Origin: Marinobacterium aestuarii
Lineage (GTDB): Bacteria > Pseudomonadota > Gammaproteobacteria > Pseudomonadales > Balneatricaceae
DNA length: 64,000 nt
Assembly: GCF_001651805.1 (NCBI RefSeq)
Contig: NZ_CP015839.1
Coordinates: 4,836,001 to 4,900,000, forward strand
Direction: 5' to 3'
Shown: positions 1 through 64,000 of the stretch, one piece after another
Position numbering within the stretch: position 1 is the stretch's first letter
How the letters are laid out: each line of letters starts with the position of its first letter
Program-made: the position numbers and the translations under genes
Notes under the pieces: generated by a model
Database searches by the model: none
What the model saw: only the letters and a program-made list of their open reading frames with translations
Told to the model about the DNA's origin: nothing

Positions 1-2
1 GC

Positions 3-125
3 AGTAATCGGCACCAGATACTGGCGGCGTTCGAAGAACGCATCCATAACAGCCCCGAACAGGAGTTCGCGCGGGCACTGGCCGAAATCAACAATATTGC
101 GCTGTTCCGGCTGCAGACTCTTTAA
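3..125 (+). CDS. uraD: OHCU decarboxylase, C-terminal end (partial)
   Basis: The reading frame is open from the window edge to a TAA at 123-125 and encodes 40 residues. It contains ILAAFEERIHNSPEQEF and ALAEINNIALFRL, which fit the last helix of 2-oxo-4-hydroxy-4-carboxy-5-ureidoimidazoline decarboxylase. That enzyme makes S-allantoin in urate breakdown. The next genes are allantoicase, ureidoglycolate lyase and urate oxidase, which supports the call. The 5' part lies outside the window. Family recognition rests on a short tail plus context. Confidence 0.75.
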   Translation, partial: SNRHQILAAFEERIHNSPEQEFARALAEINNIALFRLQTL

Positions 126-181
126 GAACCAGTCCCAAGAGCTGACCCGCGACAGGCAACGACCCAATGGACAAGGACATT

Positions 182-1177
182 ATGAGCACAGAGAATTTCG
201 ACAAGTACATCAACCTGGCCGACGCGCGCCTGGGCACCAAGGCCATTTCCGTGACTGACGACTGGTTTGCCGACGTCAATCGCCTGTTCCAGCCGGATGC
301 TGCGGTATGGAAGGAAGGTGTATTTGACGACAACGGCAAATGGATGGACGGCTGGGAATCGCGCCGCAAGCGCTTTGAAGGTTACGATTCTGCCGTGATC
401 CGTCTGGGCGTACCCGGCACCATCAAGGGTTTCGATATCGACACCAGCTTTTTTACCGGCAACTTCCCGCCGTCGGCCTCCATCGATGCCTGCTTCTGCG
501 CCGAAGGCGAACCCAATGAAGACAGCCACTGGGAAGAGATCCTCACTTCGGTTGAACTGCAGGGTAACAGCCATCACCTGCACGCCATTGCCGATGACCG
601 CGCCTGGACGCACCTGCGCCTTAACATCTACCCCGATGGCGGCGTGGCCCGCCTGCGCGTTTACGGCGTGCCCTACCGCGACTGGAGTGCACATAACAGC
701 AGCGAGCAGGTCGACCTGGCCTCGGCCCTGAATGGCGGCCGTGCCCTGGCCTGCAGCGACGAGCACTTCGGTCGCATGAGCAACATCCTGAACCCGGGCC
801 GCGGTATCAACATGGGTGATGGCTGGGAAACCGCCCGTCGCCGCACACCGGGCAATGACTGGGTTATCGTCGCCCTGGGGCACCCCGGTGAAATCGAGCA
901 GATCGTGGTCGATACCCTCCACTTCAAGGGTAACTACCCGGACAGCTGCTCCATCCAGGCAGCCTATGTCGAAGGCGGCACCGACTCCCAGATCGAGGCT
1001 CGCAGCCTGTACTGGCGCGAACTGCTGCCCTCCCAGAAACTGGAAATGCACCAGGAACACAGCTTCGCCGCCCAGATCAAGGATCTTGGCCCGGTGACCC
1101 ACGTGCGCCTGAACATCTTCCCCGATGGTGGTGTAAGCCGGCTGCGCCTGCTCGGCCGCATCGCCAAGAAAGCCTGA
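182..1177 (+). CDS. alc: Allantoicase
   Basis: Allantoicase hydrolyses allantoate to ureidoglycolate and urea. The protein shows the family's two tandem homologous domains, about residues 15-165 and 180-330. The repeat is visible in [10 protein letters not shown] versus [11 protein letters not shown], in [12 protein letters not shown] versus [12 protein letters not shown], and in [17 protein letters not shown] versus [17 protein letters not shown]. An ATG at 167 is also in frame, but the ATG at 182 has AAGGA five bases upstream (173-177) and is preferred, giving 331 residues. It lies 56 bp after uraD and 12 bp before allA, so all three probably share a transcript. Confidence 0.95.
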
Positions 1178-1189
1178 GGCAATAGCGCC

Positions 1190-1690
1190 ATGCTGAAGTT
1201 AAAGATTGAAACGCTGAGCAAGGAGGCCTTTGCCCCCTTCGGAGACCTGATCGCCAGCGAGGGTCATGACTTTTTCATGATCAATAATGGCTCCACACGC
1301 CGCTACCACCGTCTGGCCGAGGTGGAAACCGGCGCTGAAGGCACCCCGATCATCAGCATTTTCCGGGCCCAGACACTCCCCATGCCCCTGCGGGTGCGCA
1401 TGATGGAGCGCCACCCCCTGGGCAGCCAGGCCTTTATTCCGATGCGTGGCAAGCCGTTCCTGATTCTGGTGGCGCCGCCGGGGGATGATCTGACATCATC
1501 CCGGCTGCGCGCCTTTTACAGCGACGGCACCCAGGGCGTGAATTATCGGCCCGGCGTCTGGCACCACCCGATTCTGGCACTGACTGATCAGGACGAGTTC
1601 CTGGTGGTCGACCGTGCCGGGCCCGGCAACAACTGTGACGAATTTTTCTTCGACGACAGCGAAGAAATCATGCTCAACCCTGAGCTTTGA
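1190..1690 (+). CDS. allA: Ureidoglycolate lyase
   Basis: This enzyme releases urea from (S)-ureidoglycolate and yields glyoxylate, the substrate of the gcl-hyi-glxR genes 6 kb downstream. The protein has 166 residues, close to the usual 160-170 of the family. Recognisable blocks are KEAFAPFGDLI near the N-terminus, MERHPLGSQAFIPM in the middle and YRPGVWHHPILAL followed by FLVVDR near the C-terminus, which form the cupin-like fold. It follows alc by 12 bp. The 123-bp gap to puuD holds no obvious terminator, so cotranscription is likely. Confidence 0.95.
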   Translation: MLKLKIETLSKEAFAPFGDLIASEGHDFFMINNGSTRRYHRLAEVETGAEGTPIISIFRAQTLPMPLRVRMMERHPLGSQAFIPMRGKPFLILVAPPGDDLTSSRLRAFYSDGTQGVNYRPGVWHHPILALTDQDEFLVVDRAGPGNNCDEFFFDDSEEIMLNPEL

Positions 1691-1813
1691 GCTAAACAAG
1701 TACTCAAAGCGCAACCATAAACCACAACGACTAGCAGCAATTTGGGGCCGGGGAGCAGAAAACCCAGGTTCAGTCACTGGCCTTGCAGGGCCGGTGCATC
1801 TGAGGAGCGAACT

Positions 1814-3022
1814 ATGGATCCGCATATTACCGAATGGCTCAACCTGACCGCCCGCTGGGTACACATGATCGTGGGCATTGCCTGGATCGGCGCATCTTTC
1901 TACTTTGTCTGGCTGGAAAACCACCTCGACCGCAGCAATCCCCGTGAAGGCCTGTCGGGTGATCTCTGGGCCATCCACGGCGGTGGTATTTACCACCTCG
2001 AGAAATACAAACTGGCGCCGCCGAAAATGCCGGAAGAGCTGCACTGGTTCAAGTGGGAAGCCTACGCCACCTGGCTCAGCGGCATGGCGCTGCTGACCAT
2101 CGTGTTCTACCTGAATGCCGATCTCTACCTGGTCGCCCCGGGCTCAGACATGAACCCGACCACCGCCATCGCCATAGGCGTAGGTGCCCTGGTCGCCGGC
2201 TGGTTTATCTATGATTTCCTGTGCGATTCAGCCCTTGGCAAAAAACCGGCCCTGCTCGGTGCCCTGTTGTTCGTACTGCTCATCGGTGCCGCCTGGGGCC
2301 TGAGCCTGGTATTCAGCGGTCGCGGTGCCTTTATCCACGTTGGCGCCATTATCGGCACCATGATGGTGGGTAACGTCTTTCGCGTCATCATGCCGGGTCA
2401 GCGCGCCCTGGTGGGGGCCATCGAAGCCAAGCGCGAACCCGATCCAACCCTGCCGGCCAAGGCGTTGCTGCGCTCGCGTCACAACAACTACCTGACGCTG
2501 CCGGTGCTGTTCATCATGATCAGCAACCACTTCCCGAGCACCTACGGCAGCGCCTCCAACTGGATGATCCTGGCAGCCCTGGCGGTACTGAGCGTACTGG
2601 TACGTCATTACTTCAACACCCGCCACGAAAGCCAGAAACTGGCCTGGACTCTGCCTGCCGCTGCGCTGGGCATGGTTGCCCTGGCCTTTGTCACCCGGCC
2701 TGATACAGCCCCGGCCACCGTTGAGACCGCAGGCAGCACCCAGCCGGCCGCCGTTGAAAGTGTTGAGTTCGATGCCGTATACAACGTCATCCAGCAACGC
2801 TGCACCAGCTGCCACTCCGCCACGCCCACCAGCCCTGCCTTCAGCACGGCTCCCGGCGGCGTGATCATGGATGAACCCAGCCAGATCAAGCAGCTGGCGG
2901 ATCGCATTCATGCACAGGCCGTGGCCAGCAACATCATGCCCCTGGGCAACATCACCAACATGACGCAGGAAGAGCGCAACCTGCTCGGTAACTGGATAGC
3001 CGCCGGCGCGCCTACCGAGTAA
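1814..3022 (+). CDS. puuD: Membrane urate oxidase PuuD with C-terminal cytochrome c domain
   Basis: PuuD oxidises urate to 5-hydroxyisourate at the membrane and passes electrons through its own cytochrome c domain, unlike soluble uricase. The first roughly 300 residues carry about eight hydrophobic segments with conserved histidines (for example WVHMIVGIAWIGASFYF near the N-terminus). The C-terminal part has one haem c site, CTSCH at residues 330-334, with a likely axial Met near 375 in NIMPLGN. Length is 402 residues. The ATG at 1814 has GAGGAG seven bases upstream and was preferred to in-frame starts from 1742, which add a non-conserved leader. A strong terminator follows at 3053. No soluble uricase gene is visible in the window. 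Confidence 0.93.
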   Translation: MDPHITEWLNLTARWVHMIVGIAWIGASFYFVWLENHLDRSNPREGLSGDLWAIHGGGIYHLEKYKLAPPKMPEELHWFKWEAYATWLSGMALLTIVFYLNADLYLVAPGSDMNPTTAIAIGVGALVAGWFIYDFLCDSALGKKPALLGALLFVLLIGAAWGLSLVFSGRGAFIHVGAIIGTMMVGNVFRVIMPGQRALVGAIEAKREPDPTLPAKALLRSRHNNYLTLPVLFIMISNHFPSTYGSASNWMILAALAVLSVLVRHYFNTRHESQKLAWTLPAAALGMVALAFVTRPDTAPATVETAGSTQPAAVESVEFDAVYNVIQQRCTSCHSATPTSPAFSTAPGGVIMDEPSQIKQLADRIHAQAVASNIMPLGNITNMTQEERNLLGNWIAAGAPTE

Positions 3023-3052
3023 CACAGGCCCGCGCAGGCATCGCCATTCCCC

Positions 3053-3083
3053 GCCGCCCCGACACCCGTCGGGGCGGCTTTTT
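3053..3083 (+). terminator. Intrinsic terminator after puuD
   Basis: An 11-bp perfect GC-rich stem (GCCGCCCCGAC at 3053-3063 with GTCGGGGCGGC at 3068-3078) has a 4-nt loop and is followed by five T. It ends the uraD-alc-allA-puuD transcript 30 bp after the puuD stop codon. Confidence 0.93.
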
Positions 3084-3255
3084 GCGTTTTGGGCAATGCC
3101 ATTCCCGTACACCCGGCATTTGCATCCAGCCGTCAACACTAAAAAGAACACAATAAGACTTGATCTTGTATCCATTCAAAGGCGAGCATACAACTCTATT
3201 CCTGCCTAACCGGTCAGGAAAAAGCCTCCACCGACAACAACAATAAGGATACCGG

Positions 3256-3978
3256 ATGACACCGCAAAAACCTCTCTTGGCCCTGTTCCTCTGCAGCTCC
3301 CTCGCCAGCGCCGCCCATGCCGACGTGCTCTGGAGCGACTTCAGCCTCAGCTACCTCAATGGCCGCAACTACGAAGTGGTAACGCCCAGCGGCAAGATGG
3401 AGACTGTCACCTTTGAGCACGCCAGTGGACACAGCTGGGGCGATACCTTTCTGTTCATTGACCGCCTGATGCCGGACGCGCGCGGCAGCACCTTCTATGG
3501 CGAGTTCTCGCCCCGCCTGAGCCTGTCGTCACTCGGCGCCAGCGATCTGAGCGCAGGCCCCCTCAAGGATGTACTGCTGGCGGGCACCTGGGAAATGGGC
3601 GATGGCTTCGACAATCAGCTCTATGGCATTGGCTTCGCACTGAATGTACCGGGCTTTCACTATTTCAACCTGAACCTGTACAGGGCCAGCAACGACAACT
3701 GGGATGACGACGAGCAACTCACCCTGAGCTGGGCTTACCCGTTCAGCACCCGCAATGCCGATTTCCTCCTCGATGGCTTTCTCGACTGGTCCAGCAGCTC
3801 AGATACCAACGCCTCGGAGATGAACTTCACGCCCCAGCTGAAGTGGAACGCCGGCAAGCACCTGGGGCTGAAAGCATCGCTGTACGTCGGGCTGGAATAT
3901 TCCCACTGGAACAACAAGTTTGGCATTCAGGACCGGGACGAGCGCAATGCCGCCCTGCTGCTAAAATGGCATTTCTGA
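3256..3978 (+). CDS. Tsx-like outer-membrane nucleoside/purine channel
   Basis: The 240-residue protein begins with a signal peptide (residues 1 to about 22, cleavage after AAHA). Alternating aromatic and polar strands follow, and it ends in Phe, as outer-membrane barrels do. WSDFSLSYLNGRNYEV, FFIDR-type strands and the closing strand resemble the nucleoside-specific channel (Tsx/OmpK) family. It lies between urate oxidase and an NCS2 permease, so it probably lets nucleosides, urate or related purines cross the outer membrane; the substrate is inferred. It has its own leader after the puuD terminator. Confidence 0.85.
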   Translation: MTPQKPLLALFLCSSLASAAHADVLWSDFSLSYLNGRNYEVVTPSGKMETVTFEHASGHSWGDTFLFIDRLMPDARGSTFYGEFSPRLSLSSLGASDLSAGPLKDVLLAGTWEMGDGFDNQLYGIGFALNVPGFHYFNLNLYRASNDNWDDDEQLTLSWAYPFSTRNADFLLDGFLDWSSSSDTNASEMNFTPQLKWNAGKHLGLKASLYVGLEYSHWNNKFGIQDRDERNAALLLKWHF

Positions 3979-4030
3979 TCGAGTATTTCCGCGCCACCGG
4001 CCCCGTGGGAGTGATTACGTCACAGGCTTA

Positions 4031-4044
4031 AATTGTGTACATTA
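4031..4044. promoter_or_regulatory. TTGT-NN-ACA operator-like site before the NCS2 permease
   Basis: AATTGTGTACATTA contains TTGT-GT-ACAT, one base short of the TTGT-NN-ACAA palindromes found before gcl at 7326 and 7470. It lies 150 bp upstream of the permease. I infer that one regulator may bind all three; the regulator is not identified in the window. Confidence 0.4.
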
Positions 4045-4084
4045 TTCTGAATTATTATAGACATTATTTTTAGCATCCCCTATA

Positions 4085-4103
4085 TTGGTCACTACCTGAC
4101 CAA
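4085..4103. promoter_or_regulatory. Palindromic operator TTGGTCA-N5-TGACCAA
   Basis: Two perfect 7-bp arms, TTGGTCA (4085-4091) and TGACCAA (4097-4103), flank CTACC. The site lies 94 bp before the permease start and within a plausible promoter region. Its size and symmetry fit a TetR-type dimer, and a TetR gene follows the permease. Assigning the site to that protein is an inference. Confidence 0.55.
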
Positions 4104-4196
4104 CTAGTCAGCATTGTCAAAACCCGTTATCCCGCGGCGGTTTCGGCCCTCGCCACAACCAGCTCTTCATAACAATAACTAGGGTAGGCACTTACC

Positions 4197-5696
4197 ATGA
4201 CAGCAAAAAACGCCGGGGCACAGGCAAGCCCCAAAACCAATCACGATCTTATCTATCATCTCGAGGATACACCGGCCTTCGGCCCGGCATTCTTTGCAGC
4301 GCTACAGCATGTGCTGGCCAGTTTTATCGGTATTATCACCCCCACCCTGATCGTCGGCGGCGTACTGGGCCTGGGCAGTGAAGTACCCTACCTGGTGAGC
4401 ATGGCGCTGGTCGTGTCCGGTGTCGGTACCTTTATCCAGGCCCGTCGCATCGGCCCCATCGGTTCCGGCCTGCTCTGCGTACAGGGCACCAGCTTCGCCT
4501 TCCTCAGCACCATTCTCAGCGTCGGCTTTATCGTCAAGAATGCCGGCGGTGGCCCCGATGAAATCCTGGCCACCATCTTTGGTGTCTGCTTTCTGGCCGC
4601 CTTTGTCGAAGTCTTCCTGAGCCGCTTTATTCACCGTCTGGGCCGGATTATCACCCCCGTGGTCACCGGCACCGTGATTACCATCATCGGCCTGTCGCTG
4701 ATCAAGGTGGGCATGACCGACCTGGCTGGCGGTTTTGGCGCCGACGATTTCGGTTCGCTGGAGAACCTCGGCCTCGGCGGCCTGGTGCTCGCGACCATCA
4801 TCATCATGAACCGCTTCAAAAATCCGATGATCCGTCTCAGCGCCGTGATCGTCGGCCTGCTGGTCGGCTTCAGTGTCGCCTGGGTACTGGGCCGCGTCGA
4901 CTTCAGCGGCCTGTCGAGCCTGCCGCTGCTGACGGTGCCACAGCCCTTCAAGTACGGTTTCTCGTTTGATATCGCCGCCTTTGTTTCCCTGGCCGTGATC
5001 TATGTGGTCACCGCGATTGAAACCACCGGCGACCTGACCGCCAACTCCATCGTCTCGAGCCAGCCGGTCAATGGCCCCATCTACCTGAACCGCATCAAGT
5101 CCGGCGTTCTGGCCGACGGCTTCAACTCCGCCATGGCCGCAGCCCTCAACAGCCTGCCCATGACCACCTTCAGCCAGAACAACGGGGTGATCCAGCTCAC
5201 CGGTGTCGCCAGCCGCCGCGTGGCCTACTACATCGCGGGCATACTGGCGCTGCTCGGCCTGTTCCCCTACATCGGTGGCATTCTGCAGCAGATGCCTAAA
5301 CCGGTACTCGGTGGCGCCACCCTGATCATGTTCGGCACCGTCGCCACCGCAGGCGTGAAGATCCTCGCCCAGTGTGAACTGAATCGCCGCAACATGCTGA
5401 TTGTTGCCGTCTCCATCGGCCTTGGCCTGGGTGTCGCTGCGGTACCTGAAGTACTCCAGGAACTGCCCAAGACGCTGCAGAACATCATCGGCTCGCCGGT
5501 CAGCATTGGTGCCTTCAGCGCCATCATTCTGAGCCTGTTCCTGCCGGATGAGTCTGCCCAGCACGCCGAGGAGGATCTCCCGGACCAGCACCTTGAGACA
5601 GACTCCAGCCCGTCCAGAACAACGGACACCCAGCAGGCCACCCGGGCGGATACGCTGACTGACAGCGCCAAGCCTCTGGGCGGCACAGCGTCCTGA
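4197..5696 (+). CDS. NCS2 nucleobase permease, probably for urate/xanthine
   Basis: This inner-membrane proton/nucleobase symporter has 499 residues, about 450 of which form the usual 14-segment core. It shows the NCS2 signature QNNGVIQLTGVASRRV in the loop before TM10 and the conserved acidic AIETTGDLTANS stretch of TM8. The C-terminal 50 residues are polar, rich in acidic residues and Ser/Thr, and probably cytoplasmic. Placement beside urate oxidase and the Tsx-like channel suggests urate or xanthine as substrate; uracil is less likely from context. Two candidate operators (4031 and 4085) precede it. Confidence 0.9.
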   Translation: MTAKNAGAQASPKTNHDLIYHLEDTPAFGPAFFAALQHVLASFIGIITPTLIVGGVLGLGSEVPYLVSMALVVSGVGTFIQARRIGPIGSGLLCVQGTSFAFLSTILSVGFIVKNAGGGPDEILATIFGVCFLAAFVEVFLSRFIHRLGRIITPVVTGTVITIIGLSLIKVGMTDLAGGFGADDFGSLENLGLGGLVLATIIIMNRFKNPMIRLSAVIVGLLVGFSVAWVLGRVDFSGLSSLPLLTVPQPFKYGFSFDIAAFVSLAVIYVVTAIETTGDLTANSIVSSQPVNGPIYLNRIKSGVLADGFNSAMAAALNSLPMTTFSQNNGVIQLTGVASRRVAYYIAGILALLGLFPYIGGILQQMPKPVLGGATLIMFGTVATAGVKILAQCELNRRNMLIVAVSIGLGLGVAAVPEVLQELPKTLQNIIGSPVSIGAFSAIILSLFLPDESAQHAEEDLPDQHLETDSSPSRTTDTQQATRADTLTDSAKPLGGTAS

Positions 5697-5907
5697 TCTG
5701 ACAACTGACCAATACCAAGCACCGGGAGTGCTGCAGCCTGCAGCGCTTCCGGTCTTTTGCGTTATGGCGTCAATGCATTCTGGCCTTGCTGTTGCCACCG
5801 CGCCGCGCCTTGAGCCGCCTGAGTACGGGATGGTAAGATTCAGCTCCCTGCTGCGCTCAGTCCAACGGCTCATCACGGGCCCGCATCACAGCAAGGAACA
5901 GGCTTCA

Positions 5908-6531
5908 ATGGCCAGCATTCGCGAACGCAATAAACGCCTGATCATCAAGACCGCCTGCCAGGTGTTCGCCGACACGGGCTTTGCCGCCACCAAGACCAGC
6001 GACATCGCCGACAAGGCCGGCCTGCCCAAGGCCAACATCTATTACTATTTCAAATCCAAGGAAGCCCTGTACCGCGCCGTGCTCGAAAGCATTATCGAGC
6101 CGTTGCTGCAGGCCTACGCGCCTTTTCACCGCGAGGAAGAGCCGGAACTGGCGCTACGGGCCTATATCAAGGCCAAAGTGCGCATATCACGGGAACACGC
6201 CGATGCCTCCAAGGTCTTTGCCAGCGAAATCATGCACGGCGCACCGCACCTGTCTGCTGACAGTCTGGAACAGCTGAAAACAGAAGCTGAGCGCAGCATC
6301 GAACGGCTGCGACAGTGGATTGCCGATGGGCGCATGGCAGCGGTAGACCCGCAGCACCTGATGTTTACCATCTGGGCCTCGACCCAGACCTACGCCGATT
6401 TCGACTGGCAAATTCTGGAAGTGACCGGCCGCAAGAAGTTGCAGGCCAGGGACTACGATACCGCCGCCGAGCTGATCACCCGACTGGTGCTCAAGGGCTG
6501 CGAGGTGCAGCCAGAGCACAACAGCGTCTAG
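5908..6531 (+). CDS. TetR-family regulator (RutR/YcdC-like)
   Basis: The 207-residue protein has an N-terminal helix-turn-helix (residues about 25-48: TKTSDIADKAGLPKANIYYYF) and a C-terminal ligand domain of the YcdC/RutR type (GRMAAVDPQHLMFTIWASTQTYADF). RutR responds to pyrimidines in E. coli; here the neighbours suggest a purine or purine-derived ligand. The ATG at 5908 has AAGGA upstream; an in-frame start at 5728 would add an unconserved 60-residue leader and was not used. It follows the permease by 211 bp, and the palindrome at 4085 is a candidate target. Confidence 0.88.
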   Translation: MASIRERNKRLIIKTACQVFADTGFAATKTSDIADKAGLPKANIYYYFKSKEALYRAVLESIIEPLLQAYAPFHREEEPELALRAYIKAKVRISREHADASKVFASEIMHGAPHLSADSLEQLKTEAERSIERLRQWIADGRMAAVDPQHLMFTIWASTQTYADFDWQILEVTGRKKLQARDYDTAAELITRLVLKGCEVQPEHNSV

Positions 6532-6557
6532 CGGCCTGATCGGCGCTCCAGAACGCA

Positions 6558-6590
6558 AACAGGCCCGCTGCCAGGGGCAGCGGGCCTGTT
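6558..6590. terminator. Terminator between convergent tetR and GlcG/HbpS genes
   Basis: A perfect 15-bp stem (6558-6572 with 6576-6590) has a 3-nt loop. It lies 27 bp after the tetR stop and 21 bp before the stop of the opposing gene. T-tracts are weak on both sides, so it may act as a bidirectional terminator or as a barrier to transcripts from either side. Confidence 0.75.
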
Positions 6591-6610
6591 AGAAGCTCAC
6601 AGGCGGTCTA

Positions 6611-7045
6611 TCAGACGCCGTTGTCACCCCGCAAGCCGCTCACCGCCACGCCGGCCATGGCGCACAGCTCATCCACATCCGAAGTATCGCCACTGATACC
6701 CACAGCTCCCACGATAACGCCTGCGTCATCACGCACCAGCACACCGCCCGCCACGGGTATTATGTTGCCCTGAGCCAGGCTATTCACCGCGCCTATAAAG
6801 GCCGGACGATTTTCCGCATCCGCCGCTATCAGGCGCGAAGGCTTGCCCAGCGCCAGCGATCCCCAGGCCTTGGCTGTGGCGATCTCGGGCCGCAACAGAC
6901 TGGAACCGTCTTCGCGCTGTAACGAAACCACACGCCCGGCCTGATCAAGTACCGCCACGGTCAAGGGTGCTGCTCCAAGCTCCCGTCCCTTGCTCAGGGC
7001 GGCCGCGCTAATACTCAGTGCCGTTGCCAGATTAACTGTCGACAT
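6611..7045 (-). CDS. GlcG/HbpS-family (DUF336) protein
   Basis: The 144-residue protein belongs to the GlcG/HbpS family. It has an N-terminal helix (ATALSISAAALSKGRELG), the block LTVAVLDQAGRVVSLQREDGS, and a C-terminal VAGGVLVRDDAGVIVGAVGISG. Relatives occur beside glycolate and glyoxylate genes; some bind haem or small ligands, but no reaction is established for this one. The ATG at 7045 has GAGGAG seven bases upstream. A TTG further upstream overlaps that site and was rejected. It is divergent from gcl across a 461-bp regulatory region. Confidence 0.85.
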   Translation of the reverse strand: MSTVNLATALSISAAALSKGRELGAAPLTVAVLDQAGRVVSLQREDGSSLLRPEIATAKAWGSLALGKPSRLIAADAENRPAFIGAVNSLAQGNIIPVAGGVLVRDDAGVIVGAVGISGDTSDVDELCAMAGVAVSGLRGDNGV

Positions 7046-7323
7046 TTTACATCTCCTCAAGGTTTTACAAGGTTAAACAAGATCGGTTGGCGCTGCAGGA
7101 CAGGCCCCTGTCTGGGGCTCTTTGTCCTGCCCGCCTGAAATCGGGCTGGCCTGTGCCCAAGGCACACCGCCAGCGGTTAGCTGTAGTGAAAACACGCCAG
7201 GTTGTACTCACTGACGCCCCACAGATCGGTTACAAAAATAAAGGTCAAACAATACAAACCGACCTGAAACAGACTCCATCTATAGCCCAACAAAACCACC
7301 AATCCAATACATTTGTTATATTT

Positions 7324-7337
7324 TTTTGTATACAAAA
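7324..7337. promoter_or_regulatory. Palindrome TTTTGTATACAAAA upstream of gcl
   Basis: This is a perfect 14-bp palindrome. Its TTGT-AT-ACAA core matches the site at 7470 except for one centre base. Two spaced sites, one about 100 bp upstream of the promoter and one just past the start point, would allow looping repression. FadR-type GntR regulators bind short sites of this kind; the family is a guess. Confidence 0.6.
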
Positions 7338-7344
7338 TATAACA

Positions 7345-7360
7345 GACTAAAGTATTAGTC
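7345..7360. promoter_or_regulatory. Dyad GACTAA-agta-TTAGTC
   Basis: Perfect 6-bp arms flank a 4-bp spacer between the upstream operator and the gcl promoter. It could be a second regulator's site. A looser dyad, GTCTAA / TTAGAC, occurs before glxR at about 10,146-10,165. Confidence 0.35.
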
Positions 7361-7374
7361 CGTAACATTATGTT

Positions 7375-7391
7375 TTAAAACAACTTAATAG
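7375..7391 (+). promoter_or_regulatory. 17-nt motif shared with the glxR upstream region, copy 1
   Basis: TTAAAACAACTTAATAG matches the sequence at 10,131-10,147 in 16 of 17 positions, in the same orientation. It lies 35 bp upstream of the gcl -35 box, the position expected of an activator site. Confidence 0.45.
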
Positions 7392-7425
7392 ATAGTCCGC
7401 TATTTAGCCTTCAGTCGAAGGGGGC

Positions 7426-7455
7426 TTGACCTTAAGCAGGGCTAATGCATAGAAT
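7426..7455 (+). promoter_or_regulatory. Predicted sigma-70 promoter of gcl-hyi-glxR
   Basis: The -35 box TTGACC (7426-7431) and the -10 box TAGAAT (7450-7455) are separated by 18 bp. Transcription would start near 7462, and the TTGT-AC-ACAA site lies just downstream, where a bound repressor would block initiation. Confidence 0.7.
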
Positions 7456-7469
7456 CAGTCATAATTATT

Positions 7470-7479
7470 TTGTACACAA
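7470..7479. promoter_or_regulatory. TTGT-AC-ACAA operator at the gcl start point
   Basis: TTGTACACAA sits about 8 bp past the predicted start point and 27 bp before the gcl ATG. It shares its arms with the palindrome at 7324-7337. The location suggests repression. Confidence 0.6.
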
Positions 7480-7506
7480 TTAATAACCAATAAAGGGCAC
7501 AATGTA

Positions 7507-9282
7507 ATGGCAAAGATGAGAGCGATTGAAGCCGCCATTGAGGTACTCAAGCGCGAAGGTATCGACACCGCCTTCGGTCTGCCGGGCGCCGCCATCAACC
7601 CGATGTACGCCGCCATGAAAAAACTCGGCGGCATTGATCATGTGCTGGCACGCCATGTTGAAGGCGCCTCCCATATGGCCGAGGGTTACACTCGTACCAA
7701 CCCCGGCAATATCGGCCTCTGTATCGGCACGTCCGGTCCCGCCGGCACCGACATGATCACCGGACTTTATTCCGCCTCCGCCGACTCCATTCCCATTCTG
7801 TGCATCACCGGCCAAGCCCCCCGTGCACGCATGCACAAGGAAGACTTCCAGGCGGTGGATATCAGCAGCATCGCAGCCCCTGTCACCAAGTGGGCCACCA
7901 CCGTACTGGAACCGGCCCAGGTACCCTGGGTGTTCCAGAAGGCGTTTCACATCATGCGCTCCGGCCGCCCCGGCCCCGTGCTGATCGACCTGCCGTTCGA
8001 TGTACAGATGGCCGAGATCGAATTTGATATCGACACCTACGAGCCGCTGCCCCAGGCCAGGCCTGCAGCCACCCGCAAGCAGGTCGAGAAAGCGCTGACC
8101 ATGCTCAGCGCCGCCGAGCGCCCGCTGCTGGTGGCCGGTGGTGGCATCATCAATGCCGACGCCTGTGAGAAGTTTGTCGAGTTCGCTGAACTGACCGGCA
8201 TTCCGGTTATCCCGACGCTGATGGGCTGGGGCATAATCCCGGATGATCACCCACAGATGGTCGGCATGGTGGGGCTGCAAACATCCCACCGCTACGGCAA
8301 CGCCACCATGCTGGCATCGGATGTGGTACTGGGCATCGGCAACCGCTGGGCCAACCGCCACACCGGCTCCGTTGAGGTCTACACCGAAAACCGCAGCTTT
8401 ATCCACGTCGATATAGAACCGACCCAGATCGGCCGCGTCTTCATGCCGGATCTTGGCATTGTCTCAGACGCAGGCGCCGCACTGGATCGCTTCCTGGAAG
8501 TCGCCCGCGAATGGAAAGCCGCCGGCAAGCTGGCGGATCGCAGCGCCTGGCTGGCTGAATGTCAGGAGCGCAAGCGCACCCTGCAGCGCAAGACCCACTT
8601 CGACAATGTGCCGGTCAAGCCGCAGCGCGTATACGAGGAAATGAACAAGGCCTTTGGCAGGGATACCTGCTACGTCAGCACCATCGGTCTGTCCCAGATC
8701 GCCGCGGCGCAGTTCCTGCACGTCTACAAACCGCGCCACTGGATCAACTGTGGCCAGGCCGGCCCGCTGGGCTGGACCATTCCAGCGGCACTGGGTGTGG
8801 TCAAGGCCGATCCGGAACGTCAGGTTGTGGCGTTGTCGGGCGATTACGACTTCCAGTTCATGATCGAGGAGCTGGCGGTAGGTGCGCAGTTCAACCTGCC
8901 CTACATCCACGTACTGGTGAACAACTCCTATCTGGGACTTATTCGCCAGGCGCAGCGCGGCTTTGACATGGACTACTGTGTGCAACTGGCGTTCGAGAAC
9001 CAGAATGCACCGGAACTCGAAGGCTACGGTGTTGACCACGTCGCCGTCGTTGAAGGGCTGGGTTGCAAGGCGATTCGCGTGCGCGATCCGGAGCAGATCC
9101 AGGCCGCCTTGCAGCAGGCCAAGGAACTGATGCACAAGCACCGTGTACCTGTAGTGGTTGAGGTCATGCTGGAGCGTGTCACCAACATCGCCATGGGCAC
9201 CGAAATCAACGCCATCAACGAGTTCGAAGACCTGGCCGAGCGCGGCATAGACGCGCCCACCGCCATCTCCATGCTCGACTGA
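7507..9282 (+). CDS. gcl: Glyoxylate carboligase (tartronate-semialdehyde synthase)
   Basis: Gcl is a thiamine-diphosphate enzyme that joins two glyoxylates into tartronate semialdehyde and CO2. At 591 residues it matches the family length. The stretch [15 protein letters not shown] has Val at residue 51, where most ThDP enzymes have a catalytic Glu; this substitution is the hallmark of Gcl. The ThDP-binding block [19 protein letters not shown] is near residue 440. It heads the gcl-hyi-glxR run and takes glyoxylate from allantoate breakdown. The ATG at 7507 was chosen because the family alignment begins there ([10 protein letters not shown]). Confidence 0.97.
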
Positions 9283-9289
9283 TTGATAC

Positions 9290-9310
9290 CGCAGGAGCGA
9301 CGCTCCTGCG
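9290..9310. repeat. Perfect hairpin between gcl and hyi
   Basis: CGCAGGAGCG (9290-9299) and CGCTCCTGCG (9301-9310) form a 10-bp inverted repeat around a single A. There is no T-tract, so it is more likely an mRNA processing or stability element than a terminator. Confidence 0.6.
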
Positions 9311-9336
9311 CACAACCGAACATTGAGGTAAATGAA

Positions 9337-10119
9337 ATGCCACGTTTTTGCGCCAATCTGTCGATGCTCTTCACCGAGCACGACTTCCTCGAGCGCTTCG
9401 ACGCCGCGGCCAAAGCCGGCTTTAGCGGTGTCGAGTATCTGTTCCCGTACGATTTTGATGCCAGTGAAATCCGCGCGAAACTCGATGCCAATAACCTGAC
9501 CCAGGTGCTGTTCAACCTGCCCGCCGGTGACTGGAATGCCGGCGAGCGCGGTATCGCCTGCCACCCGGATCGCATCGAGGAGTTCCGCTCAGGCGTCGAG
9601 CGCGCCATCAGCTATGCCAAGGTGCTGGGCAACGACCAGGTCAACTGCCTGGCCGGCATCCAGCCCGCAGGCGTAGATGACGCTCTGGCCGAAGCCACCC
9701 TGGTGGAAAACCTCAGCTATGCCGCCGACAAGCTCAAGCAGGCCGGCATCCGCCTGGTAATGGAAGCCATCAACACCCGCGATATCCCCGGCTTCTTCCT
9801 CAACAACACCGCTCAGGCGCTGCGCATTCGCGAGCAGGTGGGCAGTGACAACCTGAATCTGCAGTACGACATCTACCACATGCAGATCATGGAGGGCGAT
9901 ATCTGCCCGACGCTGCAGGCCAACCTGGGCGCCATCCAGCACATCCAGCTGGCCGACAACCCGGGCCGGCACGAACCCGGCACCGGCGAGCTGAACTACC
10001 GGTTTATTTTCAGTTTTATCGACCGGATCGGCTACGACGGCTGGATCGGCTGTGAATACAAGCCGGCCACCAGCACTGAAGCGGGCCTGGGCTGGCTGAA
10101 AGACATGAATGCCGTTTAA
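9337..10119 (+). CDS. hyi: Hydroxypyruvate isomerase
   Basis: Hyi interconverts hydroxypyruvate and tartronate semialdehyde. The 260-residue protein is a TIM barrel of the AP-endonuclease-2-like family. It starts PRFCANLSMLFTEHDFLERF, typical of Hyi, and contains the metal-site blocks VMEAINTRDIPGFFL and LQYDIYHMQIMEGD, then IQLADNPGRHEPGTGELNY. The ATG at 9337 has GAGGT upstream. It follows gcl by 54 bp with a hairpin between, and precedes glxR by 60 bp. Confidence 0.96.
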   Translation: MPRFCANLSMLFTEHDFLERFDAAAKAGFSGVEYLFPYDFDASEIRAKLDANNLTQVLFNLPAGDWNAGERGIACHPDRIEEFRSGVERAISYAKVLGNDQVNCLAGIQPAGVDDALAEATLVENLSYAADKLKQAGIRLVMEAINTRDIPGFFLNNTAQALRIREQVGSDNLNLQYDIYHMQIMEGDICPTLQANLGAIQHIQLADNPGRHEPGTGELNYRFIFSFIDRIGYDGWIGCEYKPATSTEAGLGWLKDMNAV

Positions 10120-10130
10120 GCAGCTTCCAG

Positions 10131-10147
10131 TTAAAACAATTTAATAG
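10131..10147 (+). promoter_or_regulatory. 17-nt motif shared with the gcl upstream region, copy 2
   Basis: TTAAAACAATTTAATAG lies 33 bp before the glxR start codon and matches 16 of 17 bases at 7375-7391. Because it lies close to the start codon inside an apparent operon, it could mark an internal promoter or an RNA-level signal. Confidence 0.45.
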
Positions 10148-10179
10148 TCTAAGTGCTTAATTAGACAGGAGAATACACA

Positions 10180-11067
10180 ATGGCAAAGATCGGATTCATC
10201 GGCACCGGCATCATGGGCAAGCCCATGGCTCAGAACCTGCAGAACGCAGGCCACACCCTGTTTTTCTCGGAGCATCATGACCCTGCTCCCACCGACCTGC
10301 TGGGTGAGCGCGGCGTGGCCCTGGCCAACCCGAAAGAAGTCGCCCAGGAAGCCGAATTCATCATCCTGATGGTGCCGGACACCCCCCAGGTTGAAGACGT
10401 ACTGTTCCGTGAAAACGGTGTCGCCGAAGGCGCAGCGGCGGGCAAGGTCGTGATCGACATGAGCTCCATCTCCCCCATCGCCACCAAGGCATTCGCCGAG
10501 CGCATCAAGGCTACAGGCGCAGAGTACCTGGATGCGCCAGTATCCGGCGGCGAAGTGGGCGCCAAGGCTGCGAGTCTCACCATCATGGTGGGCGGCAGCG
10601 ACGCGGCGTTTGAGCGCGCCAAACCGCTGTTCGACCTTATGGGCAAGAACATCACCCTGGTGGGTGGCAACGGTGACGGCCAGACCACCAAGGTGGCCAA
10701 CCAGATCATAGTCGCGCTGAACATCCAGGCCGTGTCCGAAGCCCTGCTGTTCGCCTCCAAGGCCGGTGCCAATCCCGCCAAGGTACGTGAAGCCCTGATG
10801 GGCGGCTTTGCCTCCTCCAAGATTCTGGAAGTACACGGCGAGCGCATGGTCAAGGGTACCTTCGATCCAGGCTTCAGAATCAGCCTGCACCAGAAGGACC
10901 TGAACCTGGCCCTGGAAGGCGCCCGGGCACTCAAGCTGAACCTGCCCAACACCGCCAGCGCACAGCAGAATTTCAGCACCTGCGCAGCGCTTGGCGGTGA
11001 AAACTGGGATCACTCGGCGATGATCAAGGCCCTGGAGCACATGGCCAACCACAGCATTCGCGGCTAA
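10180..11067 (+). CDS. glxR: 2-hydroxy-3-oxopropionate (tartronate semialdehyde) reductase
   Basis: GlxR reduces tartronate semialdehyde to D-glycerate with NAD(P)H. The 295-residue protein has the N-terminal dinucleotide motif GFIGTGIMGKPMAQNL, the substrate block DAPVSGGEVGAKAASLTIMVGG near residue 120 and the catalytic Lys in TTKVANQIIVALN near 170. It completes the glyoxylate-to-glycerate path begun by gcl. AGGAG lies ten bases before the ATG. No glycerate kinase gene follows, unlike many gcl clusters. Confidence 0.96.
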   Translation: MAKIGFIGTGIMGKPMAQNLQNAGHTLFFSEHHDPAPTDLLGERGVALANPKEVAQEAEFIILMVPDTPQVEDVLFRENGVAEGAAAGKVVIDMSSISPIATKAFAERIKATGAEYLDAPVSGGEVGAKAASLTIMVGGSDAAFERAKPLFDLMGKNITLVGGNGDGQTTKVANQIIVALNIQAVSEALLFASKAGANPAKVREALMGGFASSKILEVHGERMVKGTFDPGFRISLHQKDLNLALEGARALKLNLPNTASAQQNFSTCAALGGENWDHSAMIKALEHMANHSIRG

Positions 11068-11201
11068 TAGAGCCCCGAGTTAGCGTTCACGGCTGAAGGG
11101 ACCCGGTGTATCCGGAGCCCTTCATCTACTTGGGATCAGGGCTGGTCTGCCAGAAAAAGTCGACGTCCGTTGCCGGCTTGATTCTGAGCCCTGATCCATT
11201 T

Positions 11202-11231
11202 TTTAACCACGTCGATCAGCCACCCTATACT
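11202..11231 (+). promoter_or_regulatory. Possible pyk promoter
   Basis: A TTTAAC (11,202-11,207) and a TATACT (11,226-11,231) are 18 bp apart, about 120 bp before pyk. The -10 box is good and the -35 box is weak. Confidence 0.4.
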
Positions 11232-11348
11232 TTGAATACGCAGTGTTCCGGACTCAGGCTCGCATCAATCGTTGTTAGCCCGATTCCAGAGCATTGATGA
11301 CCCTGCGGCGCCCGGCCGCCCTCATCACCGCCGCTGGAGGATATGCAG

Positions 11349-12761
11349 ATGGCACCCGACAAGAAAACCAAGATACTGGCAACACTGGGGCCCGCAACCC
11401 GCAGTGCGGCAGACGTGCGAGCCCTGGTAGAAGCCGGCGTAAACCTGTTCCGACTCAACTTCAGCCACGGCTCCCACGAAGATCATGCCCTGCGCTACGG
11501 CTGGATTCGCGAGGTGGAAACCGAACTCGGCTACCCGCTGGGTATCCTGATGGATCTGCAGGGCCCCAAGCTGCGCCTGGGCCAGTTTGCCGAAGGCGCC
11601 GTGCAGCTGGCACTGGGAGACCGCATCTGGCTGGATCTGGACAGCACGCCAGGGGATGCCAGGCGCGTGAATCTGCCGCACCCGGAAATCATTCAGGCGC
11701 TAAAGCCTGGCATGTCGCTGCTCGTGGACGATGGCCGCGTGCGCCTGCAGGTCGTTGAAACCCGTGCCGATGGGGTGCTGGCACAGGCCTGCAATGCCGG
11801 CGAGCTGTCTGACCGCAAGGGTGTCAATGTGCCTGAAGCGGTACTGGAACTGAGCCCACTGACCGAAAAGGACCGCCGGGACCTGGCCTATGGCCTGCAG
11901 CTGGGGGTCGACTGGGTGGCGCTGTCCTTTGTGCAGCGGCCCGAGGACATTATCGAAGCCCGCAGCCTGATCGGCGACAAGGCTTTCCTGATGGCCAAGA
12001 TCGAAAAGCCCTCGGCCGTAGAGCACCTGGATGCCATCGCCGAATTGTCCGACGCCATCATGATTGCCCGCGGTGACCTGGGGGTAGAAGTTCCGGCGGA
12101 GAATGTACCGGGCATCCAGAAGAGCATTATCAAGTGCTGTCGCCAGTTGGGCCGCCCGGTGGTGGTCGCCACCCAGATGCTCGAATCCATGCGTTTTTCG
12201 CCGGCGCCCACCCGCGCCGAAGTCACGGACGTGGCCAATGCCGTGTCCGAAGGCGCCGATGCGGTAATGCTGTCGGCGGAAACCGCCTCCGGTGACTACC
12301 CGCTGGAAGCCGTGGCCATGATGAGCAAGATCATCCGCCGCATGGAGGCCGACCCCGCCTATCAGGCGCAGCTCGATGTCAGCCGTCCGGAACCCCAGGC
12401 CACCATACCCGATGCCCTCAGCTGTGCGGTACGGCGCATCAGCCGCATTCTGCCCGTTGCGGTACTGGTGTGCTTTACCAACTCCGGTGCCACCAGCCTG
12501 CGAGCCTCGCGCGAGCGCCCCGGCGCCGTCATTCTGACGCTCACGCCCCACCTGAAAACGGCACGCCAGCTCAGTGTCGCCTGGGGTGTTTATTCCCAGG
12601 TCAGCGAGCGTTTCAACAGCGTCGACGAGATCGCCACCACGGCACTGGAGGAAGCCCGCCGCCGCGAAATGACCAAGACTGGAGACACCGTGATCATTAC
12701 CGCGGGAGCGCCCTTTGGCAGTGCCGGCTCCACCAACCTGCTGCGGATAGAAACCGCCTGA
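11349..12761 (+). CDS. pyk: Pyruvate kinase
   Basis: The enzyme converts phosphoenolpyruvate and ADP to pyruvate and ATP. The 470-residue protein carries ATLGPATRSA at the N-terminus, NLFRLNFSHGSHEDH, the active-site block FLMAKIEKPSAVEHLD, MIARGDLGVEVP and AVMLSAETASGDYP, and an allosteric C-terminal domain. GGAGG (11,336-11,340) is 8 bp before the ATG at 11,349 but only 2 bp before the ATG at 11,343, so the former is preferred. In gcl clusters a linked pyk completes the path from glycerate to pyruvate. A strong terminator follows. Confidence 0.96.
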   Translation: MAPDKKTKILATLGPATRSAADVRALVEAGVNLFRLNFSHGSHEDHALRYGWIREVETELGYPLGILMDLQGPKLRLGQFAEGAVQLALGDRIWLDLDSTPGDARRVNLPHPEIIQALKPGMSLLVDDGRVRLQVVETRADGVLAQACNAGELSDRKGVNVPEAVLELSPLTEKDRRDLAYGLQLGVDWVALSFVQRPEDIIEARSLIGDKAFLMAKIEKPSAVEHLDAIAELSDAIMIARGDLGVEVPAENVPGIQKSIIKCCRQLGRPVVVATQMLESMRFSPAPTRAEVTDVANAVSEGADAVMLSAETASGDYPLEAVAMMSKIIRRMEADPAYQAQLDVSRPEPQATIPDALSCAVRRISRILPVAVLVCFTNSGATSLRASRERPGAVILTLTPHLKTARQLSVAWGVYSQVSERFNSVDEIATTALEEARRREMTKTGDTVIITAGAPFGSAGSTNLLRIETA

Positions 12762-12801
12762 TCCGCCATGCATTCCCTTCATGAATTGGCATAGCGCTTA
12801 G

Positions 12802-12825
12802 GGCCCTGGCAACAGGGCCTTTTTT
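12802..12825 (+). terminator. Intrinsic terminator after pyk
   Basis: A 7-bp stem (GGCCCTG at 12,802-12,808 with CAGGGCC at 12,813-12,819) has a GCAA loop and is followed by six T. Confidence 0.93.
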
Positions 12826-12918
12826 GGTTACCTGCTGCCAAAGCGCTATACTGCGGCGCCCCGCAACGCGGCAACCGCCGGCACAGTTTGAACGGCCTTT
12901 TTGTCGGAAACACTCATC

Positions 12919-13890
12919 GTGAACACAAAACTTACCCCAGCCTGCTGGCGCGATACGCTGCTGCACAGCTTTAGTCAGGTCCTGTTTCAGTCGCACCGCG
13001 GCTGTGGCGCGCTGATTCTGCTGGCCATTGGCCTTGAATCCATCACGGCGCTGCTCGGCAGTTTGCTGGGCTGGGGCGGCGCCCTGCTGGGTGCCCGCCT
13101 GATCAGGGCCGATAGCGCCATGATACGCGCTGGCTACTACGGTTTTAACGGTGCCCTGGTGGGACTGGCGCTGAATCTTTTGCTGGGGCTATCGTGGTTC
13201 AGCCTGGCCTGTATCCTCGCGTTTTCCGCCCTAAGCGCCCCCCTGGTGCAGCTGCAGATCCGGCGCTGGCGCATCCCACCCTATACCAGTGCCTTTGTGC
13301 TGCTGAGCTGGAGTGCCTGGCTGCTGGCGTCAATGCTGGAGTTGTTGCCGATCGCTGCCATTCCGGATGTAGCTACCTCGCACGCAGCAGCCCTTGATAC
13401 AGCAATGGCGGATGCAGCCACGGGCGCGATATCACTGCAGCAATGGAGTGCGGGCCTTATACGCGGCCTCGGCCAGGTGTTTTTCCTCGGGTCGCTACCC
13501 GCCGGGCTGCTGATACTGGCGGCGCTGGCCCTATCGGCCCCGCGCAATGCGCTCTGGGGCCTGGCTGGCGCACTGCTTGGCAGCCTCATAGCCAGCCTTT
13601 GCAACGTTCTTGCCGACACGCCGCTGTTCTCGCCCCAGGATATTGCGGCCGGCTTGTTCGGCTATAACGGCGCCCTGGCCGCGCTGGCGCTGCTGCAGCG
13701 CTTCCCGCGCCAGCCGGCCATCATCATCGCCGGCGTAGTACTGGCAACAGCATTGCAGCCCCTGTTCGGCATCATCGGACTGCCAGCCTTCACCGCGCCC
13801 TTTGTACTTGCCTGCTGGCTGATTGTGATACTGGCCAGCATCCTGCACAGACAACAGCAAAAGAAAACGCCCACCCATCTGGCACCCTGA
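12919..13890 (+). CDS. Urea transporter (UT family)
   Basis: This is a channel-like urea transporter of the inner membrane. It shows the internal duplication of the family: GYYGFNGALVGLAL in the first half and GLFGYNGALAALAL in the second, each followed by hydrophobic helices, plus LPAFTAPFVLACWL near the C-terminus. Length is 323 residues from the GTG at 12,919; a TTG at 12,901 would add six residues, and neither start has a strong ribosome site. Urea is released by the alc and allA reactions, but no urease is visible here, so the direction of transport is open. Confidence 0.87.
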   Translation: MNTKLTPACWRDTLLHSFSQVLFQSHRGCGALILLAIGLESITALLGSLLGWGGALLGARLIRADSAMIRAGYYGFNGALVGLALNLLLGLSWFSLACILAFSALSAPLVQLQIRRWRIPPYTSAFVLLSWSAWLLASMLELLPIAAIPDVATSHAAALDTAMADAATGAISLQQWSAGLIRGLGQVFFLGSLPAGLLILAALALSAPRNALWGLAGALLGSLIASLCNVLADTPLFSPQDIAAGLFGYNGALAALALLQRFPRQPAIIIAGVVLATALQPLFGIIGLPAFTAPFVLACWLIVILASILHRQQQKKTPTHLAP

Positions 13891-13904
13891 CAATAGCTGC
13901 GCGC

Positions 13905-15035
13905 TCAAGTGCGCATCAGGCTCAAGCGGGCCGAGGGCCGCAGCATCAGCAGGCAGACTGCGGCGTAAAGTGCGATGACCACCAGCCCGATCCACTCGAT
14001 CTTCAGCGGCGTGAACTGAAACAGCAGCACCAGGCCATACATCAGCAGCCAGTTGCCGATGAGGTAGGGGTAGAACCCGAAACGCTCCACGGTGATATCA
14101 AGGTTGGTGGTATAGAGCCGGATCAGGGAATCCAGCGAATTGACCACAAAGATGACGCCGACCACCAGCATCGAGGTCTTGAGCAGTGTACTCATCACCA
14201 ATGCCTGTTCGAAGTAGAAATAGAGCACCGAGAACCAGATAGCGATGGGGATCGAGGGGATCACCAGCATCGCCAGGCACAACTGCCAGGCCGGCAGGCC
14301 ACCGACAAAGCGGGCAACAAACTGGCCGATCATGATGCTCCAGGAGAACCACCAGAACAGATAGAAAGCGTGATAGTCGCTGAGGGGTGTCACAAAGTGC
14401 TGCAGATTGGCGAAGTAATCCCCCATCAGCACCAGGCTGACGGACAGCGCCGCCGGCTCCATGCCGGCATTCACTGCCAGCAGCCCGATAAGGGCGAAGA
14501 AGAGCCAAGTTGAGCCTATGCTCAGCCATTTCACATATCGTACGTCCGAGCTGGAGAAGACCGCCAGCAGTACCACCAGTGCGGTGAGGCCGTATCTCAG
14601 CGGTGTGGAAATACCCTGCGCATAGTCCGGCAGGTAGCTCAGGAAGAGGAAGCCGGTAAAGGCACAGGTGCCGATAATCACCAGATTATTGACGAACTTG
14701 ATCAGTGGAATTTCGAACAGCTTGAGGCGCGGTTCAACGATCACAAAATAAAAGGTGGTCAGAAAATAGAAAGCCCAGACCAGGAAGCCCCAGAAGCCGA
14801 ACTCGATCGCCAGGGGGTTGGTAAAGGCGTAGGCCGATTCGCTCGCATAGACCGGAAACTCGCCCAGGGGAAACATGATCAGCCCGACATCGAGCCCGGA
14901 GGTGAAGAGTATCGCCATAAAGGCAAACAATGACGTGGGCATGGGCCCCTCACAGCGCATGCGTCCCCAGCGCACCAGGATAAGCAGCACCAGCAGCAAG
15001 GCCCCGATGATGGCGACCGATAGAATAGCATTCAT
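13905..15035 (-). CDS. Short, divergent BCCT-type transporter, probably for choline
   Basis: The 376-residue protein is almost wholly hydrophobic, with about 11 membrane segments. WWFSWSIMIGQFVARFVGG matches the TM8 signature of betaine/choline/carnitine transporters, and SGLDVGLIMFPLGEFPVY resembles their glycine-rich TM3 stretch. Classical BCCT proteins have 500-700 residues and 12 segments, so this is a compact variant. GAGGA precedes the ATG at 15,035; an upstream in-frame start at 15,119 was not used. It is divergent from betI across a BetI-type operator, which supports choline as substrate. Confidence 0.75.
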   Translation of the reverse strand: MNAILSVAIIGALLLVLLILVRWGRMRCEGPMPTSLFAFMAILFTSGLDVGLIMFPLGEFPVYASESAYAFTNPLAIEFGFWGFLVWAFYFLTTFYFVIVEPRLKLFEIPLIKFVNNLVIIGTCAFTGFLFLSYLPDYAQGISTPLRYGLTALVVLLAVFSSSDVRYVKWLSIGSTWLFFALIGLLAVNAGMEPAALSVSLVLMGDYFANLQHFVTPLSDYHAFYLFWWFSWSIMIGQFVARFVGGLPAWQLCLAMLVIPSIPIAIWFSVLYFYFEQALVMSTLLKTSMLVVGVIFVVNSLDSLIRLYTTNLDITVERFGFYPYLIGNWLLMYGLVLLFQFTPLKIEWIGLVVIALYAAVCLLMLRPSARLSLMRT

Positions 15036-15163
15036 ACTCGAGTCCTCAGGACGGCGAGCGACACAACCCCGAGCCCGACGAGCGACATGACATCGCCCCG
15101 ACGTCGCCTTGCGGCACACGCCTCTATCTGCCCTGTTGTACCGCGGCCATCTGTTTTATTTTT

Positions 15164-15177
15164 ATTGAACGATCAAT
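15164..15177. promoter_or_regulatory. BetI-type operator between the transporter and betI
   Basis: ATTGAACGATCAAT has ATTGA / TCAAT arms, and the outer bases nearly continue the symmetry. A near-copy precedes betA at 18,563. The site resembles the known ATTGAACG-centred BetI operators. The surrounding 311-bp region (15,036-15,346) has no gene. Confidence 0.75.
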
Positions 15178-15346
15178 TAAGTTTAATATCCAGTAAATCA
15201 GTGCCAGGCGCTGCTCGAAAAACGCCGTCTGCCATCCATATAACGACATCCGATTGCACCCGGCCGACATGGACTGCGCTGTTGAAGCGCTCGCCAAAAA
15301 CAACGATCATGTCCGACCCAGGTGTCACTCGCTACAAGGAACCGAC

Positions 15347-15931
15347 ATGCCCAAGGTTGGAATGCAGCCGATTCGACGCAAGCAGCTGATTGAAGCCACA
15401 GCAGCCGTCATTCATCAGTACGGTTACGCCAATACCACTGTGGCGAAGATCAGCAAGATCGCGGGGGTTTCCACCGGCATTATTCACCACTATTTCGACG
15501 GCAAGAACGATCTGCTGGCTGAAACCATGCGTCAGCTGATGCGCCAGCTGACCGATGGAATCTACAGCGACTGGAGCCGCGCCAACTCGCCCCGGGAACG
15601 CATTGCTGCCATCATTGATGGCAACTTTTCCGCCGAGCAGTTTGCGCCTGAAGTAGTGACCTGCTGGCTGGCGTTCTGGGCCGAAACACCCCACGATGCC
15701 GCGCTGCAGCGGCTGTCCGGCATCCGCGGTGCCCGCATGCGCTCTAATCTGCTGCACAACTTTCGCGAAATGCTGCCCGCCAATGAAGCCCAGGATGCCG
15801 CTCTGCTGCTGGCATCCCTGATCGATGGCCTGTGGATAAACTGTGCCCTGGCCAGCCCAACCTCAGACGCCACCACCGCCCGACGCCTGGCGCACCAGAC
15901 ACTGGCGCGCCTGCTGCACGAAGACAGCTGA
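15347..15931 (+). CDS. betI: Choline-responsive repressor BetI
   Basis: BetI is a TetR-family repressor of choline uptake and oxidation, released by choline. The 194-residue protein starts MPKVGMQPIRRKQLIEAT, the characteristic BetI N-terminus, followed by a helix-turn-helix (VAKISKIAGVSTGIIHHYF, residues about 32-50) and the KNDLLAETMRQLM linker. The C-terminal domain includes VTCWLAFWAETPHDAAL. The ATG at 15,347 has AAGGA six bases upstream; earlier in-frame starts from 15,254 lack support. Its likely operators are at 15,164 and 18,563. Confidence 0.93.
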   Translation: MPKVGMQPIRRKQLIEATAAVIHQYGYANTTVAKISKIAGVSTGIIHHYFDGKNDLLAETMRQLMRQLTDGIYSDWSRANSPRERIAAIIDGNFSAEQFAPEVVTCWLAFWAETPHDAALQRLSGIRGARMRSNLLHNFREMLPANEAQDAALLLASLIDGLWINCALASPTSDATTARRLAHQTLARLLHEDS

Positions 15932-16028
15932 TCCAGCAGCACCTGGATGTCTCTCTGCAGCGCATGAACCGGCCCACCATGACATGATGCAGTCGTCTCC
16001 GCCAAACACACCGAAAGAGGAGCCCCCC

Positions 16029-16727
16029 ATGCCCAAGGACACAGCTGCGCCTGTCATCGTATTTGATGTGAATGAGACACTGCTGGATATCACCACCCTT
16101 GAGCCTCTGTTTGAACGCCTCTTTGGCGACCGGCGGGTATTCAGAGACTGGTTTGCGCAACTTATCCTCTATTCCCAGGCAATGACCCTTTCAAATCTCT
16201 ACACACCCTTTGGCGAACTGGCCGTGGGAAGCCTGCGCATGCTGGCCAGCATTCATGGGGTAGCGATCACCGATGGCGACATCGATGAACTTAAGCTGCG
16301 CATGAGTAGCATGCCGGCCCATCCCGATGTAGTGCCAGCGCTCAGCCGCCTGCGCGATGCGGGTTTCAGGCTGGTGACCCTGACCAACTCGGCCAGCGCA
16401 ACCTCACCCACGCCGCTGGAGCGCGCCGGGATTAGCGAGTTTTTCGAACATTCATTCAGTGTTGAGTCGGTGCAGAAATTCAAGCCGGCGCCTGAAAGCT
16501 ACCGTCTTGTGGCAACGCAGATGGGTGTGGCGATGTCGGACCTGTGCCTGGTCGCCTGTCATTTGTGGGATACGCTGGGTGCCCAGGCCGCTGGCGGTTA
16601 CGGCGCGCTGGTGACACGCACGCACAACGCGATGCTACCGGCAGCAGGCGTGCCGGTGCCGGACTTTAGCGCCGCGGATCTGACCGAGCTTGTCGATCAG
16701 ATCATTGCGCGCTGGCAGGCGCCCTGA
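16029..16727 (+). CDS. HAD hydrolase, type II haloacid dehalogenase-like
   Basis: The 232-residue protein belongs to the L-2-haloacid dehalogenase branch of the HAD superfamily. The nucleophile Asp is in VFDVNETLLD (about residue 13); the Ser/Thr motif is in LVTLTNSASA; the Lys is in VQKFKPAPESY; and the fourth motif is ACHLWDTLGAQAAG, close to the family's HxWD pattern. The substrate is unknown. AGAGGAG lies before the ATG at 16,029. It follows betI by 97 bp and converges with betA, so it may be part of the choline regulon or only a neighbour. Confidence 0.85.
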   Translation: MPKDTAAPVIVFDVNETLLDITTLEPLFERLFGDRRVFRDWFAQLILYSQAMTLSNLYTPFGELAVGSLRMLASIHGVAITDGDIDELKLRMSSMPAHPDVVPALSRLRDAGFRLVTLTNSASATSPTPLERAGISEFFEHSFSVESVQKFKPAPESYRLVATQMGVAMSDLCLVACHLWDTLGAQAAGGYGALVTRTHNAMLPAAGVPVPDFSAADLTELVDQIIARWQAP

Positions 16728-16770
16728 AGACCTGCCACGTCACGCAGCGCCAAGCTGGGAGACCCGTCAG

Positions 16771-18453
16771 CTAGGCCGGCGGGTTCAAACGCTGTTGCTG
16801 CTGCCATTGTGGATCTATCCAGACATCCACACCGGCGTCCGGCAAGGGCGCCTTGCCCAGGATAATATCGGCCGCCTTTTCCGCCACCATGATGGTCGGT
16901 GCGTTAAGATTACCGTTAGTGATGGTCGGGAAGATGGATGAGTCCACCACCCGCAGCGCTTCCAGGCCACGCACTCGGCACTGCGCATCCAGCACCGCCA
17001 TGGCATCATCATCCGCACCCATTTTGCAGGTACAGGACGGGTGGTAGGCACTCTCCACATTCTGTCGCACCCAGGCATCAATCTGCGCGTCGCTCTGGAT
17101 ATCCTTGCCCGGCTGAATCTCGTCACCGCGGTAGGCATCAAATGCCGGCTGGGCAATGATCTCGCGGCTCAGGCGAATAACCGCACGCCAGTCGATAACA
17201 TCCTGTTCGGCCTGCAGATAATTGAACCGAATGCTCGGCGTGTCCTTGGGGTTGGCCGAGCGAATACGAATATGACCGCGGCTCGCAGGCTTGTTAGGCC
17301 CCACATGCACCTGGAAACCATGACCATCGAAGGCAGCCTGGCCATCGTAGCGCATGGCCGCTGGCAGGAAGTGGTACTGCACATCCGGCCATTTCAGCCC
17401 GGCGCGCGAGCGGATAAAGGCACAGGATTCAAAGTGATTGGTCGCCCCCAGGCCGTTTTTGAACATCAGCCAGCGGGTGCCGATCAGGCCCTTGCTGATC
17501 AGGCCGAGCTTGCCGTTAAGTGATATCGGCTGCTTGCAGCGGTACTGGAAATAGACTTCCAGATGATCTTGCAGGTTCTCGCCGACACCCGGCAGCTCAT
17601 GCTGCAGCGCCACGCCGGCCTCTTCCAGCACCTCACGCGGCCCTATACCCGACAGTTGCAGCAGCATCGGCGACCCCACAGAGCCCGCCGACAGAATAAC
17701 CTCGACAGCGGCCATTGCCGTCTGTGTTTTGCCACCGACGCTGTATTCCACACCCGTAGCGCGCTTGCCCTGCAACAGCACCCGGTGAGTGGTCGCGCGG
17801 GATACCAAATGCAGGTTCGGCCGCTTCAGCGCTTCGCGCAGATAGGCGTTGGAGGTAGACGCCCGCACCCCGTCCTTGACGGTCATGTGCATGGGGCCGA
17901 AACCTTCCTGGCGATAGCCGTTGTAGTCGGCCGTATCCGGGTAACCGGCCTCAACGCCGGCATCGATAAAGGTCTGATACAGCGGGTTGAGGCGCATCTC
18001 GTTGCCACTGCAGGTCGACAGCGGGCCGCTGCCACCACGGTAATCATCGGCACCGCCGGACCAGGTCTCGGCCCGTTTGAAGTACGGCAGACACTGCTGA
18101 TAACCCCAGCCCTGAACGCCCTGCTCTTCCCACTGATCGAAATCGCAGGCATGACCACGCACATACACCATGCCGTTGATGGACGAAGAACCCCCCAGCA
18201 CCTTGCCCCGCGGGCAATGCAGGCGTCGGTTGTCGATACCGGACTCCTGCTCGGACTCAAACGGCCAGCTGTACTTGGGCGAATTCATCGGATAGGACAG
18301 CGCCGTGGGCATCTGGATAAAGATGCTCTTGTCGCTGCCACCTGCCTCAATCAGCAGCACCTGATGCTTGCCGCTCTCGGTGAGACGATTGGCCAGCACA
18401 CAGCCGGCGGAACCCGCACCGATGATGATGTAGTCGTACTTCTGCTGTGTCAT
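16771..18453 (-). CDS. betA: Choline dehydrogenase
   Basis: BetA is a FAD-dependent GMC oxidoreductase that oxidises choline to betaine aldehyde. The 560-residue protein has the FAD motif [18 protein letters not shown] at the N-terminus, [14 protein letters not shown] near residue 85, and the C-terminal [14 protein letters not shown] with the catalytic His, then [10 protein letters not shown] and [19 protein letters not shown]. These match BetA better than generic alcohol oxidases. GGGAGAG precedes the ATG at 18,453. A BetI-type operator lies 110 bp upstream. No betB (betaine aldehyde dehydrogenase) is linked. Confidence 0.9.
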
Positions 18454-18562
18454 GCGCTCTCCCGTGACCGACAGTGCTGTTCTGGACAACCCGCAACCGG
18501 GTTACTGCAATACACTGACCGACGTCTGTTAATTTGCGATGCCACCAACATAATCTATTTTA

Positions 18563-18576
18563 ATTAAACGATCAAT
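18563..18576. promoter_or_regulatory. BetI-type operator upstream of betA
   Basis: ATTAAACGATCAAT matches the 15,164 site in 13 of 14 bases, including the ACGATCAAT core. It lies upstream of betA, which is transcribed leftward. Confidence 0.7.
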
Positions 18577-18657
18577 CAACTTAAATTCCGTATGACTCGC
18601 CTGGACAGCCGGCGCGACGCGTCCGCGTTCTTCCTTAAGAACCGCCAAAACGCGAAA

Positions 18658-18674
18658 CCCCCGTAAAACGGGGG
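18658..18674 (-). terminator. Intrinsic terminator after ssb
   Basis: On the minus strand a 6-bp stem (CCCCCG with CGGGGG) with a TTTTA loop is followed by TTTCGCGTTTT. It lies about 40 bp past the ssb stop. Confidence 0.75.
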
Positions 18675-18713
18675 CTCCAGAGGTATTCTTTACATAAATA
18701 TCTAAGGTAACTC

Positions 18714-19301
18714 TCAGAACGGGATATCGTCGTCAAAATCATCAAAGCCCGGCGCCGGCTGCTGCGGCTGTTGCGGAGCCTGCTGCGGGCGCTGCTGGGG
18801 TGCTGGCTGACCACCCTGGGGCTGCTGATAATTCTGCTGTGGCGCCTGCTGCGGCCGCTGCTGTGGTGCCTGGGAGCGCTGCTGCGGCTGCTGAGAATAA
18901 CCACCACCCGTATCCTGGTTGTAGTTGTCACCTGCGTCGGCACCGCCGCCGCCACCGGAACCACCACGGCCACCGAGCATCTGCATTTCGCTGGCTACGA
19001 TTTCGGTGGTGTACTTGTCCTGGCCGCTCTGATCCTGCCACTTGCGGGTGCGCAGCGCGCCCTCAACGTAGACCTGGGAGCCCTTGCGCAGGTATTCGCC
19101 GGCGATTTCGGCCAGCTTGTTGAAAAATACCACCCGGTGCCATTCGGTGCGTTCCTGCATCTGCCCGGTGTTCTTGTCTTTCCAGCTTTCGCTGGTCGCC
19201 AGAGTCACGTTGGTCACCGCATTGCCGGAAGGCATGTAACGCACCTCCGGATCACCGCCCAGGTTGCCTACCAGAATTACTTTATTAACGCCGCGTGCCA
19301 T
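18714..19301 (-). CDS. ssb: Single-stranded DNA-binding protein
   Basis: SSB coats single-stranded DNA during replication, repair and recombination. The OB-fold occupies residues 1-112 ([20 protein letters not shown] and [20 protein letters not shown]). A glycine-rich and then proline/glutamine-rich linker with many APQQ repeats spans 113-183. The acidic tip DDDIPF binds partner proteins. Length is 195 residues. The ATG at 19,301 has GGAG eight bases upstream. In related genomes ssb lies near uvrA; here uvrA begins 10.6 kb away. Confidence 0.97.
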
Positions 19302-19649
19302 CGGTTTCTCCACTTCGCTCTGCAGGGCTTGCCGCTACCACCGGCAAGCTTTTCTATAGCCGTGAAGGATAACATAGAGCTTGCGCTTTGACCTCGTCTG
19401 CACACGATACTAAAGCTGTTTTACGCATGAGCCCTGCACAGCCAGAGAATACGCCGATCAGGGCTAAGGCTATCCGTTTTCTGCCCCTCAAACTCACGCT
19501 GATAACCTCCCGCTACTTCGTCTTTGGATCCGCGCGCCTGCCGGCAACCCAACAGGCTTGCATAACAATCGCGGTGGGAATGAATAACGCCGCACGACTG
19601 AAACGCCGGCATCCCCGGCATTACATTCAGTATCGACATGCACTCAGCG
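19302..19649. other. Gap between the TRAP operon end and ssb
   Basis: This 348-bp stretch contains the ssb upstream region at its left edge. Open frames up to 110 codons exist on both strands, but none has a ribosome site or a recognisable product. I see no clear terminator for the TRAP operon and no clear LexA box before ssb. Confidence 0.6.
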
Positions 19650-20951
19650 CTACAGCGCCCAAGTGGCAATCTGCGGGAATTTCAGTAGCAGCCCCAATAC
19701 CACCAGCTGTATCAGAATGAAGGGAACCAGCGCGCCAAAGATATCCTTTAGCGATATGTCCGCCGGCGCCACACTCTTGAGATAAAAAGCGGCGGGACCA
19801 AAGGGTGGACTGATATAGGACACCTGCATGTTGATCGCGAACAGAATGCCAAACCACACCAGATCAAAGCCCAGTTGCTGCACTATAGGGACAAATATGG
19901 GCAGGCAGAGCATGGCAATGCCGATCCAGTCCAGGAACATACCCAACATCAGAAAGATCAGCATCATCACCAGAATGATCACCAGCGGCGCTACATCCAG
20001 CCCCATGATGGCGGAGGATACAAAGCGGTTGCCACCCATGAGGTTATAGACTCCGACCAGGCAGGCGGCTCCGATCCCAATCCAGACGATCATGCCACAG
20101 GTTTCCAGCGTCTGACCCAGGCTCTCTTTGAGCATGCCAAGGGTAAATTCACCCCGCAGTTTAACGGCAAGCATCACCGCGGCAGCGCCCATGGATGCCG
20201 CTTCAGTTACCGAGGCAATTCCTCCGTAAATGCTGCCCAGCACCAGCCCTGCAATTACCAGCGGATAGGCCATACCCTGTACCGCTTCACGAAAACTGAG
20301 CCTAGGCTGATCGTTGCTTGCGGTTATATGCGCGCCGCCCATTTCAGGGTAGCGCCAGCAAATAAACACGACGTAGCACATGTAAGCTGCCATCAGCAGA
20401 ATGGCGGGCAAGAAAGCAGCCTTGAACAGGTCGGCAATTGATACGCTGGAAATCAGGCCATAAATAATCAGCACTATAGACGGCGGCACCATGGTACCGA
20501 GCGAACCGCCAGCGCAGACCACTCCAATCGCAATGCGCTTGTTATAACCCAAGCGGAGCATCTGCGGCAGAGCAATAACACCGAGAAGCACAATTTCACC
20601 GCCGATAATGCCCGATATAGCCGCCAGGAAAAACGCCACCACCAGCGTCTGAACAGCGACACCCCCTGGCAGGCGGCCGGAGAAAACTCGCATGGAGTTG
20701 AACAGGTCTTTGGCCATCCCAGAGCGATCCAGTAAGCCTGCCATAAAGACAAACATGGGCACTGCCACGAGTGAATACTCGGTAACAAAGCCAAAAATAC
20801 GGCTGGCCACCAGCGGGATGGCACTGGTGCCAAACCAACCCAGGGTAAACAGCACCGCGACCAACCCCGTTACAAAGGCCAGCGGCAAACCCAGCACCAG
20901 CAGGCCAAATATGGAAGAGACGAGCAAATAGGTTGCGATTTCAATAGTCAT
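19650..20951 (-). CDS. TRAP transporter large membrane subunit (DctM type)
   Basis: This is the ion-coupled translocation subunit of a tripartite ATP-independent periplasmic transporter. The 433 residues form about 12 membrane segments and contain family blocks such as LAVPMFVFMAGLL-like SLVAVPMFVFMAGLLDRSG, GGSLGTMVPPSIVLIIYG and the C-terminal QVSYISPPFGPAAFYLK. It follows the small subunit by 26 bp. The substrate cannot be told from this subunit. Confidence 0.93.
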   Translation of the reverse strand: MTIEIATYLLVSSIFGLLVLGLPLAFVTGLVAVLFTLGWFGTSAIPLVASRIFGFVTEYSLVAVPMFVFMAGLLDRSGMAKDLFNSMRVFSGRLPGGVAVQTLVVAFFLAAISGIIGGEIVLLGVIALPQMLRLGYNKRIAIGVVCAGGSLGTMVPPSIVLIIYGLISSVSIADLFKAAFLPAILLMAAYMCYVVFICWRYPEMGGAHITASNDQPRLSFREAVQGMAYPLVIAGLVLGSIYGGIASVTEAASMGAAAVMLAVKLRGEFTLGMLKESLGQTLETCGMIVWIGIGAACLVGVYNLMGGNRFVSSAIMGLDVAPLVIILVMMLIFLMLGMFLDWIGIAMLCLPIFVPIVQQLGFDLVWFGILFAINMQVSYISPPFGPAAFYLKSVAPADISLKDIFGALVPFILIQLVVLGLLLKFPQIATWAL

Positions 20952-20977
20952 GGAGCGATACCCGTAGCAGCAACTGG

Positions 20978-21541
20978 TTATTTCTTGTTCTTGAAGTACC
21001 CGCAGAGGCGGACAATCAACTGCAGTGCCATCAGCACAACGGACAGGAGGATGACAATCTTGGTGAACGCCGGCAGCGGGGAGTTCCAGGATGAGCCTGA
21101 TGTCTCCAGACGCCAGTCACCTGTGGGTGTATGGGTGGCCCCGTGAGCCAGCACCCAGGCCGCATAGCCAATGGCAACGCAAAATCCGATGCCCAGTACC
21201 AGATTCAGCACTTCCAGCCAGCGGCGTTTTTGGGGTGACAGCAGATCCAGCACGATCCTAATCTGAATATGTCGGTTGCGTGCCAGCGCATAGGGGCCAC
21301 CTATGGCGAAAATAGAGGCCACCAGGAAAATGGTGGTTTCATGTACCCAGGTCGTCGGGGCATTGAAGATGTAACGTGAAATGACTTCGAATACGCTGAT
21401 CAACATTGCGATCAGCACCAGCCAGGCAGCCAGCTTCCCGGCCTTGTCGACCAGCCTGTCCATTCCTGTGGTTTCCTGCTCAGTAACCGGCAGGGCAGAC
21501 TGCGTCTGACTTTCGGCAGACGGTGAGGTGTTATCGTTCAT
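20978..21541 (-). CDS. TRAP transporter small membrane subunit (DctQ type)
   Basis: The 187-residue protein has a polar N-terminal extension of about 30 residues and then four membrane segments. FEVISRYIFNAPTTWVHE is the DctQ signature. The ATG at 21,541 follows AGGA by about eight bases and starts closer to the conserved core than the in-frame start at 21,571. It lies between the binding protein and the large subunit in the usual order P-Q-M. Confidence 0.9.
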   Translation of the reverse strand: MNDNTSPSAESQTQSALPVTEQETTGMDRLVDKAGKLAAWLVLIAMLISVFEVISRYIFNAPTTWVHETTIFLVASIFAIGGPYALARNRHIQIRIVLDLLSPQKRRWLEVLNLVLGIGFCVAIGYAAWVLAHGATHTPTGDWRLETSGSSWNSPLPAFTKIVILLSVVLMALQLIVRLCGYFKNKK

Positions 21542-21601
21542 GGTGCTTATTCCTGACTCAAGCCCCGCCATCCAATGGCGAGGCTGATATCGCGGGAGAG
21601 A

Positions 21602-22630
21602 TCAGAGAAGACCTTTTTCTTTCAGATATGCCTGGATAGAATCCACAGCTTCAGCGGTATCGGCGTTTTTTCCGCGCCAGGTGTCCCACTCGGAGCGCGC
21701 GGCGTTGCGAAACTGCACCAGCTCCTCGTCGGACAGGGTCGTGATAGTGACGTCACCCGTGTCAAGGGCTTTGGCCACCTGCTCCTGATCCTTTTGCTTC
21801 AGTTCACTAATCAGATTATCGGTGAATTCGTCTACCGAATTTTCCAGCAGTGTTTGCTGATCCTGAGTCAGGCCATCCCAGATCGCCTTGTTGATCGAGA
21901 TTGACTTCATCGGCAGCGAATGGAACCCGGGATATGCCGCGAAAGGCGCATATCTGTGATAGCCCTGGCTGTAGTTGGTCGAGAACACTGTGTAATCCGC
22001 GGCATCAATCACGCCCTTTTCCAGCGCGGTGAAGACTTCAGAGCCGGGAAGGTTAACCGGAGCTGCGCCGACGAGCGCGAAAATATTGGACACCATGCCT
22101 TCAGGCGCCCGAATTTTCAGACCCTTGAAGTCACTCAGATGTTCGATCTTGCGTTTGCTGATCAGGGCTTCAGCACCAACAGCACCGGCGCGAATCAGAT
22201 GAACGTTATAGGGCTCAACCAGCTTGTTGTAGCGCGCTTCACCACCGGCATCGCGCATGTACCCCAGGAATTGATAAGGGTCAGACCAGGCGCCAACCAT
22301 ATTGCCATAAATGGCAAAGGCCGGATTCTTGCCTGAGAAATAGCCCGGATCACTGATGTGACCTTGCAGGATTCCTGCACCTACTGCGTCCAGCGTTTCA
22401 CTATTGCCAACGATAGCGCCACCCGGAAGGATTTCGATATTGATCTCACCGCTGGTTTTCTCGGTCACCGAACGCGCCCACTCCTGAGCAATGCGATATT
22501 CGTCATCGCCAGCGTTGACGTTGATCTGAAATTTCCAGTCCTCAGCAGCGGTTACCGCCGTCGGGCACAGCGCAAAAGCCGCCATCAGGGCCAGCAGGCC
22601 GGGGCTCATGGATGTCTTCAGCAATTTCAT
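21602..22630 (-). CDS. TRAP transporter periplasmic binding protein (DctP type)
   Basis: The 342-residue protein has a signal peptide (residues 1 to about 28, ending TAVTAAE). The DctP fold shows in AQEWARSVTEKTSGEINIEILPGG and in LKGLKIRAPEGM-like DFKGLKIRAPEG, whose Arg binds the substrate carboxylate in characterised relatives. That points to an organic acid ligand, otherwise unknown. GGAGA precedes the ATG. It heads the operon and is divergent from a LysR regulator. Confidence 0.92.
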   Translation of the reverse strand: MKLLKTSMSPGLLALMAAFALCPTAVTAAEDWKFQINVNAGDDEYRIAQEWARSVTEKTSGEINIEILPGGAIVGNSETLDAVGAGILQGHISDPGYFSGKNPAFAIYGNMVGAWSDPYQFLGYMRDAGGEARYNKLVEPYNVHLIRAGAVGAEALISKRKIEHLSDFKGLKIRAPEGMVSNIFALVGAAPVNLPGSEVFTALEKGVIDAADYTVFSTNYSQGYHRYAPFAAYPGFHSLPMKSISINKAIWDGLTQDQQTLLENSVDEFTDNLISELKQKDQEQVAKALDTGDVTITTLSDEELVQFRNAARSEWDTWRGKNADTAEAVDSIQAYLKEKGLL

Positions 22631-22817
22631 GCGATTCTCCGCTTGTTGTTTTTGTGCACAGTCACGCCCTGGTTATTCCACTTGTTAAGCTGCCAACAGA
22701 CAGCGGACGAAATGAATAAAAACAGGTGGCTAAAGATTATCCAGCCTAGATATACTTAACAAATATCAATTATTGGATTATTCATATCAGCTTGAATATG
22801 TCTTATCCCTACAGGCA

Positions 22818-23807
22818 GTGAATATCTTGAAGTCAGTGAACTCAAACTGGTTTATCCGGGCAAGGCTGAAGCAACGCCACCTGCTGGTGCTGGCCGCCCT
22901 GGGTGAGACCTGCAATCTGAACCACGCCGCGGAAGGGCTGAGCATCTCCCAACCGGCAATATCAAAACTGCTGAAGGAACTTGAAGACGCACTGGGAGTC
23001 CACCTGTTCGAGCGCCAAGCCCGTGGCGTTATCCCGACCGCCTACGGTGAAACGATGATTCGCCATGCCAATCACCTGCTCAGCACCCTTGACGGTGCCT
23101 ATGCTGAAATAAGTGCCATGCGTCATGGGCAGAGTGGCCGAGTCCGCTTGGGCACTATTCTCACACCCTGCGCAGATCTCCTGCCAGATACCCTCAATAA
23201 GGTTCGCCAGACCCACCCTGATCTGGAAATCAGCATCCAGACCGGCTCCAGCGAGCAACTACTTGAAGCACTGGATAACGGCGAGCTCGACATCCTGGTG
23301 GCACGTTATTTCGACAAGCACGACCGATATGGCTTTCAGTATGAGCCCATGTTCCAGGAACCCATTCATGTGTGCGCCCGTATCGACCATCCGCTTATCC
23401 GCGCGGGCAGAGCGCTGTCACCTGCCGACCTGCAGCATGAAGACTGGGTGCTGCCTCCCGATGGCAGCGTGATGCGCGCGGAGTTTGAAGCATTGTTTTA
23501 CCGTGCCGCAATGCTGCCGCCAACACGGGTAGTTACCGCCGAAAACCTGTTAATGGTCACCAACCTGCTGGAACAGAACAATATGCTCACACTGCTGCCC
23601 AAGGGCGTGGTGCAGCATTACATGCGCTACAACATGCTAACCCAGGTCACACTGACGCAAGGAGTGCAAAAAGCCCTGGACCGCAATCTGGCCCCTTACG
23701 GGCTGATCGTACGCGATGAGCACTTGCTCGCACCTGCGGCCAAAGCCGTTCTGGAAATTCTGCGACGGGCGGGAAACAACCCATATGAGGGCAAAGTTCG
23801 CGTTTAA
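22818..23807 (+). CDS. LysR-family regulator divergent from the TRAP operon
   Basis: The 329-residue protein has an N-terminal winged helix (RLKQRHLLVLAALGETCN then LSISQPAISKLLKELEDALG) of the GbpR-like LysR group and a periplasmic-binding-type effector domain. The start is uncertain: GTG at 22,818 or 22,836 places the helix at the normal distance, whereas TTG at 22,773 adds 15 residues. The 187-bp divergent region with the TRAP binding-protein gene suggests that it controls uptake in response to the transported acid or a product. Confidence 0.87.
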   Translation: MNILKSVNSNWFIRARLKQRHLLVLAALGETCNLNHAAEGLSISQPAISKLLKELEDALGVHLFERQARGVIPTAYGETMIRHANHLLSTLDGAYAEISAMRHGQSGRVRLGTILTPCADLLPDTLNKVRQTHPDLEISIQTGSSEQLLEALDNGELDILVARYFDKHDRYGFQYEPMFQEPIHVCARIDHPLIRAGRALSPADLQHEDWVLPPDGSVMRAEFEALFYRAAMLPPTRVVTAENLLMVTNLLEQNNMLTLLPKGVVQHYMRYNMLTQVTLTQGVQKALDRNLAPYGLIVRDEHLLAPAAKAVLEILRRAGNNPYEGKVRV

Positions 23808-23959
23808 ATACTGGCTGAGCCTAAGCCCGGGTACCGGTATTGACCTCTTCACCAAGAAGCTATTCAGGCACGAATCGGCTGCGCCGTGCGTACATCGATT
23901 AACTGGCCAATCGGCAGTGTCTGCAAAGTTAGCCGGCGGCGGTTGAAGTTGTTGCGCCA

Positions 23960-25774
23960 CTACAGCTTGCGCGGATTTTTGGGGTAGTACCTTTCGGGGA
24001 GACGTTCGATATGGGGGAAGAAGCGCGTGTCCTTGTAGGGCAGTTTCATAAAGCCTGAAACCCCCAACCCTTCGATTAGCGGCAAGCGCTGCAGGATGGC
24101 ATTCAGGCAACGGGCGAACTCCTGCTCCTGACGCGGGTCCAGCAAACGGTAATAACTGTGCACCTTCAGATGCGTTGGCAGGCTCTCGAAGATGATAAGA
24201 CCGGTGTGGTGAATCCTGTTGAGCTGCCAGAGGATGTCCATGATGTCCTGGGGCAATTCCAGGAATTCATCGGGGTCACGGCCATCCTCGAAGTACGAAT
24301 GCACCCGCGCCTGGTTTTCCAGATCCGGTGCCGCGCTGACCTCATAGGGCAAGGAAATTCCGGCGGGGGCAACGAAGGGCTCAGTCTCGCTGTCACGCTC
24401 AATATGCAGGGTGTCACGGGCATCGAACAGACAGCTTTTGAAGACACCCTGTCGGTAAATGGCCCGCGCCAGACTCACCATGTTATTGACCGAGGCAATA
24501 AAGGAGGCCCGCAGGCGTTCATCGTGCAGCGCCAGGCTGGAGTCGATATAGACGCCGTTCGCCTCCCAGCGCACCGCCAGGCCGCCCACAATCGGGTACT
24601 TGCCGAGCCGGCTGACCGCGGCCAGAAAGGCCTTTTCGGTCTCCCCCATCCCCTGCAGAAAGTTCTTGTAGTAGCGTTCCAGCGGCGCGTCATCCAGCGC
24701 ACTTAAAACATCGTGCGCACCCTCTTCACGCAGGAATGACTTGCGCGAGCTATAGACCACGGTATCAATATCGCGGTAGCGCGGGCTGACCCACACGGGC
24801 ACCTGGGGCACCGGCGCTGGCGTCGGCAGATCCTCCATCACAAGTCGGGCCATGCGGTGCATGTTCGCCAGAAAATAATCCCCGGCCCGGGCCCGCTCAA
24901 CCGGGTCCGGCGCCAGCATGGCTTCCAGCACCCTTGCAAACTCGATCGGCAAACCCAGTGAGGTGGGCGGAATGGCCTTGTAACCAAAACGGCAGGATTG
25001 CCCCGACGCCAGGGCATAGAGGGTGCCCGCCAGACCGTCTTCATCGAAACGGGGGGACGACAAGCCGCCGTTAAGCTGCGCCTCGCCGATAAAGTAGACA
25101 TCCCCCAGCCGGGCGTTGGTCTGCTGCATGTTATCCGACATCAGCTCCATCACATTGGCGGCCACAAACTGGTTGTTTGCATCCAGCTGGGCGAACACCG
25201 TTGAACCCCAGTCGATCAGGGCCGCGGTTTCGGTCTCGGCGTCAAAGACGATATTGGAGGGTTTGATATCGCCGTGCACAATGGGCTTGCCCGCGTGGCT
25301 GCGCAATGTACGCAGGATATCGGCCATTTGCGCCGCGATCCGCACCACCAGGCGCGGCGACAGCGGCCCCCACTCCAGCGATATTTTTTCCAGATCCCGC
25401 CCCGGCGCCCGCTCCATCGCCAGGATCGACTGGCCATGCACCGCTTGGAAGGCCAGCAGTTTGGGCACATGGGGGTGCTCCACCAGCCCCAGCATGAAAG
25501 CCTCTTCTTCCAGCCGGTCCTGCAGATGCTGCGGCAGCGTGATACGGGAAAACTTGAATACCGACGCCTCGCCCTGGCCAGAAACGCCGGCGAAGACAAA
25601 GCCGAAGGCCCCCTTGCCGATCAGCTCTATATCCCGATAGCCCAGCTGCTGCAGCTGCGCCTCGCACAGCCGGAACCAGTCCTTGAGTTTCTTGGCATCG
25701 TGGTGGCTGAGCAGGTAAATCGACTGCTCTTCCGGGATATAGAACTGTTGCAGGTAATCATTGGGCATAGGCAA
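23960..25774 (-). CDS. Hanks-type Ser/Thr protein kinase in the branched-chain 2-oxoacid dehydrogenase operon
   Basis: The 604-residue soluble protein has a complete kinase core: Gly-rich loop GKGAFGFVFAG at 53-63, ATP-binding Lys 74 in VFKF, catalytic HGDIKPSN at 167-174 (Asp 169, Lys 171, Asn 174) and metal-binding DWG at 188-190 in place of DFG. No membrane segment or sensor repeat is visible. Residues about 330-604 form a domain I do not recognise. It starts 54 bp after the E2 stop on the same strand, so it is probably cotranscribed. A role in phosphorylating the dehydrogenase is only inferred. An ATG two codons inside is an alternative start; neither has a good ribosome site. Confidence 0.88.
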   Translation of the reverse strand: MPMPNDYLQQFYIPEEQSIYLLSHHDAKKLKDWFRLCEAQLQQLGYRDIELIGKGAFGFVFAGVSGQGEASVFKFSRITLPQHLQDRLEEEAFMLGLVEHPHVPKLLAFQAVHGQSILAMERAPGRDLEKISLEWGPLSPRLVVRIAAQMADILRTLRSHAGKPIVHGDIKPSNIVFDAETETAALIDWGSTVFAQLDANNQFVAANVMELMSDNMQQTNARLGDVYFIGEAQLNGGLSSPRFDEDGLAGTLYALASGQSCRFGYKAIPPTSLGLPIEFARVLEAMLAPDPVERARAGDYFLANMHRMARLVMEDLPTPAPVPQVPVWVSPRYRDIDTVVYSSRKSFLREEGAHDVLSALDDAPLERYYKNFLQGMGETEKAFLAAVSRLGKYPIVGGLAVRWEANGVYIDSSLALHDERLRASFIASVNNMVSLARAIYRQGVFKSCLFDARDTLHIERDSETEPFVAPAGISLPYEVSAAPDLENQARVHSYFEDGRDPDEFLELPQDIMDILWQLNRIHHTGLIIFESLPTHLKVHSYYRLLDPRQEQEFARCLNAILQRLPLIEGLGVSGFMKLPYKDTRFFPHIERLPERYYPKNPRKL

Positions 25775-25828
25775 GTCGGCTCACGGATCCTCAAGATGTC
25801 TGCCCCTCAGGGCCAGGGGCTAGGGCAA

Positions 25829-27442
25829 CTATGCCAGCTCAAGCAGCATTGAGGCCGGATCCTCGAGGTAGGCTTTCCACAGGTTACTGAAGCGCGCCAT
25901 GGTCGCGCCGTCGAGCACTCTATGGTCGCCCGACCAGCTGATGTTCATGATGCTGCTGGCCACCACCTGGCCTGCTGCATCAAAGCGCGGCAGCGTCTGG
26001 GTTTTACCCAGCGCCACTATCGCCACTTCCGGCTTGTTGACCACCGGCACCATAAAGGTGCCCCCCAGAGCACCTATATTGGAGATGCTGATGGTGCCGC
26101 CCTGCAGGTCATCCTGGCGTAACTTGCCGGTGCGGGCGGCGTCGGTCAGGCGCTGCACCTCACGGGCGATATCAAGAATACTGAGGCGCTCCACCCCCTT
26201 GACGTTGGGCACCAGCAAGCCGATCTTTGAGTCCACCGCCATGCCGATATTGCAGCTCGGCAGATAGTGCAGCTCAGTGCAGTCGTCATTCACCCGCGCA
26301 TTAAGGATGGGAAAGGACTGCACCGCCAGCGCCATCGCCTTCATGATGAAGGGCATCAATGTCAGACGCACGCCCTGCTGTTCGGCCTTGAGCTTCAACT
26401 GGCCGCGCAGTTGCAGCAGCGCACTCATGTCCACTTCATCGCCGTAGGTGAAATGGGGAATACTGGATACCGCCTCCACCATGCGCTTGGCCATGGCTGC
26501 CTGGATACCGCGGATCGGCTCGATACGCACGCTCTTCTCTGTCGCTACAGCCGCAACAGAAGGCTCAGTGCTAACGGCTGCGGTGGCGGCACCTTTAGGA
26601 GCCTGCTCAAGGCTTGCGCGATAACGCTGCACATCCTCCTTCAGAATACGCCCATCCTTGCCACTGCCGGGAACCTGCGCAAGATCAAGGCCGTATTCGC
26701 GGGCCACGCGACGCACCGCAGGCCCTGCCAGTACCTTGCCACCAGGGCGGGAGGCGCTAGCCTGCGGAACAGCCGCCTGGCAGGCTGCGGCCGCAGGGGC
26801 CTTGATCGATGACGCGGGCTTTTTAGCTGGAGCAGCGACCGGAGCGGCGGCCGGTGCGGCTGTTGTAGTGCTGTGGGTATAGGACGGCATAATGGCGAAC
26901 AAAGGGGAGTGCATCTTGGCCATTTCGCCCTGGGCATAATACAGACGCGTCACCCGTCCGGCCCGGGGGGCCGGAATCTGTACCAGCGCCTTGTCCGTCA
27001 TGACATCGGCCACCGGCTGATCTTCCTCGATCAGGTCCCCCTCTTTCACCAGCCACTCCACCAGCTCACATTCAACAATGCCCTCCCCCAGGTCCGGCAG
27101 GATAAAGTCCTCTTCTTTCGCTTCGGCGGCGGCCTGCGCTGCCGGTTGCTCCGCAGCCGCCGGCGCTTGCACCACAGGGGGTTGCGTAATCGGCGCTTGC
27201 TCCTCGGCCAGCTCAACGGCAAACAGGGGCGAGTGAATCCTGGCAATATCGCCCTGCTGATAGAACAAACGCACTACCCGGCCATGAAAGGGTGAGGGTA
27301 TCTGTACCAGCGCCTTGTCGGTCATGACATCGGCCACCGGTTGATCTTCCTCGATCAGGTCGCCTTCCTGGATAAGCCACTCAACCAGCTCGCACTCCAC
27401 GATGCCTTCACCGATATCGGGCAGAATAAAATCTTTGATCAT
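25829..27442 (-). CDS. bkdB: 2-oxoacid dehydrogenase E2 with two lipoyl domains, branched-chain type
   Basis: This dihydrolipoyl acyltransferase core transfers acyl groups to CoA. It has two near-identical lipoyl domains, residues 1-80 and about 115-195, each with the modified Lys in MTDKALVQIP. Ala/Pro-rich linkers, a peripheral subunit-binding domain (AGPAVRRVAREYGLDLAQV, about 245-280) and a catalytic domain with the active-site SGDHRVLDGATMARF follow. Length is 537 residues. Many branched-chain E2 proteins have one lipoyl domain. The ATG at 27,442 has GGAG upstream. No E3 gene follows; a kinase gene does. Confidence 0.9.
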   Translation of the reverse strand: MIKDFILPDIGEGIVECELVEWLIQEGDLIEEDQPVADVMTDKALVQIPSPFHGRVVRLFYQQGDIARIHSPLFAVELAEEQAPITQPPVVQAPAAAEQPAAQAAAEAKEEDFILPDLGEGIVECELVEWLVKEGDLIEEDQPVADVMTDKALVQIPAPRAGRVTRLYYAQGEMAKMHSPLFAIMPSYTHSTTTAAPAAAPVAAPAKKPASSIKAPAAAACQAAVPQASASRPGGKVLAGPAVRRVAREYGLDLAQVPGSGKDGRILKEDVQRYRASLEQAPKGAATAAVSTEPSVAAVATEKSVRIEPIRGIQAAMAKRMVEAVSSIPHFTYGDEVDMSALLQLRGQLKLKAEQQGVRLTLMPFIMKAMALAVQSFPILNARVNDDCTELHYLPSCNIGMAVDSKIGLLVPNVKGVERLSILDIAREVQRLTDAARTGKLRQDDLQGGTISISNIGALGGTFMVPVVNKPEVAIVALGKTQTLPRFDAAGQVVASSIMNISWSGDHRVLDGATMARFSNLWKAYLEDPASMLLELA

Positions 27443-27453
27443 GGAAGACTCCA

Positions 27454-28431
27454 CTAAAAGTTAACGCTGTGCCTGATCGCTTCGAAGAGCTTCAGATGAT
27501 CCGGCAGGTATTCCTTTTCCAGCACCAGCGGGAAAGGCGTATCCAGGCCGGTAACCCGGCTAATGGGCGACTCCAGATAGAGGAAGCATCGCTCCTGAAT
27601 AGTGGCGGCAATCTCCCCGGCAAAGCCTCCCGTCAGCGGCGCTTCGTGACTGATCAGCAGACGGCCGGTTTTCATGACCGACGCAGCCACAGTGTCGGCA
27701 TCCCAGGGCAGAACGCTGCGCAGGTCTATGACCTCGCAGGAAATGCCCTCTTTCTCTGCCAGCTCCGCGGCCTTTTCAATCTGCTCCATCTGAGCCCCCC
27801 AGGCCAGCAGCGTGATGTCCGTGCCTTCTTTCAGTACTTCCGCCTGCCCCAGAGGCAGTTCGTAATCCTCTTCCGGCACCTCGCCCACCGAGGCGCGGTA
27901 GATCCGCTTGGGCTCGAAGAACAACACCGGGTTTGGATCACGGATCGAGGCCAGCAGCAGCCCCTTGGCCTGATGCGGGTTGCGCGGCACTACGATCTTG
28001 AGGCCCGGCGTATGGGCAAAATAGGCTTCAGGCGACTGGGAATGGTAGAGCCCGCCGGCGATGCCGCCGCCGTAGGGCGTACGTATCGTCAGCCCACCGA
28101 CATCGAACAGGTTGCCGGAGCGGTAGCGAAACTTGGCGGCTTCGTTCACGATCTGATCGAAGGCAGGAAATATATAATCGGCAAACTGGATCTCGGCCAC
28201 CGGCACCGATCCCTGGGCCGCCAGGCCGTTGGCAAAGCCGATGATCCCCTGCTCCACCAGGGGTGTATTGAAGCAGCGGGCCCGGCCATATTTCTCCTGC
28301 AAATGGCTGGTGGCGCGGAAAACACCGCCGAATACGCCGACATCCTCGCCAAAACAGATGACTTTGTCGTTGCTCGCCATGGCGATATCCAGGGCGTTAT
28401 TGATCGCCTGCAACAGGTTCATCTCAGCCAT
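27454..28431 (-). CDS. bkdA2: 2-oxoisovalerate dehydrogenase E1 beta subunit
   Basis: With E1 alpha this subunit forms the thiamine-dependent decarboxylase of the branched-chain complex. The 325-residue protein carries [18 protein letters not shown], the block [15 protein letters not shown] and [21 protein letters not shown], typical of BCKDH rather than pyruvate dehydrogenase. Its ATG at 28,431 overlaps the E1 alpha stop by 8 bp, indicating translational coupling. The in-frame region upstream of 28,431 lies inside E1 alpha and is not used. Confidence 0.92.
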
Positions 28432-29608
28432 GATCAATTCCTCCGGCGCTCTTGGGATAAGCCGCGGGGTATTTGCGGATGTGGGCCTTGAGATTTTCCA
28501 GTTGCTGCCTGAGCAGCGCCGGCGGCTCATCATAGACGTCGGTGATCAAATCCTCGAGCTTCGCCGGTGGCCGCTGCTGTGCGAGTTTCATTGCTGCCAG
28601 CACCTGTTGACGCAGCTCTTCGAGCAGCTGTTTCTCCTGGGCTTCATCCCACCAGTTCTGGGCCAGTAGCCAGTTTTTCATGCGCAGTATCGGGTCCTTG
28701 GCACGCCATTTATCCTCTTCTGCCTTGTTGCGATAGCCGGAGGGATCATCCGAGGAGGAGTGAGCCGCCAGACGGTAGCTCATCGCCTCGACCAGTACCG
28801 GCTCATTCTGTTCCACGGCCAGCTTGCGCGCCTCCTGCATCGCCTTGCAGACTGCCAGCACATCGTTGCCATCCACCCGAATGGACTGCATGCCGTAACC
28901 GACCGCACGTGGCGCTATGCCGTCACCGGCAAACTGTTCGCTGGACGGCGTCGAGATGGCATAGCCGTTGTTGCGGCACAGGAAAATCACCGGCACCTTG
29001 AGCACCGCCGCCATATTCAGGGCCGCATGAAAGTCACCCTCGGACGCGGCACCCTCGCCGAATACTGTAACAGTGCAGCGCTGCTGGCCGGCCAGCTTCT
29101 GGCCGTAGGCGTAGCCGGTCGCCTGGGGAATCTGCGTCGCCAGCGGAGACGAAATGGTCATGTAATGCAGCTCGCGGGAGCCGTAATGGATCGGCATCTG
29201 CCGACCCTTGCCGTAGTCCTGATCATTGCCGAACAGTTGGTTCATGAACTCCTCAATCGAGAAGCCTCTATAGGCCAGCGCGCCCTGTTCGCGGTACTGC
29301 GCCATGATCATGTCGGCATCATCCAGCGCCGCGGCAAACCCGACCGTGGTGGCCTCTTCACCGGTGGATTGCAGATAAAAACTCAACCGCCCCTGGCGCT
29401 GGGCCGCCAGCATGCGTTCATCCAGCACGCGGGTAAATACCATGGCGCGGTAAATCTTCAGGGCCTGGGCCTCGTCCAGATCCGGCACCACGGCACCGGG
29501 AATGATCGAACCATCCTGCTGCAATACCCGATAAATCGGGATCTGCAAGGCATTGCCCGGGGTAAACTCAGGCGCATGAATCACCCGTTCTTGATTATCC
29601 ATAGACAT
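28424..29608 (-). CDS. bkdA1: 2-oxoisovalerate dehydrogenase E1 alpha subunit
   Basis: The 394-residue protein binds thiamine diphosphate through [18 protein letters not shown] and RNNGYAIS. It keeps the loop [16 protein letters not shown], the counterpart of the mitochondrial E1 alpha loop around YRIGHHSTSDDSSAYR whose first Ser is phosphorylated by BCKDH kinase. The [17 protein letters not shown] region after it also matches the mitochondrial protein. Starts at 29,611, 29,608 and 29,602 are possible; 29,608 has GGGA five bases upstream. It heads the operon E1 alpha - E1 beta - E2 - kinase and is divergent from uvrA across 298 bp. Confidence 0.92.
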
Positions 29609-29906
29609 CATAATCCCGTTTATTTTGATGTATTGACGCCGCTGTCGCTCCTGATTCTCTGACCGCGCCCGGTTACTGGCCCTTGCCCGCAGGGCCAAAA
29701 ATGCAACGCCAGCCAGCACAGGCCCACGACTATTGAGCATAGCTGCTATCAGCAATGGCATTTAATCGGCCAGAGAACTAAGGCTAAAAATACAGAGCTG
29801 CCAAAGAACGCCGGGGCGGCTAAACGAATTCAAACGCAGCACCGGTGTTGGCCCGGCGGCGAACGCTATATAATCAACGGCTTTGGTCTCTTCGTCGGGA
29901 AGGTAT

Positions 29907-32756
<2,850 letters not shown>

Positions 32757-32781
32757 TAATAGGACACTGCTGTAGAGGATC

Positions 32782-32864
32782 GTGGGAGCCCGGTCTCTGG
32801 GCGAATCGGCGCAACGCCGCGGGATAATACCCCGAGACAATTTGCCCGTGGTGCGGGCTCCCAC
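32782..32864. repeat. Imperfect long inverted repeat after uvrA
   Basis: GTGGGAGCCCG (32,782-32,792) and CGGGCTCCCAC (32,854-32,864) are perfect 11-bp arms bracketing a GC-rich, partly self-complementary centre. The GTGGGAGC ends are typical of short interspersed repeats in Pseudomonas-like genomes. I see no other full copy in this window. Confidence 0.6.
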
Positions 32865-32903
32865 AAACGTAAGCCCCCACCTGTAAACTATTCATTCGTC
32901 CAC

Positions 32904-32931
32904 AAAAAAACCCGGCCATAGGCCGGGTTTT
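32904..32931 (-). terminator. Intrinsic terminator of the alpha operon
   Basis: On the minus strand the stem CCCGGCC / GGCCGGG with a 3-nt loop is followed by seven T. It lies about 25 bp after the rplQ stop. The plus-strand side also has a short T run, so it may stop uvrA transcripts too. Confidence 0.93.
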
Positions 32932-32953
32932 GTGTTTTGCGCAACTGAAGAGT

Positions 32954-33349
32954 TTAGTCTTCAGCAGACTCGTCGACTGCAGTCAGGCCAGCCGGACGGC
33001 CAACCAGTTCTACGTAAGCCATCGGAGCATTGTCACCAGGACGGAAGCCGCATTTCAGAATGCGAACGTAACCGCCCGGACGAGCGTTGTAGCGCGGACC
33101 CAGCTCGTTAAACAGCTTGCCTACGGCTTCTTTGCTGCGTGTACGAGAGAAAGCCAGGCGGCGGTTAGCCACGCTGTCAATCTTGGACAGGGTGATCAGC
33201 GGCTCAGCAAAGCGGCGAAGTTCTTTCGCCTTCGGCAGAGTAGTCTTGATCAGTTCGTGTTCGAACAAAGACACTGCCATGTTTTTAAACATCGCTTTGC
33301 GGTGCGCACTGGTACGATTAAAATGACGACCAGATTTACGATGACGCAT
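32954..33349 (-). CDS. rplQ: 50S ribosomal protein L17
   Basis: L17 is a large-subunit protein near the exit tunnel. The 131-residue product begins [20 protein letters not shown], diagnostic for L17, with an acidic tail. It is the last gene of the alpha operon, 42 bp after rpoA, with a terminator just beyond. Confidence 0.98.
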
Positions 33350-33391
33350 TTGTTAAGTCCTTACCAACTTAAGTCAGTTCAACTCGCTGCC

Positions 33392-34396
33392 TTAGGACGC
33401 GACTTTATCGTCGTTCTTAAGGCTGGCAGGTGGCCAGTTCTCAAGACGCATACCCAGAGACAGACCTTTGGATGCCAGCACGTCCTTGATCTCGGTCAGC
33501 GACTTCTTGCCCAAGTTCGGAGTCTTCAGCAGTTCTACTTCGGTTCTCTGAATCAGATCCCCGATGTAGTAGATCTGTTCTGCTTTCAGACAGTTGGCGG
33601 AACGTACAGTCAGCTCCAGGTCATCAACCGGGCGCAACAGAACCGGATCAATCTCCGGCTCGGCTGGCTCGACCTTGGCCTGGTCCGCAGCATCTTCGAG
33701 ATCCACGAATACCGCCAGTTGCTGCTGCAGAATCGTAGCAGCACGACGAATGCACTCTTCCGGATCAATTGTTCCGTTGGACTCGATGTCGATTACGAGC
33801 TTGTCCAGGTCTGTACGCTGCTCGACACGCGCGCTTTCTACTACGTAGGAAACGCGACGTACCGGGCTGTAGGTAGCATCCAGTTGCAGGCGACCGATAG
33901 CACGAGTTTCATCCTCGTCACTGGTACGAGTGTCAGCAGGAACGTAGCCGCGACCGCGGGTTACTTTCAGCTGCATGTTCAGGCTCGCACCTTCGTTCAG
34001 GTGAGCGATCACGTGTTCCGGGTTTGCAATTTCCACATCCTGTGTCAGCTGAATATCTCCAGCAGTCACAGGACCCGGCTCGGACTTGCTCAGGGTCAGG
34101 GTAACTTCTTCACCATTGTAAAGTGCTACCGAAACGCCTTTCAGGTTCAGCAGGATCTCAATAACATCCTCCTGAACGCCCTCAATGGTGCTGTACTCGT
34201 GCAGCACGCCATCGATCTCTACTTCTGTGAAGGCAAAGCCCGGCATAGAAGACAGCAGAATGCGGCGCAGTGCATTACCCAGCGTGTGGCCAAAACCACG
34301 CTCCAGTGGCTCGAGAGTCACTTTAGCGCGAGTTTTGCTGATTTCCTGTACGTCAATGTGACGCGGGCTTAGAAACTCGTTTACAGAACGCTGCAT
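33392..34396 (-). CDS. rpoA: RNA polymerase alpha subunit
   Basis: The 334-residue protein has an N-terminal assembly domain (residues 1 to about 235, with [23 protein letters not shown]-type sequence), a linker and a C-terminal domain. The C-terminal domain contains [20 protein letters not shown], including the Arg that contacts UP elements and activators. It is in the usual place between rpsD and rplQ. Confidence 0.99.
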
Positions 34397-34422
34397 AGTT
34401 CCACCAATAAAGAGTTCAAGAA

Positions 34423-35043
34423 TTACTTGGAGTACAGCTCGACAATCAAGTGCTCGTTGATGTCGGCAGAAAGTTCGCTACGCTCAGGAACGGTCTTTAA
34501 AGTACCTTCCATTTTGCTTGCGTCCACTTCAACCCACTCAACAGCAGCACGCTGAGAAGCCAGCTCCAGAGCGCTCTTGATACGCAGCTGGTTCTTGGAC
34601 TTCTCGCGAACTGCAACCACGTCACCGGCTTTCACCTGGTACGATGCAATGTTCACTACCTGACCGTTTACAGTGATCTGGCGGTGAGACACGATCTGAC
34701 GGGATTCCGCGCGAGTAGAGCCAAAGCCCATGCGGTACACCACGTTATCAAGACGGCCTTCCAGCAGCTGGAGCAGGTTTTCACCTGTGGAACCAGTGCG
34801 GCGAGCCGCTTCTTTGTAATAGTTGCGGAACTGACGTTCCAGCACGCCGTACATACGACGTACTTTTTGTTTCTCGCGCAGCTGCAGACCGTAGTCGGAC
34901 AGACGTCCCCGGCGCGCGCCGTGCATACCCGGAACAGCTTCTGCTTTGCATTTGCTGTCGAGTGCACGAACGCCGCTTTTCAGGAACAGGTCTGTACCTT
35001 CACGGCGAGACAGCTTGCACTTAGGTCCAAGATATCGGGCCAT
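34423..35043 (-). CDS. rpsD: 30S ribosomal protein S4
   Basis: S4 nucleates 30S assembly. The 206 residues include [20 protein letters not shown] at the start and the S4 RNA-binding domain ([20 protein letters not shown]) in the second half. In E. coli S4 represses translation of the alpha operon through the rpsM leader; a candidate leader hairpin is at 35,850. Confidence 0.99.
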
Positions 35044-35058
35044 TTTACCGTCTCCAGT

Positions 35059-35448
35059 TTATACGCGACGTTTCTTCGGAGGACGGCATCCGTTGTGCGG
35101 GATGGGCGTCACGTCCGTGATGTTTGCAATTTTATAGCCACAAGAGTTCAGTGCACGCACTGCTGACTCGCGACCAGGTCCAGGACCTTTGACAAACACG
35201 TCGAGATTTTTCAGACCATACTCAAGAGCCGCCTGACCGGCGCGCTCTGCCGCTACCTGTGCAGCGAACGGCGTGCTCTTGCGCGAACCACGGAAGCCGG
35301 AGCCTCCTGAAGTTGCCCAAGACAGCGCGTTACCCTGACGATCGGTAATGGTGATGATCGTGTTATTGAAAGAGGCATGGATATGCGCGAAGCCATCCAC
35401 TACCGTCTTTTTCACTTTCTTGCGTGTGCGATTACCTGGCTTAGCCAT
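35059..35448 (-). CDS. rpsK: 30S ribosomal protein S11
   Basis: S11 lies on the 30S platform. The 129-residue protein shows [20 protein letters not shown] and the C-terminal [18 protein letters not shown]. It sits between rpsM (25-bp gap) and rpsD (15-bp gap). Confidence 0.99.
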
Positions 35449-35473
35449 ATCGGAAATTCCTATCGCTTACCAC

Positions 35474-35830
35474 TTACTTACGGATCGGCTTGCGCGGACC
35501 TTTGCGCGTACGCGCGTTGGTCTTGCTGCGCTGACCACGTACCGGCAGATTGCGGCGGTGACGCAGGCCACGGAAGCACCCCAGGTCCATGAGACGTTTA
35601 ATGCTCATGTTGACCTCACGGCGCAGATCACCCTCGACAGACAACTTGGTAACTTCACCACGAACGTTATCAAGCTGCTCTTCTGTCAGATCTGCGATTT
35701 TAGTGCTGTGGGCTATACCAACAGCATCGCAGATCATTTTCGAGGTTGTGCGGCCAATCCCGTAAATGTAAGTAAGAGAAATTACCGCATGCTTATTGTC
35801 AGGAATATTGACGCCAGCTATACGGGCCAT
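35474..35830 (-). CDS. rpsM: 30S ribosomal protein S13
   Basis: S13 contacts tRNA and bridges the subunits. The 118 residues begin [25 protein letters not shown]-like and end in the basic tail [12 protein letters not shown]. It is the first gene of the alpha operon, with its own predicted promoter and a leader hairpin upstream. GGAG lies before the ATG. Confidence 0.98.
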
Positions 35831-35849
35831 TCAATTTACTCCGTCATAA

Positions 35850-35878
35850 GGCACTCACTAGACTTCTAGGTGAGCGCC
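35850..35878 (-). promoter_or_regulatory. Leader hairpin before rpsM, candidate S4 regulatory site
   Basis: On the minus strand GGCGCTCAC-C-TAGA pairs with TCTA-GTGAGTGCC around a short loop, giving a stem of about 13 pairs with one G-U and one bulge. It lies 20 bp before the rpsM start codon, where E. coli has the S4-binding pseudoknot. The S4 role is inferred from position. Confidence 0.5.
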
Positions 35879-35897
35879 ATAATATTTCTAATACGTT

Positions 35898-35959
35898 CGT
35901 AGAAGGCGCGCAATAGTACACCCTGATCAAAATTAAATCAAGGCCGCTCGCCTTCTACG
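35898..35959. repeat. 11-bp inverted repeat flanking the alpha-operon promoter
   Basis: CGTAGAAGGCG (35,898-35,908) and CGCCTTCTACG (35,949-35,959) are perfect complements separated by 40 bp. The predicted promoter lies wholly between them. The arms could bind a regulator at both ends of the promoter. The leftward transcript probably starts within the 35,898-35,908 arm, so an RNA hairpin of the two arms is not expected from this promoter, though it could form in readthrough mRNA from rpmJ. Confidence 0.6.
35913..35941 (-). promoter_or_regulatory. Predicted sigma-70 promoter of the alpha operon
   Basis: Read leftward, -35 TTGATT (35,936-35,941) and -10 TACTAT (35,913-35,918) are 17 bp apart. 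The start would fall near 35,906, giving a 76-nt leader to rpsM. It lies in the only long gap between rpmJ and rpsM. Confidence 0.7.
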
Positions 35960-35976
35960 CCCTATAGGGCCAGGAA

Positions 35977-36093
35977 TTAACCCTGACGCTGCTTGTGACG
36001 CGGTTCTACCTTGCAGATCACGCGCACGGAACCGTTGCGACGTACGATCTTGCAGTTACGGCAAATCTTTTTAACAGATGCGCGTACTTTCAT
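35977..36093 (-). CDS. rpmJ: 50S ribosomal protein L36
   Basis: The 38-residue protein reads [19 protein letters not shown] and onward to RHKQRQG. It has the zinc ligands Cys11, Cys14, Cys27 and His33, so it is the zinc-binding (C+) form. It lies 21 bp after secY, at the end of the spc operon. Confidence 0.98.
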
Positions 36094-36114
36094 GATCCAC
36101 TCCAATTAGCAGTA

Positions 36115-37443
36115 TCAACGCAGGAAGCCTGCGCCACCGCCTTTGAGGTTAGATTTCTTCATCAAGGACTCGTACTGGTGAGACATCAGGTGTGATTGCA
36201 CCTGAGCCATGAAGTCCATGACCACGACTACCACGATCAACAATGAGGTACCGCCGAAGTAGAATGGCACATTCCACGCAACCACCAGGAACTGAGGCAT
36301 CAGAGATACCGCGGTGATGTATAGAGCACCAAACAATGTCAGACGGCCCAGCACAGTATCGATATAGCGTGCGGACTGTTCACCAGGACGAATTCCCGGG
36401 ATAAATGCACCTGATTTTTTCAGGTTGTCTGCCACATCACGGGGATTGAAAACAATCGCCGTATAGAAGTAGCAGAAAAACACGATGCAGATCGCAAACA
36501 GCAGGATATAGAGCGGCTGGCCTGGGCCTAGCGCGAGCGCCATGTCCTGCAACCATTCCATGCCATCAGTCTGTCCAAACCACTGACCAACCGACGCCGG
36601 GAACAGCAGGATGCTGGATGCAAAGATCGGGGGTATAACGCCTGCCATATTCACTTTCAACGGCAGGTGGCTCGACTGCGCTGCATAGACGCGACGGCCC
36701 TGCTGACGCTTTGCATAGTTGATGGTAATGCGGCGTTGGCCACGTTCCATAAACACTACAAAGCCAACAGTCGCCACGGCCATGACCGCGATCGCCAGCA
36801 ACGCCAGGATATTCAAATCCCCCTGACGCGCCGATTCAAAGGACTGACCGATTGCACTGGGCAGACCAGCCACGATACCCGCGAAGATCAGAATCGAGAT
36901 ACCGTTGCCGATACCACGTTCAGTTACCTGCTCTCCGAGCCACATCAGGAAGACTGCACCTGCAACCAGGGTCACGACAGCAACGAAATAGAAGCTGATG
37001 TCACCACTGAACGCCACACCCTGATTCGCCAGGCCTACAGCCATCCCGAACGACTGTATGGTCGCCAGGATCACCGTGCCGTAACGGGTATACTGATTGA
37101 TTTTACGACGACCCGCCTCACCCTCTTTCTTCAACGCTTCGAGCTGGGGGCTCACAACCGTCATCAGCTGCATAATGATAGAGGCAGAGATGTACGGCAT
37201 GATGCCCAGTGCGAGGATACTCATACGCTCCAACGCACCACCCGAGAACATGTTGAAGAGACTGAGAATAGTCCCCTGATTCTGTTCAAACAATGCAGCT
37301 AGACGATCCGGGTTGATACCGGGGACGGGAATATGAGCCCCGATCCGGTACACAATGATCGCCAGCAGCACAAAGCGCAGACGAGACCAAAGTTCGCCCA
37401 AACCGCTTTGCGTGCCCGCCGGTATCTGTCCTTGCTTAGCCAT
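36115..37443 (-). CDS. secY: Preprotein translocase subunit SecY
   Basis: SecY is the channel of the Sec translocon in the inner membrane. The 442 residues form ten membrane segments; [17 protein letters not shown] in the first periplasmic region and the cytoplasmic loop with GGRR-like [17 protein letters not shown] are characteristic. Its start codon abuts the rplO stop. SecE, its partner, is at 63,130. Confidence 0.98.
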
Positions 37444-37878
37444 TTACGCCTCGACTTTGCCGCCAGCAGCCTCGATCGCAGCTTGTGCACCCTTGGTCAC
37501 TTTCAGACCGGATACAGTTACTGCTTTGCCGATCTCACCAGACAGGATCACTTTAGCCACTTTGATATCGTGGTTAACGAGATCCGCCGCTTTCAGCGCG
37601 GCCAGATCGATTACGTCCGCAACGACTGCATTGAGTTCGTTCAGACGAATCTCGGCAACGTAACGGGCTTTACGGGAGCTAAAGCCGAACTTCGGCAGAC
37701 GACGCTGCAGAGGCATCTGACCGCCTTCAAAACCCGGCTTAACAGAACCGCCTGAGCGGGACTTCTGACCTTTGTGACCACGACCACCGGTTTTGCCAAG
37801 ACCAGAACCGATACCGCGACCTACGCGTTTCGGAGCCTGCTTGGAACCAGCGGCGGGGCTCAGAGTGTTCAGACGCAT
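37444..37878 (-). CDS. rplO: 50S ribosomal protein L15
   Basis: The 144-residue protein has the basic N-terminus with [20 protein letters not shown] and [18 protein letters not shown], typical of L15, which binds 23S rRNA late in assembly. It lies between rpmD and secY. Confidence 0.99.
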
Positions 37879-37892
37879 GTGACGAACTCCTC

Positions 37893-38075
37893 TTACTCGC
37901 CTTCTACACTTAGCATGTAGTTGACTTTGTTGATCATGCCACGGACCGAAGGAGTGTCTTCCACTTCAACGGTGTGACCGATACGGCGCAGGCCGAGACC
38001 TTTTACACACAGCTTGTGCTTCGGCAGAATGCCGATCGGGCTGCGAACCAGAGTTACCTTCAAAGTATTAGCCAT
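37893..38075 (-). CDS. rpmD: 50S ribosomal protein L30
   Basis: The 60-residue protein with [21 protein letters not shown]-like core and [19 protein letters not shown] is L30. It is separated from rpsE by only 5 bp and from rplO by 14 bp. Confidence 0.98.
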
Positions 38076-38080
38076 GTCGA

Positions 38081-38581
38081 TTACCCCAGGATCTCTGCGA
38101 CTGTCTTGCCACGCTTGGCCGCGATGTCGTCCGGTGCGTTCATGCTCTGCAGACCTTTGATGGTCGCGCGAACAACGTTTACCGGATTAGTCGAACCGTA
38201 GCACTTGGCCAAGACGTTATGGACACCAGCCAGTTCCAGTACAGAACGCATGGCGCCGCCGGCGATGATGCCGGTACCGTCAGATGCAGGCTGCATGTAG
38301 ATTCTGGATGCGCCGTGACGAGCGTTGATAGCGTACTGCAAAGTACCGCCATTCAGTTCAACGCTGATCATGTTGCGACGAGCCTGTTCCATAGCTTTCT
38401 GAATCGCGACCGGCACTTCACGCGCCTTGCCACGACCGAAACCTACACGGCCATTGCCGTCACCAACTACACATAGTGCAGTAAAACCGAAGATCCGACC
38501 GCCTTTAACCACTTTCGCGACGCGGTTGACCTGTACCAGTTTTTCCTGGAGATCGCCGTCTTTCTGTTCGTGATTTGCCAT
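38081..38581 (-). CDS. rpsE: 30S ribosomal protein S5
   Basis: S5 affects decoding accuracy. The 166 residues contain the double-stranded RNA-binding block [19 protein letters not shown] and [20 protein letters not shown], then [18 protein letters not shown]. It is in the standard spc position after rplR. Confidence 0.99.
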
Positions 38582-38592
38582 AATCGACCCCC

Positions 38593-38943
38593 TTAGAATT
38601 CCAGGCCGCTTTCACGGGCTGCGTCGGCCAGTGCTTGAACACGACCGTGGTATTTGAACCCGGAACGGTCGAATGCAACCTTGGTGATACCGGCTTCTTT
38701 AGCACGTTCAGCGATCAGCGTACCCACTTTCTGGGCCGCTGCAACATTACCTGTTGCGCCTTCACGCAGTACTTTCTCTACGGTTGATGCAGAGGCCAAA
38801 ACCTTGCCACCGTCTTCAGAGATAACCTGTGCGTAGATATGACGCGGAGTACGGTTGACGCACAGACGTACGGCACCCAGTTCACGCATTTTCAAACGTG
38901 AACGGCGTGAGCGACGGATACGAGCTTCTTTCTTAGCGTTCAT
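38593..38943 (-). CDS. rplR: 50S ribosomal protein L18
   Basis: L18 binds 5S rRNA. The 116 residues start [20 protein letters not shown] and include [17 protein letters not shown] and the C-terminal [20 protein letters not shown]. It is 10 bp after rplF and 12 bp before rpsE. Confidence 0.99.
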
Positions 38944-38952
38944 AACCCTGCC

Positions 38953-39486
38953 TTACTTTTTCTTCGCTTCTTTACGGCGAACATATTCGTCAGCGTAGCG
39001 AACACCTTTGCCCTTATAAGGCTCAGGTGGACGGAAGCCACGCACCTCTGCGGCTACCTGACCGACACGCTGTTTATCAGCACCGCTGATAACAATCGTT
39101 GTCTGATTCGGGCACTCTGCAGTAATACCTTCAGGCAGTTCGTACTCAACAGGATGGGAGAAGCCCAGTGTCAGGTTCAGTGATGTGCCCTTGAGCGCAA
39201 CACGGTAACCAACACCCTGCAATTCCAGAGTCTTTTTAAAGCCTTCTGCAACACCGAAAACCATGTTGCTCACCAGGGAGCGCGTGGTTCCGGACAGAGC
39301 ATTAGCGAGCTTGCTCTTGTCGCGGGGGGCGAACAGCAGGGTGTTCTCTTCCTGTTTAACTTCAACAGTCGGATGAACATCCAGGCTCAGAAGACCATTC
39401 TTGCCTTTGGCGGTGATGGTCAGGCCATCGACCTTCAGATCTACACCTGCAGGTACAACAACGGGTTTTTTAGCAACTCGAGACAT
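38953..39486 (-). CDS. rplF: 50S ribosomal protein L6
   Basis: The 177-residue protein consists of two L6 domains. [19 protein letters not shown] opens it, and the conserved [20 protein letters not shown] closes it. It lies near the factor-binding site of the 50S subunit. Confidence 0.99.
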
Positions 39487-39496
39487 TGTTAACCCC

Positions 39497-39889
39497 TTAG
39501 AATACCGTGCAGATCACTTCACCACCGACTCCAGCGGTACGCGCAGCGCGGTCCGTCATCACACCATTGCTGGTGGAGACGATCGCGACACCCAGACCAC
39601 CGGCCACTTTGGGCAGGTCGTTGGAAGCTTTGTAGATGCGCAGGCCCGGACGGCTTACGCGCTTGATCTCTTCAATTACCGGCTTACCTTCAAAGTACTT
39701 CAGCTCAACGCTGAGGACCGGTTTCACATCGCCTTCTACTGCGTAGCTGGCAATGTAACCTTCTTCCTTCAGCACTTCTGCAACTGAAACTTTCAGCTTG
39801 GAAGACGGCATGGATACGGCCTGTTTCTGTGCCATATGGCCGTTGCGGATACGTGTGAACATATCCGCCAGTGTATCTTGCATGCTCAT
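39497..39889 (-). CDS. rpsH: 30S ribosomal protein S8
   Basis: S8 binds the central domain of 16S rRNA; in E. coli it also represses the spc operon. The 130 residues start [19 protein letters not shown] and end [17 protein letters not shown]...[10 protein letters not shown] 94-bp gap separates it from rpsN and contains a 7-bp stem (39,927-39,947) of unknown role. Confidence 0.99.
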
Positions 39890-39983
39890 GCGTTTAACTT
39901 CCTCTCTTGTGCAGCGTGATGCGGTAGCAGAACGTACTAGGTTCTGCCCTGCCCACCATGCTTACCGTAAAACCAGTGGTGGA

Positions 39984-40289
39984 TTACCAGCTGGCCTTTT
40001 TAAGACCCGGCACATCACCACGCATAGCGGCTTCACGCAGTTTGTTGCGGCTAAGGCCGAACTTGCGGTAAACACCATGCGGACGACCTGTCAGTTGGCA
40101 GCGATTGCGCTGACGAACCGGGCTAGCGTCACGCGGCAGTTTCTGCAGCGCAACCAGTGCATCCCAACGCTCATCTTCAGAAGAAGACGGGCTGTTGATG
40201 ATAGATTTCAGCTCTGCACGCTTAACAGCGTACTTAGCGACAGTCGCGGCACGCTTGTCTTCACGTGCTTTCATCGATTGTTTAGCCAT
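39984..40289 (-). CDS. rpsN: 30S ribosomal protein S14, zinc-free form
   Basis: The 101-residue protein is the long form of S14 without the two CxxC zinc motifs. [20 protein letters not shown] is the conserved RNA-binding part. It lies 12 bp after rplE. Confidence 0.98.
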
Positions 40290-40301
40290 GGTATCCCCCT
40301 A

Positions 40302-40841
40302 TCACTTCTTGAACGGGAAGTTCAGGGCAGCCAGCAGAGCTAGACCCTCTTCATTGGTCTGAGCAGTGGTGGTGATGGTGATATCCATCCCACGCAGCTT
40401 GTCCACCTTGTCGTAATCGATTTCGGGGAAAATGATCTGCTCTTTGACACCCATGCTGTAGTTGCCGCGGCCGTCGAACGATTTCGGGTTCAAACCACGG
40501 AAATCGCGTACACGCGGAATGGAAATGTCGACCAGACGGTCGAGAAATTCCCACATTTGCTGACCACGCAGAGTGACCTTGCAACCAATCGGCCAGCCTT
40601 CACGAACCTTGAACGCTGCAATAGACTTGCGCGCCAGGGTAACGACAGGTTTCTGACCGGCGATAGCCGTCATATCGGCAACAGCGTTTTCGAGCTGTTT
40701 CTTGTCGCCCAGTGCTTCACCAACACCCATGTTCAGGGTGATTTTGGTAACGCGGGGGACAGCCATAATGTTCGGCGCATTCAGCTCTTCTTTGAGCTGC
40801 AGGCGAACGGTATCTTTGTAAAGCGCTTTCAGTCTAGACAT
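40302..40841 (-). CDS. rplE: 50S ribosomal protein L5
   Basis: L5 binds 5S rRNA and contacts P-site tRNA. From the ATG at 40,841 the protein has 179 residues, the family's normal length, starting [19 protein letters not shown] and containing [17 protein letters not shown] and [19 protein letters not shown]. An in-frame extension to 41,009 runs into rplX and was not used. Confidence 0.99.
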
Positions 40842-40854
40842 GACAACAACCCCC

Positions 40855-41172
40855 TTATCCGCCAATGACTTCGCCAGTGGACTTGAAGATACGCACCTTG
40901 GCGCCGTCCTCAAGCAATTTGAAGCCGACACGGTCGCCCTTGCCTGACTGCGGATTGAAGATCGCGACGTTGGAAACGGCCATGGAGGCCTCTTTCTCAA
41001 CGATGCCACCGGCCTGACCCTGCATAGGGTTCGGCTTGGTGTGCTTCTTCACCATGTTGATGCCTGTAACGATCACACGATCGTTAGCCAGCACACGCAG
41101 CACAGTGCCACGCTTGCCCTTGTCTTTACCTGCGATGACGATGATTTCATCGTCGCGACGAATCTTGCGCAT
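40855..41172 (-). CDS. rplX: 50S ribosomal protein L24
   Basis: L24 starts 50S assembly. The 105 residues contain the KOW motif region [20 protein letters not shown]. The gap before it, from rplN, is 101 bp and contains a strong terminator-like hairpin (41,212-41,243). Confidence 0.98.
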
Positions 41173-41211
41173 GTTATACCTATGTCGTTTCCTGCAACCC
41201 TCTCATGCTCA

Positions 41212-41243
41212 AAAACGCCATACCCTCTCGGGAATGGCGTTTT
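41212..41243 (-). terminator. Terminator-like hairpin inside the spc operon, between rplN and rplX
   Basis: AAAACGCCAT (41,212-41,221) pairs perfectly with ATGGCGTTTT (41,234-41,243); CCC/GGG extends the stem inside around a TCTC loop. On the minus strand the stem ends in a run of five T, the form of an intrinsic terminator. It lies 40 bp before the rplX start codon. Complete termination would be harmful, so partial attenuation or an mRNA processing site is more likely. Confidence 0.7.
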
Positions 41244-41273
41244 CAAAGTACTCGGTCAAATAGCAACCGGGTC

Positions 41274-41642
41274 TCAGAGCACTTCAGGCGCCAGGGAAAT
41301 GATCTTCATGAACTTCTCAGAGCGAAGTTCACGCGTTACTGGGCCGAAGATACGCGTTCCGATCGGAGCGTCGTTCTGGTTCAGCAATACCGCAGAGTTA
41401 GTATCAAAGCGGATTACCGAGCCGTCAGGACGACGAACACCCTTACGGGTACGTACTACAACAGCCTTGAGAACCTGACCTTTCTTCACCTTGCCACGCG
41501 GAATTGCTTCCTTGACGGTAACTTTAATAATGTCACCGACACCTGCGTAACGACGGTGAGAACCGCCCAGGACCTTAATGCACTGCACTCGCTTGGCACC
41601 GCTGTTGTCAGCGACATCAAGCATTGATTCAGTCTGAATCAT
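41274..41642 (-). CDS. rplN: 50S ribosomal protein L14
   Basis: The 122-residue protein begins [20 protein letters not shown], characteristic of L14, which lies at the subunit interface. It is the first gene of the spc group. GGAGTAG precedes the ATG. A 97-bp gap with a hairpin separates it from rpsQ. Confidence 0.99.
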
Positions 41643-41675
41643 GGTCTACTCCAGAAATATATGACCTTTCACCAT

Positions 41676-41702
41676 GCTGCACATGCTTTTCAGCCGTGCA
41701 GC
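41676..41702 (-). other. Hairpin between rpsQ and rplN
   Basis: GCTGCAC and GTGCAGC form a perfect 7-bp stem with a 13-nt loop, 34 bp before rplN. There is no T-tract. It sits where the S10 and spc operons meet and could be part of the spc leader or a processing site. Confidence 0.45.
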
Positions 41703-41739
41703 TCGGGCAAATAGGCAAATGGAGCAAAGGCGCAATATA

Positions 41740-42003
41740 TTACACCTTCGCTGCACGCTCTTCAATACGAACCAGCGACCAAGTTTTGGTCTTGGACAGA
41801 GGACGGGTTTCCGCGATGGTTACCCAGTCACCGATCTGACACTCGTTCTTATCGTCATGAGCGTGCAGCTTGGTAGAACGCTTGAGATATTTCCCGTAGA
41901 TCGGGTGCTTCTCTTTGCGCTCAACCAGAACTGTGATGGTTTTGTCCATCTTGTCACTGATAACTTTACCGGTCACAGTGCGAGTACGTTTTTCAGCGCT
42001 CAT
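41740..42003 (-). CDS. rpsQ: 30S ribosomal protein S17
   Basis: The 87-residue OB-fold protein contains [21 protein letters not shown] and [18 protein letters not shown], the S17 signature. It is the last gene of the S10 group, 2 bp after rpmC. Confidence 0.99.
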
Positions 42004-42005
42004 AC

Positions 42006-42200
42006 TTAGTCACCTGCCTTTTCGTTCAGTACAGTCTTAACACGAGCAATGTCGCGACGAACCTGGCTAAGCAGGTGATTCTGTGCCAGCTGACCAGTTG
42101 CCTTCTGCATGCGCAGATTGAACTGATCCTTCAACAGACCCAGGAGTTCCTGCTGAAGTTCATCTACGGATTTTTCCCGCAGTTCTTTAGCAATCATCAC
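42006..42200 (-). CDS. rpmC: 50S ribosomal protein L29
   Basis: The 64-residue helical protein includes [17 protein letters not shown] and [10 protein letters not shown], as L29 does. Its start overlaps the rplP stop by four bases (ATGA), suggesting coupled translation. Confidence 0.98.
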
Positions 42201-42610
42201 ATCACCGTCCGCTTAACAATGGTTGTAGCCAAGGGCAACTTGGCAGCAGCAAGCGCAAAGGCTTCAACTGCCAGAGATTCGGGTACGCCGCTCATTTCGA
42301 ACAGCACCTTACCCGGCTGAATCTGGGCAACCCAGTATTCAACGTTACCTTTACCCTTACCCATACGAACTTCAAGCGGCTTGTTGGTGATCGGCTTGTC
42401 AGGGAAGACGCGAATCCAGATCTTACCACCACGCTTTACGTGACGAGTCATGGTACGACGCGCAGCTTCAATCTGACGAGCAGTGATGCGGCCGCGGGCG
42501 GTAGCCTTGAGACCAAATTCACCAAAGCTTACTTTACTGCCGCGCAGTGCCAGGCCGCGGTTGCGACCCTTCATCACCTTGCGGTATTTAAGACGTTTCG
42601 GTTGCAGCAT
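42197..42610 (-). CDS. rplP: 50S ribosomal protein L16
   Basis: L16 is needed for peptidyl transfer and tRNA binding. The 137 residues start [18 protein letters not shown] and include [13 protein letters not shown] and [19 protein letters not shown]. It is 11 bp after rpsC. Confidence 0.99.
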
Positions 42611-42621
42611 TGACGTCTACC

Positions 42622-43302
42622 TCACTTACCTTTCTTCTTCGGCGCATTCTTCTCAGCACGCACCTGTTCGATGCCGCCAAGAATCTCGCCTTTGAAGATC
42701 CAGACTTTAATGCCGATCACACCGTAAGTGGTGTGCGCTTCGAAGGACGAGTAATCGATGTCCGCACGCAGAGTGTGCAACGGAACACGACCTTCGCGGT
42801 ACCATTCGGAACGTGCGATCTCGGCACCACCCAGACGGCCGCCCAGCTGTATCTTGATGCCCTTGGCACCAATACGCATGGCGTTCTGTACCGAGCGCTT
42901 CATCGCGCGACGGAACATGACACGGCGTTCCAGCTGGCCTGCAATGCTCTGGGCTACCAGAGTAGCGTCAAGCTCAGGCTTGCGTACTTCTTCGATGTTG
43001 ATGTGCACGGGCACACCCATCAGCTCAGAAACAGCGTTACGCAGTTTTTCGACGTCTTCGCCTTTCTTACCAATTACGATGCCTGGACGGGCAGTGTAAA
43101 TGGTGATTTTTGCATTCTGCGCCGGACGTTCGATCTCGATACGGCTAACAGATGCATTGCTCAACTTCTTCTCAAGGTACTCACGTACCTTCAGATCGTT
43201 GAGCAGCTTCCTGGCATACTCGCCCTTGTCTGCATACCAAGTAGAGGTATGATCTTTAACGACGCCAAGGCGAATACCGGTCGGATGTACTTTCTGACCC
43301 AT
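42622..43302 (-). CDS. rpsC: 30S ribosomal protein S3
   Basis: The 226-residue protein has [19 protein letters not shown] at the N-terminus, a KH domain ([18 protein letters not shown]) and the C-terminal S3 domain ([20 protein letters not shown]). It forms part of the mRNA entry site helicase. Confidence 0.99.
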
Positions 43303-43324
43303 TTGAACTCTCCTAGCTCAGCGC

Positions 43325-43654
43325 TTAGTCTGCAACCTTGACGGTAATGTGACAGGTGCGCTTGATAATACGATCAGCACGACCTTTCGCACGCGGCTTA
43401 ATACGTTTCATGCTCGGCGCTTCATCAACGAAGGCCGTGGAAACGCGCAGATCATCAATGTCAGCACCTTCGTTATGCTCCGCATTCGCGATAGCAGACT
43501 CCAGTACCTTTTTGATGATCGCCGCACCCTTTTTCGGGCTGAACGCCAGGATGTTCAGAGCTTCGCCCACTCCCTTACCGCGGATTTGGTCTACGACCAA
43601 ACGAGCTTTCTGGGCGGACAGGCTGGCGCCTTTCAATTTAGCGGCAACTTCCAT
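43325..43654 (-). CDS. rplV: 50S ribosomal protein L22
   Basis: L22 lines the exit tunnel. The 109-residue protein has [21 protein letters not shown] and ends [19 protein letters not shown]...ITVKVAD. ATG at 43,654 has GGGGGA six bases upstream and is preferred to the GTG just before it. Confidence 0.98.
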
Positions 43655-43667
43655 CACTTATCCCCCA

Positions 43668-43946
43668 TTACTTCTTCTTAGCCTTTTTATCGGCTGCATG
43701 TCCACGGTAGGTGCGTGTAGGAACAAACTCACCCAGTTTGTGGCCAACCATGTCTTCGGTAACAAAAACCGGTACATGTTGGCGACCGTTATGAACCGCA
43801 ATCGTCATGCCCACGAAATTCGGGAAGATGGTAGAGCGACGTGACCAGGTCTTCAAAGGACGCTTGTCATTGCTCTCGATTGCAGCTTCTACCTTTTTCA
43901 GCAGGTGAAGGTCGATAAATGGACCTTTCTTCAGTGAACGTGGCAC
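43668..43946 (-). CDS. rpsS: 30S ribosomal protein S19
   Basis: The 92 residues begin [19 protein letters not shown], diagnostic for S19, and contain [20 protein letters not shown]19 pairs with S13 in the 30S head. It lies between rplB and rplV. Confidence 0.99.
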
Positions 43947-43965
43947 AGCTGTATCCTCAAGTTAG

Positions 43966-44793
43966 TTACTTGGCAGAACGACGGCGTATGATCAACTTAT
44001 CGGTACGCTTGTTCTTACGGGTCTTATGTCCTTTAGTCGGCACACCCCATGGAGTAACAGGGTGACGACCGCCAGATGTACGACCTTCACCACCACCATG
44101 CGGGTGATCTACCGGGTTCATCGCAACACCGCGAACGGTTGGACGAACACCACGCCAGCGTTTAGCACCGGCTTTACCGAGCTGACGCAGGCTGTGTTCG
44201 CTGTTGCCAACTTCACCCAGAGTCGCACGACATTCGACCAGCACCTTGCGCATTTCGCCAGAGCGAAGACGCAGGGTTGCATAAGTCCCTTCACGCGCTA
44301 CGAGTTGCGCAGAAGCGCCCGCAGAACGTGCCAGCTGTGCACCTTTACCGGGCTTCAGTTCGATGCAGTGGATAGTAGAACCCACTGGAATGTTGCGCAT
44401 TGGCAGTGTGTTACCGACTTTGATGTCAGCATCCACGCCAGAAATCACAACCGAACCTGCTTTAATACCCTTGGCCGCAATAATGTAGCGACGCTCACCG
44501 TCTGCGTATTTCAGCAGCGCGATGTTCGCGGAACGGTTCGGGTCATATTCCAGACGCTCGACCACTCCAGGAATACCGTCCTTGTTGCGACGGAAGTCGA
44601 CCAGACGGTAATGAGACTTGTGACCACCACCGATATGACGGGTAGTGATACGTCCGTTGTTGTTACGACCACCGGACTTGCTCTGTTTTTCAACCAGGGG
44701 TGCATAAGGCTTGCCTTTGTGCAGATCCTGATTAACAACCTTGACCAGATGACGACGTCCAGCAGAGGTCGGCTTAGTCTTGATAACTGCCAT
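43966..44793 (-). CDS. rplB: 50S ribosomal protein L2
   Basis: L2 supports the peptidyl transferase centre. The 275-residue protein has [16 protein letters not shown] at the N-terminus and the invariant [20 protein letters not shown] near the C-terminus, including the essential His. Confidence 0.99.
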
Positions 44794-44806
44794 GATTCAA
44801 CCCCTT

Positions 44807-45103
44807 TTATTCGCCAGCCAGGAAATCAATTTCGGAACCTTCAGCTAGGCATACATAAGCCTTGCGAACGTCGTTCCGCTTGCCAAGGCCACGCGCTGTG
44901 CGCTTGGTCTTGCCCTTGATATTAAGGATGTTGACGCCTTTAACTTTGACATTAAAGAGCGCTTCAACAGCAGTTTTGACTTCCTGCTTGGTAGCAGTGT
45001 CAGCCACACGGAAAACAACCTGCTGAGAACCCTCAGCTACAATCGTTGCTTTCTCGGAAATATGTGGCCCCATTAGCACCTGATAAATACGAGCCTGGTT
45101 CAT
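44807..45103 (-). CDS. rplW: 50S ribosomal protein L23
   Basis: L23 docks trigger factor and SRP at the tunnel exit. The 98 residues include [20 protein letters not shown] and [19 protein letters not shown]. Its start overlaps the rplD stop by four bases. Confidence 0.98.
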
Positions 45104-45705
45104 GCCAGTACCTCCTCGATTTTCTTCAGAGCAGGCACAGTTACCAGAACCTTCTCGAAGCCAACCAGGCTGACAGGGTCGATGCCTGCAGCGTCACGCA
45201 CGTCAACGTGCGGTACGTTACGAGAAGCCAGATACAGGTTCTGCTCAACGTCTTCAGTGATCAGCAATGCGTTGCCCAGAGACAACTCATTCAGCTTGGC
45301 AATGAACAGCTTGGTTTTCGGAGATTCCAGAGCGAAATCTTCAACTACAACCAAACGATCCTGACGCACCAGCTCAGAGAAGATGCAACGCAGTGCTGCG
45401 CGGTACATTTTCTTGTTTACTTTCTGAGAGTGATCGCGTGTTTTGGCAGCAAAAGTTACGCCACCTGAGCGCCACAGCGGGCTACGAATGGTACCGGCAC
45501 GAGCACGGCCTGTACCTTTCTGACGCCACGGTTTAGCACCACCGCCAGATACTTCTGAGCGGGTTTTCTGAGCTTTGGTACCCTGACGACCACCGGCCAG
45601 GTACGCCGTAACGACCTGATGAACCAGCGATTCGTTGAATTCTTTACCAAAAGCCAGGTCGGATACTTCAACCGAACCGGCAGTTCCAGCTAGATTCAGA
45701 TTCAT
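45100..45705 (-). CDS. rplD: 50S ribosomal protein L4
   Basis: L4 reaches into the exit tunnel through a loop seen as [24 protein letters not shown]-like sequence at about residues 58-80. It has 201 residues. In E. coli L4 represses the S10 operon through a long leader; the leader here is only about 60 nt, so that control may be absent or different. Confidence 0.98.
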
Positions 45706-45717
45706 GTCAACCTCCCC

Positions 45718-46356
45718 TTAGGCGCCAGCCTTGACAGCCGGTTTAACGATTACGTCACCGCCGGGAGCACCCGGCACGGCACCTTTGACCAACAGCAGGT
45801 TGCGTTCAGCGTCAACGCGAACGACTTCAAGGGTCTGAATAGTGACGCGTTCAGCACCCATGTGACCTGCCATTTTTTTGCCTTTCCAGACGCGGCCAGG
45901 AGTCTGACATTGTCCTATGGAACCCGGAGCTCGGTGAGACAGAGAGTTACCGTGAGTCGCATCCTGCATGCTGAAGTTCCAACGCTTGATCGCGCCCTGG
46001 AAGCCCTTGCCTTTGGATTGACCGGTAACATCTACTTTCTGACCTGCTTCGAAGCGCTCAACGGTCAGCGCATCGCCGACGTTGATTTCTTCGTCATTCG
46101 ACAGGCGGAACTCCCACAAACCGCGGCCGGCTTCAACGCCAGCTTTAGCAAAGTGACCAGCTTCCGGCTTGCTCAGCCGGCTCGCTTTACAGCCACCAGT
46201 GGTGATCTGCACAGCAGTGTAACCATCAGCTTCAATGGTTTTCACCTGAGTCACGCGGTTCGGCTCGACCTCGATGACGGTGACTGGCACGGACACGCCA
46301 TCTTCAGTGAAGACACGGGTCATGCCCGCTTTACGTCCGATTAGACCTACAGTCAT
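45718..46356 (-). CDS. rplC: 50S ribosomal protein L3
   Basis: The 212-residue protein starts [19 protein letters not shown] and carries the loop [20 protein letters not shown] with the Gln that is methylated in E. coli. The ATG at 46,356 is the conserved start; an in-frame ATG at 46,398 adds 14 unconserved residues. Confidence 0.99.
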
Positions 46357-46469
46357 GTTTTTAACCTCTTGCCAGTTGTGTACGGGGCTGTTACCCACTA
46401 CGGCTACCCTTTACAGGGCATTCCACAAACAGCGCTTCATGAATATAAATTAGAATGCGCAGTGCTGAA

Positions 46470-46781
46470 TTAGCCGAGGCTGATCTGCACTTCAACGCCC
46501 GCTGCCAGATCCAGTTTCATCAGCGCGTCAACTGTTTTCTCAGTCGGCTCAACGATGTCCAGAACTCGCTTGTGAGTACGGATTTCATACTGATCGCGCG
46601 CGTCTTTGTTGACGTGCGGAGAAACCAGGATGGTAAAACGCTCTTTGCGGGTGGGAAGTGGGATCGGACCACGCACCTGAGCACCAGTCCGCTTTGCAGT
46701 CTCTACGATCTCCAAAGCGGAAGAGTCGATCAGGCGATGATCAAACGCCTTCAGACGAATTCGAATTTTCTGATTCTGCAT
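46470..46781 (-). CDS. rpsJ: 30S ribosomal protein S10 (NusE)
   Basis: S10 is a ribosomal protein and, as NusE, an antitermination factor that links NusG to the ribosome. From ATG 46,781 it has 103 residues, starting [18 protein letters not shown] and containing [15 protein letters not shown] and [24 protein letters not shown] at 46,790 is an alternative start. First gene of the S10 operon. Confidence 0.98.
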
Positions 46782-46848
46782 TTTGATCACACTTAATCAA
46801 AGTTTTTGAACGGCCGAAGCCGGCATACCCTTCTAGGAAGGGACGCAA

Positions 46849-46877
46849 ATTCTACTCAGGGGCGCAACCAGCGTCAA
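46849..46877 (-). promoter_or_regulatory. Predicted sigma-70 promoter of the S10 operon
   Basis: Read leftward, TTGACG (46,872-46,877) and TAGAAT (46,849-46,854) are exactly 17 bp apart. The short leader contains the hairpin CCCTTCCTAGAAGGG and a second GC-rich hairpin (GCCGGCTTCGGC). It lies just past the tuf terminator, so S10 expression appears independent of the str operon. Confidence 0.85.
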
Positions 46878-46997
46878 GTGAATGCGGTTATTAATTAAAC
46901 AGCAACAATTGACCCTCGCCCGAAACAGAACACGCTTCACCCTACTTGACCACAAGTGGGCATCCTGGCCCGACACACTCATGCTCATCCTGAGCAT

Positions 46998-47022
46998 AAA
47001 AAAAGACCCTCCGAAGAGGGCC
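46998..47022 (-). terminator. Intrinsic terminator after tuf (str operon)
   Basis: On the minus strand GGCCCTC-TTCG-GAGGGTC forms a 7-bp stem (one G-U) with a stable UUCG loop, followed by seven T. It lies about 30 bp past the tuf stop codon. Confidence 0.95.
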
Positions 47023-47052
47023 TTTTCGTCACCTCAGATCAGCGAACTGATC

Positions 47053-48276
<1,224 letters not shown>

Positions 48277-48306
48277 AACGAATACCTCTTGATCAATTAG
48301 GCGTAA

Positions 48307-50400
48307 TTATTTCTGGTTGATAACCGCTTCTGCAATGTTTGCAGGCGCTTCAGCGTAGTCATCAAACTCCATGGAGTAGGTCGCACGACCCTGGGTTGCC
48401 GAGCGCAGATCGGTTGCATAACCGAACATTTCACCCAACGGCACCTGAGCGCGAATAACCTTGCCACCGACGGTGTCATCCATACCCTGAACGAGACCAC
48501 GACGACGGTTAAGGTCACCCATCACATCGCCCATGTAGTCTTCCGGAGTCACGACTTCGACTTTCATCATCGGCTCGAGCAGACAGGGGCTCGCTTCCTG
48601 AGCGTATTTTTTCAACGCCTGAGAAGCTGCGATTTTAAACGCCATCTCGTTGGAGTCAACCTCATGGAAGGAACCGTCGTACAGACGTGCTTTCAGGCCA
48701 ATCAACGGGTAGCCCGCGATAACGCCGTTCTTCATCTGTTCTTCGATGCCCTTCTGGATCGCCGGAATGTATTCCTTAGGAATAGATCCACCTACGACTT
48801 CGTTGATGAACTCCAGACCTTCCTGATCGGACGGGCTGAATTCCACAACAACGTGGCCGTACTGACCGCGACCACCGGACTGACGGGCAAACTTGTGGTT
48901 TGCTTCGACGGTCTTGCGGATCTTCTCGCGGTAGGCAACCTGCGGCTTGCCGATGTTCGCTTCAACCTTGAACTCGCGACGCATACGGTCAACGAGGATG
49001 TCCAGGTGAAGCTCACCCATGCCAGAGATGATTGTCTGACCGGATTCCTGATCGGTTTCAACGCGGAAAGAGGGATCTTCCTGGGCCAGTTTGCCCAGCG
49101 CGACACCCATCTTTTCCTGGTCAGCCTTGGATTTCGGCTCAACAGCAACAGAGATTACCGGTTCCGGGAATTCCATACGCTCCAGAACGATACGATCGTC
49201 CAGGCTGCACAGAGTGTCACCCGTGGTAACGTCCTTCATGCCGATCAGTGCGGCGATGTCGCCTGCGCACACTTCCTTGATCTCTTCACGCTGGTTGGCG
49301 TGCATCTGTACCATACGACCGATACGTTCTTTCTTCGATTTGACAGAGTTGATCACGCTGTCGCCAGAATTCAGAACACCGGAGTAGACACGAACGAAGG
49401 TCAGAGTACCAACGAAGGGGTCAGTTGCGATCTTGAACGCCAGTGCGGAGAAAGGAGCGTTATCATCAGCAGCACGAACCGCCGGTGTAGAGTCCTTGTC
49501 ATCCAGAGTACCTTCAATCGCCTTAACTTCGATCGGCGACGGCAGGTATTCGATCACGGAGTCCAGCATGAACTGAACACCCTTGTTCTTGAACGCGGAG
49601 CCGGCCATGATCGGCACGACTTCGTTGCGCAAGGTACGGGCACGCAGACCAGCCTTGATTTCTTCGACGGTCAGCTCAGTACCTTCAAGGTACTTGTCCA
49701 TCAGTTCGTCAGAGGCTTCGGCAGCGGCTTCAACCATCTGCTCGCGCATTTCTTCAGCACGCGCCTGCAGATCGGCCGGAATATCTTCCAGCTCGTAGGT
49801 CATGCCCTGATCGGCTTCATTCCACATGATGGCTTTCATGCGAATCAGGTCAACAACGCCCTTGAATTCGTCTTCAGCACCGATTGGCAGGTTGATCGCC
49901 ACGGGAACAGCACCCAGACGCTTCTTCAGCTGATCGATAACCATGTAGAAGTCAGCGCCGGCGCGGTCCATCTTGTTGACGAATACCATGCGCGGAACTT
50001 CGTACTTGTTGGCCTGACGCCATACAGTCTCGGTCTGTGGCTGCACGCCGGAGGAGGCACACAGCACAACCACGGCACCGTCGAGTACGCGCAGGGAACG
50101 CTCAACTTCGATAGTGAAGTCAACGTGCCCCGGTGTGTCGATGATGTTTACGCGGTGCGGTTCGAACTGCTGGTTCATACCGGCCCAGAAACAGGTCGTC
50201 GCAGCGGAAGTGATAGTAATACCACGTTCCTGTTCCTGCTCCATCCAGTCCATGGTGGCAGCACCGTCGTGCACTTCACCGATCTTGTGTGACAGACCAG
50301 TGTAAAAAAGTACACGTTCGGTAGTGGTGGTCTTACCGGCGTCTACGTGTGCACAGATACCGATATTACGGTAGCGTGCTATAGGAGTTTTACGAGCCAC
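48307..50400 (-). CDS. fusA: Elongation factor G
   Basis: EF-G drives translocation and, with RRF, ribosome recycling. The 697 residues contain [20 protein letters not shown] (G1), [23 protein letters not shown] (G3) and [10 protein letters not shown] (G4), and domains II-V ending in [20 protein letters not shown]. It lies between rpsG (15-bp gap) and tuf. Confidence 0.99.
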
Positions 50401-50415
50401 GACTCTATCCTCAGT

Positions 50416-50901
<486 letters not shown>

Positions 50902-51028
50902 TTATAAAAAGGTCTTCAGGTTAACTCAGGATATGCCGCTTATGCGGGTTCGCCTGACCTTACTCTTACCGTGTCCGGTCTAGCCCGATAGCCATTTGCG
51001 CTACAAAGCCTCGCCGTAATGACGACGA

Positions 51029-51403
51029 TTAAGATTTAGGACGCTTGGTTCCGTACTTCGAACGACCCTGTCTACGGTCGTTGACGCCGGAGCAGTCCAG
51101 AGCACCACGTACAGTGTGGTAACGCACACCTGGCAAGTCTTTTACACGGCCGCCGCGAATCAGTACGACAGAGTGTTCCTGCAGGTTGTGGCCTTCACCA
51201 CCGATGTAGGACGTCACTTCAAAACCGTTCGTCAGACGCACACGGCAAACTTTGCGCAGCGCTGAGTTAGGTTTCTTCGGTGTAGTGGTGTATACACGAG
51301 TACATACGCCACGACGCTGAGGACAAGCCTGCAGAGCAGGAACGTCGCTTTTTTCAACAGCGCGTTTGCGTGGCGAACGCACCAGCTGGTTGATAGTTGC
51401 CAT
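51029..51403 (-). CDS. rpsL: 30S ribosomal protein S12
   Basis: S12 monitors decoding. The 124 residues contain [20 protein letters not shown] and [20 protein letters not shown], with lysines at the two positions whose change gives streptomycin resistance, so the gene has the sensitive sequence. It heads the str operon and has its own predicted promoter. Confidence 0.99.
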
Positions 51404-51523
51404 TAAGCAAACTCCACGTTTTCACGTATTAATGGATAAACACCAAAAAGCCGGAGCCATATGTCGGTGCAAAATGCACAAAGCGCCCTGCTCGACAGCT
51501 GGTCCCAGCACAAGGGGGCCGGA

Positions 51524-51553
51524 ATTTTAATCAATTCCGACCCCTATAGTCAA
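51524..51553 (-). promoter_or_regulatory. Predicted promoter of the str operon
   Basis: Read leftward, TTGACT (51,548-51,553) and TAAAAT (51,524-51,529) are 18 bp apart, just past the rpoC stop. The leader of about 115 nt includes the perfect hairpin GTGCA-TTT-TGCAC (51,467-51,479). Confidence 0.7.
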
Positions 51554-51567
51554 TTACTGACCAAAAA

Positions 51568-54500
51568 TTACTCAGAATCCGACAACGAAGCGTTCAGTGC
51601 TTCGGTCAGTGCCTGTTGCACTTCTTCCGCACTCACGGTCGCTGTACCCGGTTGAGCCTGGGCAGCACGCTTCTTGCGCTTGCGCTCGCGGTGATACGCC
51701 AGACCTGTACCGGCCGGAATCAATCGGCCAACAACAACGTTTTCTTTCAGACCACGCAGGTAGTCTTTCTTGCCTGTTACCGCACCTTCAGTCAGTACGC
51801 GGGTTGTCTCCTGGAAGGAGGCCGCGGAGATGAAGGATTCGGTTGCCAGTGATGCCTTGGTGATACCCAGCAGCACTCGCTCGAACTTAGCCGGAATCTT
51901 GCCTGCAGCTTCCAGCGCGGCGTTTTCTTCTGCCACAGCGCTGAACTCAACCTGCTCACCCGGAATAAAGGTGGAATCACCGGAGGTAACGATTTCGACC
52001 TTGCGCAGCATCTGGCGAACAATAACCTCGATGTGCTTGTCGTTGATCAGTACGCCCTGCAGACGGTAAACGTCCTGGATCTCGGCCACAATGTACTTGG
52101 CCAGCTCGCCGACGCCCAGAATGCGCAGAATGTCGTGCGGGTTCGACGGACCATCGGAGATGACCTCACCCGTTTCAACCTGCTCGCCCTCGAAGACGTT
52201 CAGGTTACGCCACTTCTGCATCATGATTTCGAACGGATCGCCATTAGGCGGCGTCAGCAGTATGCGACGCTTGCCCTTGGTTTCCTTGCCGAAGGTCATG
52301 ACACCGGAGATTTCCGCGAGGATCGCAGATTCCTTCGGCTTGCGCGCCTCGAACAGGTCGGCAACGCGCGGCAGACCACCGGTGATGTCCTTGTTGACAC
52401 TGCCTTCCTGCGGAATACGTGCCAGTACATCACCGACAGCTACTTCAGCGCCGTCAGCCAGGTTAAGAATCGCCTTGGGCGGCAGCAGGTACTGCACCGG
52501 AGAATCGGTACCCGGGTGCATCATGTCGCTGCCGTCGCTATTGATCAGCTTGATCATGGGACGAATGTCCTTGCCGGCCTGCGGACGGTCCTTGGCTTCC
52601 AGTACGTCGATGGAAGACAGACCTGTCAGCTCGTCCTGCTGGCGCTTGACGGTAACACCGTCGTCCATGCCGTGGAACTGCAGACGACCCGCGCCTTCAG
52701 TGATGATCGGATGCGTATGCGGATCCCAGTTGGCGACGATGTCGCCCGGATTCACCATGGCACCTTCCTTCACCTTGATCACGGCACCGTACGGCAGCTT
52801 GTAGCGCTCACGCTCACGGCCGTGCTCGTCGGTCACACCCAGCTCACCGGAACGCGATGTAGCGACCAGCTTGCCATCCAGACGTTCTACGAACTTCAGG
52901 TTATGCAGACGAACTTCGCCGCCGTTCTTCACCTGAATGCTATCAACAGCCGCCGCCCTGGAAGCCGCACCACCGATGTGGAAGGTACGCATGGTGAGCT
53001 GGGTACCCGGCTCACCGATAGACTGAGCAGCGATTACACCAATGGCTTCACCGCGGTTAACCAGATGTCCGCGACCCAGGTCACGACCATAGCAGGCAGA
53101 ACAGATGCCGTGGGTTTCGTTACAGGTAATGGCGGAGCGCACCACGATCTCGTCGATTGAGGAATAACGCTCGTCATTCTCCAGACGATGTACCCAGGCT
53201 TCGTCGATCAGAGTGCCGGCGTCGATCAGCACATCCTTGCCGGACGGATCCAGGATATCGTTGGCAACGACACGACCCAGCACACGATCGCCCAGACGTA
53301 CGACTACGTCGCCGCCTTCGATCAGCGGCGTCAGCAGCAGGCCGTTTTCGGTGCCGCAGTCTTCGTTGGTGATAACCAGATCCTGGGCGACGTCGACCAG
53401 ACGACGTGTCAGGTAACCGGAGTTCGCCGTTTTCAGTGCCGTATCCGCCAGACCCTTACGTGCGCCGTGGGTCGAGATGAAGTACTGCAGTACGTTCAGA
53501 CCTTCACGGAAGTTCGCGGTGATAGGCGTTTCGATGATGGAGCCATCCGGCTTCGCCATCAGACCACGCATACCCGCCAACTGACGGATCTGAGCGGCGC
53601 TGCCTCGAGCACCGGAGTCGGCCATCATGTAGACAGAGTTAAAGGATTCCTGAATCAGGTCCTTGCCTTCGCTGTCCTTGACGATCTCACCGTCGGCATC
53701 CAGTACCGGCTCGGTGCGCAGGTTATCCATCATCCGCTTGGCCAGCACTTCGTTCGCACGGGACCAGATGTCGATAACCTTGTTGTACTTCTCGCCCTGG
53801 GTTACCAGACCGTCGGAGAACTGACGCTCGATTTCTTTAACTTCATTCTCGGCATCGTCGATAATCCGACCTTTTTCATCCGGAATAACGAAGTCATTCA
53901 CACCGATAGAGGAACCGGACACAGTCGCCTGACGGAAACCGGTGTACATCAGCTGATCGGCAAAGATAACGGTATCTTTCAGACCACAGCGACGGTACGC
54001 CTCGTTCAGCAGACGCGAGATCGCCTTCTTCTTCATCGACTGGTTAACCAGCGAGAACGGCAGACCCTTGGGCACGATGGCGAACAGCAAGGCACGACCA
54101 ACGGTGGTCTCCTTGATCTCTGTGCGCTCTTCGACGTTGCCTTCGATGTCGTTGATAACTTCGTGGATACGTACTTTGACGCGGGCCTGCAGGTCAACCT
54201 GCTTGGCACCGTGGGCACGGGCCACTTCTTCAATGTCCGCGAAGGCCATGCCTTCACCCAGAGCGTTAACGCGCTCACGGGTCATCCAGTACAGACCCAG
54301 TACCACGTCCTGGGACGGTACTATGATCGGCTCGCCGTTGGCGGGCGACAGGATGTTGTTGGTGGACATCATAAGCGCACGGGCTTCCAGCTGCGCCTCG
54401 ATGGTCAGCGGTACGTGTACCGCCATCTGGTCACCGTCAAAGTCGGCGTTGTAGGCAGCACAGACCAGCGGATGCAGCTGGATGGCCTTGCCTTCGATCA

Positions 54501-55821
54501 GAACCGGCTCAAACGCCTGGATACCCAGACGGTGAAGTGTCGGTGCACGGTTCAGCAGGACTGGATGTTCGCGGATAACTTCGTCCAGGATATCCCAGAC
54601 CAGCGGCTCTTCGCGCTCGACCATCTTCTTGGCAGCCTTGATGGTGGTGGCATAGCCACGCAGCTCAAGCTTGGAGAAGATGAACGGTTTGAACAGTTCC
54701 AGCGCCATTTTCTTCGGCAGACCGCACTGGTGCAGGCGCAGGTACGGCCCGACCACGATAACGGAACGGCCGGAGTAGTCGACACGCTTGCCCAGAAGGT
54801 TCTGACGGAAACGACCCTGCTTGCCCTTGATCATGTCGGCCAGGGATTTCAGCGGGCGCTTGTTGGAACCTGTGATGGCACGACCGCGACGGCCGTTATC
54901 CAGCAGCGCATCGACCGCTTCCTGCAGCATGCGCTTCTCGTTGCGCACGATGATATCAGGCGCGTTGAGGTCCAGCAGACGCTTCAGACGGTTGTTGCGG
55001 TTGATCACGCGACGGTACAGATCGTTCAGATCCGAGGTCGCGAAACGGCCGCCATCCAGCGGTACCAGCGGACGCAGGTCCGGCGGCAGCACGGGCAGCA
55101 CACTCATGATCATCCAGGCCGGGTTGTTGCCCGACTTGTAGAAGGATTCCATCAGCTTGAGGCGCTTGGACAGCTTCTTGATCTTGGTTTCCGAGTTGGT
55201 CGCCGGGATCTCTTCGCGCAGCTGCTGGATGGTTTCTTCCAGGTTAATGGACAGCAGCAGTTCCTGTACGGCTTCGGCACCCATGCGGGCATCGAAATCG
55301 TCACCGAATTCTTCCAGCGCTTCGAAATACTGCTCATCATTCATCAGCTGGCCACGCTCAAGCGTGGTCATGCCCGGATCGATAACAACGAAGGACTCAA
55401 AGTACAGCACGCGCTCGATATCGCGCAGCGTCATGTCCATCATCAGGCCGATACGGGACGGCAAGGATTTCAGGAACCAGATGTGCGCAACCGGGCTCGC
55501 CAGTTCGATATGACCCATGCGGTCACGGCGCACCTTGGCCAGGGTGACTTCAACGCCACATTTTTCGCAGATCACACCGCGGTGCTTCATGCGCTTGTAC
55601 TTGCCACACAGGCACTCGTAGTCCTTTACCGGGCCAAAGATCTTGGCGCAGAAAAGGCCTTCGCGCTCGGGCTTGAAGGTACGGTAGTTGATCGTTTCCG
55701 GCTTTTTCACTTCACCGAATGACCAAGAGCGGATCATTTCCGGTGAAGCCAGGGAGATCTTGATCGAGTCAAACTCGTCAGACTGTCCCTGGGACTTCAG
55801 CAGATTCAGCAAATCTTTCAT
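51568..55821 (-). CDS. rpoC: RNA polymerase beta' subunit
   Basis: The 1417-residue subunit carries the catalytic [12 protein letters not shown] loop (three Asp bind Mg), the N-terminal zinc ribbon [20 protein letters not shown], the second zinc site with [16 protein letters not shown] and the trigger-loop region. The ATG at 55,821 begins [19 protein letters not shown], the conserved N-terminus; the frame is open to 55,872 but that part is not conserved. It is 67 bp after rpoB. Confidence 0.99.
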
Positions 55822-55888
55822 GTTCGGTGGCCCCTCGCGGAGTAGTGGGCAGACGCGCGCAGCGCCCGCCACGTGATTGTGTTAATCC

Positions 55889-59989
<4,101 letters not shown>

Positions 59990-60085
59990 CAGTGTTCCCC
60001 AGCATGTGCACCAAGTTGCGAACCAGCCCAGAAGGGGACCTTCCAGTCTGTATCACCGTCATTTATTTGCTGTCTATAAATAACG

Positions 60086-60116
60086 GAAAAAGGCCGGTGG
60101 CGATTCGCCACCAGCC
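60086..60116 (-). terminator. Attenuator between rplL and rpoB
   Basis: On the minus strand GGCTGGTGGCG-AAT-CGCCACCGGCC forms an 11-bp stem with one G-U and is followed by TTTTT. It lies about 45 bp after the rplL stop and 100 bp before rpoB. In E. coli a partial terminator at this place sets the ratio of L7/L12 to polymerase; the same role is likely. Confidence 0.85.
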
Positions 60117-60162
60117 ATAGCACTTTGAACAGCGTTCAGCCGCTCTGAATGCATAGACGCTA

Positions 60163-60534
60163 TTACTTGAGCTCTGCAGTGGCGCCAGCTTCTTCCAGCG
60201 CTTTCTTCAGCGCTTCAGCGTCGTCCTTGTTCAAGCCTTCCTTAACGGTAGAAGGAGCGGTATCAACCACTTCTTTGGCTTCTTTCAGGCCCAGGCCTGT
60301 AGCAGCACGAACAGCCTTGATGACGTTAACTTTCTTGTCGCCAACAGCGGTCAGAACAACGTCAAATTCAGTCTGTTCTTCAACAGCGGCAGCAGCATCG
60401 CCAGCTGGGCCAGCCATAACGGCAGCTGCAGCAGATACGCCGAACTTTTCTTCCATGGCGGAAATCAGTTCAACAACGTCCATTACAGACATTTCAGCGA
60501 TGGTGTTGAGGATATCTTCTTTAGTCAGAGACAT
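60163..60534 (-). CDS. rplL: 50S ribosomal protein L7/L12
   Basis: The 123-residue stalk protein has an N-terminal dimerisation domain ([23 protein letters not shown]), an Ala-rich hinge and the C-terminal domain with [20 protein letters not shown], which recruits translation factors. It is present in several copies per ribosome, hence the attenuator after it. Confidence 0.99.
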
Positions 60535-60598
60535 GATTCAGTTCCTGAAAATCTGGAGCGATTGCTCGTAAAATCGGTTAACAAAGCAGCTGAGAAAC

Positions 60599-61093
60599 TC
60601 AGGCAGCTTCCTGTTCTTTCTGCTCGCGTACGGCGGCGATGGTACGTACCAGCTTGCCGGCTGCGGCTTCTTTCATGCAGCTCATCAGCTTGGCAAGGGC
60701 TTCATCGTATGTCGGCAAGCTTGCCAGCATCGCGATGTCTACCTTGTTGCCTTCAAAGGCAGCAGCCTTCAGCTCGAACTTGTCATTGCCCTTGGCGAAC
60801 TCACGCAGAATGCGCGCACCGGCACCCGGGTGTTCGTTTGAGAATGCAATGATAGTCGGGCCAACGAAAGTGTCTGCGAGACACTCATAAGCTGTACCTT
60901 CGATCGCACGGCGGGCCAGGGTGTTACGCACAACCTTCAGCCATACGCCATTGTCACGAGCCAGCTGGCGAAGCTCTGTCATCTTTCCAACGGTAACACC
61001 GCGGGAATCGGCCACGACGGCCGACAGAGCATTCTGAGCAGCTAGCTGGACATCGGCAACGATCGCCTTTTTGTCTTCTAGTCCTAATGCCAC
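60599..61093 (-). CDS. rplJ: 50S ribosomal protein L10
   Basis: L10 anchors the L7/L12 stalk. The 164 residues start [19 protein letters not shown] and include [21 protein letters not shown] and [15 protein letters not shown]. With L7/L12 it represses its own operon through the leader at 61,110-61,300. Confidence 0.98.
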
Positions 61094-61109
61094 GATAAAC
61101 TCCTGGATT

Positions 61110-61300
61110 GAGTCTTTCGACTGTTTACCAACAACCGGGATCTGTCATGCAGAACCCGGCTTGAGCACGGTGGTTTTATAGATCCAAGGTTTGAATCTCA
61201 CCGTCTGCGCAGGCCGGCAAACCATTAAGGTATATCCTTGCACCGACAACTGACTGGTGCAGGTCATACCACCTGCGGTCTTTGACGGCCTTCGTATCTG
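61110..61300 (-). ncRNA. L10 leader region of the rplJL mRNA
   Basis: The 252-bp gap between rplA and rplJ carries several inverted repeats where gammaproteobacteria have the L10 leader. Seen here: CCGGG-T-TCTG / CAGA-T-CCCGG (61,135-61,159), TGCACC / GGTGCA (61,239-61,261) and GCAGGT / ACCTGC (61,259-61,276). The last two share three bases and so exclude each other. Exact limits are uncertain. Confidence 0.65.
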
Positions 61301-61345
61301 TTTACCAGGTCACGAAGACCCTCAAAAAACCTTTCAAGGGGTGAC

Positions 61346-62041
61346 TTAAACGCTCAGGGAAGCCTGATCGATAGTCAGACCCGGGCCCATGGTAGTGGAC
61401 AGGGTCACTTTCTTCACATAGATGCCTTTGGAAGAAGCTGGCTTCAGCTTTTTCAGGTCGGCGATCAGTGCTTCGATGTTTTCTTTCACGGAACCGGATG
61501 CGAAGTCAGCCTGACCTACGCCCGCGTGAATGATGCCGTTCTTGTCAGTACGGAAACGTACCTGACCAGCCTTGGCATTTTTAACAGCCGTAGCGACGTC
61601 CATGGTTACAGTGCCAACCTTAGGGTTAGGCATCAGACCACGCGGGCCAAGGATCTGACCCAGCTGACCGACAACACGCATGGCATCAGGCGTAGCGATA
61701 ACAACACCGAAGTCCAGGTTACCGGCCTTGATGGAATCAGCCAGATCTTCAAAACCTACGATGTCAGCGCCGGCAGCCTTGGCTTTCTCGGCATTTTCGC
61801 CCTGGGCGAAAACAGCAACACGTACAGTCTTGCCAGTGCCGTGTGGCAGTACGGTGGAACCACGTACAACCTGGTCGGACTTACGTGGATCAACACCCAG
61901 GTTGATAGCAACGTCTACAGACTCTTTGAACTTCACAGTGGAGAGTTCAGTCAGCAGAGCGACGGCTTCGTCGATTGCGTACAGCTTGGTCGCTACGACT
62001 TTTGCGTTGATTGCTTTCTGACGCTTGGACAGATTAGCCAT
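61346..62041 (-). CDS. rplA: 50S ribosomal protein L1
   Basis: L1 moves deacylated tRNA out of the E site. The 231 residues begin [14 protein letters not shown] and include [22 protein letters not shown]-like sequence and [11 protein letters not shown]-type [16 protein letters not shown]. Its ATG shares one base with the rplK stop (TAATG), implying coupling. L1 represses rplKA in E. coli. Confidence 0.99.
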
Positions 62042-62475
62042 TATTCATCACCCTCTACTACAAGACCCATGCTGCGCGCAGAGCCCGCGATGGTGCGAAC
62101 AGCTGCATCCATGTCACCGGCAGTCAGATCCGGCATTTTGATGGTCGCAATCTCTTCCAGCTGAGCACGCGTCACGCTACCGACTTTCTCGGTGTTCGGA
62201 CGGCTGGAACCGCTCTTCAGGCCCGCTGCTTTTTTCAGCAGAATGGCCGCCGGAGGCGTCTTGGTAATAAAGGTAAAGCTGCGGTCGCTGTAGACTGTGA
62301 TAACAACAGGAGTCGGCAGACCTGGCTCAATGCCCTGGGTCGCGGCGTTGAACGCCTTGCAGAATTCCATGATGTTAACGCCGTGCTGACCCAGCGCAGG
62401 ACCGACTGGCGGACTTGGGTTAGCCTGACCAGCTTTTACCTGCAGCTTGATATAAGCATTAATTTTCTTAGCCAT
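62041..62475 (-). CDS. rplK: 50S ribosomal protein L11
   Basis: L11 is part of the GTPase centre and needed for RelA activation. The 144 residues contain [20 protein letters not shown] and [19 protein letters not shown], with the thiostrepton-region prolines. GGAG precedes the ATG. Confidence 0.99.
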
Positions 62476-62533
62476 TAAGCTACTCCTTCAGGGTTCAAAC
62501 GCCTTGCGGCTCCCCATTCTCGACAATGGAAAG

Positions 62534-62559
62534 CCCCGGCTGCGTAAACGCAACCAGGG
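62534..62559 (-). other. Hairpin between nusG and rplK
   Basis: On the minus strand CCCTGGTTGCG-TTTA-CGCAGCCGGGG forms an 11-bp stem with two G-U pairs. Only a weak T stretch follows (CTTTCC), so it may be a partial terminator or part of the L1-controlled leader. Confidence 0.45.
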
Positions 62560-62583
62560 CAATCCGAATTCAAAGGGGTTTGA

Positions 62584-63117
62584 TCAGGCCTTTTCGACCT
62601 GAGCAAATTCCAGCTCTACAGGTGTGGAGCGACCAAAGATCAGCACCGCCACATGGAGCCTGTTTTTCTCGTAGTTGACCTCTTCCACCACACCGTTAAA
62701 GTCGGCGAAGGGACCATCCACAACACGTACCATCTCGCCCGGCTCGAAGAGAGTCTTCGGCCGCGGCTTGTCGACACCACTCTCGACGCGACGCAGAATT
62801 TCCTGCGCCTCTTTCTCGGTGATGGGTGCCGGCTTGTCGGCGGTACCGCCGATAAAACCCAATACACGCGGCGTATTCTTGACCAGATGCCACGCCTCGT
62901 CTTCCATGTCTATCTGAACCAGCACGTAGCCCGGATAAAACTTGCGCTCAGACTTGCGCTTCTTGCCATCACGAATTTCGATGATTTCCTCGGTCGGAAC
63001 CAGGATGTCACCGAACTTCTCCTGCATGTTGTAAAGCTCAACCCGCTCTTTCAGCGAGTTCATTACACGCTTCTCGTAACCGGAGTACGCATGGACGACA
63101 TACCAACGCATTGCCAT
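62584..63117 (-). CDS. nusG: Transcription termination/antitermination factor NusG
   Basis: NusG binds RNA polymerase through its N-terminal domain (residues 1-120, [20 protein letters not shown]) and Rho or S10 through its KOW domain ([22 protein letters not shown]). The 177-residue length is normal. It lies 12 bp after secE and is cotranscribed with it. Confidence 0.98.
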
Positions 63118-63129
63118 ACAAAAAACTCC

Positions 63130-63498
63130 TTAACCGATTACACCAGACACAAACCAACCCAGAAGCGAATCCAGACCCCACAACAGGAGCCCAACAATCA
63201 GCACCACTACAACAACCATCAGAGTCGTCTGCAGGGTTTCCTGTCGCGTCGGCCAGACCACCTTGCGGATTTCGGTCTTGGCTTCCTTGAACAGGTTAAA
63301 AAACGATCTTCCCTTTGCAGTGTTTAACGCCACAAATCCAGCCAGCAAAGCCAGAACTATCAGCGCAACAGCGCGATAGAACAGTGACTGATCGGAAAAC
63401 ATGGAGTTCCCAACCACACCCGCCGCTACCACCAGGACAACGACAAGCCATTTAAGGCCATCGAATTTTGATTCCACAGGGACTGCTTTAGAGATCAC
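63130..63498 (-). CDS. secE: Preprotein translocase subunit SecE
   Basis: SecE clamps SecY. The 122-residue protein has three membrane segments (about 17-35, 42-60 and 95-115), as in enteric bacteria, and the conserved cytoplasmic stretch EIRKVVWPTRQETLQTT before the last segment. Confidence 0.96.
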   Translation of the reverse strand: MISKAVPVESKFDGLKWLVVVLVVAAGVVGNSMFSDQSLFYRAVALIVLALLAGFVALNTAKGRSFFNLFKEAKTEIRKVVWPTRQETLQTTLMVVVVVLIVGLLLWGLDSLLGWFVSGVIG

Positions 63499-63555
63499 TT
63501 TGTAGCCTCAGCTAAGATAAGCTTGCGCTAATTTGACGCCACTTCCGATTGAAAG

Positions 63556-63631
<76 letters not shown>

Positions 63632-63694
63632 ACTGCGTAATAGGGACGCGAATTATATGCCCGCCCCTACCACTTGGCAACACCTAATTTTCAA

Positions 63695-64000
63695 TTAGGC
63701 GATGATTTTCGCTACAACACCCGCACCAACGGTACGGCCGCCTTCGCGAATCGCGAAACGCAGGCCTTCTTCCATGGCGATCGGGTTGATCAGGGTAACG
63801 GACATCTGCACGTTGTCACCCGGCATTACCATCTCAACACCTTCCGGCAGCTCACAGGCGCCGGTGATGTCTGTGGTACGGAAGTAGAACTGTGGACGGT
63901 AGCCTTTGAAGAACGGAGTGTGACGTCCGCCTTCTTCTTTGCTCAGTACGTAGACTTCGCCTTCGAACTGAGTGTGCGGCTTGATAGAACCCGGCTTGCA
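63695..64000 (-). CDS. tuf: Elongation factor Tu (second copy, 3' end only)
   Basis: The last 101 codons and the stop of a second tuf gene are present; the 5' part lies beyond the window. Compared with 47,053-47,358, I count three base differences in 306, all silent. The gene lies directly upstream of tRNA-Trp, the tufA-like position in pseudomonad-type operons. Confidence 0.97.

Follow-up and report, generated by a model that had tools for sequence, protein, structure and literature searches.

A putative Hanks-type kinase as candidate regulator of a branched-chain 2-oxoacid dehydrogenase complex of mitochondrial type in Marinobacterium aestuarii

Introduction

Could a bacterial branched-chain 2-oxoacid dehydrogenase (BCKDH) complex be switched on and off by a protein kinase of its own? 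Bacterial BCKDH is usually regarded as controlled at the level of transcription, and BCKDK, the kinase of the mitochondrial complex, has a GHKL fold. Mitochondrial BCKDH is described as being under kinase and phosphatase control (PMC11021975). The question is raised by an operon in the window, i.e., the whole stretch of 64,000 nucleotides of Marinobacterium aestuarii DNA analysed here, in which a first-pass annotation had recognised a Hanks-type kinase gene behind the genes of such a complex and had proposed that the kinase controls it through a serine loop of E1-alpha.

Gene order at the locus

Four genes follow each other on the minus strand: E1-alpha (28424..29611; 395 aa when translated from ATG 29611; Pfam E1_dh, 325 bits), E1-beta (27454..28431; 325 aa; Pfam Transket_pyr and Transketolase_C), the E2 acyltransferase (25829..27454; up to 541 aa) and the Hanks-type Ser/Thr kinase (23960..25774). 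Order, strand and spacing are as first annotated. E2 has the Pfam 2-oxoacid_dh domain, an E3-binding domain and two lipoyl domains that are approximately 80% identical to each other. Translated from TTG 25774 the kinase has 604 aa and lies 54 nt behind E2, whereas the ATG at 25768 gives 602 aa and a gap of 60 nt. A consensus scan of 23500-30000 came back without any promoter-like site (shuffles had a mean of 2.7), and nothing resembling a terminator was found between E2 and the kinase; both results add little. The genome contains three PP2C_2 matches, none of them at the kinase locus, and an adjacent phosphatase was set aside since all three lie away from it.

E1-alpha and its serine loop

Judged by its closest matches, the E1-alpha is of the mitochondrial type and nearer to human BCKDHA than to BkdA1 of Pseudomonas or to PDH E1-alpha: its best match in the PDB, human BCKDH E1-alpha, reaches 427 bits, whereas the P. 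putida enzyme has 225 bits and the human E1-alpha of PDH 137 bits. A hint only as to a branched-chain oxoacid substrate is given by a relative (L184), in which a Glu/Leu/Phe/Val-dehydrogenase gene lies downstream and a regulator of the Lrp type upstream.

The serine loop of E1-alpha (28727..28765, minus strand) aligns with the human HHSTSDDSSAYR, as the first reading of the sequence had claimed, with Ser285 at site 1 (codon 28757-28759) and Asn295 at site 2 (codon 28727-28729; 395-aa numbering). Among 66 non-redundant relatives, site 1 is Ser in all 66 and site 2 is Ser or Thr in 59; the Asn, correctly noted before, is a local exception. The serine at site 1, although kept throughout, is a weak argument for a phosphosite and no evidence for phosphorylation, because the distant E1s of kinase-less genomes usually have Ser or Thr there too (22 of 27 non-redundant distant hits), and we set it aside as a diagnostic feature. 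Site 2 in the same 27 hits is Pro in 14, Ser in four and Thr in none; Ser/Thr is thus commoner there in the mitochondrial-type set, which common ancestry could explain.

These patterns bear on an alternative that we regard as unlikely, though to be taken seriously, namely that the kinase serves branched-chain catabolism by phosphorylating a target other than the E1-alpha loop, be it E1-beta, E2 or some adaptor or regulator. Such a target would fit with a serine loop that is kept whether or not the kinase is present and with the Asn at the window's own site 2, while the contrast in Ser/Thr at site 2 between the mitochondrial-type and the distant set counts against it. There are precedents: PknG controls 2-oxoglutarate dehydrogenase via OdhI (PMC8546545), and in Mycoplasma both E1-alpha and E1-beta of PDH are phosphoproteins (PMC1947986). 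However, we saw by eye no small FHA-type gene in the inspected clusters.

Co-occurrence and genomic linkage

Three overlapping draws of genomes (293 from the order, 350 from the class and 329 from the phylum) contain 48 genomes, belonging to 11 families, that have the kinase as well as a mitochondrial-type E1-alpha; the pairing is broken only in HTCC2207 (kinase without E1-alpha) and G141 (E1-alpha, E1-beta, E2 and a leucine-dehydrogenase-type gene without kinase). Genomes with both genes, kinase only, E1-alpha only and neither number 35, 1, 1 and 256 in the order draw, 4, 0, 0 and 346 in the class draw and 20, 0, 0 and 309 in the phylum draw, the lists of kinase and E1-alpha genomes being identical in each of the latter two; these counts are phylogenetically non-independent. 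Both families of hits are sharply separated from the remainder: E1-alpha scores are at least 497 bits with the next at 254 and lower, and kinase scores at least 533 bits with the next at 53.5 and lower (order draw). The distant complexes, including the Pseudomonas type, have a related E1-alpha whose loop region is similar, but the protein is only 35-43% identical (205-254 bits), and the genomes with this type alone (14 of the order and 21 of the class genomes) are without a kinase orthologue; one genome (G180) has both E1-alpha types and the kinase orthologue. Of the 12 genomes from the family to which the window belongs, 4 carry both genes and 8 neither, and a single genus of this family (g3) contains two genomes with both and one with neither. 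The kinase carriers are mostly marine bacteria.

The kinase lies directly in the bkd cluster in 33 of the 48 genomes and no more than 5 kb from E1-alpha in a further six; in the remaining nine (families f6, f185 and f232) it is at least 49 kb away or on a separate contig, yet present. The survey thus shows the opposite of the condition that was to refute the first proposal, a kinase mostly detached from bkd genes, and co-occurrence persists where linkage is lost. A second collection, of whose kinase-bearing genomes 26 were searched (L048 left out), has E1-alpha in 21; in it the genes are separated, and both kept, in three Marinospirillum genomes and two others, and one detached kinase (L155) is located near an ABC transporter of the branched-chain amino acid type. 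The five without E1-alpha are HTCC2207 (L062), which is also without a close E1-beta; L052, where E1-beta is present and the E1-alpha end falls at a contig edge; and the fragmented assemblies L054, L057 and L058, in two of which E2 adjoins the kinase. An apparent distance of 1298 nt between E2 and kinase in L032 and L162 was discarded as an artefact, as the alignment runs over a stop; in L032, E2 extends to 1432 and is followed by a kinase start at about 1471-1501.

Distance matrices of kinase and E1-alpha are correlated (r = 0.80, n = 45 genomes; none of 2000 permutations reached r), to which shared descent contributes. This set comprised 39 of the 48 draw genomes and six from the other collection; it left out G082, G121, G134, G159, G180, G205, G222, G262 and G281 under those handles, although one of the six, G306, seems to be the same genome as G262 (identical match coordinates).

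It could be argued that a general Hanks kinase merely travels with the bkd operon, as operon neighbours are often co-inherited and HTCC2207 has the kinase without E1-alpha. We consider this improbable, since the nine draw genomes and the five of the other collection hold both genes despite their separation, and since no kinase without mitochondrial-type E1-alpha was encountered in the 350 class and 329 phylum genomes and only one, that of HTCC2207, in the 293 of the order. The HTCC2207 kinase is otherwise intact (105 of 106 invariant positions outside the N-terminal block; 89% identical to MOLA455), so that another target is possible, or a recent loss of E1-alpha. Linkage, together with co-occurrence even when unlinked, gives good support to the functional link of a dedicated Hanks-type kinase with BCKDH.

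The kinase and its domains

The catalytic domain (about residues 43-310; 24839..25642, minus strand) matches Pfam Pkinase with 61.6 bits (cut-off 31.7), and K74, E91, D169, N174 and D188 (604-aa numbering) are invariant in 25 of 25 aligned orthologues, which bears out the earlier description as a Hanks-type kinase with all catalytic residues. The best PDB sequence match is StkP and the best Foldseek match the kinase domain of PknA (E 3.5e-12), while a fold search with the full model gave only kinase structures among the best 50 rows. By domain and residues it belongs to the Hanks-type Ser/Thr family and would have protein kinase activity. Orthologues are 52-97% identical and nearly all full length, and the protein appears soluble by eye. 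HGD and DWG motifs stand in place of HRD and DFG, and the catalytic loop HGDIKPSN is identical in 59 of 59 kinase sequences (an alignment without the window duplicate L004 and the partial L061, some members being near-identical). That the protein instead phosphorylates a small molecule, namely a pathway metabolite, in the manner of aminoglycoside phosphotransferases is very improbable: Pfam APH is above its cut-off (42.7 vs 23.2 bits), but Pkinase scores higher, the invariant loop has the protein-kinase Lys, and in the PDB the best match is a protein kinase both by sequence and by fold. No BCDHK_Adom3 or HATPase match was obtained for the kinase in Pfam. A BCKDK-like GHKL kinase elsewhere in the genome was set aside, as a PF10436 search came back empty, though it was run without positive control.

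Conservation in the kinase is highest in an N-terminal block (25643..25750, minus strand; residues 7-42 in 602-aa numbering) that starts QQFYIxEEQSIYLL and has a mean entropy of 0.87 bits, whereas the folded domains have 1.13-1.31. In the first half of the block pLDDT is below 50, and the second half is a predicted helix. The block is mostly gone from the kinase of HTCC2207. The block is probably a docking element, and the evidence suggests that it is a better candidate for docking than the C-terminal domain, for which binding of E2 or a ligand had been considered.

This C-terminal alpha/beta domain (residues 377-602; 23963..24640, minus strand) had been said to match nothing familiar, and it gave neither a Pfam match up to E = 10 (HMMER filters drop most weak hits) nor a PDB fold match with E <= 0.001 (best E 0.019, probability 0.08). 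It possibly consists of two copies of an alpha-beta-beta-alpha-beta-beta unit, the signal being weak: an ungapped alignment of the two halves covers 79 columns with an hhalign E of 0.0042, but the probability is 8%.

Comparison with known systems and proposed mechanism

The system resembles that of mitochondrial BCKDK in the type of complex and in an E1-alpha close to human BCKDHA, but its kinase is of the Hanks fold and carries the N-terminal block and the unmatched C-terminal domain. PknG of actinobacteria is a Hanks-type kinase that controls a 2-oxoacid dehydrogenase; its N-terminal docking region is flexible, and its activation loop is open without phosphorylation (PMC8546545). Unlike the present kinase, which has no TPR or rubredoxin match and is paired with BCKDH rather than ODH, PknG bears a TPR domain, in some members together with rubredoxin, and acts through an FHA protein (OdhI/GarA). 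The membrane Hanks kinases PknA, PknB and StkP share the catalytic domain, whereas ours has no PASTA match, the HGD/DWG motifs and the unmatched C-terminal domain. In Mycoplasma, E1-alpha of PDH is phosphorylated and altered in a Ser/Thr phosphatase mutant (PMC1947986, PMC3639085), but the complex is PDH rather than BCKDH, and the available parts of these papers name no dedicated paired kinase. Among the matches listed from the open-licence PMC literature there was no bacterial BCKDH kinase, which is a weak negative, and we found no phosphorylation data for these species.

Since the kinase nearly always accompanies the BCKDH complex, it is probably the on-off switch of the complex, and we hold with moderate confidence that it is a dedicated regulator of the adjacent mitochondrial-type BCKDH. 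Of the first proposal, the dedicated link thus stands, through co-occurrence, while the loop serine carries no evidential weight. The following scheme has sequence-level support in the genes, the catalytic residues, the co-occurrence, the linkage and the conservation pattern, from which we infer the activity of the kinase, its target, site and effect, docking and sensing. The N-terminal block would dock on the BCKDH complex and the Hanks domain would phosphorylate E1-alpha, most likely in the loop HS[ST]SDDP[ST]GYR[S/T]. Phosphorylated E1-alpha would be blocked from working with the E2 lipoyl domain, so that branched-chain oxoacids would be spared in times of scarcity, until a phosphatase encoded elsewhere reverses the modification. 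RD kinases have an Arg that the HGD loop lacks; phosphorylation of the activation loop is therefore probably dispensable, and the unmatched C-terminal domain is likely to act as the sensor. More tentative, and in our view somewhat doubtful, is the idea that the Hanks-fold kinase, evolved in Gammaproteobacteria, hits the same serine loop of E1-alpha as the GHKL mitochondrial kinase, in a convergence on one regulatory site with a new docking element and, as sensor, a new domain that may bind branched-chain oxoacids.

Phosphorylated bacterial E1-alpha is already known from Mycoplasma PDH, as cited above. If true, the present reading would mean that BCKDH is under reversible covalent control outside mitochondria too, through a kinase of unrelated fold, and would give a clear bacterial kinase-substrate pair in a family, the Hanks kinases, whose substrates are hard to assign. 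The unmatched domain family is worth study as a possible sensor of branched-chain oxoacids.

Operon structure and type of E1-alpha

The genes for E1-alpha (28424-29611; Pfam E1_dh), E1-beta (27454-28431; two transketolase domains), E2 (25829-27454; 2-oxoacid_dh, two lipoyl domains and an E3-binding domain) and the kinase (23960-25774; Pkinase) follow one another on the minus strand of the single 5.19-Mb contig of the Marinobacterium aestuarii genome, the first two overlapping by 8 nt. This operon, with the kinase 54 bp past E2, had been read from the sequence in the first-pass annotation, and Pfam names all its parts; the spacing holds with a TTG start and becomes 60 nt with an ATG start. A divergent gene, uvrA-like as judged by eye, lies upstream, and a convergent LysR-type gene downstream. 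The spacer between E2 and kinase holds an inverted repeat (25802-25820; 6-base arms, 7-base loop, no T tract), possibly a processing or attenuation hairpin unless it arose by chance. The two lipoyl domains of E2 (25829-27454) are ~80% identical to each other, a likeness that suggests recent duplication or gene conversion.

Compared with PDB sequences, E1-alpha scores 427 bits against human BCKDH E1-alpha, 225 against 2-oxoisovalerate dehydrogenase of the P. putida type and 137 against human PDH E1-alpha. We refer to the group much nearer to human BCKDH E1-alpha than to the P. putida type as mitochondrial type; in the order, class and phylum draws (three overlapping genome samples) it is sharply set apart, with scores of at least 497 bits and the next at most 254.

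Co-occurrence and linkage of kinase and E1-alpha

In the order draw (n = 293), a kinase orthologue was found in 36 genomes and a mitochondrial-type E1-alpha in 36, with both in 35 and neither in 256, while the two genes occurred in the same 4 genomes of the class draw (n = 350) and the same 20 of the phylum draw (n = 329). Counted once across the overlapping draws, 48 genomes from 11 families carry both (35 order, 3 class and 10 phylum, these last ten searched in a further run too), one carries only the kinase and one only E1-alpha; given the non-independence of related genomes, we attach no p-value. In the window's family both genes are present in 4 of 12 genomes and neither in 8, and a single genus (g3) includes two genomes with both and one with neither. 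No kinase orthologue was found in genomes whose only E1-alpha match is distant, of which the order draw has 14 and the class draw 21, and one genome (G180) has both E1-alpha types plus the kinase. In a 7.6-Mb bin labelled SAR324 (L061) there are a fragment of the kinase and an E1-alpha of 64% identity, reflecting either transfer or bin contamination.

Whether the kinase stays with bkd genes, a survey proposed in the first-pass annotation, was assessed from the distances between kinase and E1-alpha matches, recounted for all 48 genomes. The two are clustered in 33: in 32 the kinase match lies 2.2-2.95 kb past E1-alpha on the same strand, the room of E1-beta and E2, and G281 is counted with them, E2 adjoining the kinase at a contig end (L156). 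In six others the distance is 3.5-5.0 kb; the two inspected (G456, G864) have a single gene between E2 and kinase, and in Alteromonas (L045) the intervening gene is rlmJ-like. In the nine unlinked genomes the two genes are separated by 49 kb to 2 Mb (G162, G284, G846, G869, G941) or are on different contigs (G184, G205, G265, G916). From another collection, three Marinospirillum genomes and two further genomes (L046, L047) also come with both genes, with no bkd gene within 17-18 kb around the kinase. Since both genes are present though unlinked, their pairing has persisted in several lineages after linkage was lost. The distance matrices of kinase and E1-alpha correlate (r = 0.80, 45 genomes; reached by 0 of 2000 permutations). 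Genes inherited together should show such agreement, although part of it comes from shared descent alone. In G205 (L155:713-8886), ~1 kb and a single gene on the opposite strand separate the detached kinase from an operon for an ABC transporter of the branched-chain amino acid type.

Two genomes depart from the pairing. HTCC2207 (G202; L062/L151) has the kinase and an E1-beta match only 43% identical, and no mitochondrial-type E1-alpha was found in its draft of 6 contigs. Its kinase has little left of the N-terminal block (residues 7-42 of the 602-aa form) and retains 105 of 106 invariant positions outside it, being identical to the MOLA455 kinase at 496 of 556 positions, which fits recent loss of partner and docking element, and also a second function. 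The other, G141 (L184), has consecutive genes for E1-alpha, E1-beta, E2 and a protein of the Glu/Leu/Phe/Val dehydrogenase type, and no kinase match in an assembly of ~280 contigs given as 97% complete. An Lrp-type regulator lies upstream of its bkd genes.

Features of the kinase

The full set of catalytic residues claimed in the first-pass annotation is upheld by conservation: none of K74, E91, D169, N174 and D188 (604-aa numbering) varies among 25 aligned orthologues, and all of 59 sequences share HGDIKPSN. The Arg of RD kinases is missing from the HGD motif, which suggests that activation-loop phosphorylation is not required. The closest named relatives are from Marinobacterium (96-97% identical). 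In a structure model from 25 aligned sequences (pLDDT 79, pTM 0.83), the kinase domain matches solved kinases by fold search. The genome has two other Hanks kinases, at G000:C1:1972114-1973616 (L001/L193) and 4488889-4490346 (L002/L194), which seem to be fusions with PP2C phosphatase domains, their kinase and PP2C_2 matches being adjacent on one strand with the same open-frame lengths (582 and 581 aa). A stand-alone PP2C lies at 1508618.

The N-terminal block has a mean entropy of 0.87 bits (0.68 for residues 7-30). The kinase lobes average 1.13 and 1.14 bits, the C-terminal halves 1.20 and 1.31. In the block, Phe-Tyr-Ile, the second Glu, Gln-Ser, Tyr-Leu, Trp and Cys do not vary among the 58 sequences besides HTCC2207. 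The model's pLDDT is under 50 across residues 1-23 (604-aa form), where the block's first half lies, though a thin alignment can also depress this score; the second half is modeled as a helix. Because it is strongly conserved yet without predicted structure of its own, the block resembles a typical binding element. Excerpts of PMC8546545 describe something similar in PknG, whose flexible N-terminal region is used for substrate docking.

Neither a Pfam search up to E = 10 nor a PDB fold search at E <= 0.001 matched the C-terminal domain, in line with the earlier reading of this part as unmatched. Judged by secondary structure, it may consist of two alpha-beta-beta-alpha-beta-beta units; the halves align gap-free over 79 columns (E 0.0042), but with a probability of only 8%.

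The candidate phosphosite loop of E1-alpha

Site 1 and site 2 are the loop positions aligned with the two human BCKDH phosphosites. Site 1 is Ser in all 66 non-redundant mitochondrial-type sequences, G141 included, which says little since 22 of 27 distant sequences also carry Ser or Thr at this position. At site 2, 55 of the 66 have Ser, 4 Thr, 5 Asn, 1 Ala and 1 Gly, compared with Pro in 14 and Ser in 4 of the 27 distant sequences. The distant set is mixed: among its members are L173, a fragment at a contig edge that comes from a true relative, and poorly aligned hits such as L179 and L182. The first-pass annotation was thus right that the window keeps the first Ser and has Asn at site 2, but Ser or Thr occupies site 2 in 59 of 66 relatives, the five with Asn being the window, its two near relatives in Marinobacterium and two additional genomes (L084, L085). 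A kinase acting on this loop would, in the window species, have to modify site 1 or some other residue. The one Gly belongs to G141, and its coincidence with an absent kinase, as a single case, is only a hint.

Proposed function and precedents

The gene product is probably a dedicated BCKDH kinase that would dock via its N-terminal block and phosphorylate E1-alpha within the loop serving the lipoyl domain, shutting the complex; the C-terminal domain would sense a metabolite, and a phosphatase encoded elsewhere would undo the phosphorylation. We regard this explanation as a whole as moderately likely. That the BCKDH complex is the physiological target is quite probable, and the E1-alpha loop as phosphorylation site is tentative, at slightly below an even chance. 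The mitochondrial BCKDH kinase differs in fold from Hanks kinases and a Pfam search found no PDK/BCKDK domain in the kinase, therefore the likeness would be convergence of function and not membership.

Among the matches listed from open-licence literature, none concerned a bacterial BCKDH kinase. The claim to novelty is narrowed by two precedents: Hanks control of 2-oxoglutarate dehydrogenase by PknG through OdhI (excerpts of PMC8546545), and phosphorylated PDH E1-alpha in Mycoplasma, altered in a Ser/Thr phosphatase mutant (excerpts of PMC1947986 and PMC3639085). PknG reaches a different complex by way of OdhI, whereas BCKDH is the proposed target here, and the Mycoplasma E1-alpha belongs to PDH, unlike the BCKDH E1-alpha proposed as substrate.

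In the phylum draw (n = 329), mitochondrial-type BCKDH E1-alpha (E <= 1e-90) was found in the window's own class and in none of the other classes drawn, a restriction that, to the extent that alphaproteobacteria were sampled, bears on the origin of the mitochondrial enzyme.
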